This document shows, one piece after another, positions 1 to 64,000 of a stretch of 64,000 nt of DNA. Positions within the stretch are counted from its first letter, which is position 1, and each line of letters begins with the position of its first letter. Source of the DNA: Cyanidiococcus yangmingshanensis (taxonomy: Eukaryota; Rhodophyta; Bangiophyceae; Cyanidiales; Cyanidiaceae); contig VWRR01000009.1 of NCBI GenBank assembly GCA_013995675.1, positions 62,001 to 126,000 on the forward strand, in the 5' to 3' direction. Position numbers and translations under genes: made by a program. A model generated the notes under the pieces. It did no database searches, was not told the origin of the DNA, and was given only the letters and a program-made list of their open reading frames with translations.

Positions 1-2384
1 GTCATCCAACCATGGCAATGAGTCAATGGTGGCCAGCGGCGGGAAGACCTCGAGAGGGAAAGACCAAAACGCGTTGCATGCGGCATGGTCGGACGCTGGC
101 CAAGTGTCCGCGACAGCGCTCACCCTGGAGGCGCTTGCTGCTGTGACTGTATTGGCAGCCAAGGCGCTGGGTAGCGTCAACGAATCGGTCGGGTGGACAC
201 GATCAACGGCGCTCGCGTCCGTTCGCCTGTCGTCGATGAGGGGCCAAGCGGCGCTTGTCGAGCGCATTCCGTCTGATTCTCCACCATGATCGGGTCGGTG
301 TGGTCTCTCGGGGTTATCTGCAGCTTGCGTAAAGAGACCGTCCAGAATATCGACGGCCTCGCTCGGTGCGGCGCTGGAAGGATCCAGAGAGGCAGTCTCT
401 GTAGTCGCAGCATGCAGCGCCGTTGGCAGGATCCATGTAGCGCGCTGTTCGTGAACCGAGGCTACATTCGACGGCTGCTGCTGCCAACGATGATGATGGT
501 CGTATGCGCTGTCACAGGCCACACGAAGCTTGCCGATGGACCATGAACTATCTGCTGACGCGCCGGCGGATAAAGTCATACGCGTAAAGTGAGGTGTGGC
601 AACGACTGCACGGTCCTGATCAAACACGAAAACCGTACAACCGAACGTGATCTGGGATCGGATAGAGACACCCAGTCGGAGGCGAGGCTCCAACTCGCAG
701 CGTCCACTTCTCGCGATGCGACACGCGCATGGGATGTAAACGGTGTACAGACGGCTTTGAGACGCTTCTAAGGAGTCGTCCACGCTCGCAGATGATTGCT
801 CCATGCAGTCTAGGCGATGTGACAGGTGTCACTGCTGATGCATTCATCAGCTGATTCTCTGATTCATGGAATGGGCGTTGCGCCGTTGGTTCGTGATCAT
901 GTTCTCGCGCGTTTCGTGCACGCGTTGCCCTTATCAGCGGACGATATTCGTTGGTTTCGTGGACAGGAACGCGCCCTTCCGAAGCTGCGAAAGCGATCCC
1001 CACACCTGCCCGGTCGTATGCTCGACCTTCCGCTCCGCCACTGATAGCCATTGTGCGCGTCCACGACCAGGATCACATGCTGTGCGATCACTGGCCGGAC
1101 AGTCTCCATGGAGGACAGCCTCAATCCAGAGGCAAGAGCAGCACGGATCTCGCAGCTCGACTGGAGTCTCTTCCGACGAGAGCCTCATTGAGGCAGGCTC
1201 CGTGCTACGGCCCCCGTCTGAGTGCGAACATAGCGAACACTCGGCCACAGGTGCTGCCGCCCTTCCATGCATATGATCGTCGCGCAGCTCTGGATGCACG
1301 CTCGCGTCAGATCCCTCCTTGGAGGCGCTACGCACATTTCTTAAAGGCACGGTCAGCGCCGAGGAGGCGCTCTGCAGTGACCCACTCGACACCGGATCGC
1401 GAAGGATGCGAAACCATCCCGAGGACCGACCCAGACTTTGCCATGGATATTTCCTGTAGCCCCGACTGCATCCAGTTACTATCCAAGGCGCCGAGCAGCG
1501 ACTGCTCCGACCAACAATCATCTGAAGCGAACGATACAGGAACGATGGGTGCTCTCGAGCACCGTCTGGGCCCTGACACAGCTCTTTTGCCTTTCGTGTT
1601 GCGATTTTCAGCGCCCCTGGGCGGGCGTCTATTCGCCAAGTGCAGCCTCGTTGTCAACCGATCGCTCGTCGCGGAGCACGCTGGCAACGCCGAGAGCCGC
1701 AGCGGTGCACACACAGACGTCACAAGATCCTCGTCAGCGGTCCTGCTCAGACCGCGATCCTCTTCGGACAGGGTTGCTCGGCCCAACACCCCTTCCGCCG
1801 GCGAAGCACTAGATAACCCAGTTGGCTGCATCGTTTCGTAGTGCGCCTCGCGCAGCACCCCCGAACAAGAGCCCCCAACAGATCAGCCAACACTCAGGAA
1901 CAGTTCACGAACAAGCTCCCGTCGTCTGCTCTCTCTGACTGGATTAACCCCAAAAGCATCAACACCCGCGACACCCAGCAACAAAACTACCCTGTGTACC
2001 TAGAGATCAATCGACTGGAAAGGAAACGCGTTGGACACGCACAAGAGCACACAATCCGCGCACGGATCACGTGCGTGCACGGATATCGCGGATGCACTGG
2101 AACGAACGTGCACGCATCGGCAGCGGTTGATCTCGTCACGGAATCTGCGAACGTGGTTGGCTCGCGTCCAGAACGTCCCCCGCCGGGCGTCGGATTCCGT
2201 CGGATCCATCTCGCGGCGTGTCCGTGCATCTGCCAACGGGCCATGTCCGAATGCGTGCACCGAGGAACGCCCTCAGCGCGCCACGTTGACGACGAGGCGC
2301 CGGCCACGCAGGGGATTTTTCGCGCGTCCGGTTGCGAAGTGAATCTGCGCGTCGGCACGTGATCTGCCGCAGCGTTTCGATCGA
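1..2384. other. Region without a supported gene
   Basis: I see no recognisable protein family here. Open frames exist on both strands (951-1841 on +, 1328-1858 and 934-1521 on -, and a frame open from the window edge to 289 on +). They overlap each other, are rich in Ser, Arg and Pro, and show no motif, so they look like chance open frames in GC-rich DNA. The piece ending at 289 (a short Ala/Leu-rich stretch) could be the tail of a gene lying to the left of the window. Confidence 0.4.
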
Positions 2385-4214
2385 TCACGCATCGATCGAG
2401 GCGGCCGCGGCGAGGCGGCGCTCCATCGCGAACTCGTAGGAGAGATCGACTCGACTGCTTGGCGCGGACGCTGAGATGTATTTGACAAAACGCAGCACGC
2501 CATGGTCGCGAAGAACCAGGTTGAGTGTATTTGATATCGGCGGTAGATTGAGCAGGTGATTTGAGTGTGTCGAAGTGTCATCGACGTCACGGTAGACGCT
2601 GGGATCGTCGTCTCCGTCGCCAGTATCCATATAGCATTCGTAGCCGCCGTATTCGCCACTTTGCCATTGATCAGCTTTGTCGGCGTCCATGTCGTCGACG
2701 AAACAGAGGGTGGCAGTCAAGGAGGCCGGGCTCTTCAGGAGGGACCAGCGCGTCGTGCGTCGCTAGCGTATAATCGAGCCCCGGCCGAAAAAGGCGTATG
2801 CTGCGCCGGTAACTTCGAAAACGGCCATGCGTAGAATCGAGGCCAGTCAAGCGTGCAAGATAACGCGCCATGCTATGAGAGCGAAAGAGTACATCCAAAC
2901 GGCTCAACGCGTTCTCCAACGTCGAAGCGGTATGGTGCTCAGGGGAGGATGTTCGATACTCCAAAAATCGCTTGTCGATGCGGCGGTCCAACCGTTTCCC
3001 AACCAGGTGGATCTTCGAATGCTTCGCTGTTCCTCGATGGGCTCTGCCAGATGGGTCGCCAGCTCGTGTCTGTCTCCTGAAGCGCAGTCCATGATCTGCT
3101 GAACGATCGGTTTCGTTTTCAGAAAATCATGCAGTTGGACGCTACTCTCGCGGAGAAACTGCTTTCTGATGACTCGAATTGTATCGTCTTGGAGATATTC
3201 TGGTCGGAGGAATTCACTCAAGTAAGCGCGATCAGCTGTCCATAGGGATACCGTAGTTGATGTCTTGTCCTTGGCGACGCCGTCTGGTGTTGCGTCTGGG
3301 GCAGAGGCCGGCCACGCGAACGGGGTGAGCGGTCTCTGACGACACATTTGGAGCTGTTTCAGAGATGATTCGGGTGCCAACCCATTCGTATTGTGCGACC
3401 CTTGTACATGATACCAGCCGCTGATGCTCAGTCGAGGCCTCTCCGTTGAGTGCACCTCCTCGACTGCGTGGAAACTGCATCCGGGTTGAACCTGGAAAAC
3501 CGTCATTGTATTCCACGCTGGCAAAAGGGATACAATCGGGTACGGCTCGGGTTCCGTTAGCTCGTCTTTGTCTTGATGACGGTCGCCTAAGGCGAAGAGC
3601 TGCAAACGTCCGCCATCCTCATTGGTCCAGGCTTGATCAGGGTCCGTCAGGTAAAGAATATAACTGAGTCGCCGCGTCCCAATCGCATCGTCGTGACAGA
3701 GCAGATGACAGCCGCTCGTGTACACATTTATGGAACAATCCACCTGGTCTCCGTCGAGGTGCTCACCCTGAGCGGCATTGCAGCAACCGGTGAGATCTTC
3801 CAAAAATTGACGAAAAGCATCGGAATAGAGCGTGTCGCGAAGTGTGCGCAGTTTTCCCAGCCGAGTCTGCTCCTCCGAGCTCAAAACGTCAAGGTTTCGC
3901 AGCTCTCCTGTCTGATAAACTTTGTAAATGTCTGTCTCCTTTAGGGATCCTGAGCAGTTGCCGATCACTTCATCACGCACGGCTCGTAACGAGTCCGCCG
4001 CAAACACCTCCCGCAACTGGATATGCGGAAACGGCTTTGCGGCCGCATACAACGGACGCAAGTGCTCACTGTCGGTGGTGCGAACCTGCAAAAAATCCGA
4101 AGCAGTAATATCACTGCGTTCGTGATAAGCGCCTTGATGACGTGATGGTTTCGATCGTCGTCGCTGCTGCGACGCCAACGTTGTCGGTCGCTTCGCTGGC
4201 CTCCCCTTTGGCAT
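2385..4214 (-). CDS. OGFOD1: OGFOD1/Tpa1-type prolyl 3,4-dihydroxylase
   Basis: This is a 2-oxoglutarate/Fe(II) dioxygenase of the OGFOD1/Tpa1/Ofd1 family, which hydroxylates a proline of ribosomal protein uS12 and affects translation accuracy. A basic N-terminus precedes the first double-stranded beta-helix domain, with the HDD iron ligands (CHDDAIGTRRLSYILY), the distal FHAVEEV histidine and RPRLSISGWYH with the 2OG-binding Arg. The second, non-catalytic domain shows FRSHSMARYLARLTGLD, FRPGLDYTLAT, TLCFVDD, YGGYECYM and GVLRFVKYISASAP. The ATG at 4214 is chosen because the longer frame opens with TTG. The coding frame changes near 2990-3050 and returns to the original frame near 2715. Both switches lie inside conserved sequence, so they look like compensating one-base indels rather than introns. 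About 609 residues, near family size. Confidence 0.85.
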
Positions 4215-4328
4215 ACGCTCTCGAAAAGGAACGATCTTCAAGTACCCAAGCAATGGAGGTTACGCTGCAGTCCCAAATTAGCTCCCCACGTCCTGCTTTG
4301 TTTCGCGAAAACCTTGCTTCGCCTGCGT

Positions 4329-4356
4329 AAGAACGATAGAACGATAGAACGATAGA
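4329..4356. repeat. Short tandem repeat (GAACGATA)n
   Basis: About three and a half copies of an 8-bp unit lie between the divergent OGFOD1 gene and the small membrane-protein gene. No function is evident. Confidence 0.8.
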
Positions 4357-4512
4357 ATGGAGGTTCTCGGCCTTGAACAGTGGTGACAGGTTGGCTGCCA
4401 AGTCCGGACGGCGCCCCGCGGCTCTGACGCCCCTGCGAAACGGGGCGGGCGTGTTCGCTCGGGAGACATATTCGGCCGAATAGTTGCGTCGTGTCTCAAA
4501 GCTCTACAAAAG

Positions 4513-4743
4513 ATGAATAGACGGAATATACTCGATCGGCTCTTTTATCTGACGAGTGGCTCGCTTGCTGCCTTCGGCATTGGTGGGGCGCTCTTCCTCC
4601 TTGCCAACTTTGCCCAAAATATGCGCCGCCGTGAACGAACGAGTTCGCCGAACGCGTCACCCAAGGCGCCTAGGTCGGAACCCGATCAAGCCAGTCAAGC
4701 GCAGCGGGGTCACAAAGAGGGCCCTCAGACACGGAAAGTGTAG
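4513..4743 (+). CDS. Small single-pass membrane protein, unknown
   Basis: A 76-residue frame starting at an ATG. A short basic N-terminus (MNRRNILDRLFYL) is followed by one hydrophobic helix at about residues 13-34 (GSLAAFGIGGALFLLANFA), then RRRER and a polar, Pro/Ser/Lys-rich tail. The layout resembles small mitochondrial inner-membrane assembly factors, but no family signature is visible and the assignment is a guess. It lies about 300 bp from the OGFOD1 start in the opposite direction, so the two could share a promoter. A chance open frame is possible, although an N-terminal helix flanked by charges argues for a real gene. Confidence 0.4.
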   Translation: MNRRNILDRLFYLTSGSLAAFGIGGALFLLANFAQNMRRRERTSSPNASPKAPRSEPDQASQAQRGHKEGPQTRKV

Positions 4744-5532
4744 GAACTCAGGTTTTTGGTCAAACGGACGGAGCCCCGAGAGCTGACACCTAGTGGCACG
4801 CTACGACTCGCCTGCTTCTAGGGACGACTCGATAACACCAACGCGGGGGTGTCGACATTCCAGTTCCTGTGCGTTCAGTTGCCAAGTCCTCTGTTGGGCT
4901 AGCATGCGGCGCGTTCCACGGGTGAGACTGGTTTCGATCATCACGACCAGTGCGCCTTGCAAGTGATCAGTTTTTCGGCAGGCCTTGAATGGCTCTCTGT
5001 AACAGCGTTCTAGCTCCAGTCATGGCACTGGTGCGGAAGCTGGCTCGTCCGGATGATCAGCGAGCCATCGCTTCGCCGAGAATACACTACGGAAGTGGAT
5101 GAGAGAAACAGCGCGTGCCGGGGGGCTGAATCTTGAACGACGAAGCCGTGTGAGGCTGAAGCGCCCGCCCAGCATTCACGATCCAAGTCACGGTCAAGGC
5201 ACCGCCAGCACATTTTCTCAAGCCGCTTGATGGCTGCCAGCCGGTGATGTCTCCCGCGCCCTCCTATGCTGAATCGGGGATCTGTCTCCCTCTTTCCCTC
5301 TAGCCGAGAGCTTACAAGTCCACTTGCGTTTCGCGAACAAACCGAGAGTACTCTGAGAAGATCGCCAGTGCCAAAACAGATGAGGCTTGCGGAAACGCCC
5401 TTTTTGCTGTAGGTCGGTCTAGGTCTCGAGACCCCTACATTTGCAGCTTTCCGTCAAAAGCGACCAAGATCCAAGTAGCTGCGATCATCGCCCTCAGCTG
5501 AGGGCGTGTTGCTGCTGACGTCACGCTTTCTA
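4744..5532. other. Intergenic, nothing recognised
   Basis: Only short, unconvincing open frames were seen between the small membrane protein and the end of the DUF427 gene. Confidence 0.5.
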
Positions 5533-6249
5533 TCAATCGCCTCCATTGGCTCGAGGAGCAAAACGCAACCGAACACTCTTCCAGAAAGTTGTATAACTCT
5601 GGAGTGCTGTCCAAACACCGCCATCGCTACGCCGCGTCTCGTAAAAGCGCCACGCAGCACGACGAATGCGGGTGGGACCCACTCGAACATCCATCATTCT
5701 CGCTCGGCCGATCGGGTTCATCATCCTTGTCTCATCGGTCTCGATGAGGAACTCGTCGCGAACCGATCCGGGCGGGAAATAGTATCGGCCATCTGTAAAG
5801 ATATAGTCAGAGGCTTCGGCAATAACTTGACCGCAGAAGACCGCCTGCAGTCTTCTCCGCCCTTGTTGGCGAACCGCGTTGTTCTGATCACGTTCAAGCA
5901 TTCGCTGGCGCTTGGAAACGCGCCGAGGACGCGTATAGTAACGCGGGTTCAAGGTAAGGTCCGCTTTCGCTGCGTCCCTATTCTCTTGGTTCGGTGAGGG
6001 CGTCTCGTGCGGCTGTTCACGCGCACCTTGTGCCTTGACCGAGATCAAGGGACAGAGCTGCCGCTCTCGACGACATCGCCTGTACGGCTCGAGCCCGGAC
6101 ACCCGCGGCGTCAGCGCCGTGGCGAGACGCCAGGGTCGGTGCTGGTGCCCGGTGCTCAGGTTACATATCCTGTAGCGCTCGCGAGACGATAACGACCGAA
6201 CCGAGCCTTTCCCGCATTGCTGCGCAATCAGCAAAAACCCAACAGTCAT
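5533..6249 (-). CDS. DUF427 domain protein, probably organelle-targeted
   Basis: The C-terminal half matches the DUF427 fold: GQVIAEASDYIF, then the Tyr/Phe-Pro-Pro motif (RYYFPPGSVRDEFL), then GRARMMDVRVG and AAWRFYETR, corresponding to the family pattern of 'V.AES...YFPP..V' followed by 'KG.A.Y.DV.V...AAW'. DUF427 proteins are small beta-tent proteins of unknown function. About 100 Arg/Ser-rich residues with few acids precede the domain and would suit a plastid or mitochondrial transit peptide. The ATG at 6249 is the first in frame, but it lies just inside a possible 47-nt intron (6220-6266, GTAAGT donor), so the real first exon may be upstream. The frame is otherwise intact. Confidence 0.65.
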   Translation of the reverse strand: MTVGFLLIAQQCGKGSVRSLSSRERYRICNLSTGHQHRPWRLATALTPRVSGLEPYRRCRRERQLCPLISVKAQGAREQPHETPSPNQENRDAAKADLTLNPRYYTRPRRVSKRQRMLERDQNNAVRQQGRRRLQAVFCGQVIAEASDYIFTDGRYYFPPGSVRDEFLIETDETRMMNPIGRARMMDVRVGPTRIRRAAWRFYETRRSDGGVWTALQSYTTFWKSVRLRFAPRANGGD

Positions 6250-7192
6250 CAAATAAAATCACTTACCGGTCTCACGATAAAAAATCTTCCACCTCCGAGA
6301 CCAAGGGCTGTTTCGGCCAGGGTAGCTACAAGCGCCGGACCGAAGCGCTGGTCGCCTCTAGTCCAGTCCGACTCGCGCGACTATAGCACCTGCACCAGCA
6401 CCGCACAACGAGGCACAGTTTGCCAACCACGCCAAAGGCGTGTTGCCTATCCGTAGCGAAAACTCAAACGTCTCCGCGTCTCGCGTATTCGGCACGAGTC
6501 GCGAGGACGCGCCTCAGAAGCGTCGCATTCGCCGAACGCTGAATCCATCCAGTTTGGAGCCGCACCGCTGTTTGCTGTGACGATCCCCCTCCGAGAGCAT
6601 TCGAGACGCGTTCGAAGTGCGGAAAAGTCTATGGGATACATCCACCGGAACAGGCCCAGCACAGTTGAACGATGATATGCAGCGCAGCAGTGTCCGAGTT
6701 CATGCGCATTGAATCCGTCATCGTTCCGGATCATCGGAGGAGCCTGGAATGCGAGCACCGACATGGTCCTGTCGAGTGCCACTGCAGCTGCAACTCGAAC
6801 GCGCGCAGCAGCTTCCCAGCGATCGCGTACATTTTTCCATCCAAAACAAACTCGTGTCTCGTAATCCATAGAGCGAATGCAGCCAACCAATCGGTACTCT
6901 ATGCGTCACCGCCGCAGCGTCGTCCGTACCCGCATTCGAGCGATGGATGCATATCCGTGTCGGTTGGCAACACCCCGTGGTGAGGCCTCTGGGAGCGATC
7001 GCCCGCGCTTGCTGGCCTCTGGACATTTTCTTTGATGAGAAATCGGACAATGATATATATCATGGTTTCATCTTTGACACGCACGCACGCACGCAGGCAC
7101 GCATGCACGCACGCATCGTCAGTGAGGCTGCAGCGCGCGCATGGCACCCCGAATTGTACGTGTGCGCCTCGTTTGCGGTTTCCGGCACGGCA
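6250..7192. other. Intergenic with a (CGCA)n tract
   Basis: This separates the DUF427 and FANCD2 genes, transcribed away from each other. A minus-strand frame at 6447-6890 contains no recognised motif. A conceptual piece just upstream of the GTAAGT at 6266 (about 6270-6370, minus; RFGPALVATLAETALGLGGG) is open and could be an upstream exon of the DUF427 gene. Confidence 0.4.
7078..7116. repeat. (CGCA)n microsatellite
   Basis: A run of imperfect CGCA/GCAT tetranucleotides just upstream of the FANCD2 start codon. Length variation here could affect its promoter or 5' UTR, but this is only positional. Confidence 0.85.
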
Positions 7193-10100
7193 ATGGCTGG
7201 CGGTGTTCGCATCCTCCCCTTGAGTGAATCGAGAGATTTATTGGTGAGTTATCTCCCAGCTGCTCTTGTGATCAAACTGCAGGAGGTTGGTCTTGGACTG
7301 TTGGGGCGGGAGGATGGAAACGGTGAGTCCTGTGTGCGTTACGTCGTGACCAGCGCCGACGCGCTTTGGGCGTTGCGCGCGCTCCTCGCCACGGAGAGCG
7401 AACATAGCGGATTCGACTGTGCGGGCTCTTCGACAACACCGGACCCAGGCGTTTGCCAGGCAGCACTTATCATAGACGCGGTCGAAAAAGCCTGGAGGGC
7501 GGATGATGCAACGTTGGAGCGCTCGCTTCTCCCGATCCTGCAGTTACGTTGTCCTGATGCACGCAAAATTGCAGCACACAGGCCTAGTTCCTGAAGCCGC
7601 AGATCAAGAGCCCTTTCCGCAATCGAGCGGTGTGAGCATCGCCTGTCTGATGTTGTCGGTGCCCACGCTGCGTATGGGTGTGGCCCGCTGTCTTTTGCAG
7701 GAAGCGCTCGAGCGGGACCTACATTCTCCAGTGGCCAGCACCACCGAAACTTGCAAGGTCTCGCTCTCGGTTCGCTGCGTATCCGAACTGCGGTGGCTCA
7801 ACTCTGCGGCATCACCTATACGCATGTTGCCTGCTTTTGCCAAGGCAAGAGGGACCAGTACGTCCTGCCTCCGGAGATAAGGCGACAAACAGCACTGAGG
7901 GATTCGTGGAGAGCCTCTTGGGAGCACTTGGAGTTGGATCACCAACTTTACAGGTTGCCCTCCTCGAGGCGCTTCCCGAACTGATGCAAGATGTTACGAA
8001 TTTGGAACGCTACGAGCTCGCACTCGCTCGGGCGCTTCCCGGTCTCCTTGAGGGGGCTGTTCGAGGCGAAAAAGGGCAATATCCGTCTGTTAAATACAGT
8101 CATCGACACGGCAAATACGCTGCGAACAATTCAGGCGCGCGTGTCTTTGCGAAAAATCGCTGTTAGGTGAGATTCTGAGTCTCGTTCCCAGTATGCGCGG
8201 CGCAGAGAGTCTCGCAACCGCGCTCCAGTTCTTGGTCAGCGTTCTGGAATCACTGAAACTTCCAGATGGCAACGACGGAGTGCTTTTACCTGTATCGGAT
8301 GCCACCGAGGTTGAGTCCTCCACTGCGGAGGCAATTATCCAGGCCATCCGTGAAAACCTCCTGGCCGAGCCGGAGTCGCCGCACGATGTCGCCCTTGTCG
8401 TCAGCGCGGTTGCATACGCATTGCATCACGCTCATCATGCAGTCATGTGGATGCTCGCGTGGTATTGTGAAGGTGCTCGTTCGCTGATAAGTGAAGCATC
8501 TTCGACAGCAATCGAACATGCTGATGCGGTTAGAGGCCCACGGCTCGCTGACTTTTTCCTCATCCTGGCGCTGTTCCGAGCAAGCCCCGACCGCTTTGTC
8601 CCCAAGCCGGTTCGAGCCGTGACATCAGCCGGTCGGCAACGCCACCCATCTGTCGCCGACGCTGCCGGCGCGTACCTTCTCGACCAGGAAACGGGTCGAG
8701 AGGCCCTTCGACGTTGGGGCTTTATTCTCAACGACCAGGATGGGAACGCGCTTCTGGAGCTCATCCATCGGGTCTGCATGCCACACACGAAGGGACTCGT
8801 GCGAACGTCCCGTGTGCCTGCAACGGAGGCAAGCGCGCGTCTTTTGGCGGCTTTCTTTCGGACAGTACGTTCGTTGCGTCAAACCTGCTTGTTGAGTCTT
8901 CTGGAGCATACCCATGGCGAATCTGAGCACCGCCGCCTCCTCAGCCTTCACTGCTTTTGCATGTATCGCGAGGGAAGCGCCTCGCGAGCTGGCCGTCTTC
9001 GCGCCACTCATCCACGGGCTAGTGGAGCTTTGCGAAACGCTTGCGCCGCCCGAATGGCGGTACCTCCTTGATCGAAGCCACGCGCTAACTTCTGGCATCC
9101 GACCAGGATTGGGCACAGCTAATGCGCTCCAGTTGACGCTCATGTATCGTTCTATCGGGTTAATGCATCGCGTCGTGCCCAAGTCGGACGCGGAACAAGA
9201 CATAGGCGGCGTCCAGTCCATGGATCCATTCGTACCCCTGGTTGTGCGCAAACTTCTCACTCACATGGATGTGCTTAGCCAGCGCTGTGGGTGCGTGGCG
9301 GCGGCGATATTCATCAGCATATGGAGCGAAGATAACGCCGACCATTTACGAGCAGTCGAGCTCCTCGAACTTTCGCTCCAGTGCACCGAGAGAAGGGCGC
9401 TCGTCGCCGCGCAGCTCTATGCTGAGCTCGGCGTGGCAATGACAACCGACGAACTCGCCGGGGCTGACGATACTGAGCGACATATAGCCAGGAGCATGCC
9501 GGCGCGTTGGCTCCTATCACATGCCCTTCAACGTCTTACCGCCCAGTTTATCTGCATGTTCGTGGGAGAAACCGAGTCGCAGGAGCGAGCATCCTCGAAC
9601 AAGCCCCACTATGCCGTTAGATCCGAAGGAGCGCCTAACATAATGATCCCACTTGCGAGCATCGTCCAGTCGGGAGGGGAGGATGCGCAGTCCCTGGCCA
9701 GTCTAGTGCCGTTATTTCACTTGGTTTGGACCCTTGGCTTAGCCCAACACGGCTACGAAAGTGAATGGTTCCGAAATGAACTTTGGCCACTACTAGGCGC
9801 AGCGGTAGAACTCCCTCGGGCGTTGTGCTCGAAAACTGCCGGTTCTTGGGGAAACGACCGCTTTCGAGACCAGCGTCTTTGTCTTGCGGCCGCGCTGAAC
9901 TGGCTTCGGGCTCAAGTGCACTGCCTTGCAGTTCTCGTTCAACAGGGAAGCGAGCTCGCGCGAACGTATTTGAAGCAAAGACTTGAACACTTGACGGAGC
10001 TCGATGCCGGTGTGGCGTCCGAGACGTTTGCAGTCCCGCAACGTCAGGCCCTGAGTCCAACAGCAGCCATACGCTTTCGTATCGTTTTCCAGCCTCGATC

Positions 10101-11296
10101 GCCACATGGCTGCTCGCTGAGACGGTCGCAGGTCCCGGTTCAGATGCCCTCCTGTGGGCGCTGCGCGAACTCAGCAGCTACGACACCGCTGTGATCGATG
10201 AGAATGCAGTGCAGCTGGTTCGCATCCTCAGCTGCGAATTTGAGAATGGGCTCTAGTCCGGTCGCGATAGAAGCATTGCATGCTCTTGGGCGCGCCTCCT
10301 GTCTCGATGCCGAGCTCTTCTGCCAGGAGATAATGCCCCAGCTTCCTCGCTCAAGTGCAGACATCGAGACGGACGAGATATTCTCCTGTATCGTGCCAGT
10401 CGTCTCTCGACTCGGACATGTGTCGCTCCATCACGGCGAATCTCTACACCAATGGCTGGCGTGGGTTCTGTCGGAGCGATTTTCCAGTGACACCCAACGG
10501 ATGCATACTGTTCTGCGGGCGGTCATGTCCCTCATTCGAAAGGTCTTGGACATCGCGCCGTCTGAGCCGGCACTCGAATGGGCGACCAAGACGCTCGAGA
10601 CATACCTTCCGGTTGGGCACACCTGCGAAAACTGTGCGCAACTGTGCATTGCCTGTCAGCTGGACAGCCATCCCGGTTGGCTGGCCACGATCGCCGATAC
10701 CATCGGACAGAGTTTCCGAATATGGTGCTTGCAGCAGGTGCCGAACCACGCGAGCGCTCGACCGCGATCAGTCGCGCGCGTTGCAGCGCCCATTCGGACT
10801 GATCATTTCGTTGCCTTTGGACGATTCGCACGGCTGCTGAAAGCGCTCCTGGACAAGGCAGTGCAGACTAGAGACCGGCGAGCACTCGGCGCGAGCATGC
10901 GACTGGGGCGCATCTTCGCAGACCATTTGAACGATCGTCTTGTGCCATTCTGGATGGCAGACTTTAGCTCCAATGCAGGGCTGATTGCGAGCTCATGCGC
11001 GCTCTTCCAAAAGAGTACGAGAATACTGCAACGCCTGTGCGCGTACGCGAAGGAGCAACGAGATCGGAGCTTAGGCAGCACAGACGCCGCTTTTGAAAAA
11101 GGCGCTGGAGCTTTTCCTTTACCGCGTCAAAGGCATGCTTAGCGCAAATGCGTCTTTGTCGTCGTTCTGGATGGGAACGCTGCGCCACAAGAACCTCGAA
11201 GGAGAGATTGTCGGCAGTCAGCTCCAGGAAGGGAGCGATTCCAGCGAAAGCGAGGACAGCACCACCACACCTCTATCACCAGGTCGCGGTGCGTGA
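7193..11296 (+). CDS. FANCD2: FANCD2 homologue (Fanconi anaemia pathway), multiply frame-disrupted
   Basis: The span encodes a helical-repeat protein of about 1,360 residues, close to human FANCD2, the clamp that is mono-ubiquitinated with FANCI during interstrand-crosslink repair. The C-terminal end is diagnostic: KKALELFLYRVKGML, then SSFWMGTLRHKNLEGEIVGS and an acidic Ser/Glu tail, matching the human end in order. Other family-like blocks are LERSLLPIL, QVALLEALPELMQDV, CLAAALNWLRAQVHCL and MRLGRIFADHLNDRLVPFWM. The product is read in pieces from changing frames (roughly 7193-7560, 7510-7860, 7870-8085, 8085-8165, 8165-8925, 8925-10090, 10090-10250, 10250-11095 and 11093-11296), about eight switches. 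Several fall at short homopolymers. Either this stretch carries many assembly errors or the gene is decaying. I could not place the mono-ubiquitinated lysine. It ends only about 43 bp from the convergent MIS12 gene. Confidence 0.75.
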
Positions 11297-11338
11297 ACGT
11301 GCTGCCTCCTCGACCACAGTGACATCGAGGTCCGGAAC

Positions 11339-12455
11339 TCAATAAGAGTGATGAAGCGCTCGACGCAGTGCATCGATCGCATCCAGGCTTTCAACCTGAG
11401 CATCTTTCACGTGGCTCTCGAAAATGCGCTCCAGTTCGAGTGGACGACGGATGCGTTGCTCTTCCAGCCCGCGGCGAGCAAGTTCTGTGAAGTCCGTCTT
11501 GCCGACACCAGGAACGCTGACCCTGTCGCCTGTCGAGGACGCCTGAGAGAGCTGATCCCTACACGAATTCACGATTTGTTCCAACTGTTGCACCGCGCCG
11601 GCAACGGCAGCAACTTTGCTCCGCTAGCGCACCGCTGCGAGCAGATTCTGGCCCTTCTGGCGCCAGCACAGCCGCCACTCGGGAGTGAGCGTCGCACTCT
11701 AAGCGCCGGAAACAGGTCGCCAATGCGGAGCGCTCTTTCTGCAAGCGCTGCTGCATCTGTCTTGTAGCCCGCAACGAGCGGCGTAGCTCCACAAGCTCTC
11801 GATCAACAGCATCCTCATCATCCGAAGTCGCGTCGAGACTGAGCACACTCGCATCTACGCCGAGCTCCTGCTCCCAGTCGCCATCCAGGTTTTCGGAGGC
11901 ATTCACACCTGGAATACGCAAGCCGAACGGAATATGAAACACATTGCGCAGCAAATAAACTTCTAGTCGATCCATCTGCCCGTAGAAAGCCGCAAAGAGC
12001 GCTTCTCGGAGACGCATAAGTCCTCGCTGCAGGAGCATCCGCCTCGCTTCCTCCTGCTCTCCACCGTTGGCGTTCTCTTTACAAAACTCCGGGTCCAGGA
12101 AGCAGTCTCGATAGAGGCTGATCTCGAGACCGTCAAGCGCGTCCTCAAGGAGGTCACGCACACTCTGCTCAATCTCTTGAACCAGCACTCCTGGATGAAA
12201 ACCAAAAAATCGCTCCTCCAAAGCCATGGATGGGAGACGACGCTCTTCAGCTTCAGTGCCGACGCGCGACAACGCCTCAGACGCCAACCGAGTCTCCAAC
12301 GAAGGACTTGACGGAGGAACGTCTCTCACAGGCGCAGCGACCTCGGTCGAATACCCATCCCCGGCATTTTCCTCAGTCTGAACCGCTGTAACTTCATCAC
12401 GAACATTGTTCATCTCGGGGCATGCTACAGAAACTTCATCTTGCGTGTCGTTCAT
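11339..12455 (-). CDS. MIS12: MIS12 kinetochore protein
   Basis: Mis12 is a core subunit of the Mis12 complex in the KMN network that links centromeric CENP-C to Ndc80 and spindle microtubules. About 80 disordered acidic residues precede the family's N-terminal signature (RFFGFHPGVLVQEIEQSVRD). This is followed by a helix ending in the conserved pattern FYGQMDRLEVYLLRNVFHIP, equivalent to the human stretch ending in 'RIPSNILLP'. A coiled coil follows (ELVELRRSLRATRQMQQRL). The frame changes once near 11610-11635; downstream the helix continues as VQQLEQIVNSCRDQLSQ and ends at 11339. The N-terminal extension is longer than in animals or fungi. Its start codon is 298 bp from that of gamma-tubulin on the other strand. 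Confidence 0.78.
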
Positions 12456-12753
12456 GACACCGCATGGACTGTTTCAGTGACGCGCTCGACACCGAGGGCC
12501 ATGCGTGCAGGTCGCGTGACACCACGCGCTGCCGCCACTGGCGAGCGATGCGCGCGCGCCATTTGAATTTCGAACGATCGAGCGCCCCCTGCTCGCTCGT
12601 TGCAGGACGAACGAACGAACGAACAAACAAGCTCGTTGGCGGACTGAGCAAAAAAAGAGTCGTTGGCGAACGAACTCGTTGGCGAACCAGAGGCAGAGAC
12701 GTTCCGCGGGAGGCGTAGCCTAAGGCTCGCACAAAGTCTGGTTGTACGAGGCG
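12456..12753. promoter_or_regulatory. Shared divergent promoter of MIS12 and gamma-tubulin
   Basis: This 298-bp interval separates the two start codons. It contains a (GAAC)n tract at 12608-12624 and three direct copies of TCGTTGGCG (12633-12641, 12660-12668, 12676-12684). The core TTGGCG resembles, but does not exactly match, the E2F half-site consensus. Co-regulation in the cell cycle is an inference from position and gene function. Confidence 0.5.
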
Positions 12754-14287
12754 ATGCCACGTCAAGTCCTCACGCTGCAAGTTGGTCAGTGTGGCAACCA
12801 GATTGGTTTCGAGTTCTGGAAGCAGTTGTGTCTGGAACATGGTATCGGTCGGGATGGTCGACTAGAGCCCTATGCTATCCAGGGTGTCGACCGCAAGGAC
12901 TGCTTCTTCTACGAGGCAGACGATACGCGCTATGTGCCGCGTGCACTGCTGATCGATCTTGAGCCACGGGTGATTCAGTCCGTGAAGAACTCAAGTTTCG
13001 GGCCGCTGTTCAATCCGGAAAATTTTTTTCTGGATATTCGAGATCGTGGCGGTGCAGGCAACAATTGGGCTAGCGGCTACAGCCAAGGTCAGGCACTCGA
13101 TGAGCTTCTATTCGATATGATTGATCGAGAGGCGGAGAACGCAGACTCTTTGGCTGGTTTCCAGCTTTGCCATTCGATCGCTGGTGGAACAGGAAGCGGG
13201 CTTGGATCATATCTCATGGAGCAGTTGCGAGATCGATATCCGAAGCAGGTCCTGCAGACATACTCGATTTTCCCGAACCAGTCCTATGGTCTGGGTAGCG
13301 GTGAACGTCACGCAGACGCGAGAGAGCATGGCAACGGTGGCGGACTCAACACGGGTCTGAGCCCCACAGACGAAGATGACTGATATGAACGCGCTGCTCA
13401 GTGACGTCGTCGTGCAACCCTATAACTCGTTGTTGACGTTGCGACGGCTGGTAGAATGTGCTGACTGCGTCACCGTTCTCGATAACACCGCATTGAATCG
13501 AATCGCTAGCGAGCGTCTGTATGTGGAGAACCCGAGCTTCGACCAAGCCAATGCGCTCGTGTCGATGGTCATGGCCGCGTCCACCACGACGATGCGATTT
13601 CCAGCTTATACTCACCATGATCTTCTCGGAATCGTGTCCGCCCTAGTGCCCCTACCTTCATGTCACTTCGTCGTAGCCAGTTGTACGCCACTCACAATCT
13701 ACACCGGGAATCGTGCTGATTCGGGCAGCCCGAAAACGTTAGGGGCCGGTCTCGAGACCCGCAGCACAGACGCTCTGCAACAGGTTTTACCGGTCGCCGA
13801 GAGCCGCATTCGCAAAACGTCCGTCTTCGACGTCATGAGACGCCTTGTCCAGCCAAAAAGCCTCATGGCAAACTGCTCCTTGCGTCGAGGCTCGTATCTC
13901 TCGCTTCTGAGTATCATACAGGGCGAAATCGAGGATCCGTCCCAGTTGCACCGCAGTTTGCAGCGACTCTTCGAACGCGAGCATTTCAAGTTCACACCGC
14001 TGACATCCGCAAATATGCAGGTGACGTCTGCTCGCAAGTCGCCGTATCTGAAATCTACCCATCGTGTCAGTGGCCTGTTGCTTGCGAACCATACGAGCAT
14101 TGCGACCCTCGTCGGGCGCACCATCTCAGCGTACGACAAGCTTCGTCGTCGCAATGCCTTTCTCGACAACTACTGTCGTGAGCCACCATTCGCCGAAAAC
14201 CTGGATGAGTTTGACTTGGCCAGAGAGACTGCGCAGCACCTCCACGACGTCTATTCAGAACTGGAGCAAGCGCAGGCCAGCCCTTGA
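12754..14287 (+). CDS. TUBG: Gamma-tubulin, probably with one short intron
   Basis: Gamma-tubulin nucleates microtubules at spindle poles. The start [32 protein letters not shown], the GTP-binding loop [10 protein letters not shown], and further on [39 protein letters not shown] and [20 protein letters not shown] are all gamma-type. The ATG at 12754 is used because the longer frame opens with TTG. The frame switches between QTYSIFPNQ (ending 13281) and SDVVVQPYN (from about 13400), with about 120 nt of extra sequence between them. The only GT-AG pair I found in this gap that restores the frame is 13281-13401. It gives [12 protein letters not shown] and about 470 residues. Its donor (GTCCTA) is weak, but a CTGAT branch-like element sits 18 nt from the AG, as in the PEPCK intron. 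An intron plus an assembly indel is the alternative. Confidence 0.93.
13281..13401 (+). other. Candidate gamma-tubulin intron
   Basis: A 121-nt segment whose removal joins the two halves in frame. The donor GTCCTA is non-consensus, the acceptor is CTCAG, and a CTGAT is at 13380-13384. Exact boundaries are uncertain because the conserved Gln and Ser next to the junction are partly lost in this model. Confidence 0.4.
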
Positions 14288-15007
14288 GAGAGGACAACGT
14301 CTCTGACTAAAGACGGCATCGCCACAATTCCCATTCGCATAAAAAGATAATATTCGTCGCATCAGCATCCTTCGCTCCACGCGATTCCCGTTGGTGACAG
14401 TGCCAGTGAGCCTCAGGTTTGTCTCTGAAACCCGTATCGCACTGGAGGCGGAAACTCGGCCAACGAGGTTTTCGCAGACCTAGGGTCAGCACCAGGTCAC
14501 GACTCACGCAACGAGCAACGATACCGAGCAACTGAACAACCAACGTGGTCCGTCGACACTGTTGTGGCGCAGAGAAAACGCCCTGCCTCAACGTCATCGC
14601 GTCTTGCGACTTGCTGCGCTAACAAAAAGCATCACTTGTGCCAGGACGCGGTCCTCTGCACAACGCAAAAGCGTCGCGACGCTGTCACAAGAGGTCCGTT
14701 GGCTCGTGAACCGCACCGAGCCAGCAACCTATGCAACCAGTCGCTTTAGGTTCCACACGCTTACGCGAACGAGTTCAGCGAGTACAGTAGACCCGATATC
14801 TCGTCTTGAAGAGAACGGCTCTTGGTGCCAGGCCGCACAGGCGTGCTGACCCAGACCGCTTTTCGCCACCGCGTCTTTGCCGGGACACCCAATCGTTCTC
14901 GTTGCTGACGAGCTCGTAAAACTTGTTTCCCAGTCCTCGCAGACTTGCGGACTGAACTGGATCCATGCTTGGGACTAGGTCGGAAAGTGTAGCGTAATAC
15001 AAGACTC
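14288..15007. other. Intergenic, possible small minus-strand frame
   Basis: A 75-codon minus-strand frame at 14775-15002 (with SASLRGLGNKFYELVSNEN) has a protein-like composition but no recognised family. It would be divergent from the SmD2 gene by only a few bases. I do not call it a gene. Confidence 0.3.
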
Positions 15008-15943
15008 ATGGAGGCACCTTCATCATTGAGTAAGGAGGCGGTTCTACAGCTCACGGTTGTTCAGCTGCGCCGAGAGCTGGCAGCTCGCGGTGCACCGGTT
15101 GGCGGTCGCAAGCTCGAGCTACAACAGCGCTTGCTCGCATGCACTGCCTCGGCAAACACCGAGGAAACACAGACTATTTCGGAAACAACGTCTGCTGGAC
15201 AAGATGCCCTGGTGGATGCCTCGCGATCGGTTCCCGAGCCCGTCGAACGCGAGGCACCGTCCAACGCTGAACGGAGCACGAAAACAGCACGATCTGAGTT
15301 GACTTGTTCTTCGCTGGATACTGGAAGCGTCGATCGTGCAACCGCCTCGACCGCTGCTAGAGCGAGTGCTTCTCCCGAGGCGAACCAGGTTCCCGAGCAG
15401 CCCGCTGTACTGCGCCGAAAACGGCGTTGGCAGGCGGCGAACGACGAGGAAGCCGCATCAGCACTGAAAAAGGCACTGGTAGAATCCGTACCGATGGCTT
15501 CAGAACGACATGGACAGGTGGACGCAGCGGACAAGATAGCAAGTGATAGGGTCGCGTCATCGAACGTGGCAAACGTCGCGGAATCGGAGATAGTCGGGGT
15601 CGAGGCACGAACTTGGCCACCAGAGGAGCAGCGTCCAGTCGCGAGCTCTATAACACCAAGGACGCCATTCATGCTCCTCGATCGGTGTGTAACGGACGCA
15701 ACTCCGTGCCTCGTAAGCTGCCGTCACAACAAAAAACTCTATGGCACGCTCCGAGCTTACGATAAGCACTTTAACCTCATCATGGAGCACGTGCGCGAAA
15801 TCTGGCAAGAGAGCAAGCCAGATAACAGCGTCGACCTGAGAGAACGCTTTATTCCTCGACTCTTCGTACGTGGAGATGGTGTGATTTTTATTGTTCGACC
15901 TGGTTTCATGGGTTTCTCTGAAGATGAAACCCATCGAGGGTAG
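15008..15943 (+). CDS. SMD2: SmD2 snRNP core protein fused to an N-terminal SAP domain
   Basis: The C-terminal 95 residues are an Sm fold of SmD2 type: CLVSCRHNKKLYGTLRAYDK (Sm1, with the CRxNKKL RNA-binding loop typical of SmD2), NLIMEHVREIW, then RFIPRLFVRGDGVIFIVRPG (Sm2 with the RGD motif of SmD2). SmD2 is part of the heptameric ring on U1, U2, U4 and U5 snRNAs. Residues about 8-43 form a SAP motif (LSKEAVLQLTVVQLRRELAA, then a Gly-rich turn, then LELQQRLL), a DNA/RNA-binding helix pair. The roughly 170-residue linker is Ala/Ser/Glu-rich and disordered. Normal SmD2 is about 110-120 residues, so the 311-residue fusion is unusual. One continuous frame from an ATG. Confidence 0.85.
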   Translation: MEAPSSLSKEAVLQLTVVQLRRELAARGAPVGGRKLELQQRLLACTASANTEETQTISETTSAGQDALVDASRSVPEPVEREAPSNAERSTKTARSELTCSSLDTGSVDRATASTAARASASPEANQVPEQPAVLRRKRRWQAANDEEAASALKKALVESVPMASERHGQVDAADKIASDRVASSNVANVAESEIVGVEARTWPPEEQRPVASSITPRTPFMLLDRCVTDATPCLVSCRHNKKLYGTLRAYDKHFNLIMEHVREIWQESKPDNSVDLRERFIPRLFVRGDGVIFIVRPGFMGFSEDETHRG

Positions 15944-16313
15944 ACGGGTTGCTCGTGAGCAACCTCATTCTGCGGTAGAGCTCTCGAGCTCGTGACCACG
16001 ACACTGCTAGCCGAAATGGATGTTGCTCAAGGTTTCAGCGATATGCTGGGGTGAACGCCCTTCATGCTCGTTTTTGCGTGGCAGCTGACCAGTGTCATGA
16101 AAGTTCAGCACTGATACCAGACAACCAGAGCCAAACTGGGGATCCCTTTCATCGATGCGTTTCGGGTGATACCAGCACACCGATTGATGCCAAACGTGCT
16201 CTTTGCATCCGGTGCTGCAAAAACTCCGACTATGCCGAGGTCGTGCTGGGTGCCCGAATGGTGTCTGCAAAGGCGTGCGTCGCTGACAGATTTGAATAGA
16301 GCAGACTTTTTAT
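15944..16313. other. Short intergenic gap
   Basis: Lies between the convergent SmD2 and oxysterol-binding protein genes. Nothing recognised. Confidence 0.5.
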
Positions 16314-18242
16314 TCAAGGCCAGTAACAGGTATCTTCGCGGAGAATACGTTCGGGAACAAAAGGATGCGCGTCCCTGGAGCCACGTTCACGTTTGCCTCG
16401 TTCTCGATACGCTCGATCTGTTCGTTGAATATTCTCCAAGCGATCTTTTGCAGCCTGGGCCTTGCATCATGCGGGCGCTTTGCTCTCGTTCGCTCAGTCC
16501 CGGCTGCAGTGCACTCGCCAGAGCAAGCGCATCTTCTCGATAACGACTATCGCTGGGGAGTGCCTCTGTCGACGGCACTGGAAGTGGCGTTTCTCCGGCC
16601 ATATCGCGAATATCCCAGTAGCGCTGGCCGTCAAAGTCGACGAAACCAAGATAGGTGCCCTCGAAGCTGCTAAGCACGACTGGATCGAGGGCGGCACGCG
16701 AACGTAGGCGTCTGCTACCGTCTCGACTCAAATCCAGGCGTGAAGAGGAGATAGACGACGACGATAACGATGGTCTCTGCGAAAACGTCTCTGTCCCGTT
16801 ATTTGTCGGCGGCGCAGTTGGCTGCACGCTCGAGCCCCATCGAGCGTTCCGACTCATCAGCGCTCCTCCAGTCAACAGATGACCATGGCGTAGAGGCTAT
16901 GGGGCCATTACGCGCGCCAAAGTCTGCCAAGAGCTGTTTCACTTGTCGACGAGTGATGCGTTTGCGTCGGTGCGGTCGTAGTGGCGGTTCCCGGGGAGCA
17001 TCAGCCTCTCCAGGACTCGCACTTGACTCGCCACTGGCGATATAAGCCGCAGTCGGACTCTGAGGTGCATCGACACTAGCTATGATTCCTCGAAAGACAT
17101 CAGTGGGTATCAAACGTCCTGAAGCAGCCGTAGCAGCGCTGCCTGTCGCAGGCTTACCTGACGAGGAGCCAACCATGCGGCTCTCTGTAGCTGGGTTTCT
17201 GCTGTTCGCTCCAGCGCCGGTGTTGCGACCACCGAACATGCGACCGAACCCGCGAGCAACGCCGCGCAAAGTCCCGAAAAAGCCAGCTTTTTCGCTGTTG
17301 AGCAGCATCACCGCCACGAGTGCGCGCTCCGGCTCAACAAACGTCTCACTGCTGCGTCTTCGCTCCGTATTCTCTCCGTCAGACAGCGAGGCGCGCGTCG
17401 GTGCATCCGGGGCTGCCTGATGACGGGGAGGCTCATACACAAACACCGCTTTTCCCAGATACTCTAGTCGCCGCTCACCGAAAACAATCCCGTGAATCTT
17501 CATATAGGGGAGCCAGAACACAATCCGCGATCCATCGAGAAAGCTCACAACATTCACCCCGAGACGCTGAGCACGAATCGCGTTCTCGAAAAGCTGCACC
17601 CGTGCACTATAGGCACCGAAACCGGTGAACTCGTAAGAGCCGTCAGAGGAACGTATGCGCCAATGTGTAACTGGCGGATGATGACAGGTCTGCTCCAGAT
17701 AAATACGCGTTCCGTCGCTCGGCATGTACGCCTGAAAGGTTTCCCCAAGAAGCGGATTAAACGGCTTGAACATGGTCGCAGACTTGTGCAAACCTGCGAT
17801 CGCGAACGCGATCGTGTACTTGAGGCGTTCAAGGGTATCTGTCGCCGTTGCCGCTGCTTTCAGCAGCGTTGAACAATAAGCCCAATCATCTGTGAGACGT
17901 TGGAGGAACGAGCGCGGCTCAAAGAGACGGATCGGTAGACTTACATTCACGAGATCCTTTGCCCTCGATAAAACTGGACCCAACCTGCCGTAACATGTCG
18001 CGCACGACATGCCGCTGACGCTCCAACTCTGCCCGATCAGTAAAACCAACTCCACCAGCGCTCGCGGCGTACGGCACTCGATACCAATCACGCCGACTCG
18101 AAAGGTATTGGATCAGCTCTGGGGATGTTGCTCGAGGCGAAGCCCAGGCCACGGGCGCTTCTTTTCCGTTGCTGCGCTGGTCCGGCTCTTCGCTCTTCCG
18201 CAAACGCAGCGATGGCGTCGGTTTCGGCCCTGACAGGTCCAT
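16314..18242 (-). CDS. Oxysterol-binding protein-related protein (ORP/Osh)
   Basis: ORPs move sterols and phosphoinositides at membrane contact sites. The lipid-binding domain is clear: KDLVNVSLPIRLFEPRSFLQ, then FKPFNPLLGETFQAY, the family fingerprint EQTCHHPPV, then FTGFGAYSARVQL, IHGIVFGERRLEYLGKAVF and NSEKAGFFG. The C-terminal strap is FEGTYLGFVDFDGQRYWD, LPSDSRYRED and KAQAAKDRLENIQRTDR. Between GFFG and FEGTYL lies an insertion of more than 150 Ser/Ala/Arg-rich residues that most ORPs lack. No PH domain is seen. The frame changes near 17955 (AAAGG context), near 16800-16870 and near 16470; family motifs continue across each, and the last piece ends at 16314. About 640 residues. Start at ATG 18242. 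Confidence 0.85.
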
Positions 18243-18764
18243 GCTGGCAAACGGAAGGGTGCGTTACTGCTGAGCCGAATCTAGCTGAGGAGCACCTCGA
18301 GTCCGCCACTTGAGGGGACGCTCTGAATCACTCCGGCACCAAAGCAACGTTCGAGCTTCCAAAACGCCAACAAGCCCTGAGCGCGCAAGTTCCCCGGACC
18401 AACGATCTTTACGAAAGACTCCAAGCGTTGCCTGCGTCCGTCGACCCGCGTCCGAACGTGCAGCGCTCCCGTTTCGCGTTCCCACTCGGCGGTACACGAC
18501 GCGTCGCGCAAACCAGGGTGTCCGAGGTTTCTCGAACTGCTCCCCAAACCTGAGTCCTGCAAAACCGCAGGTTCAAGCAAGCCTCCTAGTAAAAACAAAG
18601 CAAACTCGATCCGGGTTCAATCAGTGAAAAATAGGGGACCCGCTCGCTCTGAGGAATAGCCCAGCCCAGATCATTTATTCATGAACGGAGGCATGGACGA
18701 GCGGGGCTATGGCCGCATCCGAAGACCACAAACGCCAGCGTGACTGGACTGATCGTATCGTGAC
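18243..18764. other. Intergenic gap
   Basis: Lies between the divergent ORP and small hypothetical genes. A minus-strand frame at 18281-18598 is open, but it ends at the ORP 5' side and shows no motif. Confidence 0.4.
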
Positions 18765-19151
18765 ATGCCACATGGCATTGCTTCGCGGACACAGGCGCTC
18801 GTGCAGCGCTTCTATTTCTTGGTCCTGGGGCGCAGCGCCATCCTGCGAACAGGGTCCATCGATTGCGCTCAACAGATGAACCTCGTCAAGTACTGGCTGC
18901 GTCGTCTTATGGAAGATCCAGAAGAACGGGAGAAAAAGCTGGAACGTTACGTGATGGAAGCCGCCGAGGGCGTGACGTCGACGATAGCGCTGAGTAAGCC
19001 CTCTCGACGTGCGGACGAGGTTTCAGAGCCACAACCTTTACTTCGCAAGACGCGGAACGCTCACGAGACAGACGTGAGGGAGGAGCCAATGACGCTGCAA
19101 CGGGTTATGGCGCTGTTACGCGTCTATGACGAGAAGGCTTCGGCGCGGTGA
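18765..19151 (+). CDS. Small hypothetical protein
   Basis: A 128-residue frame from an ATG, with the alternative start at the Met of MNLVKYWLRRLMEDPEERE. The middle is strongly helical and charged (EDPEEREKKLERYVMEAAEG). The tail, EEPMTLQRVMALLRVYDEKASAR, is another amphipathic helix. The N-terminus (ALVQRFYFLVLGRSAILR) is basic and hydrophobic and could be an organelle presequence. I do not recognise a family. Codon choice and composition are more protein-like than the flanking frames. Confidence 0.45.
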   Translation: MPHGIASRTQALVQRFYFLVLGRSAILRTGSIDCAQQMNLVKYWLRRLMEDPEEREKKLERYVMEAAEGVTSTIALSKPSRRADEVSEPQPLLRKTRNAHETDVREEPMTLQRVMALLRVYDEKASAR

Positions 19152-20283
19152 CGCTGGGCCCTGGACTCGTTTCGATCGGCGTGCGTGCGTGCGTGTAGCT
19201 CCAGGTTTTGTCCACAAAAAGCGGCTCGAGACTGCTGTTCACGTGGCGCGCAAGCAGGCACCGGTTGTGAACTGTCAATCGTATTTCGGCGCCTTTGTGG
19301 ATGGAGCGTAAACCGATGCTTGCTGCTTCAGTGGAAAAAAGTTCATTCTGTAGAGGGCGAAACGTTGTGTTTCGTGGAGGCGCTCGTTCAAGAAAGAACT
19401 ATCTTGACCGTTTCAATGACGATGCCACTGTGCTGATGCCTCAACCGGAATGTGAGTTGGAATAGAGCAGCGTTTCTGATTTAGATGCAGCTGAGCTAAA
19501 ATGTCGGAAAGACGCCTCTGGTGCTGAACATCGAGACTCGGAATTCTGGCGCTGAACGTTCGTTCGTATTGGGCTGCGCCCTGTCCCTAAAATCCGACCC
19601 GGATGCAGCAAGGATGCGCAACGTCCTGGGAAACCCATCCCGCAAGAGCGTACCTCTAACCACTAGTGAGCGGCCACCTGCGACGCCCAGTCGTGTGACT
19701 CGCTCGCTCGAACACCATCGTGGCAACCCGCACAGGCCCAGCGGACGTAAATACTACCCTGAGACCGTGTTGATCGCAGTCGCTGTCCTTCGAGGCACCG
19801 ACATGCCCGAAAAACGCGATACTCTGCTCGCGATGGAGACGTCACCGACTGGGTAGACGACATCGACAACGACGTCGGCAGAGCAAGACCCAGAGCACTG
19901 CGCTGTTATCCGGCCTGCATGCATATCCATCAAGATACAATTCAACGCTCCACTTTTGGACGAGACAAACTTGGAAACTACAACGGTGGTTTAGATGTAT
20001 GAACCTGATGACCGAAAAATAGAACGCATCGGAAAAAGATCTTCAGGTGAATGCATCGGGCATGTCGCGTGCACCTGTGGCTACCTGCACGATCCGATAC
20101 AGGTGTCGTACTCAAAAAGCGTCTCATCCGAAGATCATCCTTACTGCACTGGCATCCACAGTCATCGAGGTATGTTTATGGATAGCTCACAAACGACATC
20201 GATAAGCTCCATAGAGCAAGCAATCATCGTAAATGCATGATGAATCAAACCGAAACCATGTATCCGTACGCATGGGTGACGCT

Positions 20284-20457
20284 CACCATCACCGGTCTAT
20301 ATAACAGTATCCATTCGAAAATGAATCATATTCGTAAGTGTCTCCTCCCGGGCCGTCTACATGTAACGGTTGTTGACGTTCACCATCACCGGTCTATATA
20401 ACAGTATCCATTCGAAAATGAATCATATTCGAAAGTGTCTCTTCCCGGGCCGTCTAC
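20284..20457 (+). repeat. Two-copy 97-bp-period direct repeat containing TATATAA
   Basis: Copies begin at 20284 and 20381 and match over about 77 bp with about two differences. Each contains CACCATCACCGGTC followed by TATATAAC, then CCATTCGAAAATGAATCATA (with a short inverted ATTCgaaaatGAAT) and CCCGGGCCGTCTAC. The TATA element lies about 270 and 170 bp before the Hog copy 1 start codon, so this may be a duplicated core promoter. Confidence 0.8.
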
Positions 20458-20464
20458 TCGTATG

Positions 20465-20483
20465 CGTGCATGCATGCATGCAT
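20465..20483. repeat. (GCAT)n tract
   Basis: About four and a half copies of a self-complementary GCAT unit between the duplicated repeat and the Hog copy 1 start. Confidence 0.85.
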
Positions 20484-20562
20484 TGGTAATGCGTGTTCGC
20501 CAAGGGCGCTACTTGCAACAAGTTGGCGCTCTTGTCTCATGATCCTTTCTAAACTCGGGTGA

Positions 20563-22348
20563 ATGCTACGCTGCTCACTAGTAAGAAATTTGCTCCCGCT
20601 AGCATTTTGTTGCGTATGCGTCTCTGTGTTCTATACACGAATATGCGTTGGCAAAACACCTATGTTTCGCGTCACTCCGTGCGATCATGACGGGGAGGTG
20701 CCACCTACCGAACGCTCGCCTGTCGCATCCACCACAGTGTCGTTGCGACAGGCCAACGTACTAAATGGAACCGTTCCGAGTTTGCAGTATCGATCTAAAG
20801 GTGTCGAGCGTCCGGTCGGGATACTCGAGTTCTCGTTACCGTCGCTGCCGCAGGTCTCGTTCGGTCCTATCCCGTCTCTGAATGCGCAGATTCCAAGCAT
20901 ACCCACGCTCGCGTATCCTTGTTGTCTTTCCTGTTGTGATCGTGACTGCTGGTGCTGTGGCTGCCCCACGCTAACGACACCTTCAACGCATCGACCGTCC
21001 CGGACGCGCTCGCGAGCTGCATCGGGCTCGTCGTCGCCTCTGTCAACGACACCACTTCCGGTATCACCACCATACAAGCCGACCAGTACAGGTTTCTTTT
21101 GTCAAAGTGGTAGCGGAATTCAAGCTCGATGGGTCTGGGTAAACGAAGAGTCCGGTCTCGTCGAGTGGAGGCTCAGCAACCCCACTGAAACAGACGGGGT
21201 CGTGGTTCTCAACCGCGGCGTCGTCGGCAGCGGCTGGTACGTCCTTTGGCAACGCGTTCTGGCCAGCGTACCTGGAGACCGGTCTCACGCATATAGGCAC
21301 CGGTCCGTACAGCCCTATCCAGGGACACCAACAAAACCTACCACTGGCTGTGATCGGCCCTCAACAGCCAGGTATAGCGTTCGTATTCCCGCTTCGAGCT
21401 GGTACTCAAGTTACGGTCGACGAGGGTGGCTACGCTGGGTCTCAGCCCTACTGCCATGAACTCGTGGACGTGCGCTTCCTGTACAACGCGCCATATCAGG
21501 TCACCTACAACGTCGAGTTTCAGTGTCGTGACTTTGCAGACACCGCAGTCTGTCCACCGAACCCGTACACGAACACGTTTCCCGTATACATGCCAATCGA
21601 TGGCTCTGTGCAGGGCGCGTACGGGCCCTCGACCGGTGACCTCTTGATGCCGGCGATCATCGTGCGCACCCGACCGCAGTCCCCTCGACAGGGTCACTGT
21701 TTGCCAGGGAGTGCGTACGTGCGCACGAGCAACGGCTCGATGAGGGCGCTACGCGAACTGCAGACTGGTGAGTGGATTTGGACCCGCTCGCTCTCCGATG
21801 CTGGTCACCAGCTGCTCACACGTGTCTACGCCTTCGCCGACTACGATCCAGAGGCGCAGCATGTACCCTATTTGCGTCTCGTCACAGAAAGAGGTACTGT
21901 GGATTTATCGCCGCATCATCTGGTGTACGTGAAGAAGTCTTCGGATACAGCCATGGCATTTGTACCTGCATCTGACATCCGTCCCGGTTCGGGACTCATG
22001 ACAGACGACGGGAGCGTTGCCTATGTGCGCCGCATCGAGACCATGATTTCAACGGGGGCATTGGCGCCACTTACGGAAGCGGGGACGCTTCTCGTCAACG
22101 ACCATCTGGTTTCCTGTTACAGTGGCCGAGTCTCGCAGCCGTGGGCGCACACCTCCTTCCTACCGCTCCGTGTCTATCACCAAGCTATGGGGTATGTCCC
22201 AAATAGTCTACGGCGGCGAGCTGGGCGTTGGCTGCGTCTATCCACAGCAACGACGCCGATGAGAACCGGCATCCACATCTACGCGCTATGGCTTATGCAG
22301 ATGTGCCGGATTCTCGGACCACTCTGTCCTGCTCGAGACATTGCTTGA
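20563..22348 (+). CDS. Hog-domain (hedgehog-type Hint) membrane/secreted protein, copy 1
   Basis: N-terminal signal anchor at about residues 4-26 (VRNLLPLAFCCVCVSVFYTR), a Pro/Ser and Cys-rich stretch, then an unnamed globular domain shared with copy 2 (VEWRLSNPTETDGVVVLNRG, later NAFWPAY, LVDVRFLYNA and VCPPNP). The C-terminal Hog/Hint domain starts at the Cys encoded at 21698 (HCLPGSAYVRTSNG). It has VYAFADYD, the SPHHLVYV histidine motif (Ser where hedgehog has Thr), APLTEAGTLLVNDHLVSCYS with the second key Cys, WAHTSFLPLRVYH, and a TGIHIYALWL tail like the hedgehog sterol-recognition end. Hedgehog Hog domains cut themselves and transfer cholesterol to the N-terminal part; activity here is inferred. 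One frame change lies at about 21217-21235, between NRG and GTSFGNAFWPAY; there is no room for an intron. Copy 2 reads through intact at this point. Confidence 0.8.
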
Positions 22349-23812
22349 GTCGACTCCCATGGAGAGCAACCGGAGAACGCTTGCCACGCTTCGACAACCA
22401 GCGAGCCATTGGACGGATCCTGAACTACGATGACAGCTCGCTTCCTGGAACAGAGTGTATGTTACCTCTTCGTTAGCCCCTAAAAGAGAGCGTATGGACC
22501 GATGACTCCCTGATGACCTGATTGCCTCATGACTGAAGATGCAACCCATCGGCATCTATTCGCGGAACCTTTCGCAGACAGTTCGAGGCAGTGCTGTCGA
22601 GCGCAGTGATAACAGGGCGGGCACAAAAAGCTCTATGCGCTCAGGGACAATCGCATTGCACCTGACCCGGTAGACGGCTGGCGATTGACTCGAGAGCAGG
22701 ATGAGTTCCCTGTCTTTGAGATCTCGCCGCTTTCGAACGCGCTCAATGTCTGCTCCAGACGACGAAACATAGACCTCAGTCTGGCTAGCGGGTGCTCGAT
22801 AAGGCGGATCAGTCTGTAACGTCGTACTTGTGTTTCTACAGCGAACAGCCGACATACAAACCATACGCTGGACTCGTACGCTGCATCAAGAACGATCCGA
22901 TTGTTTCGCGTTTGGACCGATGCAAGATCCCTGGGACTCCACGATATCATCGCCGATTCTTGAAAGAGTCCCGCCTACGCTAAAGACGCCTCTAGCGCTG
23001 AGGATCGTGGACCCGCCTCTAAATCCTGCGCAGACAAGAGTGCGTTCAGGAGAGAATTTTTCAAAACTTGGCAGCTCAGTTTACTCAAGTTTGCCTATGG
23101 TATCGTGTCGTGGCGATATCGAATCCAAGCGACGCCGTTGTAACTCACGCAGAGCACGCTTGTTTTAGGTCTGGAGTGTCCAACGTGGTCGAACGCGATT
23201 CTTCCAACGGCGGCTGCTGGATCCGAAACTCAGCTCTTCCGTATGTGACTCAGCGCAGCGTTCCCCAGTTTAAAAAAGGTACCTGTTCTGTCGGGACGGA
23301 AGCCGATCTGAGCGTGTGCTTGTTCGGCCAACCCAGAAACGAACAGCGCTCCAAGCAGAGAAAGTTCTCCGCCCACCGCTTTGAGTCATCAAGTGGCTTG
23401 CCGCCGCAAATAACTCGAGCATCTTCTATAATCATAGACCAGAACGTCTTCGCATCCACTCTATTTCCTCTGGTGATGCTATTTCCACAATCGAAAGACG
23501 CCAGGTTACCCGAATACCTAGGATCTCGGGCGTAGTCCGCTGATCAGCGCGAGCGTCCAGTCCAAAGTCACGCAGGGCATCGTCACCACTTGGTTCAGGA
23601 GCTCGCCCCGCAAGCCACCGACGCTGTCGGAAAACTCAACAACCGTCAATAGGTTGTCCTCTCGAGACGTCTCCTTTCAAACGTGTTTTCTCTTCTACAG
23701 AATCCAGCCAAACTGTCGCGACGAAATGAGTGGTTGTCCACGCGTCGGCGTAGCTGTCACCCGCCAGGACAAATTTGTCTTCTTGGCTTAGTTGCTGGTC
23801 ACGGTTCACGCA
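22349..23812. other. Spacer between the two Hog-domain genes
   Basis: About 1.46 kb with only short open frames on both strands and no recognised motif. It separates the tandem duplicates and should hold the copy 2 promoter. The duplicated TATA element of copy 1 was not seen here. Confidence 0.5.
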
Positions 23813-25294
23813 ATGTACAGACGCGGATTGCAGACACTTCTCATCCTCCTTATAGTCTTAAGCATCAGCAGCTTGGTTTACAGTGTGGCCGTCACGCGTC
23901 AGGAGATCGCCTCCTCGAGACTTGGACGGCACCTGACCCGTGCCGAAACGCGGTTTCAGCAGCGAGCAGTGCAGTTTGAGAACGATGAAAACGTTTTGGC
24001 GCTACTCGATCGCACAGAGGCGGCGCCGGCCCCTGTGAGTCCGCCGCCAGCGCCTCAGGATAACGGTAGAGAATGCGTTAGTGATCAGGGGCTACGGGTG
24101 CGCTGGGACTGGGCCAGCGAGAGTCAAGGCGTGGTGGTGTGGACGTTTCAGAACCCGACGAACGAGAGCGGCGCAGTGGTCTTGAACCGAGGCATCCTTG
24201 AGCAGCCGGGCTCAACATATTGTTTGGGTGATGCGTTCTGGCCCGCCTATATTACGAACAATCTCGCATTCATCGCGAATGGGCCCTATCCGGCCCTATC
24301 GGGAGCGAACCCGAACTTACCTCTTGCAGCGATTGGCCGGGACAGTCGGACGATCTGTTTCGTCTTCACTTTGGATCCAGGGGGAAATTTCGAACTTCCC
24401 GAGGGAGGCTTCGTGGGAATATCTCCGCAATGTACTGCTCTTTTGGATGTGCGGTTTCTCAACGACATCAACATGACGATATCATATAATCAGGCAACAC
24501 AGTGCAACGGTTTTGACGGAAACACAAATTGTCCTCCGAACCCATTACAGACCAGCATACCGCTCTACCAACCACACAGTGGAAAGGCTGCGGGAGCTTT
24601 CGAACCCACCATTTCTAGTGGCTCGGGCTTTGTGTGCTTCTCCGGTGAGTCGTGGGTAGAACGCACCGACGGGAGCCGCGTGCTCTTGCGAGACTTGCAA
24701 GTCGGCGACCAGGTCATGACGCTGTCCATGTCGACGGCGTCAGGTGGACGCGTACAGAGGCCCACGCGGGTCTCCGGTTTCGTTGATCGGCTCGTGCACA
24801 CAAAGCCTATCGCGTATTTGCGAGTCGTCACTGGAAATCATGTTATTGAGATCACCAAAAATCACTTGATTTGGGCGACAACGGAGCCAGCTGAGCCCGG
24901 TATATTTCTTCAGGCTCAGCGGCTGCACCCGGGAATGTATCTGCGCGGTGCAAGTGACGAGCTTGAGCGCATAGAACGAATCGAACGAGTCTGGCGTTCA
25001 GACGCTTTCGCACCACTCACTGACACAGGTACGCTGCTCGTGAACGGAGTTCTGGTGTCTTGCTATGGCAATCTTGAGTCACATCGAATCGCTCATGCCG
25101 CATTCGCACCGCTGCGGCTGATCCATCGATTGCAGCACTGGTGCACTGATCATCACGTGGCAGGATTTGCACTCGTCGGTGATCACCCAGCGGTTTCAGA
25201 AAAAGCATACGGTATCCACCCGTATGCTCGCATGCTGGTCAGGCTCTACGCGCTGGTACGTTTCCTATCAGGCGGCACTCTCCACACGCTTTGA
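23813..25294 (+). CDS. Hog-domain (hedgehog-type Hint) membrane/secreted protein, copy 2
   Basis: An intact 493-residue frame. The signal anchor is at about residues 4-24 (RGLQTLLILLIVLSISSLVY), followed by a short helical stalk and a Pro-rich linker (APVSPPPAP). The unknown domain (about residues 88-270: VWTFQNPTNESGAVVLNRGI, DAFWPAY, LLDVRFLNDI, NCPPNP) is shared with copy 1. The Hog domain begins at Cys275 (CFSGESWV). Asp325 (GFVDR), Thr348 and His351 (TKNHL) and Cys417 (VSCYG) sit where hedgehog has its cholesterolysis Asp, Thr, His and second Cys. APLTDTGTLLVN and RIAHAAFAPLRLIH match the hedgehog order. The end, YGIHPYARMLVRLYALVRF, corresponds to the hedgehog GIHWY tail. So both the Hint fold and a sterol-recognition-like extension appear complete. 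The first ATG is used; the longer frame opens with TTG. Confidence 0.88.
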   Translation: MYRRGLQTLLILLIVLSISSLVYSVAVTRQEIASSRLGRHLTRAETRFQQRAVQFENDENVLALLDRTEAAPAPVSPPPAPQDNGRECVSDQGLRVRWDWASESQGVVVWTFQNPTNESGAVVLNRGILEQPGSTYCLGDAFWPAYITNNLAFIANGPYPALSGANPNLPLAAIGRDSRTICFVFTLDPGGNFELPEGGFVGISPQCTALLDVRFLNDINMTISYNQATQCNGFDGNTNCPPNPLQTSIPLYQPHSGKAAGAFEPTISSGSGFVCFSGESWVERTDGSRVLLRDLQVGDQVMTLSMSTASGGRVQRPTRVSGFVDRLVHTKPIAYLRVVTGNHVIEITKNHLIWATTEPAEPGIFLQAQRLHPGMYLRGASDELERIERIERVWRSDAFAPLTDTGTLLVNGVLVSCYGNLESHRIAHAAFAPLRLIHRLQHWCTDHHVAGFALVGDHPAVSEKAYGIHPYARMLVRLYALVRFLSGGTLHTL

Positions 25295-27141
25295 ACGAGG
25301 CTCAACAGATCATGATTTTTGCGACAGCTACAGAGACGGTTCGATGTTGGAAACAGGCCGCCCCAAGTCATGGGCGCAAGACAGTGCGACCGTTTCGGAT
25401 AGCGATCCAGATGGCAGCGATGATGCTGCTGCTAACTCGAAGGCCTTCGTCTCGCGTAGCGTTGTTTCTCGCGTAACACGTAGGGGTCGGTCCCCAGTTC
25501 CTGAAACGATCGTTTTACTGGAGTGGTTTCGGGAATCGATCATTCACAAGGATCAACATCCGACTGGGACGAGATGCTTGGACGCTGTGGACTGCCGCCA
25601 TGGTAGAGCCGCCTCGACTGGGGGCGATCGCGCGCTCAACCGTGATCGAAAAGCCGCACAGCTGTACCGATTTTTGATATGATCTCTGTTGGCAACGTGA
25701 ATCCATATCCCGAAGCAAATTCTAGGACAGCCATACCTCAGACAATGATAATGTCCCGCAAAACTATTCATGCTGTGCCTGTAGTCCTGTCAGGGTTTGC
25801 GGGCGTCATGCGAATCGCATGATTGAGATGGTTTGCTCGCCAGTATCCGTTAGAAGGCCCATTCCACGCACTGTCTCCGAATATGTGCTCCAAACTACGG
25901 GGGCAACATTTTTGAAACGTGTCCATGTCTGGTACTCAATCTGTAGATGTCACCTGAAACGGGTGCGAAAAAGGGCACGATTCATTGGGGGGGCATGTGC
26001 GCATCGGCGCTGCTTGAACATCAACAACATGAATAGGACCGTATAGGCATCGCTGGTAAATCAACCAAGCAGTTTTCATCGAGTTCGGCATCATCACGAC
26101 CAATGAATGAGGATCAGTCGGTCGATGCGACACGAAACGTTGATGCAACACGCGCTGCACAGTTGCGGCCGATGGATCAACAGGACGCGAGGCATGGAGA
26201 CACAGAACTCAGTCTGGCCCTGTTAACGCTAGACTCCCTGTTTCCTATGCATTGCCATTTCAGGGGTAAACCTTGCAATGTCGCGGTGATTACAGACCAA
26301 TTCGTTTACTGTCGTGTGCGTCTTGAAAAATGCATCTGTTTTTCACTGAGAGTGGCTGCTCTTCCGTGATCAGCAAGTACGTATCGCAAGAACCGACACA
26401 CAACGGCCATTTCGTACTCAGCTAGTCCGAGGACGCACCGACTCAAGCTGCTCAAAAGCTGCCTTAATCAAAGTTGATCGACGACGCGAACAACCCAGCG
26501 AAGCGGAGAACGTCCGCAAGCGACTCGAGGAGAAGCGACTCTCCGCAACCCAGACAACAGGTACTCCGTCGAGTCCGCAAGTGCTCCCTGGCTCGTCCAG
26601 GTCCAGCCAGCTGGTCTCACAGAAAGATCTCCTGTTCTCGATCGTGCATCAAGTCCCATGGTGCCTGGCCGCACATCAACGCGAACGTGACCCTGTTCGT
26701 TCTCGAAACCGACACCCAGCGAGCAGCCAACGTTTCGCAAACGCGTCAGACGCCATGGTGAGCGTCAGCAGAGCTACAACTCGCCTCAGTGAAACATCCA
26801 ACCACCAGAAGACTACTACTGAAACCAATCAACAACCAAGCACTTTCGCTCCTGCAAAGACCCGACTCGGAGATGAAGCCAGTGCATCCTGAGCGGATGC
26901 ATTGTCGCGTTGACTGCTGCTGGTGGTGGCCAACGATCGGCTCCGCGCTGGCAGCCAACCACGACAAGGGTCGCTGCAACGGGTACGCTCGAGCGAGTGC
27001 TTTGTGTGAAACCACAAACGAAGCTAAAATACCGCCGTAAACCGAGTCATTAAAACTGTTGCTTGGAAAAGGGAGACTAGAAGATCAAGCAGGATCTTTT
27101 GGTCAGACAGTGTTTCTAGTTCGCATGCACCTGCACGAACC
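25295..27141. other. Long intergenic region
   Basis: About 1.85 kb without a supported gene. Frames such as 26468-26740 (-) and 26581-26892 (+) overlap each other and carry no motif. Confidence 0.5.
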
Positions 27142-28333
27142 ATGTCCTGGGTTCGTTTCCTGGCACAAACGCCTACCTGCCGGCAAGTCATTGACGCTCT
27201 CCAACAGAGTAGGCAGAGCGACACGCTTCGGAGCTCTCTAAACTTATGGATCTGGCTTGGGGTATCTGCGGCGGTCACGTTGGTTCAGCTGGGACAGTTC
27301 ATACCCCAGCACGTTGAGCTCTACCGACGCAAGAGCGTCGTCGGGCTCTCCGCCTGGACCTTGTTTTTTGGCTCCCTATATACATACATGACCATGATCG
27401 ATTATCTCGTTCAGAGCCGCGGTCAGTGGCTACATTCCTGTACTCAGGGATGGTCGGTCTGTTTCTTGGAGTTGCAACCCTTCGTTCAAGTCGTTGGCTC
27501 TTGGCTTCTTGTTGGCCTGCTTTGGTTTTGGTACCTACGCTATGAGAAACTGGATGAGGCGCGGGAGTTGCAGCGCAGCCGAGCGGGCATTATCTTTGTG
27601 GAGTCGTCAAGCAAACCACTCTGGACATCATCGAGGCGAAAGCGCTCCCCTGAGACGACCTCCACAAGGAATGCGTCCGCTGCACTGTCGCCGCGACCAG
27701 ACTCTCGTGGAGCGAACGATCTCGAGGCGGATTCCCCTGATCCACACTGGTGGCATGCTGTCCCCAGTGAACATTACCGACATGCACATTACCGACACCA
27801 TCGGTACTATTTCGACGACTCCGCCTATGCGACCGCCTTCTTTCGGATCTTCTGTGCGGTGGCCGTCCTGGTGGGCGCTTCCGGCGGCTTTGTTATTGGC
27901 GCCCGGCGAAATAGCTCCAACGTGGCTCCAGAGCTTCTTCGCAGACGGATGCGGATACTTGGCGACTCTTCTATGTACAGTTATGTGGATACCCCAGATC
28001 ATAACCACGTATACGTACGGGCATCGGGGGAGCCTCTCCAAGATGTGGGTTTTATTCACCTTCATATCCGACGTTGTGTTCAGCGCCTACTTGGATGCGT
28101 TGCATGTCCCGTTCAGCGTCTGGGCCAACAATGTTCCAGATGGTTTTTGTGCCCTCTTTCTATTCGTCTTGATTCATATCGAGGAACGTCGAGAACGCGA
28201 GAATGCGATCGTGTACACTTCGCCAACGACCGCTGCGACGGCTCGTAACGAAGTCAGCGCTGTTGCCGTAACACCTGTCGATAACTATGGAACGATGCAT
28301 TGTCTAGCAAGCTCAGAGAATCAGGTTCAGTGA
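27142..28333 (+). CDS. PQ-loop repeat membrane protein
   Basis: PQ-loop proteins are seven-helix transporters, many lysosomal or vacuolar (cystinosin, PQLC2), related to SWEETs. Two PQ motifs are visible: FIPQHVELYRRKSVVGLSAW in the first half, and MWIPQIITTYTYGHRGSLSK in the second, each next to hydrophobic helices. A long hydrophilic loop rich in His and Tyr (HYRHAHYRHHRYYFDD) separates the halves. The frame changes once near 27900: FRIFCAVAVLVGASGG is read in the first frame and APTWLQSFFADGCGYLATLL in the second, forming one helical region. The second frame ends at 28333. About 396 residues. Which substrate is moved cannot be told. Confidence 0.75.
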
Positions 28334-29199
28334 TGATCAACGTGCAAAGAACTTGTTCGAACATCAACGATGCACAAGTCTAGCTGGCGATTCGTGATGA
28401 CCCAGGCGACGGGTGCCGACTCGACACCTAGACGCACTCAGGAAAGTAACAAACGGAATCAAGCTGCGTTCAGGTGACCACCTCCTATCATGAAAGAGTT
28501 CCCAAGGCCATGGTGTTGGAAACCTGCAGACCGAGTCGCGGAACTGCGAGGACGAAAACGACTCCAGCTCAAATCGGTGGCCTCGTTGTGGGCGTTCACG
28601 AGTTCTATCAACTGGTACTCAATTTGATACGATGACAGAAGCAGCAGGATCTCGATTGTATCATTGATAGATCGATAGATAGGACCCGATAAAAAGGACA
28701 AGCACTGATCGATGCGCTCAGTTTCAAAAGCTGAGCTCCACCCTGTTATGTATAGTACGCGTCTCGACACTTGCAGAAGAAAAGGATACCGGCCGTTGTC
28801 TCTTCGCCAACGACATAGATCATCCGGAGCCGATCCTTCTCCGAAACCTTAAAACAGCGCGCTGCTCGTGAAGCTACAAACGTTTGTCGAACGCCCCTCA
28901 CCGCGATATTCCAGTGAACACTGCGCCCTTCGGAGAAAACTAGCCCAGAACCTGTTTGAACCCAAGTTCTGCTTTCGTGCCCTACACGCCTCCGCCAGAC
29001 CACCGTAAACTGAGGATAGCGACTGCACCAGGTCTCGTGCAGCAGAGAACGCGGGTCACTTGGTCACTGGCCTGCGACGCCCGTGGCCGAACAGCGCACG
29101 CGTCGAGTCGTCCGTCCCCCTGCGGCGCTAGTACTCCGTTCGACCGGAACACGAGCTCGCTAGTGGGAAGCACAAGTGCCCGCTGCAAGTTTCCTTCCC
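28334..29199. other. Intergenic region
   Basis: No supported gene. Minus-strand frames at 28459-28770 and 28746-29003 lack motifs. Confidence 0.5.
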
Positions 29200-29469
29200 A
29201 TGGGTCGATCTGCAAAGATCAGTAAAGTGTCTCGCACCGGACGTCTGCCCTTCAAGCAGCGACGGCTTGCGCGAGAGCTGGAGAAGCGCAAAGCGCAACA
29301 GACAGGGACTCGCGAGCGTAACGACGACTTTTGGAGCATCGTGGACGAAGCGACACGACTGCGGGAGTGGCGCCAGCGAAAGAAGAACGTTACAGCCAAT
29401 GCGAAGATAGTTGCGGAAGCCTCTGTCAGTGCACCTCTGAAAAAGGCTGCCGACCACCCGGAGTCGTAG
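29200..29469 (+). CDS. Small basic helical protein, unknown
   Basis: An 89-residue protein from the ATG at 29200 (MGRSAKISKVSRTGRLPFKQ). The centre is a highly charged helix (RRLARELEKRKAQQTG, then TRLREWRQRKKNVTANA). Such lysine/arginine-rich small proteins are often nucleolar ribosome-biogenesis or RNA-binding factors, but I cannot assign a family. The last codons overlap the left arm of a perfect 20-bp inverted repeat, which may be a 3'-end hairpin. Confidence 0.5.
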   Translation: MGRSAKISKVSRTGRLPFKQRRLARELEKRKAQQTGTRERNDDFWSIVDEATRLREWRQRKKNVTANAKIVAEASVSAPLKKAADHPES

Positions 29470-29516
29470 AGAAGGTTTGCTGTCCTGAATGCTCGGAGCC
29501 TTTTTCAGAGGTGCAC
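29429..29516. repeat. Perfect 20-bp inverted repeat with 48-nt loop
   Basis: GTGCACCTCTGAAAAAGGCT (29429-29448) is repeated in reverse complement at 29497-29516. The stop codon of the small basic gene (29467-29469) lies in the loop. Could fold as a long hairpin in the transcript. Confidence 0.9.
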
Positions 29517-29979
29517 GCTACCCCGATGGGCAGGCCGACGCGCGCCAGCTTTGGTTGGCTCCCTCCGGTAAGGAGCTGCAGTACGACGCCATGAGTGAGC
29601 CATGCTGTAGTTTCGTCGAGCACGAAGCAGCAATGCCGCGTGAGGACGCGAAACGAGGCAGTCCTCGGACACGGGTTGGCTAGCTCCAGAACCGTGATAT
29701 CGTCCGGCGATCACATCCACAGTTGCTGGAAACATCTAGCCACGGGACTTGAGGAATGACCTCGACTCTTTGGCTTATGGATAACAGTGTGGATTGGGTT
29801 CTCTTTCGCAAAGAAGCCGCGAGTCCTTCGTGTGCTCGAGGAGAGCAACTCGACGACGACGACGACGACGAAGAGGATTAGGGGAAGAAAAACGGGTTGC
29901 GTGTCGTGGCTTGATAGACGCATTTAGCTGCAGCTCATCATTGAGAGGTAACGCAACGCCCCTCGAACGTTCCTCTATC
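29470..29979. other. Convergent intergenic gap
   Basis: Lies between the small basic gene and the 3' end of the ABCG gene. It contains the right arm of the inverted repeat and a (GAC)n tract near 29850-29870. Nothing else was seen. Confidence 0.5.
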
Positions 29980-32505
29980 CTATTTGCGCACAGCCTGAAC
30001 ATATTTCAAGGTCATGTACGCAAAGAATCGCAATACAACCAGAAACATAATGAGCATACCAATGCTGCCGCCGATGCCAAACACCGTGTTGACACTATAG
30101 GCCTGGTACACTTCCTGCGGCGTAATCGGTTGTGGCGGCGACAAGGAGCACGACGGGTATGATTTGGCGATAGAGCTGTCCTGGACACATGCATAGGTCG
30201 TTCCCTCAAACTCGTTCATGACCAAACCAATATATCCGTAGTAGACGAAGGAGATATAGCGGATCCAACGAATCCAGACGGGAATTTGGGACTCGCTGAT
30301 ATAGAAACCGGCCACGAGCATCGAGGCCAGCATCCAGATCGAGGCAATCACTTGGGCTTGTTTGAATTCCATGACCATGCTGCTGATCCAATAACCCATT
30401 GACTGGGCTACAAGCGTCAAAAGCGAGAGTAGGATCACGAAGAGGAAGAACGCCCGGGCGGTTCGCTGTAGATCCGTAGCAAAATACACAATCAGAATGT
30501 ACAAGTATGGGTAAATAAGCTCAAGCGGACTTTCCACCGATGTCTTGGCCAGAAAGTAGGCGGAGAGCATGTAGCTGCCTGACGAGCGATCCTTCGCGAG
30601 CACGGCCCGTTCTGACGGAAACGAGGTGATGCTGTTGAAGAGGGAGAAGAACGCCCAGAAAATGCCGGAAAAGAAGGCTAATCCGAAGCGTTGGTGGATA
30701 CCGTCGGCATTGTTCGGCGAATTAATCCAGATTAGCATCACCAGCACCGATATGATCACACATTGGACCAGGGTCGTCCAGGTGAAGAGCACTCCCTTTC
30801 GCTGATGCATCGCCCGAATGGCGAGCGCGCGGAACTGCTGCAGCCATGAGACCGGATACTTGTGGCGCTCGATTTCCTCCAGCTCCTCGGTGTCGTCTTC
30901 CACCAGCTCGTCAATGGCCGAATCCAGCTTGATGACCAAGTGATCAGACTCCTTCGGTGCAGCCTCGACTCTTCCTGATCGACCGCCAAGTGCGGGTAAA
31001 CGGCTCTGGAGCGTCTGAAGGGCATCGCGCAGCGTCTCGCTCGAACGCACTTGCACCGGTTCGTTTCCGGCTTGCTCTATTTCGCGTTTCGAAGCATCCG
31101 CAGCTCGGGCAACCGTTGAATACTCTCGAACACGCTCCTCATACATGTCGCGCTCCCGAATCAGCATCTCCGCCTCATTCAGCTTCCATGCAGCACGAAG
31201 CACCATTGAGGTTGTAAAGTTGTAGTCATTCTCTATGGGATACTCAGACGGTTTCGGATATCGATCAAGCTCTCCGAAGAGACGTCGTGTCTCCCAGCGC
31301 ACCTGATCCGGAACAGTGGCCCAGCGCTCCTCAGTCATGCGACCACCACTTTCCAGGCTGCTGACCAGCAGATCGAGAAAATAATCAGCGGGGTTGTATC
31401 CGTACGGCAGTCGAAAACCCTGCTTCTCAAAGTAACTCGCCGTGTCCTTCGCCGGCCCGAAATAGACCACGCTGCCCTCCGAAAGAAGCAGAACTTTGTC
31501 GAATTCCGCCCACATGATCGAACTCGGCTGGTGAATCGTCGCAATAACCGTGCGGCCCTCTGCAATGGCCAGATCCTTGAGCAGACGCACAACAGCCAGT
31601 GCCGTCGTCGAATCCAGACCACTCGTTGGCTCATCCAAAAGCAATAGCGAGGGATTTGTCAGTAATGTCTCGGCAATATTCGTGCGCTTGCGCTCTCCTC
31701 CACTGATTCCTTTGTGGAACTGCTGATCTCCAATGATCGTATCCTTCGCCTTCGACAGATTCAAGAATCGAAGGACTTCATCGACCCGTTCCCGTTTTTC
31801 CTGCGCCGACATACTGCGCGGCAAACGAATGTCTGCCGTAAACTGCAGCGTCTGTCCAACGGTCAGATTGCTGAAGAAAACATCGTCCTGCATCACGTAG
31901 CCTATCAGCCGCCTCGTTGCGTGCGTTCGCGGTTGCCCATTGAAGAGGATCGAGCCCTCCGAAATGGGCACAGCGGAACGACCCGCCAACGCATTCAAGA
32001 GGGTCGTCTTGCCCGCTCCAGAACCGCCAAGGATGGCGCAGAATTCGCCCGGACGCACGACTCCACTGATTCCATGCAACAACTCAACAGTTCCGTACGT
32101 GCGCTCCGTGAGCGACGCTGGCAAGATTCCTCGCATGGGTCTCCAGATATATTGCTCAAACGAGTTGCGTGGAGGTGGCGGCTGCCGTATCGGAACCCGA
32201 TAGTACACGTTTCGAAAGTCCAGCGTAATCGCTTTCCGACAGCGCGCTAAACGCAACTGCGTCTTCGACGAAGCTCCCGCGAAAAGATTCGTCCGCATGC
32301 GATCCTTCAGATCCCCATTGTCCTCGGGCGTTGACTCAGGTGTGCTGCTGTCACCTGCACTCCTGTGTTCCAGCGACGCCGACAGGTGCCCCTCGCTCGG
32401 TTCACCGAACGAGCAATTCAGCGACCTCTCTATATTGTTCGCTCGGTCGACCGGCTCTAGCGTTATCGAATGCTCCCGCTCTGGTACGCCTGATTCTATA
32501 GTCAT
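29980..32505 (-). CDS. ABCG-family half-transporter
   Basis: An intact 841-residue protein with the ABCG (White) layout: cytosolic ATPase first, then membrane domain. Walker A is GGSGAGKTTLLNALAG, the Q-loop is YVMQDDVFF, the signature is ISGGERKR, Walker B and D-loop are LLLLDEPTSGLD, and the switch His is in TIHQPSS. The acidic linker (ELVEDDTEELEEIERHK) is followed by an ABC2-type membrane domain of six predicted helices (for example VQCVIISVLVMLIWINS and FFLFVILLSLLTLVAQSMG) ending with YVQAVRK. ABCG half-transporters dimerise and export lipids, sterols or xenobiotics. The central linker of about 170 residues is longer than usual. The ATG at 32505 is preferred because the longer frame opens with GTG. 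Confidence 0.92.
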   Translation of the reverse strand: MTIESGVPEREHSITLEPVDRANNIERSLNCSFGEPSEGHLSASLEHRSAGDSSTPESTPEDNGDLKDRMRTNLFAGASSKTQLRLARCRKAITLDFRNVYYRVPIRQPPPPRNSFEQYIWRPMRGILPASLTERTYGTVELLHGISGVVRPGEFCAILGGSGAGKTTLLNALAGRSAVPISEGSILFNGQPRTHATRRLIGYVMQDDVFFSNLTVGQTLQFTADIRLPRSMSAQEKRERVDEVLRFLNLSKAKDTIIGDQQFHKGISGGERKRTNIAETLLTNPSLLLLDEPTSGLDSTTALAVVRLLKDLAIAEGRTVIATIHQPSSIMWAEFDKVLLLSEGSVVYFGPAKDTASYFEKQGFRLPYGYNPADYFLDLLVSSLESGGRMTEERWATVPDQVRWETRRLFGELDRYPKPSEYPIENDYNFTTSMVLRAAWKLNEAEMLIRERDMYEERVREYSTVARAADASKREIEQAGNEPVQVRSSETLRDALQTLQSRLPALGGRSGRVEAAPKESDHLVIKLDSAIDELVEDDTEELEEIERHKYPVSWLQQFRALAIRAMHQRKGVLFTWTTLVQCVIISVLVMLIWINSPNNADGIHQRFGLAFFSGIFWAFFSLFNSITSFPSERAVLAKDRSSGSYMLSAYFLAKTSVESPLELIYPYLYILIVYFATDLQRTARAFFLFVILLSLLTLVAQSMGYWISSMVMEFKQAQVIASIWMLASMLVAGFYISESQIPVWIRWIRYISFVYYGYIGLVMNEFEGTTYACVQDSSIAKSYPSCSLSPPQPITPQEVYQAYSVNTVFGIGGSIGMLIMFLVVLRFFAYMTLKYVQAVRK

Positions 32506-33857
32506 GGAGGTGTTCGTATGAGCAGACACACTTATCAGGCGTTGAGTCACGCACTATGCGGACAGAGACAGTCTGAACGCCTGTATAGCGCTCAGAGCCA
32601 CGAAACGCGACGATCGCGGTCGATACGCACCGGCGTGCATGCATGCAAGCGTGCGCGCGCAACCAGCGATGCGTGTGGCGATTCGTTTGTCACACGAGCC
32701 GTTTTGTGACGATCACGGACCAGCGCCAGCTCGCATGTGCGGCAGACGCAGTCCCGACGCGGTTGAGCGCCACACACGTCTGCTCGTCGATCCATTGCTT
32801 GAAAGTCTCATGGATAGCATCGAGCCGAGTGGCGTCACAGGCCCTTTGCCTTGGCTCACGATCCAGTTCTGGGGAAGTAACCGGTGTGAGCATTTTCAAG
32901 GAGTGCCGTATCGGAAATCGCATGGTGTACGAGCCGGTCTCATGGGTCGGACGTTGTCTATATGGGTGTACAAGGCAGTAGCGTAGACTGGGAGCGGTCC
33001 GCTGGCGAAGACGAAAATTTCGGATAGCGTGGAGCCCCAACGATACCCTCCGATTGCATTTGACGTGGTGGCGGGGCGAATGCTGCGTACCCCTGCGTCG
33101 TTGATCCCCATCGACTGCGCGACTCGTCGCAATGATCATGAACGCGTCTAGCTGGCGGGATCAGTCGCGAAGGCCAACGCGACTCTTCTGTGAATGAAAA
33201 AGCCCATTGCAATTCAGAATGCGCTATCGAATGGACTCGAGCACACCTGGGCGAGTTATTTTGTAGCGAAGATTCACACTGGTCAGGACATTTTCGGGCG
33301 AGGATCCGCAGCCGAAACCATAGTGCTTTCCAAAAATTTGACCAGCTGAATCCACTTTCCGGCTGCCGTAAAGCAACGCCGACAACCGACCGCTCAAATC
33401 ACTTGAGAGGCCGACACACCCCGTCATGGATGTCCCTAAACGTTCCAGCAGAACGTTGCTTGCTTGCGGTCGAGCGATGCTTCGCCTCTGATGACCAGCA
33501 AATTTCGCGACTGCATCGCCTACTCTTAATCAGCTACGTGGATGAGCGCGTGACTCCTGATAACATGCCAATCCAGCTTCCTCTCTGCGCCCAAGGGCGC
33601 CTGCTAGGCACCTCGAAATGCGAGACGCAGGCGCAGATACGAAAAGGCGAGCGCGTCAGCCGGCCCCACAACGGCGCCTGGTTGAACCCAACACCGTTGG
33701 CCAACGCGTGTCTACGCGCGCGGTTCGTTGTGAACGCGATATCGTGTAGACGAAGAGGTATAGGGTCTGCTGCTGCCGCTGCGGCCACTTCACCTTCCGT
33801 TTAGGGCTTGTAGGGTAGCCACCCGGTAGTCAACGCGTCTCCGCGGCCGGTTGGGAG
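32506..33857. other. Intergenic region
   Basis: About 1.35 kb without a supported gene. The 204-codon plus-strand frame at 33190-33804 has no motif and ends in a run of Ala from a GCN tract, so I do not call it. Confidence 0.45.
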
Positions 33858-34557
33858 ATGAGCTCCCTTGCCGCCGTGGTGCGGGCGCTCCTCCGACAGG
33901 AGTCGCAGCGAGCCTCCGGTTACGCGCTGCGCCAGTGGACAATGGCGACGACTCGTCACTTGCCATACCTCCAGGGACAGTTGACGCTTGGACGCACCGC
34001 AATTCTGGGAGAGTTGCAGCGCGCGACACTGGGTCGCACCTGGTTGGAGTGCCACCTCCGAAGTTGCCTTTGGGGAGGGTCACGCGCGGTGGCGCTGGGA
34101 GCCAGCTTCCCAAGGAGCCTCTGTCGCTGACGGCCGGGAGCGCGAAGGTAGCGGAAGTGTTGACGAAGGACTCTCGACCATGAAAGTTGGAGGAAACTCT
34201 CTGGATAGCGAACACGAAAGAGCGGTGCTGGAGTCTTGGCTTGCGCAGCTTCGCGACGAGGCCGACTGGTCGGACATGGGAGCAGATCAGCTCCACGCCG
34301 ACATGGAAGAAGATGAAGAAGACGAGAGCGATGCGGAGGAGGCAGATCTGTTGAGAACTCTCCAAGATGCAGTGAATCGGCACCAAGCTCCGGTTGTAGC
34401 CCTGGTATCGGGAAAAGTTGTGCATATCCGACGTGCTGCATCGGCTGGTCGGGGTCATCGTCATGGTCGTCGTCGTCATCGACGCCAGCAACCAGAAGAA
34501 CAGCGACAATCTGGTGGCCTCACAAGAACAGATAAAGGCGATGGTGAGGCGGCATAA
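33858..34557 (+). CDS. Tentative hypothetical protein with acidic middle
   Basis: The first frame, from ATG 33858, gives a basic presequence-like stretch (MSSLAAVVRALLRQESQRAS, with repeated GRT/LGR). A second frame, open to 34557, carries SEHERAVLESWLAQLRDEAD and then an acidic run (MEEDEEDESDAEEADLL) and an Arg/His-rich tail. Together they could be one gene with a frame change or short intron near 34000-34060, but overlapping minus-strand frames are also long in this GC-rich stretch. No family recognised. Confidence 0.3.
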
Positions 34558-35727
34558 ATGGTTATGGAGCTGTGATCAGTGCTTACTCCGGTGCATAGAA
34601 GATCAATGGACGGCGTTACAAGCGCGCGTACTCAGAACTCCTTCGGACGCCAAATGGCGCATTGTTGGGCGTGTCTGGAACAAGCCGCTGCGGGAGATGA
34701 ACGTTTTTCACACAATTTGTTCATGATCACTGTTTCGTTCAAGCGCACGCGCCGCGTCGGGCATGGATAAGAGGACGCTGTGAGCAAAAGCGTCGTCGTC
34801 AATATCCCATGTCTGGCACAGTGCGTCCCGATACTATAGCTGCTTCAGCAGTGCTAACAGGAACGGTATACGCCTGCTCCCGACTAGCGCAACCGGAGAC
34901 GCCGTGGGAATTCGTTTCTACCCGGCACTCATGGATCACCGAGATGCATTCGACACATGCGATAGTCATTGGCGCTGAACCCAGCAGACTCGGCCCAATT
35001 GGCTTTGCAGGTCTGAAACGCCCATCATCGGAATGATCCGTTGCGAGAAAGCTGATTCCGTAAGGCAATCAGTGAGATTTGGCTCAACCGGAGGATGTCG
35101 CACGGAACGGATACTGCCGATGGCCCAGTCTTTTGGACAAACCGAGGACTTTTTTCGAGCATGCGTGTCTACCGGAAGACACCTCCTCCGATCTTGGAAC
35201 AAAAGCGCAGCGTAAGCAGCCATGCATTTACATCGTTCTACAGAAAAATCACTCACGCAAAGCATCGTCTTTGATTCCTAAACAATAAGTTCGGAGCTTG
35301 ATTTCATAGGATTCGGCGAACGCCGATTACATGTTCATGCAGCTTGGTGCATACGTAAACGTCTCGCTATGCAAAGACCCCCAATGGCGGTTACCCGTAC
35401 CACGCAGATCCTTACCTGTTCACTGACCGTATGGCAGACAACCATGCGAGAACGCATCGATGGAGAGTTACGCTGACGCGAGCGTTCTCGCGCACACCAG
35501 CCTAACCACGCTGCAGCGCAAAACACGAGGTCCAGTCTCGAAAGCAGCCTCCTGACCCATTTTCAATCCCACAGACGGATCAGATATCTAAACCGAGAAG
35601 GTCCAGTCTCGAAAGCAGCCTCCTGACCCATTTTCATTTCCATAGACGGTTCAAGTAACTAAACCAAGATCGCCCCGAGCCGCAAGGGAAGTGTTTGTTT
35701 CCCGGCGCAAACGTCTCCCCTCGACCG
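34558..35727. other. Intergenic region with a duplicated segment
   Basis: No supported gene. The right part carries a 70-bp-period direct repeat (35531-35667), listed separately. Confidence 0.5.
35531..35667. repeat. Two-copy 70-bp direct repeat
   Basis: GTCCAGTCTCGAAAGCAGCC and the following bases start at 35531 and again at 35601. The first 36 bp are identical; the remainder (…CAGACGG…TCTAAACC) diverges. It lies just downstream of the G-patch gene end. Confidence 0.85.
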
Positions 35728-36117
35728 CTATCGGTGCTCCGTCCCTGGTCGCTTTGCTGGCGAGGGCAACGGCTGCGTGCCTTCCGCAACTCGTTTCGAC
35801 TTGCTTCGTTTCGCTTTCACCTCCTTTCGGCGTCCCTTCCGAATACGTTCAAACACCTCATCGAGCGACGCGGTCTCGATGCTCCACTGGCCTGCCAGTT
35901 CCAGACCAGGGACAGCCTCGAGCAGACCTGATGCGAGACCGAGACCCGGTCGAGTCGTCGAGGACGCTGCCGCGCCGATCCCACTATTGTCCCGTTTCGG
36001 GCGAGCCGCCACTGGCTCCTTGCGGCCCTGCTCACGAGGACCGAGGCCCTTCCCCTCTGACCATCCTAACTTCTTTAGCATGGATGTCCCTAAAGGACAG
36101 TGATCCGCCATCGTCAT
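35728..36117 (-). CDS. Short G-patch domain protein
   Basis: A 129-residue frame from the ATG at 36117. The G-patch is at about residues 8-50: GTSMLKKLGWSEGKGLGPRE, then QGRKEPVAARPKRDNSGIGA, matching the consensus (hydrophobic-xx-aGWxxGxGLGxxxxGxxxPv). G-patch proteins activate DEAH helicases in splicing or ribosome biogenesis. Small ones with a Lys/Arg-rich tail, as here (RIRKGRRKEVKAKRSKSKR), resemble PINX1 or GPATCH4 in layout. The tail could be a nucleolar signal. A longer frame upstream to 36348 lacks any conserved feature, so I chose the start close to the motif. Confidence 0.75.
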   Translation of the reverse strand: MTMADHCPLGTSMLKKLGWSEGKGLGPREQGRKEPVAARPKRDNSGIGAAASSTTRPGLGLASGLLEAVPGLELAGQWSIETASLDEVFERIRKGRRKEVKAKRSKSKRVAEGTQPLPSPAKRPGTEHR

Positions 36118-36385
36118 GAGCAACCTCCTTCCTCGACTCTGTGCGAGGGCAAAGCACGCGCTCCTGTCGACGAAGAGGGCGACGCCGTCTAAGCATCGAG
36201 CTGGCGGCTGGTCGAAGCGCCCCGACCTGCGGGGCGAACGACGGATGCGCCCGAGGCCGCGCCATCGACATGGTCGCAGCGTCAACGCGCGCACGCACGT
36301 GAGGCGTGTCATCCCCAGCAATGATCGATCCGGTGCTTGATTCGCCAACGCTTACCAGGTTGCCGTGTAAAGTATCGATGTCTTG

Positions 36386-36518
36386 GTGAGTAGAGATTCT
36401 GTAGGGACCAACGATCATGAATGTCTCAGTTGGTAGAGAATCTACAATGACCAACGATCATAAATGTCTCGGTTGGTAGAGAATCTATAGGGACCAGGGA
36501 CCATAAATGTCTCAGTTG
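36386..36518. repeat. Three-copy 43-bp tandem repeat
   Basis: Units containing GTAGAGAATCTA, then GGACCAACGATCATAAATGT and CTCRGTTG. The ATCATRAATGTCTC block (or its ACCAT variant) recurs at 36413, 36456 and 36499, exactly 43 bp apart. It lies between the divergent G-patch and MIC10 genes. Confidence 0.9.
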
Positions 36519-36817
36519 TTGAAAGATCCGTTAGAATCATGGCATCGACCAGGTGGCCATGCGCGTGACCCGCCAGCAGTGGCCCGAGCCGCAAACGCTG
36601 GCCAGCCATCGGCCGCGTCGGGAAATCGTCGAGGCCGCTCTCGGCCTGGCGCCTACGACCGGCACCCTCCGCGTCGTGGAAAGGGGAGCCTGCCAGCGGC
36701 CATTGCAGCGCCGAGCCGTCCGAGCGCTCAGGTCGGTGCGGCGTGTGCGGGCACTGCACTTGACCAACAAGTCATACGCCGTTCAGTAAGTCGTTCAAGC
36801 GTTAATCCTTTGAAGTG

Positions 36818-37111
36818 ATGCGAGATCGCAAACCTTCGGAACAGATTCTAGCGGACGCTTGGGATCGAGCGCTTGAGACAGGAATCAAGTGGGCTGTCTA
36901 TGGCTTGGCTGCTGGCGGGGCACTTGGTGTGCTCCTTTTCCGGGGCGGGCACGCCCGTGCTGGCATAACTGGACTGGGTAGTGGTATCGGTATTGGCATG
37001 GCCTATGCAGATGCCCGCCGAGAGTTTCAGCTGCTCTCCAGTGGTCGGGACGAGCGTCCGCTGGCGCCGCTAGCCGCGCCTGAGGACGCACTGGCCTCTG
37101 ATCGGCTCTGA
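36818..37111 (+). CDS. MIC10: MIC10, MICOS complex core subunit
   Basis: A 97-residue protein with the DUF543/Mic10 layout: an N-terminal ILADAWDRALETGIKWAVYG, then two short glycine-zipper membrane segments (GLAAGGALGVLLFRGG and AGITGLGSGIGIGMAYADA) joined by a short positively charged loop. Mic10 oligomerises in the mitochondrial inner membrane and bends it at crista junctions. The WD near the N-terminus, the GxxxG-type repeats in both helices and the closing GMAYADA match the family. The ATG at 36818 is preceded by an in-frame GTG that I ignore. It is convergent with the PsbP-like gene, about 135 bp away. Confidence 0.85.
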   Translation: MRDRKPSEQILADAWDRALETGIKWAVYGLAAGGALGVLLFRGGHARAGITGLGSGIGIGMAYADARREFQLLSSGRDERPLAPLAAPEDALASDRL

Positions 37112-37245
37112 ACGGCGCAGCAGTCCTGATATTCACCACAGTCTCGTTGTGCGACATCGCCAACCCCTGAACGTGTAGACGTTTATTCTAGAGTTGGGTC
37201 CTAACCACGTTCGAGCGTGTTTATCGTTGAACCACCCTCGATGGC

Positions 37246-37973
37246 CTACAATTGAGGCACGAAACTATCTACGACTGCCCGGAGAAGTTTTTCCAACCTT
37301 TTCCAGCGAGCCTCACTGGCACTCGCATTCACACTAAACAGACGGCCGCGGTTAATCGTGATCAGGCTCAACTGATGAACTGGTTCTCGCACATACTCGA
37401 AGATATAGTAGAGGACACCGTTGGACTCTTTCTGGTTGGCTGCAACGAGCGTTGCCCCGCGTTTCTCAGCGAGGCGTCTCCCGACCGCCTCGGCATCCCC
37501 GAGGCTCTCGAGCGTCTTTCCCGGCTTGACCGGAATCGAGTAAACCGTGACGAACTCTAGCGGCTGAATAATATCCTGAAACTTTTTCTCGTATTTCGTA
37601 TTCCCTGGATCCCCATCAAATTCGTTCCATCCTTTCGGACGATACATTTTATACCCGCGCTGCAGATCAACGTACAGTTCCAGGAGGTTGCGCACGTCAC
37701 GAGGAAGCGCCGTTTCCTCAACCTGCGCTTGCTCAGCTGCGGCTGGCGACGTGAACAACATACCTACGGCCGCCATAAACCAGGTCTGAATCATCACGCG
37801 CCGGGTCAAGAGCAAGGAGGCCTGCTGAGGCTGGGGTTGTCCCCAGGCCAACGGGCCACCTTTCCTTGCCGAATGCACTGGTGCCACACAACGCAGCGTC
37901 ACGACTCTAGTTCCCCGTGCTATCCGCCATCCTTGTCTCCTTGTCGACTCAAGGCGTACACTTACAGCATCAT
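37246..37973 (-). CDS. PsbP-domain thylakoid lumen protein
   Basis: The mature part is a PsbP/Mog1 fold: GYKMYRPKGWNEFDGDPG, then FQDIIQPLEFVTVYSIPV, LGDAEAVGRRLAEKRGATLV, YYIFEYVREPVHQLSLITIN and WKRLEKLLRAVVDSF. PsbP and its relatives bind photosystem II or I or the NDH complex on the lumen side. A lumen signal lies before it: LLTRRVMIQTWFMAAVGM, with twin Arg, and an AxA-type site (PAAAEQ), which suggests Tat export. The open frame reaches 38016 but begins with GTG, with no ATG until the signal region. A GTAAGT donor at 37965 just after ATG-ATG-CT suggests a tiny first exon (37966-37973) and a 59-nt intron to 37907, giving MMLVVTLRCVAPVHSARKGG as transit peptide. The start is therefore uncertain. 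Confidence 0.82.
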
Positions 37974-38849
37974 CTTGTCCAATAAAGGGAATGAACCTGC
38001 CACAAAAACATCGCACCTACCTCGACGATAACACAGTGTGATCCAGCGAAAGCATCATTGATTTGAAGCGACCGATCAGGCAGGCGCGGCGCCACGGCGA
38101 GAGAAGTGCACGCATCACGCAGACGTATTCGTGTCGGTGCCGTCGAGATCAACCAAACCAGGAATCGATCGAGCAGCGATTCAACCAATCAGATGATCAA
38201 TCCATGGTTTATGATTTCAGTCACGAAACTGGGTCGTGTCTTCGTTCATCAATCTGCTTGTGGTGTTTGCAGTGAGAGGTGCCGTAGACTCGCCAGCAGG
38301 CGACCGGTTCAGGATGCACTCTTCCTGAATCGATGGGATCATTCATCAAGGAGTTGTCTCTGGCTTGTGCTTGGGCGTAGCGAGCAACAACGGTGTGGCA
38401 TTGGACAGGCTTTTCGAGTCTCAAGCAACGACCTGTCTCATCGAGTGTATTGCATTCACCTATAATGCACTGTTCAGATGCCGGATCCTGGCCGTTGCCA
38501 ACTCGCTGGCGACATGAGCATCCTTCAGGGCTTGGGCAAGTCGTTCCCCAGGAGAGACAATGACCATTCCGAGTCATTTTATAAAGCTCCATATCCACCG
38601 ATCGTCCTAATGCCTTGGATACCACAAAAGATGCTAGACAGTACACCAAGGATCGGCTCGGGGGAGCGGTTTGCGCGCCCGCCGCTGGATGACGCCTGGA
38701 AACGGGGAACGCGGGTCTCAGCGCGTGCCTGAGACGAAACCTCTGCACTTGCAGCGTCTCTGTCGACGGCGCGCTTCCGTTGGTGCAGAGCAACAACAAA
38801 GAACTGGTAGGAGGCGTGAAAGACTCGATGTTCTAGCGAGTCGTTGATC
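37974..38849. other. Intergenic region
   Basis: Divergent spacer between the PsbP-like and the small membrane-protein genes. The minus-strand frame at 38221-38799 is open but without motif. Confidence 0.5.
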
Positions 38850-39218
38850 ATGTCGACTCCGGTGATGCGCCACGGTCCTTTGTTTGCGTTAGCGAGTGGC
38901 TTTCTCCTCGCTTTTGCGTATCTCGGGAACGTATACGTGCCTGATCCCTACGTGATCCCTGGCGATAGGCGATATTCGCGTATGGATCGGGTCATCGAGA
39001 CAGTTTTAGACCCGAATCAGCGTCGGTATCACGCTGCACTGCAGATAGCTACCAGAACAGCGGTGAAGGATCCCTGGAACTGGCTCGTGTTGGCTGCACA
39101 CTTCGACCAAATAGGACGGTCCGATGTTGCGTACTTGCTGAAAGAGCAAGCATATCTTCAGAGCAACGGCGAGCTCGAGCACTGGGGCTCTATGAAGCAC
39201 GTGCTCTCTGGACCGTGA
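38850..39218 (+). CDS. Small membrane protein, unknown
   Basis: A 122-residue frame from the ATG at 38850. One hydrophobic helix lies at about residues 10-28 (PLFALASGFLLAFAYLGN), followed by VYVPDPYVIPGDRRYSRMDR and a helical, soluble tail (RRYHAALQIATRTAVKDPWN, then LVLAAHFDQIGRSDVAYLLK). The tail resembles a single TPR-like helix pair. I cannot name a family; an organelle inner-membrane accessory protein is possible. The uniform, protein-like composition makes a chance frame unlikely. Confidence 0.5.
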   Translation: MSTPVMRHGPLFALASGFLLAFAYLGNVYVPDPYVIPGDRRYSRMDRVIETVLDPNQRRYHAALQIATRTAVKDPWNWLVLAAHFDQIGRSDVAYLLKEQAYLQSNGELEHWGSMKHVLSGP

Positions 39219-40153
39219 CCATACAGCAATTGTTGACACGCGAGCGTGCAGTGTCGCAGCGGATGCCTGCTCGCCTGTGAAGCCGCTCAACAGCATATAC
39301 CAGGACTGTCTGCGCCGTCGACCCGCTCCAAACCAAGATCAGTGTTGCACTCGATACTCGTCATCCTCTCTCGGTGTGAGCAGGGAGTCAGATGACTAGT
39401 ACGCGCACGGGTCGTGTGCCGCACACATCCAGCTATGACGCATCGATCGAATGCTCGCTGCTCGCCGAGCGACCGGCGCAACTCCGCGGATGCAGAGCGA
39501 ACGCTACGCACACCGCTACAGGAGCGTTGTTGAACCAGCGGATGCTACATCGACCGCTACATGCGACAAGTCAGGAGAGCTCAGGACTGTAGGCGCTGTC
39601 GAGGAGCTCTGGACAAGCCAGCGACAAGGCGCCTGCACACCAGCCGCACCGATCAGATCCTGTTAGCTGCGCGGCCCGGCTGAGGACTTGGGTGCGTTGG
39701 ACCAGTACTCGACGAGCTTACTTGAATGTGAAGTTCAATGTTCAGTCAGGTGCACCCACACAGACATTTGACGTCCACTGCGGTTGGGATTCTCCTTGGA
39801 CAGTCATCACCGAAGCAAACAACATTTTGGTTAGATTCGCCCCCATACGACGACATTCGCGCCATGATGCATCCCCTGAGGCAGTGCTTGGAAGCGGCCA
39901 TCGCCCACTCGCACTGTCGCAGGTCCCTGTTCGTACCAGACCGAGAGACGTCCACGACCGCAAGTCGTGGTCATTCGATGAAGAGCATGACATCTACCCT
40001 GGACTGAGCGCGAATGCGTCTCTCACAAACGGCATCAACCGGTGTCCTAGTGCTTTACGGTTGTGATAAAAGACCTATCACTAGCACACGATTAAAACAC
40101 ACCCAGCAGAGCGTGGTAGGCCGGTTGTTGTGAGTCGAACGCCATCCGTTCGG
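39219..40153. other. Intergenic region
   Basis: Convergent spacer between the small membrane protein and glucosidase II beta. No supported gene or repeat seen. Confidence 0.5.
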
Positions 40154-41826
40154 TCACCGGCTCGAGCTCGCCTCGGCATCTCCATGCTCGTCACTGGCGA
40201 GCTGTTCCAGCTGACGCGCTAACTCCGAGACGCTCTCTTCTGAACAGGCCACGGGACCTCGCATAGCGATACGATAGGAGCATCGTTCGGTTTCCTCCAC
40301 AGAGACGACGTCAAAGTCCGCATCACACTCCACCGTCAGCACGGCTCGTCGATTGGGCCCATTCCAGCACATCTGACCATCCAGATAGCGGACAACGAGT
40401 CGGTCCAAAGGGTCACGCTCGTTTGATGGAACATACTCGACGTAGGCAAACGAACCTAGAAGGACTCCGCCATGACCCCCAACGTTCCGCTCGAACTGGT
40501 GAACGTGCTGCAGCAAACAAATCTCATACTCATACTGGCCCGCAGTTTTGCGCAGACAGGGTTGATTCCGTACCGCCAGCATCACATCATCGGGTCCCAA
40601 ATACGTATCGGATAGACGTTGCGCTTCTTCGAGCGCCCGAGCTGCCGCTTCACGCTGCTGACGAGCGTCGATCCACCCCTCTTGAGCGAGCTTCTTACAG
40701 ATCTGAGCATGGCGACTTCGACTGCTTCCTTCTCGACTTGCGTAGAGAACCGCCAATCGCTGCAGTGCCACAGCAACTCGCCCGAAACGTGGTCCAAGTC
40801 GCTGATCAAGATGCTCTGCACGTTCCAGCGTCCAGATGACAGGTCGAGACAACATCACGCGGTAGCAGAGCGAGCTATCCAGCCTATCTGGCTCGTAGGC
40901 CTGGGCAACGGGAGCGATCGCTTTCGGTACCCTGAACAGGTATTTTCGAATACGTCGCCACCACGATGACCTGAGCGGTGCGTTCATGACTTGGTCCTGC
41001 TCACTGGGAATGGCGGCAAGCTCCCTGGTAACCTCCTCGGTCAGTATATCCTCTGGATCGGTTGCATTGGACTTGGTCGCGGTTTGTGTTCGAGGCACCA
41101 TAGATGGGATCGCTTCCACCGATTCTGCATACCAGGAGCCAACCCACCGCTCCCATGCGTCCAGACGCTTTTTCTGATGCTCCAGAAGCACTAAACGCTG
41201 TTCTGCTTCCCTCAAGCGGCGACGCAGTGCCGCCAAGGTGACGTTACCTTGCGTCCCGTCGGATCGCTGCTGCTTCCTTCACCAGCTCCGCTCGCCGTGC
41301 GAGACCGCGACGACAGCGATCCAGAAGCAGCTCCAACGTCCCGTCTCCGATCCGCTCGATGCAGGTGACAAACGTTCTCACAGCGGGTTGCAGAGCGCCA
41401 CTCGTCAGAGCCGTCGCAGCAGTCGCAGTGGCCATCGTTTACCCATGAAAGCGGGATCGCGCGACCCTCGAAACCCTCATTCCGACAGTAAAACTGCCTA
41501 GAAGTCGGAGCAATACCAGCACAAGCTGCTGTACCTGGCTCGTCAGCGCCATTGGGACAGTCACAATAGTCGTCGTTGAGCGCCGTCTCTGGCAGCAATG
41601 ATCCGGTCCCAGCAGCGCACCGAAAACCTCCGTGAGAGGCAATCTCTTGCTTCAGAGCAGCCTCCGTGACCGAATCCACGCCTCTAATAATAACGTTCCC
41701 CTTTAGCTGGACATGTTGAGCCCAGGTAAGACTCAGGCAACAGCACCCATAGAGCAGCAGCAGTAGCAATCGTAGCAACCTGGATTGCGGCACAAAACCA
41801 AGACCTCGTTGAGAACGCTGCCGCAT
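40154..41826 (-). CDS. PRKCSH: Glucosidase II beta subunit (ER quality control)
   Basis: The regulatory subunit of ER glucosidase II, which trims glucose from N-glycans in the calnexin cycle. A signal peptide (SRLLRLLLLLLYGCCCLSLTWA) is followed by RGVD and two LDL-receptor-A-like Cys/Asp motifs: NDDYCDCPNGADEPGTAAC and NDGHCDCCDGSDEWRSATRC, both diagnostic. A coiled coil follows (LRRRLREAEQRLVLLEHQKK). The C-terminal MRH lectin domain shows LLGSFAYVEYVP, YLDGQMCWNGPNRRAVLTVE and ETERCSYRIAMRGPVAC. The frame changes twice between about 41390 and 41240, inside the coiled coil, where LELLLDRCRRGLARRAELVK is read in a third frame. About 557 codons. No HDEL-type signal is seen, as in other beta subunits that rely on the alpha subunit or on their own end (SSSR here). 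Confidence 0.85.
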
Positions 41827-41997
41827 GTCCAGCTATGACGCAGTCTACGAGATTTCCGTCACAAAAAGTCTGCAGCAGCTTGAAACAACGACAAAGAGAT
41901 CAACCTTAAAGTCGAGGCGTACAAACCCCAGTGGCGAGCACCCTCGAGCGCGACGAACGAAGGCAAGTTGATTATTGGCCAGTCTGCTGGCGCTGGC

Positions 41998-42279
41998 ATG
42001 CATCCGGTACTGTCTACCAGGGACCATCCCCTCTGCCAGGAGTTCATCAAGCAACTGGAAGACTGTCACCGCGAAAACCGCGTTCTAAAGTTCTTTGGAC
42101 GCTGTAATGAGTGTAAGCGGGACTTGGACCGCTGTCTCGGTAAGGAGCTTTTGCTCAAACGAGCGTTGAACTATCAGCGCAGTGGGGCTCGTCGGACGCA
42201 AGAAACATCGACGTTTTCCTCTACAGACGCTGTAGGGACACCTGATTCAACAACTTGCTCCGAAAATGTGAGCAGTTGA
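41998..42279 (+). CDS. CMC2: CMC2-type cytochrome c oxidase assembly factor
   Basis: A 93-residue twin-Cys protein of the mitochondrial intermembrane space. It starts MHPVLSTRDHPLCQEFIKQL, then EDCHRENRVLKFFGRCNECK and RDLDRCLGKELLLKRA. The pattern MHP-L-(H)-C-x9-C...FFG-C-x9-C with 'RCL' is characteristic of CMC2 (COX assembly, Mia40 substrate). The MHP start is chosen over an upstream frame start ten codons earlier. The tail is Ser/Thr-rich. It is divergent from glucosidase II beta, 171 bp apart. Confidence 0.85.
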   Translation: MHPVLSTRDHPLCQEFIKQLEDCHRENRVLKFFGRCNECKRDLDRCLGKELLLKRALNYQRSGARRTQETSTFSSTDAVGTPDSTTCSENVSS

Positions 42280-42873
42280 AGGCACCTACGCGCTTCTTCG
42301 CGGAGCGTTTGGTGGACACGTCTTCCAGCCTGCTCTGGAGAGTCAACGTGACGCGACGAGATCTCCACGAGTTTGTTTGGTGTCTAGATCGTTCTTTTTT
42401 TCCAGATAATGATGATGATGATGGCTAGTCGTGGACCATTTTTAGACCCGTCGAAACGAGCACAAACTACTTGTTTTGACTAACGGTGAGTCGAGGCTGC
42501 ACACACACACACACAGAGACAAACATATCTTGGGGTTGTGGCAGGCCTTGCTTTGCTCATCCTCCATCGATCGATTGAACACTAGAGACAGTTTACCATT
42601 TCAGGGATAGCTCGTTCCATCTGTAGAATCCTTCTCACCTCATCCGTTCGACGTCAGCCTTGACCTACATTCGAGCTCAGTTCAGTTTGATCGGGAGCCC
42701 ATTCGAGGAAAGCTGCAAAGCTGTCGGCTGACAAGCATAGTGTGCCGAAAATGATTTCGGCAAGTCAAGAAGCGAGTACTTGACCGCTGGACGGTATCGG
42801 ACACCGCCAACACGCCCAACAGGGCTGTTCTGCAGTGTTCCATCGGAAGCGACTCACCCGTTTACGAATGGCT
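42280..42873. other. Intergenic region with simple repeats
   Basis: Contains a (GAT)n tract near 42410-42425 and an (AC)n tract at 42500-42515. No gene seen. Confidence 0.6.
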
Positions 42874-45091
42874 CTATTCAGGTTGAGCAGGTACACACTC
42901 TTGCTCAGCGAGTTGATGGGGAGTTTCCGCAATTCGCGGATCAATCGTGATGCTCATACCCGCATTCTCGGATACGACCTGAGGCGAGACAGCGCCGGCA
43001 TCCTCACATTCGTCCCGGGCAGCATGCGACACAATCTGGGCAAGCTCAGTAGGCGAGAGAAGTCGATGCTCGCCATCCTTGAGGAAGCGCTCGAGACCTT
43101 GGCGCCCAACCTGTCGTCGCTGAGCGCGGAAAAGGGGCTGAAGTATCCGCTCGTCGATGCGTTGTAACCACGAGAGCCCTTCTTCCGCCGAGTTCTGCTC
43201 CAGAGCAAGCGGTTCCGCAAGGCAAGAGGACGGTCGCCCCGCCACGTGCTCCATATTGGGAGCAGTGTTTGCGTAGCCGTTCGAGATCGCCGTCATTGCC
43301 TCGTTGCTGGTCCCGGCAACTGCCTCTGATGACATAAAGACCGGTGCGTCCGTTTCAAATCCAACAAAGATCGCTGTTCGTGCTCTGCGCCCTGAATCTC
43401 CCTCCAAGCTGACCGTCGTTGCAGTCGCCTGGTCGGTTGAGCTCACTGCATCCGCGTGGACTCGAGACATTTCATAGGCGTCTGTAGACTCGGCTTGCTC
43501 GACGCGTAGCAATCGAAGCAGAGGCAAGGTGCCACCGCCCAGAACAATCACGGTGAATATGACAATGGCCAGCGTGGTGGAAATAACTGCCCGTCGTGTC
43601 TCCAGATCACGGACCATGTCGCCCGAGTTTGCCGATGGAAAGTTCAGCGAAAGCGCAAACGCGATCGCTCCTCTCAAGCCCGAGAACCAGAGTACAAACT
43701 GATTGGTTGCATTGATTTTCTCCCGACGATACCGATTCAGAACCGCTGACAATGGAAAAACGTTCACAAAGCGAGAGAGGAGCGTCAACAGAATGCCCCA
43801 AAAGACCGTTAAAAAGTGCCACGAGTGGGTAAAGAGCGTCAGCGCCAGGCCCAGATAGATGAAAATAAACGTCTCGGTGATAAACGCAATCATCTTGAAT
43901 GATTGTTGCGAGGTCAGCTTGGTCACCGACGAGAGATTGTGGTGCGTATAGTGCGCCATCATCACCCCATTGGCCAGGATACTCATGATACCACTGAGGC
44001 CGAGGCCCTCACAAAACGTGTACGGCAGATACGCCAGTAAGAGCAATGTGCTCAACTCAAGAACCGGATAACGATACAGGACGGGTGTATTTGAAGAGCA
44101 GTGCCGAGAGCATGCCGACCAGCGCGCCAATCGCCGTACTGCCCAAAAAAATATACACAAAATGGACGACCGGCTGCCACCAGGACGCAGCGCTCTCACT
44201 ACCCACCATGCCGCCAAACGTCTGAAAGAGAACGATCGCGACCGCATCGTTCAATACTGACTCGCCAAAGACCAAATAATGCAGTGTGCGGTTGACTCTG
44301 AGTGCGTTGAAAATCGCAATCGTGGCAACCGGGTCCACCGCCGAGATCAATGACCCAAAGGCGAGCGCCTCAAATAAATACAGCCGATAGGACACATGAA
44401 GGACACCGAGGAACCACATGCCCAAGCCGAAAGCAAGCGTCGATAGAATCGTCCCAAACACAGCAAAGCTGATAATTGAGCCAGCCTGAGCGAAAAAGTC
44501 ACCCTTGTTCAAGGAGTAGCCCGCTTCGAATATCACTGGAGGCAGGACAAAGAGCATGAACTGCTCCTGATTGGGTAGCGCGCGCGAAACTACCGCGTAG
44601 TCATCTCCTGCGAGCCGCAAAACCCCACCAACGGTGAGACCAATAACGACGTACACAATACAGTCCGGAAGCGCGTGAAACCCGTACTGCAGCAACAAGT
44701 ACGATAACAGTATCCCGATCAGCAGCGCAACAATTGAGTAAAAGAGACTAAGACCGAGGTGTTTCTCTGCGTGTGGGTCCGTGTGTGGCGGTCCCGCCAC
44801 GACGCCCTCGCCCGAGCCAGCAGGCTTTGGGTGACCAGCGGAGGTCGCGTGTCCCTCGGCCTCGCTCGCCGTGCTCGTCTCCGCCAGTGAGGCGTCGCTT
44901 CGCCATACCTCGCCCGCATATGCTGATGGTACGTTAACCGCTTGGACCCCAAGCGAAACCACATTTTCTTGACTAGGACGAACTTCATCTCGTGTCGCGC
45001 GACGAGTACTCGTCAACGACAAAAGCGCCAGGCCAACTATGAGCAACCCAAGCGCCATCCATCTCCAGAACCTCCAAAGCGTGTAGCTCAT
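42874..45091 (-). CDS. Na+/H+ exchanger (CPA1, NHE/NHX type)
   Basis: A cation/proton antiporter, most like the endosomal/vacuolar NHE6/NHE8/NHX group. After a signal-like first helix (ALGLLIVGLALLSL) and a polar lumenal stretch come about eleven helices. Diagnostic motifs are the amiloride-region motif FVLPPVIFEAGYSLNKGDFF, FGSLISAVDPVATIAIFNAL, the ion-site GESVLNDAVAIVLFQTFGG, SGIMSILANGVMMAHYT and FSGLRGAIAFALSLNFP. A soluble C-terminal tail follows. The frame changes once at about 44072-44092, between LLFKYT and VLYRYPVLELSTLLLLAYLP; both sides are one conserved helical region with no space for an intron. About 739 codons. The ATG at 45091 (MSYTLWRFW) is chosen because it directly precedes the signal helix. 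Confidence 0.88.
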
Positions 45092-46312
45092 TCGTCTGCC
45101 TCCGAGACTGAAAAACGAAAAGAGTTCCCCCCCATTCGCTAGTCTATGTCCGTTGTCGCGTCTCATTGGAGCACAACAATACAACTACTAGGATACGCGG
45201 ATATCGTCTCGAGCAGATGCGCATCAAAACAACGAATGCAAGCGCTGCTGCGGTTCGAACGTTCGGGGCTCGAGAGAACACGCGCGTCCAGGAGCGATCA
45301 TTTAGGTAATTCCTTTATAATTCATGATCGATCGCGAAGAAATTCCTTTACGAGCTGCGCAGCATCTCGAGCCGATGGGTGCGCGGACACGACGACCCTG
45401 TCCACTGGACGACATCGCTCGCACGACGTGCTCGTCGATCGTGTCACGACGACCTCCATGAACATGGCTCTGTATCCTGAAACCAGAACATGTTGCGTGT
45501 CTGTGAGGCGACGACCAAGCGACCGCTCGTCGCAGATGCTTCACGGGACTGGTGGCCCCGCAAGGAACCTTGTGTGCATCCATGCCTGGAATGAATCAGC
45601 GAATGGACAGATCAAGTGGACACAAGAATACTTCTGATGGCGTGTGGATAGGTAACGCTTGGCGCATCTCCAGCCGAGCTGCGTTTGCCCCCAACGTATT
45701 GCGATTGGGATCGACGACGAAGCTGGAACATTCGGGTATTGGATTGATCGTCCGATAGATGTATCGCTGGGCTGGCCTATTCCAGTGCGATCATCGCTGG
45801 GCTGGCCTATTCCAGTGCGATCATCGCTGGGCTGGGCCCACGGCCAATGCCCCGTACGCGCTCTTGTCCATCGATCTAGATGAAGCGTCATCAACGAGTC
45901 CTGCGGTATCACGTGTGTGCATACCCGTCACCGCTTGCTGGATACCCCCAAAGCGTCGAGTGCATTGTTGTACACCGAGCAGCATTTCGATTCAGGTGCC
46001 ACAGACCGTTGCGTGTGCGACACTCAGACGAACCCTCACACCAGCACATTCCTTCTGCAGACTCATCGCAACTTGCTATCGCACCGAAATTATTCAAAAC
46101 AGCGTCCGCTGGAGCAGCACCCTTTCGCCTATCGTATTGGGGGTTCGAGGGACCACACAAAGCACCCGAACGGGTCGAGGCCCGTGGGCCCCAGCGAACG
46201 TCACCATCTCGCACCGGGCATCGTTCGCCCTTCCGCGGAGCGGCACACCTCTGGGGCAGTGCCGGCACACGACGCCTCGAAGACACTGCATCAGTGACGC
46301 TATCTTCACGAT
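45092..46312. other. Intergenic region with a 30-bp tandem repeat
   Basis: Upstream of both the exchanger (-) and PEP carboxykinase (+). It contains the tandem repeat at 45763-45836. No gene supported; the long plus-strand frame at 45759-46652 only runs through the repeat and into another frame of PEPCK. Confidence 0.6.
45763..45836. repeat. 30-bp tandem repeat, about 2.5 copies
   Basis: ATCGCTGGGCTGGCCTATTC followed by CAGTGCGATC, starting at 45763, 45793 and 45823. The first two copies are identical; the third is cut after about 13 bp. Confidence 0.9.
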
Positions 46313-48111
46313 ATGTGGGCAAGAGGGCTCTGCAATAGTCTCGAGAAGGTTCGCTGGCTTCAGCGTCCCATGTCGCAGTTTTTTAGTGGCAAGGCGGTTT
46401 CGGCGTCGCTGCAGGAGTTTCTCAGCGCACGTCTGGGGTTTCCGCAGCCACCGCCTATGCTGTATCGGAACCTGCCATTCTCACAGGCGAAGCAACTTGC
46501 TCTGCAACGTGGGGAAGGAACTGAGGCCCGTGATCCGCCGGGAGCGCTCTGTGTGGACACTGGGGTCTTCACAGGTCGCTCGCCGCGTGACCGCTACATC
46601 GAGCGTCGAGAAAACTCGCCGTTTGCAGATCTCATCGACTGGGGCGAAGTGAACCAACCTATTGAACCGAGAGTCGTGGACGATCTGCAGAAGGATGTTG
46701 CGGCCCATATGGCCTCTCTGCCGGAGTGTTTTGTTTATGACGGGCTGGTTTCGAGCGGGCCGAGCCGTCTCAAGATCCGCGTGCTAACAGAGCTCGCGTG
46801 GCATCACGCCTTTGCGAGCAATATGTTCATACCGCTGGGGAGTCCAGCAGAGGAGGCTGCCTTCGGTGAGCCGGACTTTACCGTAGTCTATGCGAGCGGA
46901 TATCGAAATCGACGGTATCGAGCGATGGGACTCAACTCTGACATATTTATCGTCCTCGGTCTAGAGCGTCGATTGGCCCTTATTGCAGGTACCCATTACG
47001 CAGGCGAGATGAAAAAGTCTGTGTTCACAGTGATGAATGCAATCTTACCGACGCGGGGTATTCTGCCCTTGCACTGTGCGGCGACGCGGTCGCTGGACGA
47101 CGCGTCTCCGAACACGATTTGTTTTGCGTAAGTTTCCCAAACCATCGAGATTGACGCGTTTTTGAATGGAAAACTAACCTTCAGCATGGAGACAGTGGTT
47201 TATCAGGAACTGGCAAGTCGACGCTGTCGGCAGATCCGCAGCGGAAACTCATTGGGGATGACGAACATTCCTGGGACGACACGGCAATTCGCAACATGGA
47301 GGGAGGTATCTACGTCAAAGTGATTCGTCTCTCGCCGGAGAAAGAGCCGATCCTCTACGAGGCGGTTCGAAAGCCACACACCATCCTGGAAAATGTGGTT
47401 CTTGATAACCGCGGTGTCGTTCAGTTCGATGATGCCACCAAGACAGAAAATACCCGGGCAACGTGTCCGATTCAGAGCATTCCCCAGTGGGAAACGTCTC
47501 GTCAGGGACCGCCACCCAAGGCCTTCGTCTTCCTTGTGTGTGACGCCTTTGGTGTCCTGCCCCCGGTGTCTGTGTTGAGCCCCATTCAGGCTGCGTACCA
47601 TTTCATTCTGGCGTACACGGCGAAAGTTGCAGGTACCGAGCGCGGCGTCCAGAAGCCCACGGCCACGTTCAGCACTTGTTTCGGCGCAGCGTTCATGCCA
47701 TTCAGCGGACAAGCGTATGCAACCATGCTCTGTGACAAACTGAAGCGGCATGGAACGCGAGTCTATCTCGTCAACACAGGCTGGGCCGGAGGCAGCGCTG
47801 CGGACGGTGCTCCTCGAATGGATCTGCGTATCTCACGGGCGATTATTGACGCCATTTCCACCGACCGGATCGATACACAGAACTTGCAGGCACCAGACCC
47901 GATCTTTGGTCTGCAGGTCCCGCGAGCGGTCGACGGAGTAGACTCGCGCCTCCTGAACCCAGCGACGTTTTGGTCTGACTCGAGAGCTTATCAGCGTCAG
48001 GCGCGCCAGCTTGCGGAACTCATGCAAGCGGAGTATGCACGGAAAAGATACAATCCGCAATGGGCGGCAGGAGGACCTCTCTGGTCAACGAAGGCTGCGC
48101 AAGTCGCTTAG
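46313..48111 (+). CDS. PCK: Phosphoenolpyruvate carboxykinase (ATP type)
   Basis: Converts oxaloacetate and ATP to PEP, CO2 and ADP in gluconeogenesis or C4-type metabolism. Motifs in order: TGRSPRDRY (substrate Arg at about residue 89), AGTHYAGEMKKSVF (kinase-1a region), the P-loop GLSGTGKST (about residues 273-281), IGDDEHSWDD (Mg/Mn-binding Asp), TENTRATCPI, DAFGVLPPVS and VNTGWAGG. This is the ATP-dependent class, as in bacteria, plants and yeast. Exon 1 is 46313-47127 and exon 2 is 47196-48111, giving about 576 residues. The splice falls in the Ala codon just before the P-loop and restores CFAGLSGTGKS. The first about 20 residues (MWARGLCNSLEKVRWLQRP) could be a mitochondrial presequence, but MSQFF at residue 20 is an alternative start. 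Confidence 0.95.
47128..47195 (+). other. Spliceosomal intron of the PEPCK gene
   Basis: A 68-nt intron with perfect GTAAGT donor, branch-point-like CTAAC at 47174-47178 and acceptor GACAG. A nearer TTCAG at 47184 would break the frame; only the AG at 47195 joins the P-loop correctly. Confidence 0.88.
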
Positions 48112-48845
48112 ATGCATGGATGCCACATTCGCTACATAGGCGTGGTATGTGCTGAGCAACACAATGTCTGCCGTGGGCTTCGCTCGACAATGCGCAACCA
48201 TTCGAGAGCCAGAAGCCCATGGTGCTTGACGAGACCGCCATTCAAGAGTCATTGGAGCGATTGTTCTCAGATACCTGCCAACGACCTAGCCCTGTACCAG
48301 GGCTTCACCCATGGTGCTGCGTTCGTGCCGAGCTCGAAAACAAACATTCGATCGAGGTCGTCAGCGTGGTGTACGACCACGGCGACTCGAAAGCGACATT
48401 GCACAACCTTGTACTCGAAACGCGTATCCAGCAGGGAACGCTGCTGGACTCGAGTTGTTCGCCGCACGCCAGCCAGCCAGCCACTGATATCATCATACAG
48501 ACGGGTCCATCCATAGAACAAGAGCCAACAGGCGCGCTTCATGAACGTCACCCAATACGCACCGAAAACGATACACCTACCGATATGGCTGGGAAGCATT
48601 CTCCGCCCGCAACACAATAAAAGAGACACTCGACCAGGTATCTGAAAAAGTCCAGCCGTTCACACGCTCTGATCAACTTCCTATCTATGCCGACGCAGCG
48701 ACAGCACTAGATGATCCATACTTCGGCGCAAGTCTCGAAAACGTTATACACAATCATTCGCCCTTGTTGACCGCATCCTACCAGCCGAGGATAGCGCCGT
48801 CCGGAGCAGTCAACGCACCTCAGAGGTTGTACGAGCACCAGACAC
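48112..48845. other. Intergenic region
   Basis: Between PEPCK and the reductase gene, same direction. The frames at 48112-48620 have no motif. Confidence 0.5.
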
Positions 48846-49937
48846 ATGACGACAGCGGCAGACAAGTCGGTGTGTGTGACCGGAGCCAGTGGCTACATCG
48901 GTTCTTGGCTGGTCTATTATCTCCTCGAGAGAGGCTACACGGTTCATGCGACGGTTCGCGACGTAAACCGAAAGACCGAGCACTTGAAAAGGCTCGCTGC
49001 AGAACACAAGTCTCGAGGTGGTCAACTCGTGCTTCACCAAGCCGACCTCTTGAGTGCCGAAAGTTTCATCGAGCCGATAAAACAGTGCTCGGTTGTGTAT
49101 CATACAGCTTCGCCTTTTCAGATCAGTCAAACCGGCGTGAGCGGTCAGAAGCGCTTCATCGACCCAGCCGTTCGTGGTACCGAGAACGTGCTTCTAGCCT
49201 GTCTGCAGCCGGAGACGCGTCAGCGACTTCGCCGAGTGGTCGTCACGTCGTCTATTGCGGCAGTCGCTGGCTTCTACGATCAGAAACCGGGTGACCCGGT
49301 GCCGGTATACGATGAAAACGACTGGAATACGACGTCGACGCCGCGGAACGACCCGTATAGCTACAGCAAGACGGAGGCGGAGAGGCTGGCCTGGCGGGTT
49401 GCTACCGAGACCCGAAACAAGGACAAGAGCTGGGACCTGGTGACGATCCTGCCGGGTTTCGTCCTGGGGCCATCCTTAACCAAAGAGACCGAGTCTGGGT
49501 CGGTTGAGTTCATGCAGCAGCTCCTGGGAGGACGCCTGGCGATGGGTGCTCCCGCGTGGCAACAGTCGGTCGTCGACGTTCGGGACGTTGCCATCGCTCA
49601 CCTTCGAGCCGGCAGTGATCGACAAGTCCCTAGTGGTCGTTACATTCTTGTGGCTGAGTCTAAGTCGATTCTGAACATCGCTGCAGCGCTGCGCAATGAA
49701 TGGGGTCATCGGTTTCGTCTGCCACAGCGGGAACTGCCGAAATGGCTCGTGTACCTTGCTGGGCCGTTTGTCGGCCTGTCATGGGAAACCATTCGGCATC
49801 GAGTAGGTCTTCCTATTCGCCTCAATACCGCCAAGTCGAAGACTCTGTTGGGCATGGAGTACCGAGACATGAACCGGTCGATCGTAGAGCATGCGCAGCA
49901 GATGATCGCCGACGGACTCGTAACACTGCGACCGTGA
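48846..49937 (+). CDS. Extended SDR reductase, dihydroflavonol-reductase/cinnamoyl-CoA-reductase like
   Basis: An intact 363-residue NAD(P)H-dependent oxidoreductase. The Rossmann motif is VTGASGYIGSWLVYYLLERG (residues 11-30) and the NADP-selective basic residues follow beta-2 (ATVRDVNRK). VYHTASPF, VVVTSSIAAV (catalytic Ser) and the catalytic Tyr/Lys (YSYSK, Tyr171/Lys175) follow, then ILPGFVLGPSL and DVRDVAIAHLRA. This order is that of the DFR/CCR/anthocyanidin reductase group, which reduce aldehydes, ketones or CoA esters. The true substrate in an alga cannot be told. Near the C-terminus, LPKWLVYLAGPFVGLS may contact a membrane. Confidence 0.9.
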   Translation: MTTAADKSVCVTGASGYIGSWLVYYLLERGYTVHATVRDVNRKTEHLKRLAAEHKSRGGQLVLHQADLLSAESFIEPIKQCSVVYHTASPFQISQTGVSGQKRFIDPAVRGTENVLLACLQPETRQRLRRVVVTSSIAAVAGFYDQKPGDPVPVYDENDWNTTSTPRNDPYSYSKTEAERLAWRVATETRNKDKSWDLVTILPGFVLGPSLTKETESGSVEFMQQLLGGRLAMGAPAWQQSVVDVRDVAIAHLRAGSDRQVPSGRYILVAESKSILNIAAALRNEWGHRFRLPQRELPKWLVYLAGPFVGLSWETIRHRVGLPIRLNTAKSKTLLGMEYRDMNRSIVEHAQQMIADGLVTLRP

Positions 49938-51037
49938 GCTTTATTGATAGCAAGAAACGATTCTTGTCCATAAACGACAATGAGGTATGCACCGCCACCA
50001 CAATAGGTATCAAGGTTGTCGCGAGGGCAGCCAGCGTGAATGACAACACCTTCGAGCGGCGAGGTGATGGCGAATGGGGATCGCGTACGCTCCCCAATGT
50101 CTGCTGCAACGTTACGCACTCGTGATCCCTCAAGTATACTCGTTCACGCCTCTGAAGCACTCGACATGAAGACGGAAACATGCTTGGTTGAGGAAGCGCG
50201 TTCATCGCGAGACATGCCGCACGCTGCATTTGCCTGAGCCTGATCATGCTGTATTGATTCGGTGTGACGACGCGAGAGAGCAGTCAGTCTCGACAGACCA
50301 GTGCCGTTTTGCTGAAGCACATTCATTTCCATCGCGTGGCTTGTGATGGGATTGGATAGGGACAGGGTCACCATCCCAATAAAGTCGTGCTTATCGGGCG
50401 ACATGCACAGCGTCAAGCAGAGATACCAGCAGGGTAGTTTGGGCACCATGATGACCCATGAATTCGTTGGCGGTGCAGAAACCGCACACGAGGTTGGGTC
50501 GTTGCCTCAGGTCTCGATCGATCAGCTGCCGTGCTGCTGAGACTGCTTTCTCCGTCTGTATGCGAGCGACGAGTCTTTTTGTGCACGCCAGCGATTCGTT
50601 GGGCAGAGAGAACGCACACAGCCCAGCGTACGCAAACCGTACCGCGACGATGCTCGACCGAAAACGAATCGAGTTGTGGTCATCGAAGCCGCCAGTTGGT
50701 TGCAGATCGTTGACTCGGACGAGTGAGACGGATACCATTATCCAATCAAAACGCCACAATGCAGTGCGGTGCAGGCCACACAGGAATAGTGTCCATCAGC
50801 GATCTGCAACCAGCTGGCGGCTTCGCTGCCCACAACAACGGTGAAAACGGGTTTTACGGGCGCGTCCACGACCGATTTTAGACCTTGTCACTGTTTCCGC
50901 CGCATCAGAGAGTATTTCGCCACCACTTTTACCCAATATAAAATAGTCACCGCTGGGGGACTCGCAAACGACATCGAGAGAGAGCTCGCCGGCATCAGGG
51001 CTGGAGGAGCGATGCACAAGACGCCCGGTGCCACTCA
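49938..51037. other. Intergenic region with a long inverted repeat
   Basis: Convergent spacer between the reductase and secreted protein 1. Short frames only. The inverted repeat at 50684-50825 is listed separately. Confidence 0.5.
50684..50825. repeat. 26-bp inverted repeat with about 90-bp spacer
   Basis: CGAAGCCGCCAGTTGGTTGC continuing AGATCG (50684-50709) recurs in reverse complement at 50800-50825 with one mismatch. Similarity extends weakly outward by about 14 bp (GTTGTGG on both sides). It could form a hairpin or be a decayed terminal-repeat pair. Confidence 0.85.
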
Positions 51038-51694
51038 TCACGAGCTCGCCTCGTAGCAGTGCTGCGATGAATCCGCCCCTATCGCGACCATGGCGTAGAC
51101 ATAATCGTCGTGAAGGGCAACAGCACCTACACCAGCCAAGTTCAGCTCTTGTCTGCGGAGATACGGGAGGAGTTGGCGAACAACATCGGGGGCCGCCTGC
51201 AGACCCACCTCATAGGCTTGGCGACCTGACAGACCGTCCGCATGTGACCAATTAAAGTACCTCGCCGGCACTTTGGCCGCCAAATCGACGAGCTGAATTT
51301 CGGTACTTGTCCATCCAGCCGACAGAAGGGTTCGCGCAATCGCGCCTGGCGTCAGCGCACTACAATTATTGTTGCCAACCGCTTCCGGCGTGCAATAGGT
51401 TAAGAGATCGGCCAGGTTCGCTGCCGCAATCGACAACGCATAGTTGAGACATATTCGAGGGTTGACTTGATATAACGAGTTCGCAAGCGTATACTCGAAC
51501 TGTGTATAGTTGAGCGCCGAAGCGACTGCATCCGAAAGGTGCCGCGAACGATTCGTCGTCGACGCAGACGCTCGCACGCCAGCGCTCAGGGGCAACGCCG
51601 TCGCGTCGCAAACGATCAACGCAAGCGCTGCAACCAGTACCACAAGCCCCAGCGTTCCGATCGCTATTCTGCGGCAGTGCCTACTTATCAGCAT
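51038..51694 (-). CDS. Secreted protein of unknown family, paralogue 1
   Basis: An intact 218-residue frame. Signal sequence at residues 8-34 (RRIAIGTLGLVVLVAALALI). The mature part shares with the protein at 52827-53495 the blocks FEYTLANSLYQVN, CLNYALSIAAANLADLL, NNNCSALT, GWTSTEIQLVDLAAKVP, ARYFNWSHADGLSGRQAYEV, AAPDVVRQLL and VYAMVAIGADSSQHCYEASS. Four Cys are conserved between the two and probably pair. N-glycosylation sequons are present (NYT, NCS, NWS). I know no family with these motifs. The two genes face away from each other across a 1.13-kb spacer. Confidence 0.72.
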   Translation of the reverse strand: MLISRHCRRIAIGTLGLVVLVAALALIVCDATALPLSAGVRASASTTNRSRHLSDAVASALNYTQFEYTLANSLYQVNPRICLNYALSIAAANLADLLTYCTPEAVGNNNCSALTPGAIARTLLSAGWTSTEIQLVDLAAKVPARYFNWSHADGLSGRQAYEVGLQAAPDVVRQLLPYLRRQELNLAGVGAVALHDDYVYAMVAIGADSSQHCYEASS

Positions 51695-52826
51695 GAAATG
51701 AATAACAATGATAAAACACTCGTTACAACAACGTACTTATGCGGTCACGAACATGCACGGATACGGTACGCGTCCGCGTCCATCGACATGCGGTGGTTCG
51801 TCGCGCCCGCGAGGATGCGTGGCGCATCCAAATTCGGCGTAGGGGCACGCCACCTGCAACGTGTCCCTGCCGGTGGCGAACGCGCGCGTACGTGTCGCCT
51901 CGGGCTGGGGTGCGCCATGGCCGTCCGTCGCGGCACAGGGCCCCGTGGCGATTGCCAACGGAACCATCTCGGCGCGGTCTCGTGGTGGTTGTATTCGCCT
52001 GGCGGGGCCCGAAAGCTCAAACGCCTCTCCGTCCAGATGGCCATTCCTTACGATGCATGCGTGCCCACTCCCTGAGATGGTCGTGATGATGAAAGGTGGA
52101 GTGCGCCGCTTGCGCGGAAACGCTGACGCCTGGATCTGTCGAGACACCGAGCGCCCCAGCCAGTGACTGGAGACAAAACGACGGGGGATATGGTGTCCGC
52201 TCGGCGCGCGGGACACCTGCTCAAAAGGGCGGTGTATCGCGCGTGAACCATGCGTCCGGTGGCGCGGCTGCCCCTGGGGCGACATATCGATCCGTTCAGC
52301 ACGCAGCGACTCGAGTCTTCATGAGGTTTCCCCGACCGAATCACCTCTATGTCCTGGATCAAATTGTACATGCCATCCTAGTCCGGAAATCGACCTTGCA
52401 GACGCTTTGAATGCTGCGCTCATAGGACGGTGCCGAGCGTGGCAGCTCGCCAGCGCCCAGGGACAGCGCCGTTCGAAACGCCGCCGCCCAGTTTGGCGAT
52501 TTTGGTGGAGGCGGTGGCGGCGCAATCGCCCAACCCCGATTTGGCCCGGGCGGCTCGATCGTGCTGGAACGAACCGAGACGGGACATCCGGGGACGCGGG
52601 TGGTCCCGATCATAACCTCGGAGGCCCGAACGCGCGCGCTGTTCGCTGCAGCCTGCGTGCCTCGATGGCGAGCCGAGACGACACTGGCCACAATCACCGC
52701 GCACGGTGGTGGCCCGAACGCCGCGTCGGAAGACACGCCGGGTTAGGGGGAGGCGCTCGCCGGTGCGACGCCACCAAATGCAGCGTTGGCGTTTTCCGTG
52801 CTACGTACGTTCTGTTTGCTGTGCCT
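51695..52826. other. Divergent spacer between the secreted paralogues
   Basis: GC-rich, with many overlapping chance frames on both strands (for example 51737-52285 -, 52407 onward +). It should hold both promoters. The frame from 52407 is in register with paralogue 2 but lacks any conserved sequence before the signal peptide. Confidence 0.5.
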
Positions 52827-53495
52827 ATGCGTTCGTTGTTTCTCATTGGTATCTTTTGCTTTGCTTGGATTGCTTGGTGGTCCCATGTTGGGAACGCGGC
52901 AGTCGTTGCACCGGTCGCCTGGGAGACAATCGAGGATAATGCGCTGCGGCTGCCTACAGGCGCTGCTACCGGTATCTATATCAACGAAACCGACGCATTG
53001 GCCCTGAATATCAGCCAGTACGACTTTACGATCATGAACTCGCTTGCAACCTTGAATCACAAATTGTGTCTCAATAAAGCGCTCACTATTGGTGTAGCAA
53101 ACGTTGTCGACAATATGGTAGAGTGTTCGATCGCCGACGTCAATGCTGGTAACTGTAGTGCGTTGAAGAAGCCGGCCGTCGAGGAAGCGCTCGCCACCGA
53201 TGGTTGGACCAGCACCGACTATGCCGGTTTTGCTTACGCGGTGAAACTGCCAGCGCACTACTTCAACTGGTCCAGTCCGTACGCATACGGTGGCGAAGGT
53301 TTGTTCGGTCGAGAGGCGTACGAGGCCGCGCTCCTGGTCGTCCCCGATATGGAGCGAGCGTTGCACGCATCGCTGGTCTCCGATCGATACAAATTCATCG
53401 CATCCTACACGGCGCAAATGCTGAATGACGAGGTCTACACCTATGTTGTTTTGGGCGCGGACCCTAGTCAGAGCTGTTTCAGTGCAAGCCGGTGA
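52827..53495 (+). CDS. Secreted protein of unknown family, paralogue 2
   Basis: A 222-residue protein from the ATG at 52827, chosen because it begins the signal peptide (RSLFLIGIFCFAWIAWWSH) and gives the same length as paralogue 1. Shared blocks: YDFTIMNSLATLN, CLNKALTIGVANVVDNM, AGNCSALK, GWTSTDYAGFAYAVKLPAHY, FNWS, GREAYEAALLVVPDMERAL and VYTYVVLGADPSQSCFSASR. Conserved Cys as in paralogue 1. Sequons NET, NIS, NCS and NWS. The alternating hydrophobic pattern and the conserved Trp-Thr-Ser-Thr and Phe-Asn-Trp-Ser motifs suggest an extracellular alpha-helical domain. No enzyme signature seen. Confidence 0.75.
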   Translation: MRSLFLIGIFCFAWIAWWSHVGNAAVVAPVAWETIEDNALRLPTGAATGIYINETDALALNISQYDFTIMNSLATLNHKLCLNKALTIGVANVVDNMVECSIADVNAGNCSALKKPAVEEALATDGWTSTDYAGFAYAVKLPAHYFNWSSPYAYGGEGLFGREAYEAALLVVPDMERALHASLVSDRYKFIASYTAQMLNDEVYTYVVLGADPSQSCFSASR

Positions 53496-55646
53496 ACAGG
53501 TGGCGGATCGATGGAAACACAATCAGACCATGCCCTGGTCCGGTTGACTTGCCCATTCCTAACGATACGGGTCGGGTCGTCGTCCGGCTTCAGTTGCGCG
53601 TCCGAGCCCCGTTTTCGTCGTATCCGAGCGGGCCTCTATTGCGGCAAAGTTGGAGGGCCAAGAAACGAGCGGTTTTTTGGGAACAGAGCGGGACTCGTCA
53701 GCGAAGACGAAGATCATGCGGCCCGACATGGACCAGCGCGCCAGTCGGGACAGTTTATGGAGAGCGATCGCCATGCCCGGTTGATTGGGTTGGTGCGACA
53801 ACGAATGATAAAATGGCCAATATGAAAGGTAGGTTACTTTGGTTTTTTACTTTTCTTGTATGCTCCGTTCAATCGTCTTGGGTCGTGGATCGTTCGAGAG
53901 CCAGGGCAATGTATCCTTCCTCGTGCTCGATGAGCTCCTCGCGCCCGAGTCGATCCGAATCGGACGCCTTGATCAATGAGGTGCTCCCTATGAGGTCTCG
54001 AATCGTCCAGCGCATGGAATCATCTCGCGAGCAGCAAGACACCAGGGAATGCTGCTTTGCTCGATCCATCAGTGCGGGTAGTGAGACCTGCTTCGATATC
54101 CAGCTGCTTGGCCGTTCGTACGCTTCAACCTTTCTGTCTCAAACTGGTGACCGCATGGGTCCTCGGAATCGACTGCAACTGCAACGCCGTCCCAGGGGCC
54201 TTGCACACAAAGCGATGAGACGACGCCTCCTCTGTGCGCCGAACCGGTACAGCTCGCGCCACCGATGGCTGCAACGAAGACATTGTCTGTTGTGGATGCC
54301 AGACCGAGAGACCTCCCCAATTGACGCTGTGTCTTTTTTACGCTCCCGTCGCGCTGGAATCAACCATGTCCGCGAATATCCCAGAAACAACTCGAGTCCA
54401 AGCCACAGGAAACAGCACAAGTCGGGACCCTGAGTCTCCAATCCTTGGCAACGCGTAAAGTACCGCAACGGATCATGGTGCGCGAGCCTATGCTCCATAA
54501 CGCATCGGAGATATTCGAATATTCCGTCCATTCAACGACATCAATTTGCCCTGAATATGAACTGACCCGCTCGATCGGTGTCGATGGTTCGTTCGGTGCC
54601 CCAGCCCCGCCGAGGGTGCACCCTCCCCGTTGGGATGGTGCCATTTTCTCAGCGCGGCGTCACCCTCCAACAGTGCGTGCCGAACCAGAATCATGCATCC
54701 TACATGCGAACGCCGCTTTCGTCGCCTTCCTTTCCTAGACAAGTCTGTATCCCAAATCCGATCTTTCTTCATAAACAGGGTGCAAACGTCTGGAGCACCC
54801 GCTTCGAAAGAATCCAAGCCCATGCCGATACCATCGGATACAGCATGATCAGCCTGGGCCAGGATCGCCGATGCTTCCGCTGTCTAACACAATTTTCCCC
54901 AAACAACAACCGCTTGAGACGAAGCAAACGCATGGTGTCCTTCTGAATGCCGAGTCGCGACACGCATCGAGCCTGCGCACACGACGCAACTGTTCCGTAT
55001 CACGCAGTATCGGCGTACGCTGTGGAGACGTTTTCGCGCCTGCAGCTCCTCGTATCCCTATCCCCATCAACCTCATTCGCTACAAAATCGCCTGAACAGA
55101 CGTTCTCAATGCAAGCCAAGATCAATGGCGATCGATCTAGGCACGTTCGCTACCCTCTGCTTTTCATTCGACATGGGGAACGACTCTTTCACGTGGCTCT
55201 TGGTTCGAAAAGCCGATCTTGCACGACCCAAGCGTCACGGAAAACAACCATGCCAACCAGGCGTCTATAGACTCCTATATACCCTGCTCGTATGCTATAG
55301 GGACACCAGTTCCGTCCACAGAGGCGTACGTGCATGAATCGGCGACAACCTGCATCAGACTCGTGACGGCGCCGATGATGCCCCACTGAACACGTCCATG
55401 CGGCGCGCAAGATGCCCAGCACGCCGGCCGGGAGATCGTGCCGAGCGACGCGGTTCCCGTGCCGACTCGCTCAGGCGCGTGTTTCCCCTGACGGGGCTCG
55501 CTGCGCTCTTCGGCCGCGTGCGCGTGCACCGCTCCTCGTCGTTCGAGGCCGAGATTCGGGGTGTGCAGTGCTCGTCGCGAACCAAGATATTGTCGTGACT
55601 GTTCTCAACGGGCAAAGAGAGTGCTTTTCAGCGAAAACTGCAGGTC
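53496..55646. other. Long region without a supported gene
   Basis: About 2.15 kb. The longest frame (53492-54433, +, 313 codons) is Arg/Ser-rich with no motif and overlaps several minus-strand frames (53869-54069, 54139-54531, 54488-54823). A rapidly evolving or frame-broken gene cannot be excluded, but nothing can be recognised. Confidence 0.45.
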
Positions 55647-56192
55647 ATGGATGGAGCTCAAGGTACTTGTTTCGTTTCATCACTCCAATGGAGAGTCCAG
55701 CCCATTCGACTGGGTGCGGCGTGCGTAACGCAGCAACGTCGAGCGCAGTGGGCGTCGCCGGTCGTGCAGCGGCCTCGACAGGAGCGGTCTCCCGGTCGCT
55801 GGCTCCTGCGCAGGCCGTCGCGATCCTGTCCACGTCGACAGGACGGGGCTTGGGGTCCAGTGATGGCTGTGCGGGAGATCGACACGCAGGAAGAGATGGA
55901 ACGAGCCCTAACGGAAGCCGGCGACGCCCTCGTTGTCGTCGACTATGGCACAACGTGGTGCGGACCTTGCAAACTGATGGAGCCAAAGCTCCAATCTTGG
56001 AGCGAGGAGTACACGAAGGTAGTGTTCCTCAAGGTGATAGGAGACAAGTCCAAAGAGACCTCTATGATGATGAAAGCGGCAGGCATTCGCAGCGTTCCTA
56101 GTTTCCATTTTTACAAAAACGGAGAGCGCATCCACACCATCAATGGGGCGAAATCGGATGAGATTCTCAGCAGCATCGAGACGCACATATGA
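55647..56192 (+). CDS. Thioredoxin, probably plastid-targeted
   Basis: A 181-residue protein. Residues about 73-181 are a thioredoxin fold: ALVVVDYGTTWCGPCKLMEP with the redox pair Cys105/Cys108 in canonical WCGPC, then VVFLKVIGDKSKETSMMMKA, then the cis-Pro region GIRSVPSFHFYKNGERI. The first about 72 residues are basic and Ser-rich with almost no acid (RRAQWASPVVQRPRQERSPG), as in an organelle transit peptide; plastid is my preference, mitochondrion possible. The usual buried Asp of the fold is replaced in DYGTTW (Tyr-Gly in place of Phe-W/Y-A), so it is somewhat atypical. The frame is intact. Confidence 0.88.
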   Translation: MDGAQGTCFVSSLQWRVQPIRLGAACVTQQRRAQWASPVVQRPRQERSPGRWLLRRPSRSCPRRQDGAWGPVMAVREIDTQEEMERALTEAGDALVVVDYGTTWCGPCKLMEPKLQSWSEEYTKVVFLKVIGDKSKETSMMMKAAGIRSVPSFHFYKNGERIHTINGAKSDEILSSIETHI

Positions 56193-56933
56193 GCGCCCGC
56201 AGCCCGCATGGTCGCTCGTGCAGCACGCGAAGCGCAACGTCGCAGCTCCTGACGCGCTCGATCATGCGCATCCATGCTTCGGCGCGAAACCCGTTATAAA
56301 CCTCCGGCATGAAGCACTTGTTTCTACGGGCGATCCCTCGCAAGTCGTGCTGTTTCGATCGCCCAGTCTATGCACCAACCGGATGAAACATCCCGCAATC
56401 AGTTTTGGCCGGCCCCAATCCCTGGCAATGCGTCCACCACGGCCACCCGAAAAAATCCTACCACCAGCCCCGCCAGTATCTAGACACAAGCATCAAGTCC
56501 TCATAGAGACGAAGACGCTCCTGCACCGAGGCCAACGATCGGCATCTCTCTGTCACCACGCACGTATGGCAGCGGTCGCTCCACACACACACATCATCCA
56601 TACACCAAGCAATCGAACGGATGTTTCCGTGACGCTGGATCATCCCCCCGCCGTTGCACCGTGGTGAGGGGCCACCACGCCGTCTTCCTCGCCGCCACGA
56701 TCGATCTCGTCTCTCGCTGGTCGTCGGCCGTTATGGATCTCCGCCGCCGCAGGCAGACGCGTTGCCAAATGCTCGCCGGCCGACGGCGACGCGGTTTGTC
56801 GCGCTCGACCAAGCGTGTTTCGCAACCGCAGGTGCGACGACGACGACGACGAACACGCACACTACTGGGACCTAATATCGACAAGTTTGGTGCTGGTGAC
56901 TGCATCCTCGTCTGAGTTTATCGTGTCGTGAGT
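56193..56933. other. Intergenic region
   Basis: Between thioredoxin and the ClpS-like gene, same direction. Nothing recognised; overlapping frames at 56594-56915 lie in GC-rich repeats of CGA/CGC codons. Confidence 0.5.
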
Positions 56934-57622
56934 ATGGTGTTCATAGACCCTTGTTTATGGACAGGGAGCCGGCGTCGAGTGCATGGTGGCGGATGCCAAG
57001 TCCCGGTGAAGCGTCGTCGCTGGCAGTGCTGCGCTCTGGGAGCCTCGTCCGACGACGCTGCGGAACAGCCGCCGAGCGCAAACGAAGGGTCTGCCTCAGA
57101 GACGAACGCGCTGGGGCGAGAGGCATCGACACAGCGTCCACCGTCTGTGGTTCGGGTGCAGCTGACGGTGCTCCTGGAGACGACCGCAGCGTGGTTGGCG
57201 GCTCGTCAGCGAGGAGCACCTCGTGCTTCCGCGAGGCAGCTGGAGCGTGTACGTCGCTTGCCACCGTTTTTTCGTGACACGAGCAAGTCTGCTCCTCCGG
57301 CTGTGTCCGCTGCAATGTTTGCCGCTGGCGCTGGTTCGCGGAACACACCGCTCGTGGAGCCCGACGTACCAACGCGCTGTCGTATCGTTTTGTTTCGGGC
57401 CCAGACACCAGAGCACGCGCACTCCATAGAGTATTTAGTGCGAGCGCTGGTGAGTCACGTTCCGCGAATGGGTATCGGTGGGGCTGTATATACCTGCGGA
57501 GGTCCTGCAACGGTGTGGTCGGGCGGAAATCCTCGTTGCGGACCGGGAACTGGCAGAGTGCTGCTGTGGACGTCTCTTAGCGGACGGCATCATGGCCAAT
57601 GTAGAGCCACTGATTTCGTGAC
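56934..57622 (+). CDS. ClpS-like adaptor domain protein (probably plastid)
   Basis: The C-terminal about 85 residues fit the ClpS/UBR-box adaptor fold: RCRIVLFRAQTPEHAHSIEY, then LVRALVSHV, EVLQRCGRAEILVADRELAE and LLADGIMANVEPLIS. This follows the family order 'Y.V.L.ND......V..VL' ... 'H..G.A.V.....E.AE......GL...IEP'. ClpS delivers N-degron substrates to Clp proteases. The acidic ND pair and the His of the pocket are replaced here (RAQ and Gln), so substrate recognition may be lost or altered. The N-terminal about 120 residues look like a transit peptide plus linker. The frame changes once at about 57481-57490. The assignment rests on pattern alone; an unrelated protein is possible. Confidence 0.48.
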
Positions 57623-58412
57623 GATCAAGAAACGAGTCGGCTCGAGTTACTGATCGCGGTCATCGAGACTTGTCGTTTATGGACAGGCCGCGATGGACGT
57701 TGCGGCTGGCGGTTGCCCAAACCTCCTGTTCGTGTCGAGCGGCTGCTTGTCCACCGAATGATGTTTCGGGGAACATCGCTTCAGCGTCCGTATCGTATCC
57801 AAAGGTGTCGACAAAAGCACGACGTGATACGCACGCTGGCATGTACCATGAATCAACGAGACCAGATTCGCCGGCAGCTCGCCCGACTCGATGCAAGTCA
57901 GTTCGAGTCCGTGAGTTTCATCGCCGTTGATCGAAAGTTTTGAACAAGCATGACTTGAAAGAACAGCGGCGAGCACCGCGTTCAAGTCTCTATCCGTCGA
58001 GGTGCATCGACTGGCGTTGCATTCGAACCGCGCGAATGATCGTTGTTGTCGTCGACGAAACCACCGTGCACAACGGGACGCTGCTGACACACACACCGCG
58101 ATATACATCCCAGATACTGCCCACCTATCTGACAGGGTACTTTCGGGTATCCCAAACACAAACCGTCCTTGACGGAACGGGCGCCATGCGCAACCGTATC
58201 CGCTGCTTTACACTGCATCGATGCTCTGAGCACACAACAGCATCGGTCGCTCCGAAGCGTCTATTCGCTTCTTTTTCTCTATCGTTCATCGCTTGCTGAA
58301 CAGAATGCGTCTCGCTCACTTTGCCGAACGCTCTGGCAACAGGGTGATATCCGTGGAGACGAGCGTCTTTGATTTCGTCCCAGCCTTGCGCTGAAACACG
58401 GTTGGTGCTGAT
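57623..58412. other. Intergenic region
   Basis: Convergent spacer between the ClpS-like and AVL9 genes. Nothing recognised. Confidence 0.5.
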
Positions 58413-60230
58413 TCAGACGCCCCGGGGATATAAGAGGATCTTTGATCGGAATCGGGCAACGATTCCGAGGGTTGAAACGTTTCCCAATGATCTAAATGTC
58501 TGATGTTGTGAGCATCTTCGTCCGGCCGGCTCGTGAATTCCCCCAAACGACGCCCCTGGTGGTGAACTGTAGCGCGCACTCGTTGGGGTGCGCCTCCGCC
58601 ACCATTGCGTCCAAGCACTACGCAAAGAATCTAGATGGAGCGCAGAAGGCAGGTCATCGGTCGCAACTTTTTCAGCACCAAAGCTGAGCACCGAGCGTCG
58701 CTGTTCAAGATGTTTCAGGGCTGCGAACAGCGGCGCTCGGTTCGTTCGCCTCCATGTCGCTTGCCAGCGCCGAAAGTGAGTCGTCTCATGACTCCATCGC
58801 CAAAAAAACTCAGCGTCCAGCTCGCTGATCATGGCTCCAAGGTGCACCGAGGAAGCATCGCTCCAGGCTACCACAGTCAGCGCAAGGTGCACCACGTACC
58901 ATTGGAGTTGCTCGCGGAGCGTCTCCTCACTCAAAGTGGCAGCCGTGTTCGCTGCGATCAGCGCGTCCATAAAGCGCTTCTCTGTGCGGGTCAGGGTCAA
59001 CGATGACGCCACTGCCGGCGTGAAATAGACACGACCTCGATTCAACTCGACCAGCGCATCTGGATGCGGCGTCGGTTCTCGCAACGAGACCACCGTTCGC
59101 TCCGAGCGATTCGTCAACGTTGCCGACTCGTCGCGTCCTGGCGAACCGCTCGCCTTCGATGCACGCCGCGGAACCAACAGTGATCGAACCGGAGAACGCT
59201 CAAAGACCCGCGCTGGACGACACGAGGATGAGAAGAGACATCCGGCGCGAGTCGAGACGCCAGCAATCCAACCCGCCGGCGCTCGCGTCGACGGTTGCAG
59301 CAGCACCTCTCGCAGTAAAGTCAACGGAATGTATGGCTCGACCTGAATGATTCCACAACGATCTGCTTTGTCGAAAAGCCCCAATGGTAAATGCGCCAGT
59401 TCACAGTAACGAGCTAGGTCTGGTGCCTCGGCATCGCTATTTGCATTCGCGGCAGACGTCATGGGTGCTGTCGATGCACTCGGCGCGATCCATTCCGCCG
59501 GAAAGAGACTCACCAGGGAGAGTACGGTGCGTCCAACGAGCGCAGCGGGTGATCCAACCACCAGTATGCGTTTCTCCAGCAAAACAAGCTTCAGCAGTCG
59601 CAGGAGATCACGACCCAGTTGAGACACCAGTTGTCGTAGGCATGTGTCGCCAAACACATACGGTTCCAGACTGAGCGACAACGCGCTCGCGTTGGACATC
59701 TTGTCGCTGTCCATCACCACACCGAGATCGCTATTCAGGTCAGCAACCAGCGAGCGAAAACAACGCACTTGTCCAAAGTCATGTCTGGCGAAATAGTCAG
59801 CCACGACTGGCTCCAGACGTCTCGCTAGAAACGGGAACAGTGGCCATCGACTTAAAAGGACGACCGACTTTTGAACGAGACCACGAGCTGTCGCAGCAGC
59901 TTCGGCCGCGTTTGTGACGCGCGCTCGATCAACGGAACGCTGACGATAGCAGGCTACGCCGTGCACGATACCGATCGATTCCCGGTGCTCACGAATCGTG
60001 AAATAGACCACGTCTTGGTCTCGTTCGTGGGCGCCGTCCGGAAGAGCTCGCCACGCTACCTCCTTTAGCCAGTTCGTGGACTCGAGTATCTCGTGATTCG
60101 ACGACCAAAAAGCCGCCTGTGCTTCGTTGAACTCGGCGCACTCTATCTGGTGGCCGTGCTTCGCGTGGAAGCCAACCAATAGCCAGCCCAGAATCGGCAA
60201 CCGAGACCAGCGCAGGTCTCGTTCCTGCAT
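58413..60230 (-). CDS. AVL9: AVL9/DENN-domain late-secretory protein
   Basis: An intact frame of about 605 residues from the ATG at 60230. The N-terminal longin-like start LPILGWLLVGFHAKHGHQIE is the Avl9 signature, followed by VYFTIREHRESIGIVHGVAC, the DENN-type FPFLARRLEPVVADYF and LLRLLKLVLLEKRILVVGSP, then CELAHLPLGLFDKADRCGII and PYIPLTLLREVL. Avl9 proteins act in exocytic transport from the Golgi and DENN proteins often regulate Rab GTPases. The C-terminal part (HFRRWQATWRRTN, LHLDSLRSAWTQWW) is helical. The longer frame upstream to 60398 is Arg-rich without conserved sequence, so the shorter start is preferred. Confidence 0.82.
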   Translation of the reverse strand: MQERDLRWSRLPILGWLLVGFHAKHGHQIECAEFNEAQAAFWSSNHEILESTNWLKEVAWRALPDGAHERDQDVVYFTIREHRESIGIVHGVACYRQRSVDRARVTNAAEAAATARGLVQKSVVLLSRWPLFPFLARRLEPVVADYFARHDFGQVRCFRSLVADLNSDLGVVMDSDKMSNASALSLSLEPYVFGDTCLRQLVSQLGRDLLRLLKLVLLEKRILVVGSPAALVGRTVLSLVSLFPAEWIAPSASTAPMTSAANANSDAEAPDLARYCELAHLPLGLFDKADRCGIIQVEPYIPLTLLREVLLQPSTRAPAGWIAGVSTRAGCLFSSSCRPARVFERSPVRSLLVPRRASKASGSPGRDESATLTNRSERTVVSLREPTPHPDALVELNRGRVYFTPAVASSLTLTRTEKRFMDALIAANTAATLSEETLREQLQWYVVHLALTVVAWSDASSVHLGAMISELDAEFFWRWSHETTHFRRWQATWRRTNRAPLFAALKHLEQRRSVLSFGAEKVATDDLPSALHLDSLRSAWTQWWRRRTPTSARYSSPPGASFGGIHEPAGRRCSQHQTFRSLGNVSTLGIVARFRSKILLYPRGV

Positions 60231-61040
60231 CGGCGCTTCTTTTCTTCTAGCGCTCGTCTGGTCAACGCGCACACGGACAGCGAGTCCGGCGCTGCGCCGC
60301 GGTCGGCCGTCGCTGGCCCGCCCGTCCGTTAGGCGAGCCACGAAAACGGGATCTGCGGCTCGTCGGGCGCTGTCTCGACACCCACCCACAAGAAACAAAA
60401 GAAAACCGAGCGCTTATCACCCTGACCGAGTATACAGCACCCGAGCGTGCTCCGTTCGAAACCTCGTGACCGGTTGCAACTGCTCAATCGATGCGCCTCG
60501 TTGGGTGTCCGTCGTCTCCAGGCCGCGTCACGGTTCCATACACACCAAGACACGGCCGACGCGCAGGTTCGAATACCCTGTCCAGTACCGTGTCGCTCCT
60601 GTCGCCCGCAACAAAGCCAGCTGCTGCCGTACCAGCCGTTTGGTTTCGCGCAACCAAGGAGCACGTACCGTGACTGGCAACCTGACGCGAGCAGCAGCCA
60701 GCAGTGTTCCGCGCCGAGTCCAGGGCCACGACGTGCACACGGTGCTCGCGGTCGACCACAACGAGACGCAGTTTGGGTACCCGCGGTGTTCTGCGTGCGC
60801 TAGACTGCCCGCTACAAGTTCCAGCTGTTGCACCTGCGCGTTATAACCGTGGAGGCGGTCCGCAATGGTCCGTCCTCGGCCGTCATCACAGGTACACCTG
60901 TTGTTGGCGGCGGGCACCAGAACGACCTGGGAACCTCTCCATACCGCCGTTCGGAACATTTTCAGTGCCTGCTGCTATGCGCTCGTCCAAGTACCAGCTC
61001 GGTTCTGATGCCGCTCTCCATTGTCCGCGCGCTGCCGCAT

Positions 61041-64000
61041 TCAGCGACGCGGACGAGACAGCCAGAGTCGCTGCGCGGGAGCCGTGCTGCCTCGGTTCGC
61101 GCTGGCGTCACCGCAGTCGTTGAACGAAACGAGTAGATCCATAACACGCCAGGAATATTCCCGCTGACGAACTCGGACTGGCCGAATCGAGGTGCGACAC
61201 CAGTCGAGTCCGGCAACACGACTGCTTGCTGCCGGTGACCCCCAACGAGCCAGCGTACTGAGTACCACTCGCCAGACACCCAACACGACACCGCTGGGGT
61301 AACGGCTCATCTGCGCAACGAGTTGGTTCATTGACTGGACAAGTGACTCTGCAGCGAACTCCAGAGCCGAGCTCGACAATCGACACACATCGCAGCGATG
61401 GACATCGAGATGTGCTGCCATTGCAACCAGAAGGAATACAAGGGCCTCGGTGCAAGCGGATGCAGCGGATGCGTCGGCGCTCGGTGGTGCGCTAAGCCAC
61501 TCGATCAGACAGCCAGCGAGACGAACACTCCACGACCAGCGATCCGCGAAGCGTTGTGGATGCATCTGTTGAGCTTGTGCTGGCCGCTCCTCAGTGTGTT
61601 GTAGGTTCGTCTGTATGCCTGACGAAATCGCCGAGCTGGCGGCGCGTGGCCGTCGTTCTTGCCGGGTCCATCAAGCCTCTGTCCATACAGGGAGACCAGA
61701 GGGCTTCGGCGAGGGCGTTGGCCACGCGCGCCCAATGTACCTCGCCACTGAGATGGGCACGCGAGCAGCGATCCCTCACGAGACGCATTCCCTGCTGCCA
61801 GCGAAGCAGCAAAGCCAGACAGAGGTCATCGCGTCTTAGTTCAAGACACTGGGACCGAATCTCGTCAAGCCATTCCTTCTGAAAGCGATCAAGACGCATC
61901 TGCGCTGCCGCTGAAGCACCGAACACCCTCTCTGGTCGCCAATAAGCATCGAGCAGCGCCAGCAATGCGGTCATCTCGTCATCGATGACGTCATCAGATG
62001 CAGCTACGGGCACCGCCAGTCGCTCCTGAAGCGAACGGCTCGCAGCACGCCCATTTTCAGGCCGCGAAACCGCCTGCGCAGGCGACAAGGACATGCCGCA
62101 AGGCCAGCCAGGCCATAGACCGAGTACAAGGGCGTCGACAGCACCCTGTTCGAGGCTTGCTGCAATCAGGTGTCGACGGAAGCTCGCATAGTACACATCG
62201 TTAGGCACAAGGTCCATCTGCGCAAGGCCGCGTAACACTGCAGCCGTCCAAAAGAGGCGCACTCGATCCACCGTTACCATTCGGTCTGTGGCCCTTGTAA
62301 TCGACGCCGGATGACCACACCATGTCGTTGCTCGACCGTACTCCTCGAGCGCCCGTCGACCAATGCGGATAACTCTGGACCAGAATGGCGCCTGGCCGGG
62401 GATACGCAAAAGACCCGGACAAAGGACCAACAGGGAACCTGCCAGTTCGACCAGGTACTGGAAGAGTACCGGTGCTGTCAGCATGCCATTGCCTCGTTCG
62501 ACGGTCGGCAAACGGTCTCGCGACCAAACCTGCCACCAGGACAAGGCACTCGTCAGTAACGCATCTAGCACCTCCACAAGTTCGGAGAGTAGCATGGCCA
62601 CGTGTCGGCGACGCTGAGCCGGTGCCGTTCCCTGCAGCGCGTACGCCCACGAGGCGTCCTCTGTAATGACACCATCATAGGCGAGGCAACGCAGACAGGC
62701 CAGGAACGGTAACCAGACAAGGCGGATGTGCTCCAGCGGCGATGCGTTACGTTCCTGTGCTCGCTCTGAGGGCGCGCACCACAAGCGAGCGGCATACCAG
62801 GCCAACAACAACGGCCATGATGGCAACGGCGACGCCTTGAGCACTGCCCTATCCACTACACCGGCGGCGAGCACTCGCTGCAGCTCCTCGTGTGCAGCGA
62901 AGCGACAGAGCGTCTGAATGAGCGGTCGCATCATCATCCAGAGACGACTAGCGGGACGCTCCCGCATGCCCATAGACTGTTCGTGGGCCCAGAGCAGTGG
63001 CCACGACACCAGTCCACTGACCAGCGCCTGCGTCAGGCGCTGTTGCAGCAGCGCCGCCAATCGTTGAAGTGCCTCCCGGTCAGTGTCCAGCACCGATGAT
63101 GCCACTGTTCGCTCATCAGGAGCGCGATCCGCAAGCCGATCACCGCCCTGAGTACGGTTCTCTGCCAGCGGCGACAGTTGCAGCACTGTGGGCGACGCCA
63201 GGCTCACCAGGTGCATCAGGAGCGACACGGTCCAACGACGCTGACTGGCACTGATTCCAGTCCAGCTCTCCAGGTGCCCGTGTCGAACGATCAGCAGTGG
63301 CGTCAAGCGCAAGATCAGTCGATAGGCAGGTGCGGCACCCTCGACGTGGTAAACGAGTCGCACGACATTAGCGACCAGCTGCGCGTGCGCTTCCTGAATC
63401 GATGCAGGAACAAACCAGAGCGTTCCAACTTGATTGGTAGCGGCGTCGCTGCCCGAACTTGTGGACCGGACCAGTTCGAGAAAGGCACGCAGACGCTCAC
63501 TCGATGGTCCGAGCTCGTGCAGCAGCAATGCTCGCTGGGTCTGTGCCTCCCAGTCGACGAGCATGGCAGCGTCACTCAACGGGTCGGTGTCTACCTGCGC
63601 GACATTGGTGATGCTGTTCGCCTCGGTCTCTGGAAGAGCGCGCTCCAACAGACCCTGTATGAGGTGCATGAGTTGCAGCAGCACGCCACTGGTCGTCCAT
63701 AGGCCATGGATCGCATCTAAACGAGCAACGTTCGCGATCGATGCACCCGAAACATCGGCAGCGTGGAGCGCGCGAGTCACAAAAGACCAATACCAGGGCA
63801 GAGCCTGCCAAATGAGTTCCAAGCAGGTCCAAGTCGCAGCGCAACGAGTTCCGTGCTCCACGCCAGAGGAATTCTGCGACTCATTGCGCCGAATCCATTC
63901 GGTGACTTGGCGCAGCGCTGGAATCAGCGCTTGTGCGACGCGATTCCGCAGCAGTCTCTGAACCAGGGCGCGGTTCGCGAACACGATCGGTAGAGACGCC
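61041..64000 (-). CDS. Large helical protein of unknown family, cut by window edge
   Basis: The frame is open from the right edge of the window to 61591 (about 800 residues, no ATG at its open end, so the 5' part lies outside). It is almost entirely Leu/Ala/Arg/Trp-rich amphipathic helices (for example LLAWYAARLWCAP, YASFRRHLIAASLEQGAVDA, RDDLCLALLLRWQQGMRLV), which suggests an alpha-solenoid or an organelle RNA-binding helical-repeat protein. At about 61600 the sequence continues in another frame to 61041 (LAGCLIEWLSAPP, ALVFLLVAMAAHLDVHRCDV). Similar pieces in changing frames may continue to about 60500, so the C-terminus is not fixed. No catalytic motif seen; a RAP/FAST or OPR-type organelle factor is one guess. 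Confidence 0.55.

Follow-up and report, generated by a model that had tools for sequence, protein, structure and literature searches.

Two neighboring genes join a shared N-terminal domain to a hedgehog-type Hog domain whose tail resembles a sterol-recognition region

Proteins with a Hog domain but without a hedgehog (Hh) signaling domain are already in print for the Cyanidiophyceae, and the accessible part of that report suggests that they are lipid modified (PMC13353863). Genes for Hog and kelch-plus-Hog proteins number 17 in Cz. merolae, 10 in Cc. yangmingshanensis, 3 in Cd. caldarium, and 2 in G. partita according to the available text of two reports (PMC13353863; PMC9812998); the first of these describes their expression as mainly haploid and gives proteome support for 8 of the 10 in Cc. 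yangmingshanensis. Red algal Hog genes as such, including the absence of the Hh signaling domain, are thus not new. As far as the accessible literature tells, no function has been assigned to nonanimal Hogs, and the attachment of a sterol has only been postulated (PMC13353863; PMC2362128). What is possibly new in the gene pair described here is a hedgehog-like sterol region that has its cysteine, the motif-J cysteine which the red algal Hogs of 2008 are described to have lost (PMC2362128).

The window, which is the whole stretch of 64,000 nucleotides that was analyzed, carries two neighboring genes, both on the forward strand: copy 1 at 20563 to 22348 and copy 2 at 23813 to 25294, the latter entered in the ORF list with 493 amino acids. 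Copy 2 begins with a hydrophobic N-terminal segment (hydropathy maximum in a 19-residue window at residues 9 to 27), continues with a P/A-rich linker and the shared N domain, and ends with a C-terminal Hog domain. Copy 1 has the same layout, except for a change of frame within 21220 to 21256. The features are as follows.

20277 to 20457, + strand: direct repeat upstream of copy 1, with a 97-bp unit present 1.9 times and containing TATATAA
20563 to 21256, + strand: copy 1, N-terminal frame with hydrophobic segment, Cys-rich stretch, S/T/P-rich linker, and first part of the shared domain (from the ORF, its translation, and homology to copy 2)
21257 to 21697, + strand: copy 1, remainder of the shared domain after the frame change (ORF list entry, 21350 to 22348)
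21698 to 22345, + strand: copy 1, Hog domain (PF01079, E = 3.9e−34 with the stretch alone)
21698 (Cys), 21839 (Asp), 21908 (Ser), 21917 (His), and 22115 (Cys), + strand: copy 1, Hog residues
22145 to 22171 (AHTSFLPLR) and 22268 to 22285 (GIHIYA), + strand: copy 1, tail motifs
23813 to 24049, + strand: copy 2, hydrophobic N-terminal segment and P/A-rich linker (from hydropathy)
24050 to 24634, + strand: copy 2, shared N domain
24635 to 25066, + strand: copy 2, Hint part (PF01079, E = 1.4e−20 with the stretch alone)
24635 (Cys275), 24785 (Asp325), 24854 (Thr348), 24863 (His351), and 25061 (Cys417), + strand: copy 2, Hint residues
25067 to 25291, + strand: copy 2, tail resembling the sterol-recognition region (PF01079 positions 162 to 211, E = 1.3e−6 with the stretch alone)
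25091 to 25117 (AHAAFAPLR) and 25211 to 25228 (GIHPYA), + strand: copy 2, tail motifs

An earlier note on this DNA had described an adjacent gene pair with a shared N domain and a C-terminal Hint domain, and its coordinates proved correct. The residues it named at positions 275, 325, 348, 351, and 417 of copy 2 are indeed C, D, T, H, and C, and the blocks AHAAFAPLR and GIHPYA begin at residues 427 and 467. The 97-bp repeat upstream of copy 1 is possibly a promoter duplication. The window also carries a PsbP gene and has a GC content of about 57%, with which the unicellular alga named in the earlier note is a plausible source. An Rfam scan at gathering scores and a tRNA scan of the window were both empty. 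A subtelomeric origin was considered and rejected, as two units of what we take to be the C. merolae telomere repeat, allowing up to 3 mismatches, had no match in the window.

Profile and sequence searches place the C-terminal domain among the hedgehog-type Hog domains and support the likeness of its tail to a sterol-recognition region. A profile search, which the earlier note had proposed as a check, gave nearly full-length matches to PF01079 (Pfam Hint; family cut-off, 29.7 bits) in both copies, far beyond what chance would produce, with E = 1.4e−33, 116.7 bits, and profile positions 12 to 211 of 213 for copy 2 and E = 6.5e−35, 121.1 bits, and positions 9 to 211 of 213 for the C-terminal piece of copy 1. 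The best relatives by sequence in the PDB were hedgehogs, namely, fly Hedgehog for copy 2 (E = 1.1e−14) and human Shh for copy 1 (E = 4.3e−14). The Hog part alone scored 118.5 bits in copy 1 and 118.0 bits in copy 2, and the tail after SCY, searched alone, matched the end of PF01079 with E values of 1.3e−6 in copy 2 and 0.0013 in copy 1, both below the family cut-off. Two structure predictions had pLDDT values of 37 and 39. The low-confidence model of copy 2 had as its top Foldseek match the Hint domain of fly Hh (1at0, E = 4.7e−7), ahead of BIL domains and inteins; taken as a structure, this superposition is weak (rmsd of 18 and TM score of 0.45 on the target). No relatives of the Hog domain were found in viral_contigs, genome_contigs, or phages; these collections hold no eukaryote genomes, so this result covers prokaryote and phage relatives only, and the pattern-based scans work best for close relatives.

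Both copies share with fly Hedgehog the residues C258, D303, H329, and C400, of which D303 and C400 are described as unique to the Hh Hint domain and absent from inteins in the accessible part of one report (PMC9163320). The equivalent of fly T326, in the TxxH motif, is Thr in copy 2 and Ser in copy 1. Both copies carry AHxxxxPxR and GIHxYA at nearly the spacing found in the fly; SCY, AHxxxxPxR, and GIHxYA would correspond to motifs J, K, and L, respectively. The copies are 36% identical in the Hint part (51/141) and 29% identical in the tail (20/69). In shuffled 75-residue tails, AHxxxxPxR arose 749 times in 200,000 for copy 2 and 599 times in 200,000 for copy 1, and GIHxY arose 246 and 101 times in 200,000, respectively, with both patterns having been picked once the sequences had been seen. 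Other positions depart from hedgehog. The residue before the nucleophilic cysteine is Val in copy 2 and His in copy 1 instead of the Gly of hedgehog, which argues against efficient sterol transfer. The HWY hinge reads HPY in copy 2 and HIY in copy 1, the Trp not being kept. In alignments read by eye, the positions of Shh L382, L386, and L390 are L, L, and C in copy 2 and V, A, and V in copy 1, and those of L239 and L242 are S and V in copy 2 and Y and A in copy 1.

Where pieces of the N domain were compared, the two copies are 39 to 46% identical, and the N-terminal frame of copy 1 shows homology to copy 2 as far as VVLNRG (46% over 61 amino acids, including the linker). Neither the copy 2 N domain nor the second piece of copy 1 had a Pfam match at E values up to 5; NCBIfam (E up to 1) gave nothing in the N-domain region, a PDB sequence search (E up to 10) gave no N-domain match, and no relatives appeared in genome_contigs or in viral_contigs, where the domain was searched within longer queries. 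The N-domain model of copy 2 (pLDDT of 39) has beta strands plus a single short helical turn, and Foldseek returned nothing for it at an E value of 0.001 or better; in view of the low pLDDT and the empty search, we claim no fold. Matches to Mcp5_PH in the first piece of copy 1 (E = 0.22), to Ead_Ea22 in the N-terminal segment of copy 2 (E = 0.14), and to Tox-MPTase3 (E = 0.054 to 0.21) were below cut-off and taken as chance. Pfam found no kelch, trefoil, or VWA domain in either copy, and about 190 residues are unlikely to hold a diverged kelch propeller. The hedgehog signaling domain (HH_signal) was absent from the Pfam matches at E values up to 5 for the N-terminal pieces of both copies. The earlier reading therefore stands in part, as to a hedgehog-type Hog domain with a sterol-like tail and no hedgehog signaling domain. 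The Val or His in place of Gly before the cysteine speaks against full equivalence to hedgehog.

The searches show the homology to Hog domains, the residues, and the layout. From these, we infer secretion, cleavage, the use of a sterol, and a role for the N domain, and we lean slightly toward the view that the proteins are non-hedgehog Hog precursors that transfer this domain to a sterol. The hydrophobic N-terminal segment would direct the precursor into the secretory pathway, and the Hog domain would fold in the ER, where Cys275, with Thr348 and His351, would attack the preceding peptide bond by an N-S acyl shift. The putative general base Asp325, together with Cys417 and the tail with AHxxxxPxR and GIHxYA, would then bring a membrane sterol to the thioester, releasing the N domain, sterol esterified at its C terminus, as a surface or secreted protein. 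The N domain would probably serve the cell in its coat or at its surface and not as a morphogen. A cycloartenol-to-cholesterol pathway has been deduced for C. merolae from its genome (PMC8172173, accessible text), so sterols may be available as the substrate. Against the sterol, the same text states that sterol profiles of C. merolae are not established, and in another study, every red algal assembly had an incomplete annotation of the KEGG phytosterol module (PMC10817344, accessible text).

We consider it unlikely that the Hog domain cleaves itself but passes the N domain to water or to a nonsterol nucleophile (another lipid, a sugar, or an amine), so that the likeness of the motifs reflects constraints of the fold only. 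The Val or His at position −1 and the variable hydrophobic sterol-contact positions would fit such a transfer, as would the nematode Hh-related proteins, in which the addition of cholesterol is described as not clear, which is why the region is named ARR there (PMC2362128, accessible text). However, D303, C400, the H-P-R motif, and GIHxYA have all been kept in paralogues as diverged as these two.

It is similarly doubtful that copy 2 alone works and that copy 1 is decaying as a pseudogene. Copy 1 does change frame, and the 37 nucleotides between conserved anchors (21220 to 21256; anchors chosen by the analyst) fall short of the 40-nucleotide minimum that we set for an intron, which we thus ruled out. 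However, the Na/H exchanger gene of the same window (42874 to 45184) has the same kind of break, with 13 nucleotides between anchors, which makes a sequence error and a pseudogene equally likely. The key Hog residues of copy 1 are also kept apart from the change of Thr to Ser, and its Hog score is like that of copy 2.

That the domain is an intein, a bacterial-intein-like domain, or a Vint domain is most improbable. In favor of this reading, Hint_2 (E = 0.0062 to 0.15) and Vint (E = 0.098 and 0.16, copy 2 only) matched weakly, all below cut-offs, as did one NCBIfam intein-bearing model, far below its cut-off (E = 0.043); the E values of Prp8 inteins in the PDB were no better than 0.52; and a C. 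merolae GO annotation puts such genes under intein-mediated splicing (PMC5405695, accessible text). We rejected an intein, Vint, or Hint_2 identity because PF01079 is ahead by at least 15 orders of magnitude and there is neither a C-extein nor a His-Asn before the second Cys, where VLVSCY leads into an SRR-like tail and the stop.

Returning to Hog precursors that attach a sterol, we tentatively suggest, from sequence, that the Hogs of an alga, probably a red alga, retain a working apparatus for sterol transfer, with the motif-J Cys and motifs K and L, and sterol-esterify a new, unrelated domain. If so, genuine sterol-transferring Hog proteins would be far older than animals, and hedgehog-type chemistry could be dated to early eukaryotes; if, in addition, the alga is a cyanidiophyte, Hogs would act as anchors of surface proteins in acid-dwelling cells. 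Cz. merolae, which has relatives of the pair, is described as genetically tractable in the accessible literature. With copies that combine the hedgehog residues with both sterol motifs and with these relatives, the question of sterol attachment would become directly testable.

The pair can be compared with its closest known systems. Like the Cyanidiophyceae Hogs, as far as these are described in the available text, the two proteins have a C-terminal Hog/Hint domain, no hedgehog signaling domain, and Pro-rich linkers with Ala or Thr/Ser, and they occur in several copies; they may be orthologues of the published Hog-only genes, beside which we set them by description. Compared in the same way, they are unlike the kelch-plus-Hog proteins in having neither kelch nor trefoil by Pfam. 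The pair also lies more than 20 kb from both window ends, whereas Cyanidiales subtelomeres are given as 6.7 to 11.8 kb on average, the largest measuring 44 kb (PMC9812998, accessible text). The nematode warthog, groundhog, and quahog proteins likewise fuse an unrelated N domain to a Hog domain, but their K and L regions are described as different from Hh (PMC2362128), while both resemble Hh here. The C-terminal domain of animal Hedgehog (fly Hh and human Shh) has its catalytic residues and SCY, AHxxxxPxR, and GIHxYA in common with the pair, in unchanged order and at near-fly spacing; unlike it, the copies have no Hedge domain (HH_signal), the Cys is preceded by Val or His, the hinge Trp is replaced by Pro or Ile, and copy 1 has Ser for Thr. 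The florideophyte and bangiophyte Hogs of Burglin 2008 (PMC2362128, accessible text) also combine an unrelated upstream region with a Hog domain that includes motif K. In their untruncated members, the motif-J Cys is replaced by Ser, Thr, or Asp, whereas both copies here have Cys and, again unlike those Hogs, a GIHxYA that appears to be motif L.

Both proteins encoded by the tandem genes almost certainly belong to the Hog family, named for the C-terminal autoprocessing domain of hedgehog. The genes are arranged head to tail on the plus strand:

20563-22348 (+), copy 1, starting at its ATG and running in two frames
23813-25294 (+), copy 2, an open reading frame of 493 codons from ATG to the end of the stop codon

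The Pfam Hint module PF01079 covers the C-terminal 210-220 residues of both, matching 12-211 of its 213 positions in copy 2 (E=1.4e-33) and 9-211 in copy 1 (E=6.5e-35), and the best Protein Data Bank relatives are fly Hedgehog for copy 2 (E=1.1e-14) and human Shh for copy 1 (E=4.3e-14). A nearly full profile and hedgehogs as nearest relatives bear out the Hog identity claimed in the earlier note, whose five residues and two blocks for copy 2 stand exactly at their positions in the translation. Searched by itself, the Hint stretch matches PF01079 with E=1.4e-20 (copy 2) and 2.1e-25 (copy 1); the tail after SCY reaches E=1.3e-6 and 0.0013, respectively, below the family cut-off, at the correct end of the profile in both copies. 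Protein Data Bank matches of copy 2 to Prp8 inteins are no better than E 0.52. The first structure model was poor (mean pLDDT 37); its top Foldseek match was the fly Hint structure 1at0 (E=4.7e-7; rmsd 18, target TM-score 0.45), followed by BIL domains and inteins.

In an alignment with fly Hedgehog as the reference, C258, D303, H329 and C400 are conserved in both copies, and T326 is kept in copy 2 but replaced by Ser in copy 1. Passages of PMC9163320 describe D303 and C400 as particular to hedgehog Hint and absent from inteins, and D303 as activating the sterol hydroxyl. In the sterol region of human Shh, which has an HWY hinge, H374, P379, R381 and the three following leucines are critical in cells, according to sections of PMC7906309. 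The H, P and R are conserved in both copies; by eye, two of the three leucines are kept in copy 2 and none in copy 1, and the hinge reads HPY and HIY in the two copies. SCY and the AH of motif K are 11 residues apart in the fly protein and both copies alike, and the R is separated from GIH by 29 residues in fly, 31 in copy 2 and 32 in copy 1.

Copy 2 very probably cleaves itself at the first cysteine of its Hog domain, and the chance that a sterol is the acceptor is even or slightly better. What speaks most strongly in the sequences against an efficient reaction of the hedgehog type is the residue before this nucleophile: hedgehog has Gly there, copy 2 Val and copy 1 His. Papers on sterol supply point both ways: parts of PMC8172173 report an inferred cholesterol pathway in C. 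merolae and ergosterol in Galdieria and Cyanidium, and parts of PMC10817344 report a KEGG phytosterol module incomplete by annotation in all assemblies of one study, though red algae have sterols.

Both copies begin with a hydrophobic stretch, followed in copy 2 by a P/A-rich linker and in copy 1 first by a patch found in this copy only and then by an S/T/P-rich linker. The patch is:

20917-20967 (+), Cys-rich patch PCCLSCCDRDCWCCGCP, a possible acylation or metal site

The shared domain between linker and Hog domain has about 190 residues, and the two copies share four of its cysteines (C88, C207, C231 and C240 in copy 2 numbering). C137 and C182 of copy 2 both seem to be missing in copy 1 (C182 by alignment, C137 by visual inspection of the other frame), a joint absence that would be expected of a disulphide. 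The domain had no match above the cut-off in Pfam, NCBIfam or the PDB sequences, and Foldseek returned no reliable fold for its model, which consists mainly of beta strands (pLDDT 39, pTM 0.43). A Pfam scan found no kelch, trefoil or VWA domain in either copy and, as the earlier note had claimed, no hedgehog signalling domain.

The first frame of copy 1 shows homology to copy 2 as far as VVLNRG, and the gene continues in a different frame from FWPAY on. The break is confined to 37 nt, too short for a 40-nt intron, which dismisses that cause. Sequence error is a serious alternative to gene decay, because one other gene has the same kind of break:

42874-45184 (-), Na/H exchanger in two frames, with the break within 13 nt between anchors, where an intron is impossible

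Its halves match Pfam positions 4-202 and 203-374 of 375, and the split is likely a sequence error. Two further genes bear on introns in the window:

47128-47195 (+), in the ATP-type PEPCK gene, a 68-nt stretch with GTAAGT, ACTAAC and ACAG, probably a spliceosomal intron and one of 4 fitting GT-AG pairs
12724-14287 (+), tubulin (read as gamma), with a frame change and 112 bases separating FPNQ from LLSDVVVQ, either an intron or an insertion plus frameshift

Fitting GT-AG pairs number 4 in the tubulin gene and 8 in that for glucosidase II beta.

The window has a mean GC content of about 57%, and its genes include PsbP, tubulin, Mis12, the Na/H exchanger and PEPCK; a red alga of the cyanidiophyte group would be compatible with this. 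Side features are:

16799-18010 (-), oxysterol-binding-protein-like gene, profile match at 11-182 of 368, then a long unmatched tail
20277-20457 (+), 97-bp unit containing TATATAA and duplicated in tandem, some 105 bp upstream of copy 1, whose promoter it may duplicate
35528-35669, 71-bp repeat in two tandem units
36390-36518, 43-bp repeat in three tandem units

One end of the window is 20.6 kb from the Hog pair, the other 38.7 kb. Since these distances exceed the average Cyanidiales subtelomere (mean 6.7-11.8 kb, largest 44 kb, in passages of PMC9812998), the pair probably lacks the subtelomeric position that most known kelch/trefoil/Hog genes have (PMC13353863).

The earlier note observed and read correctly a protein family that is already known, here in what is probably an alga. 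Excerpts of the literature place "hedgehog protein" genes of C. merolae at chromosome ends in 2007 (PMC1955436), link them to H3K27me3 in 2017 (PMC5405695) and count them among kelch/trefoil/hint families in 2023 (PMC9812998); a 2026 description calls them non-Hh Hog proteins and gives 8 of the 10 genes of Cc. yangmingshanensis as haploid-predominant (PMC13353863). Because of these papers, the existence of a cyanidiophyte Hog system is already known. Two more papers on C. merolae expression data name hedgehog only in passing, as a gene or a likeness (PMC12770821, PMC12112623). Guided by the haploid expression pattern, we guess that the released domain serves as a surface or coat protein. Among the matches listed for literature on algal or protist Hog, Hint and hedgehog, seen in part and from a collection with few subscription journals, there was neither a cleavage or sterol-attachment test of an algal Hog nor a sterol-region analysis of cyanidiophyte Hogs.

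Burglin (2008) reported Hog proteins from many protists and several red algae, their N-termini being unrelated; C. merolae has 0 occurrences in that text (PMC2362128). Motifs J and K are retained in the red algal and moss Hogs that are not truncated there, with the motif-J cysteine replaced by Ser, Thr or Asp. Copies 1 and 2 retain the motif-J cysteine and a motif-L-like block, and for this reason true sterol transfer is a better prospect in them than in those red algal Hogs, and this candidacy is the single point that deserves experiment.
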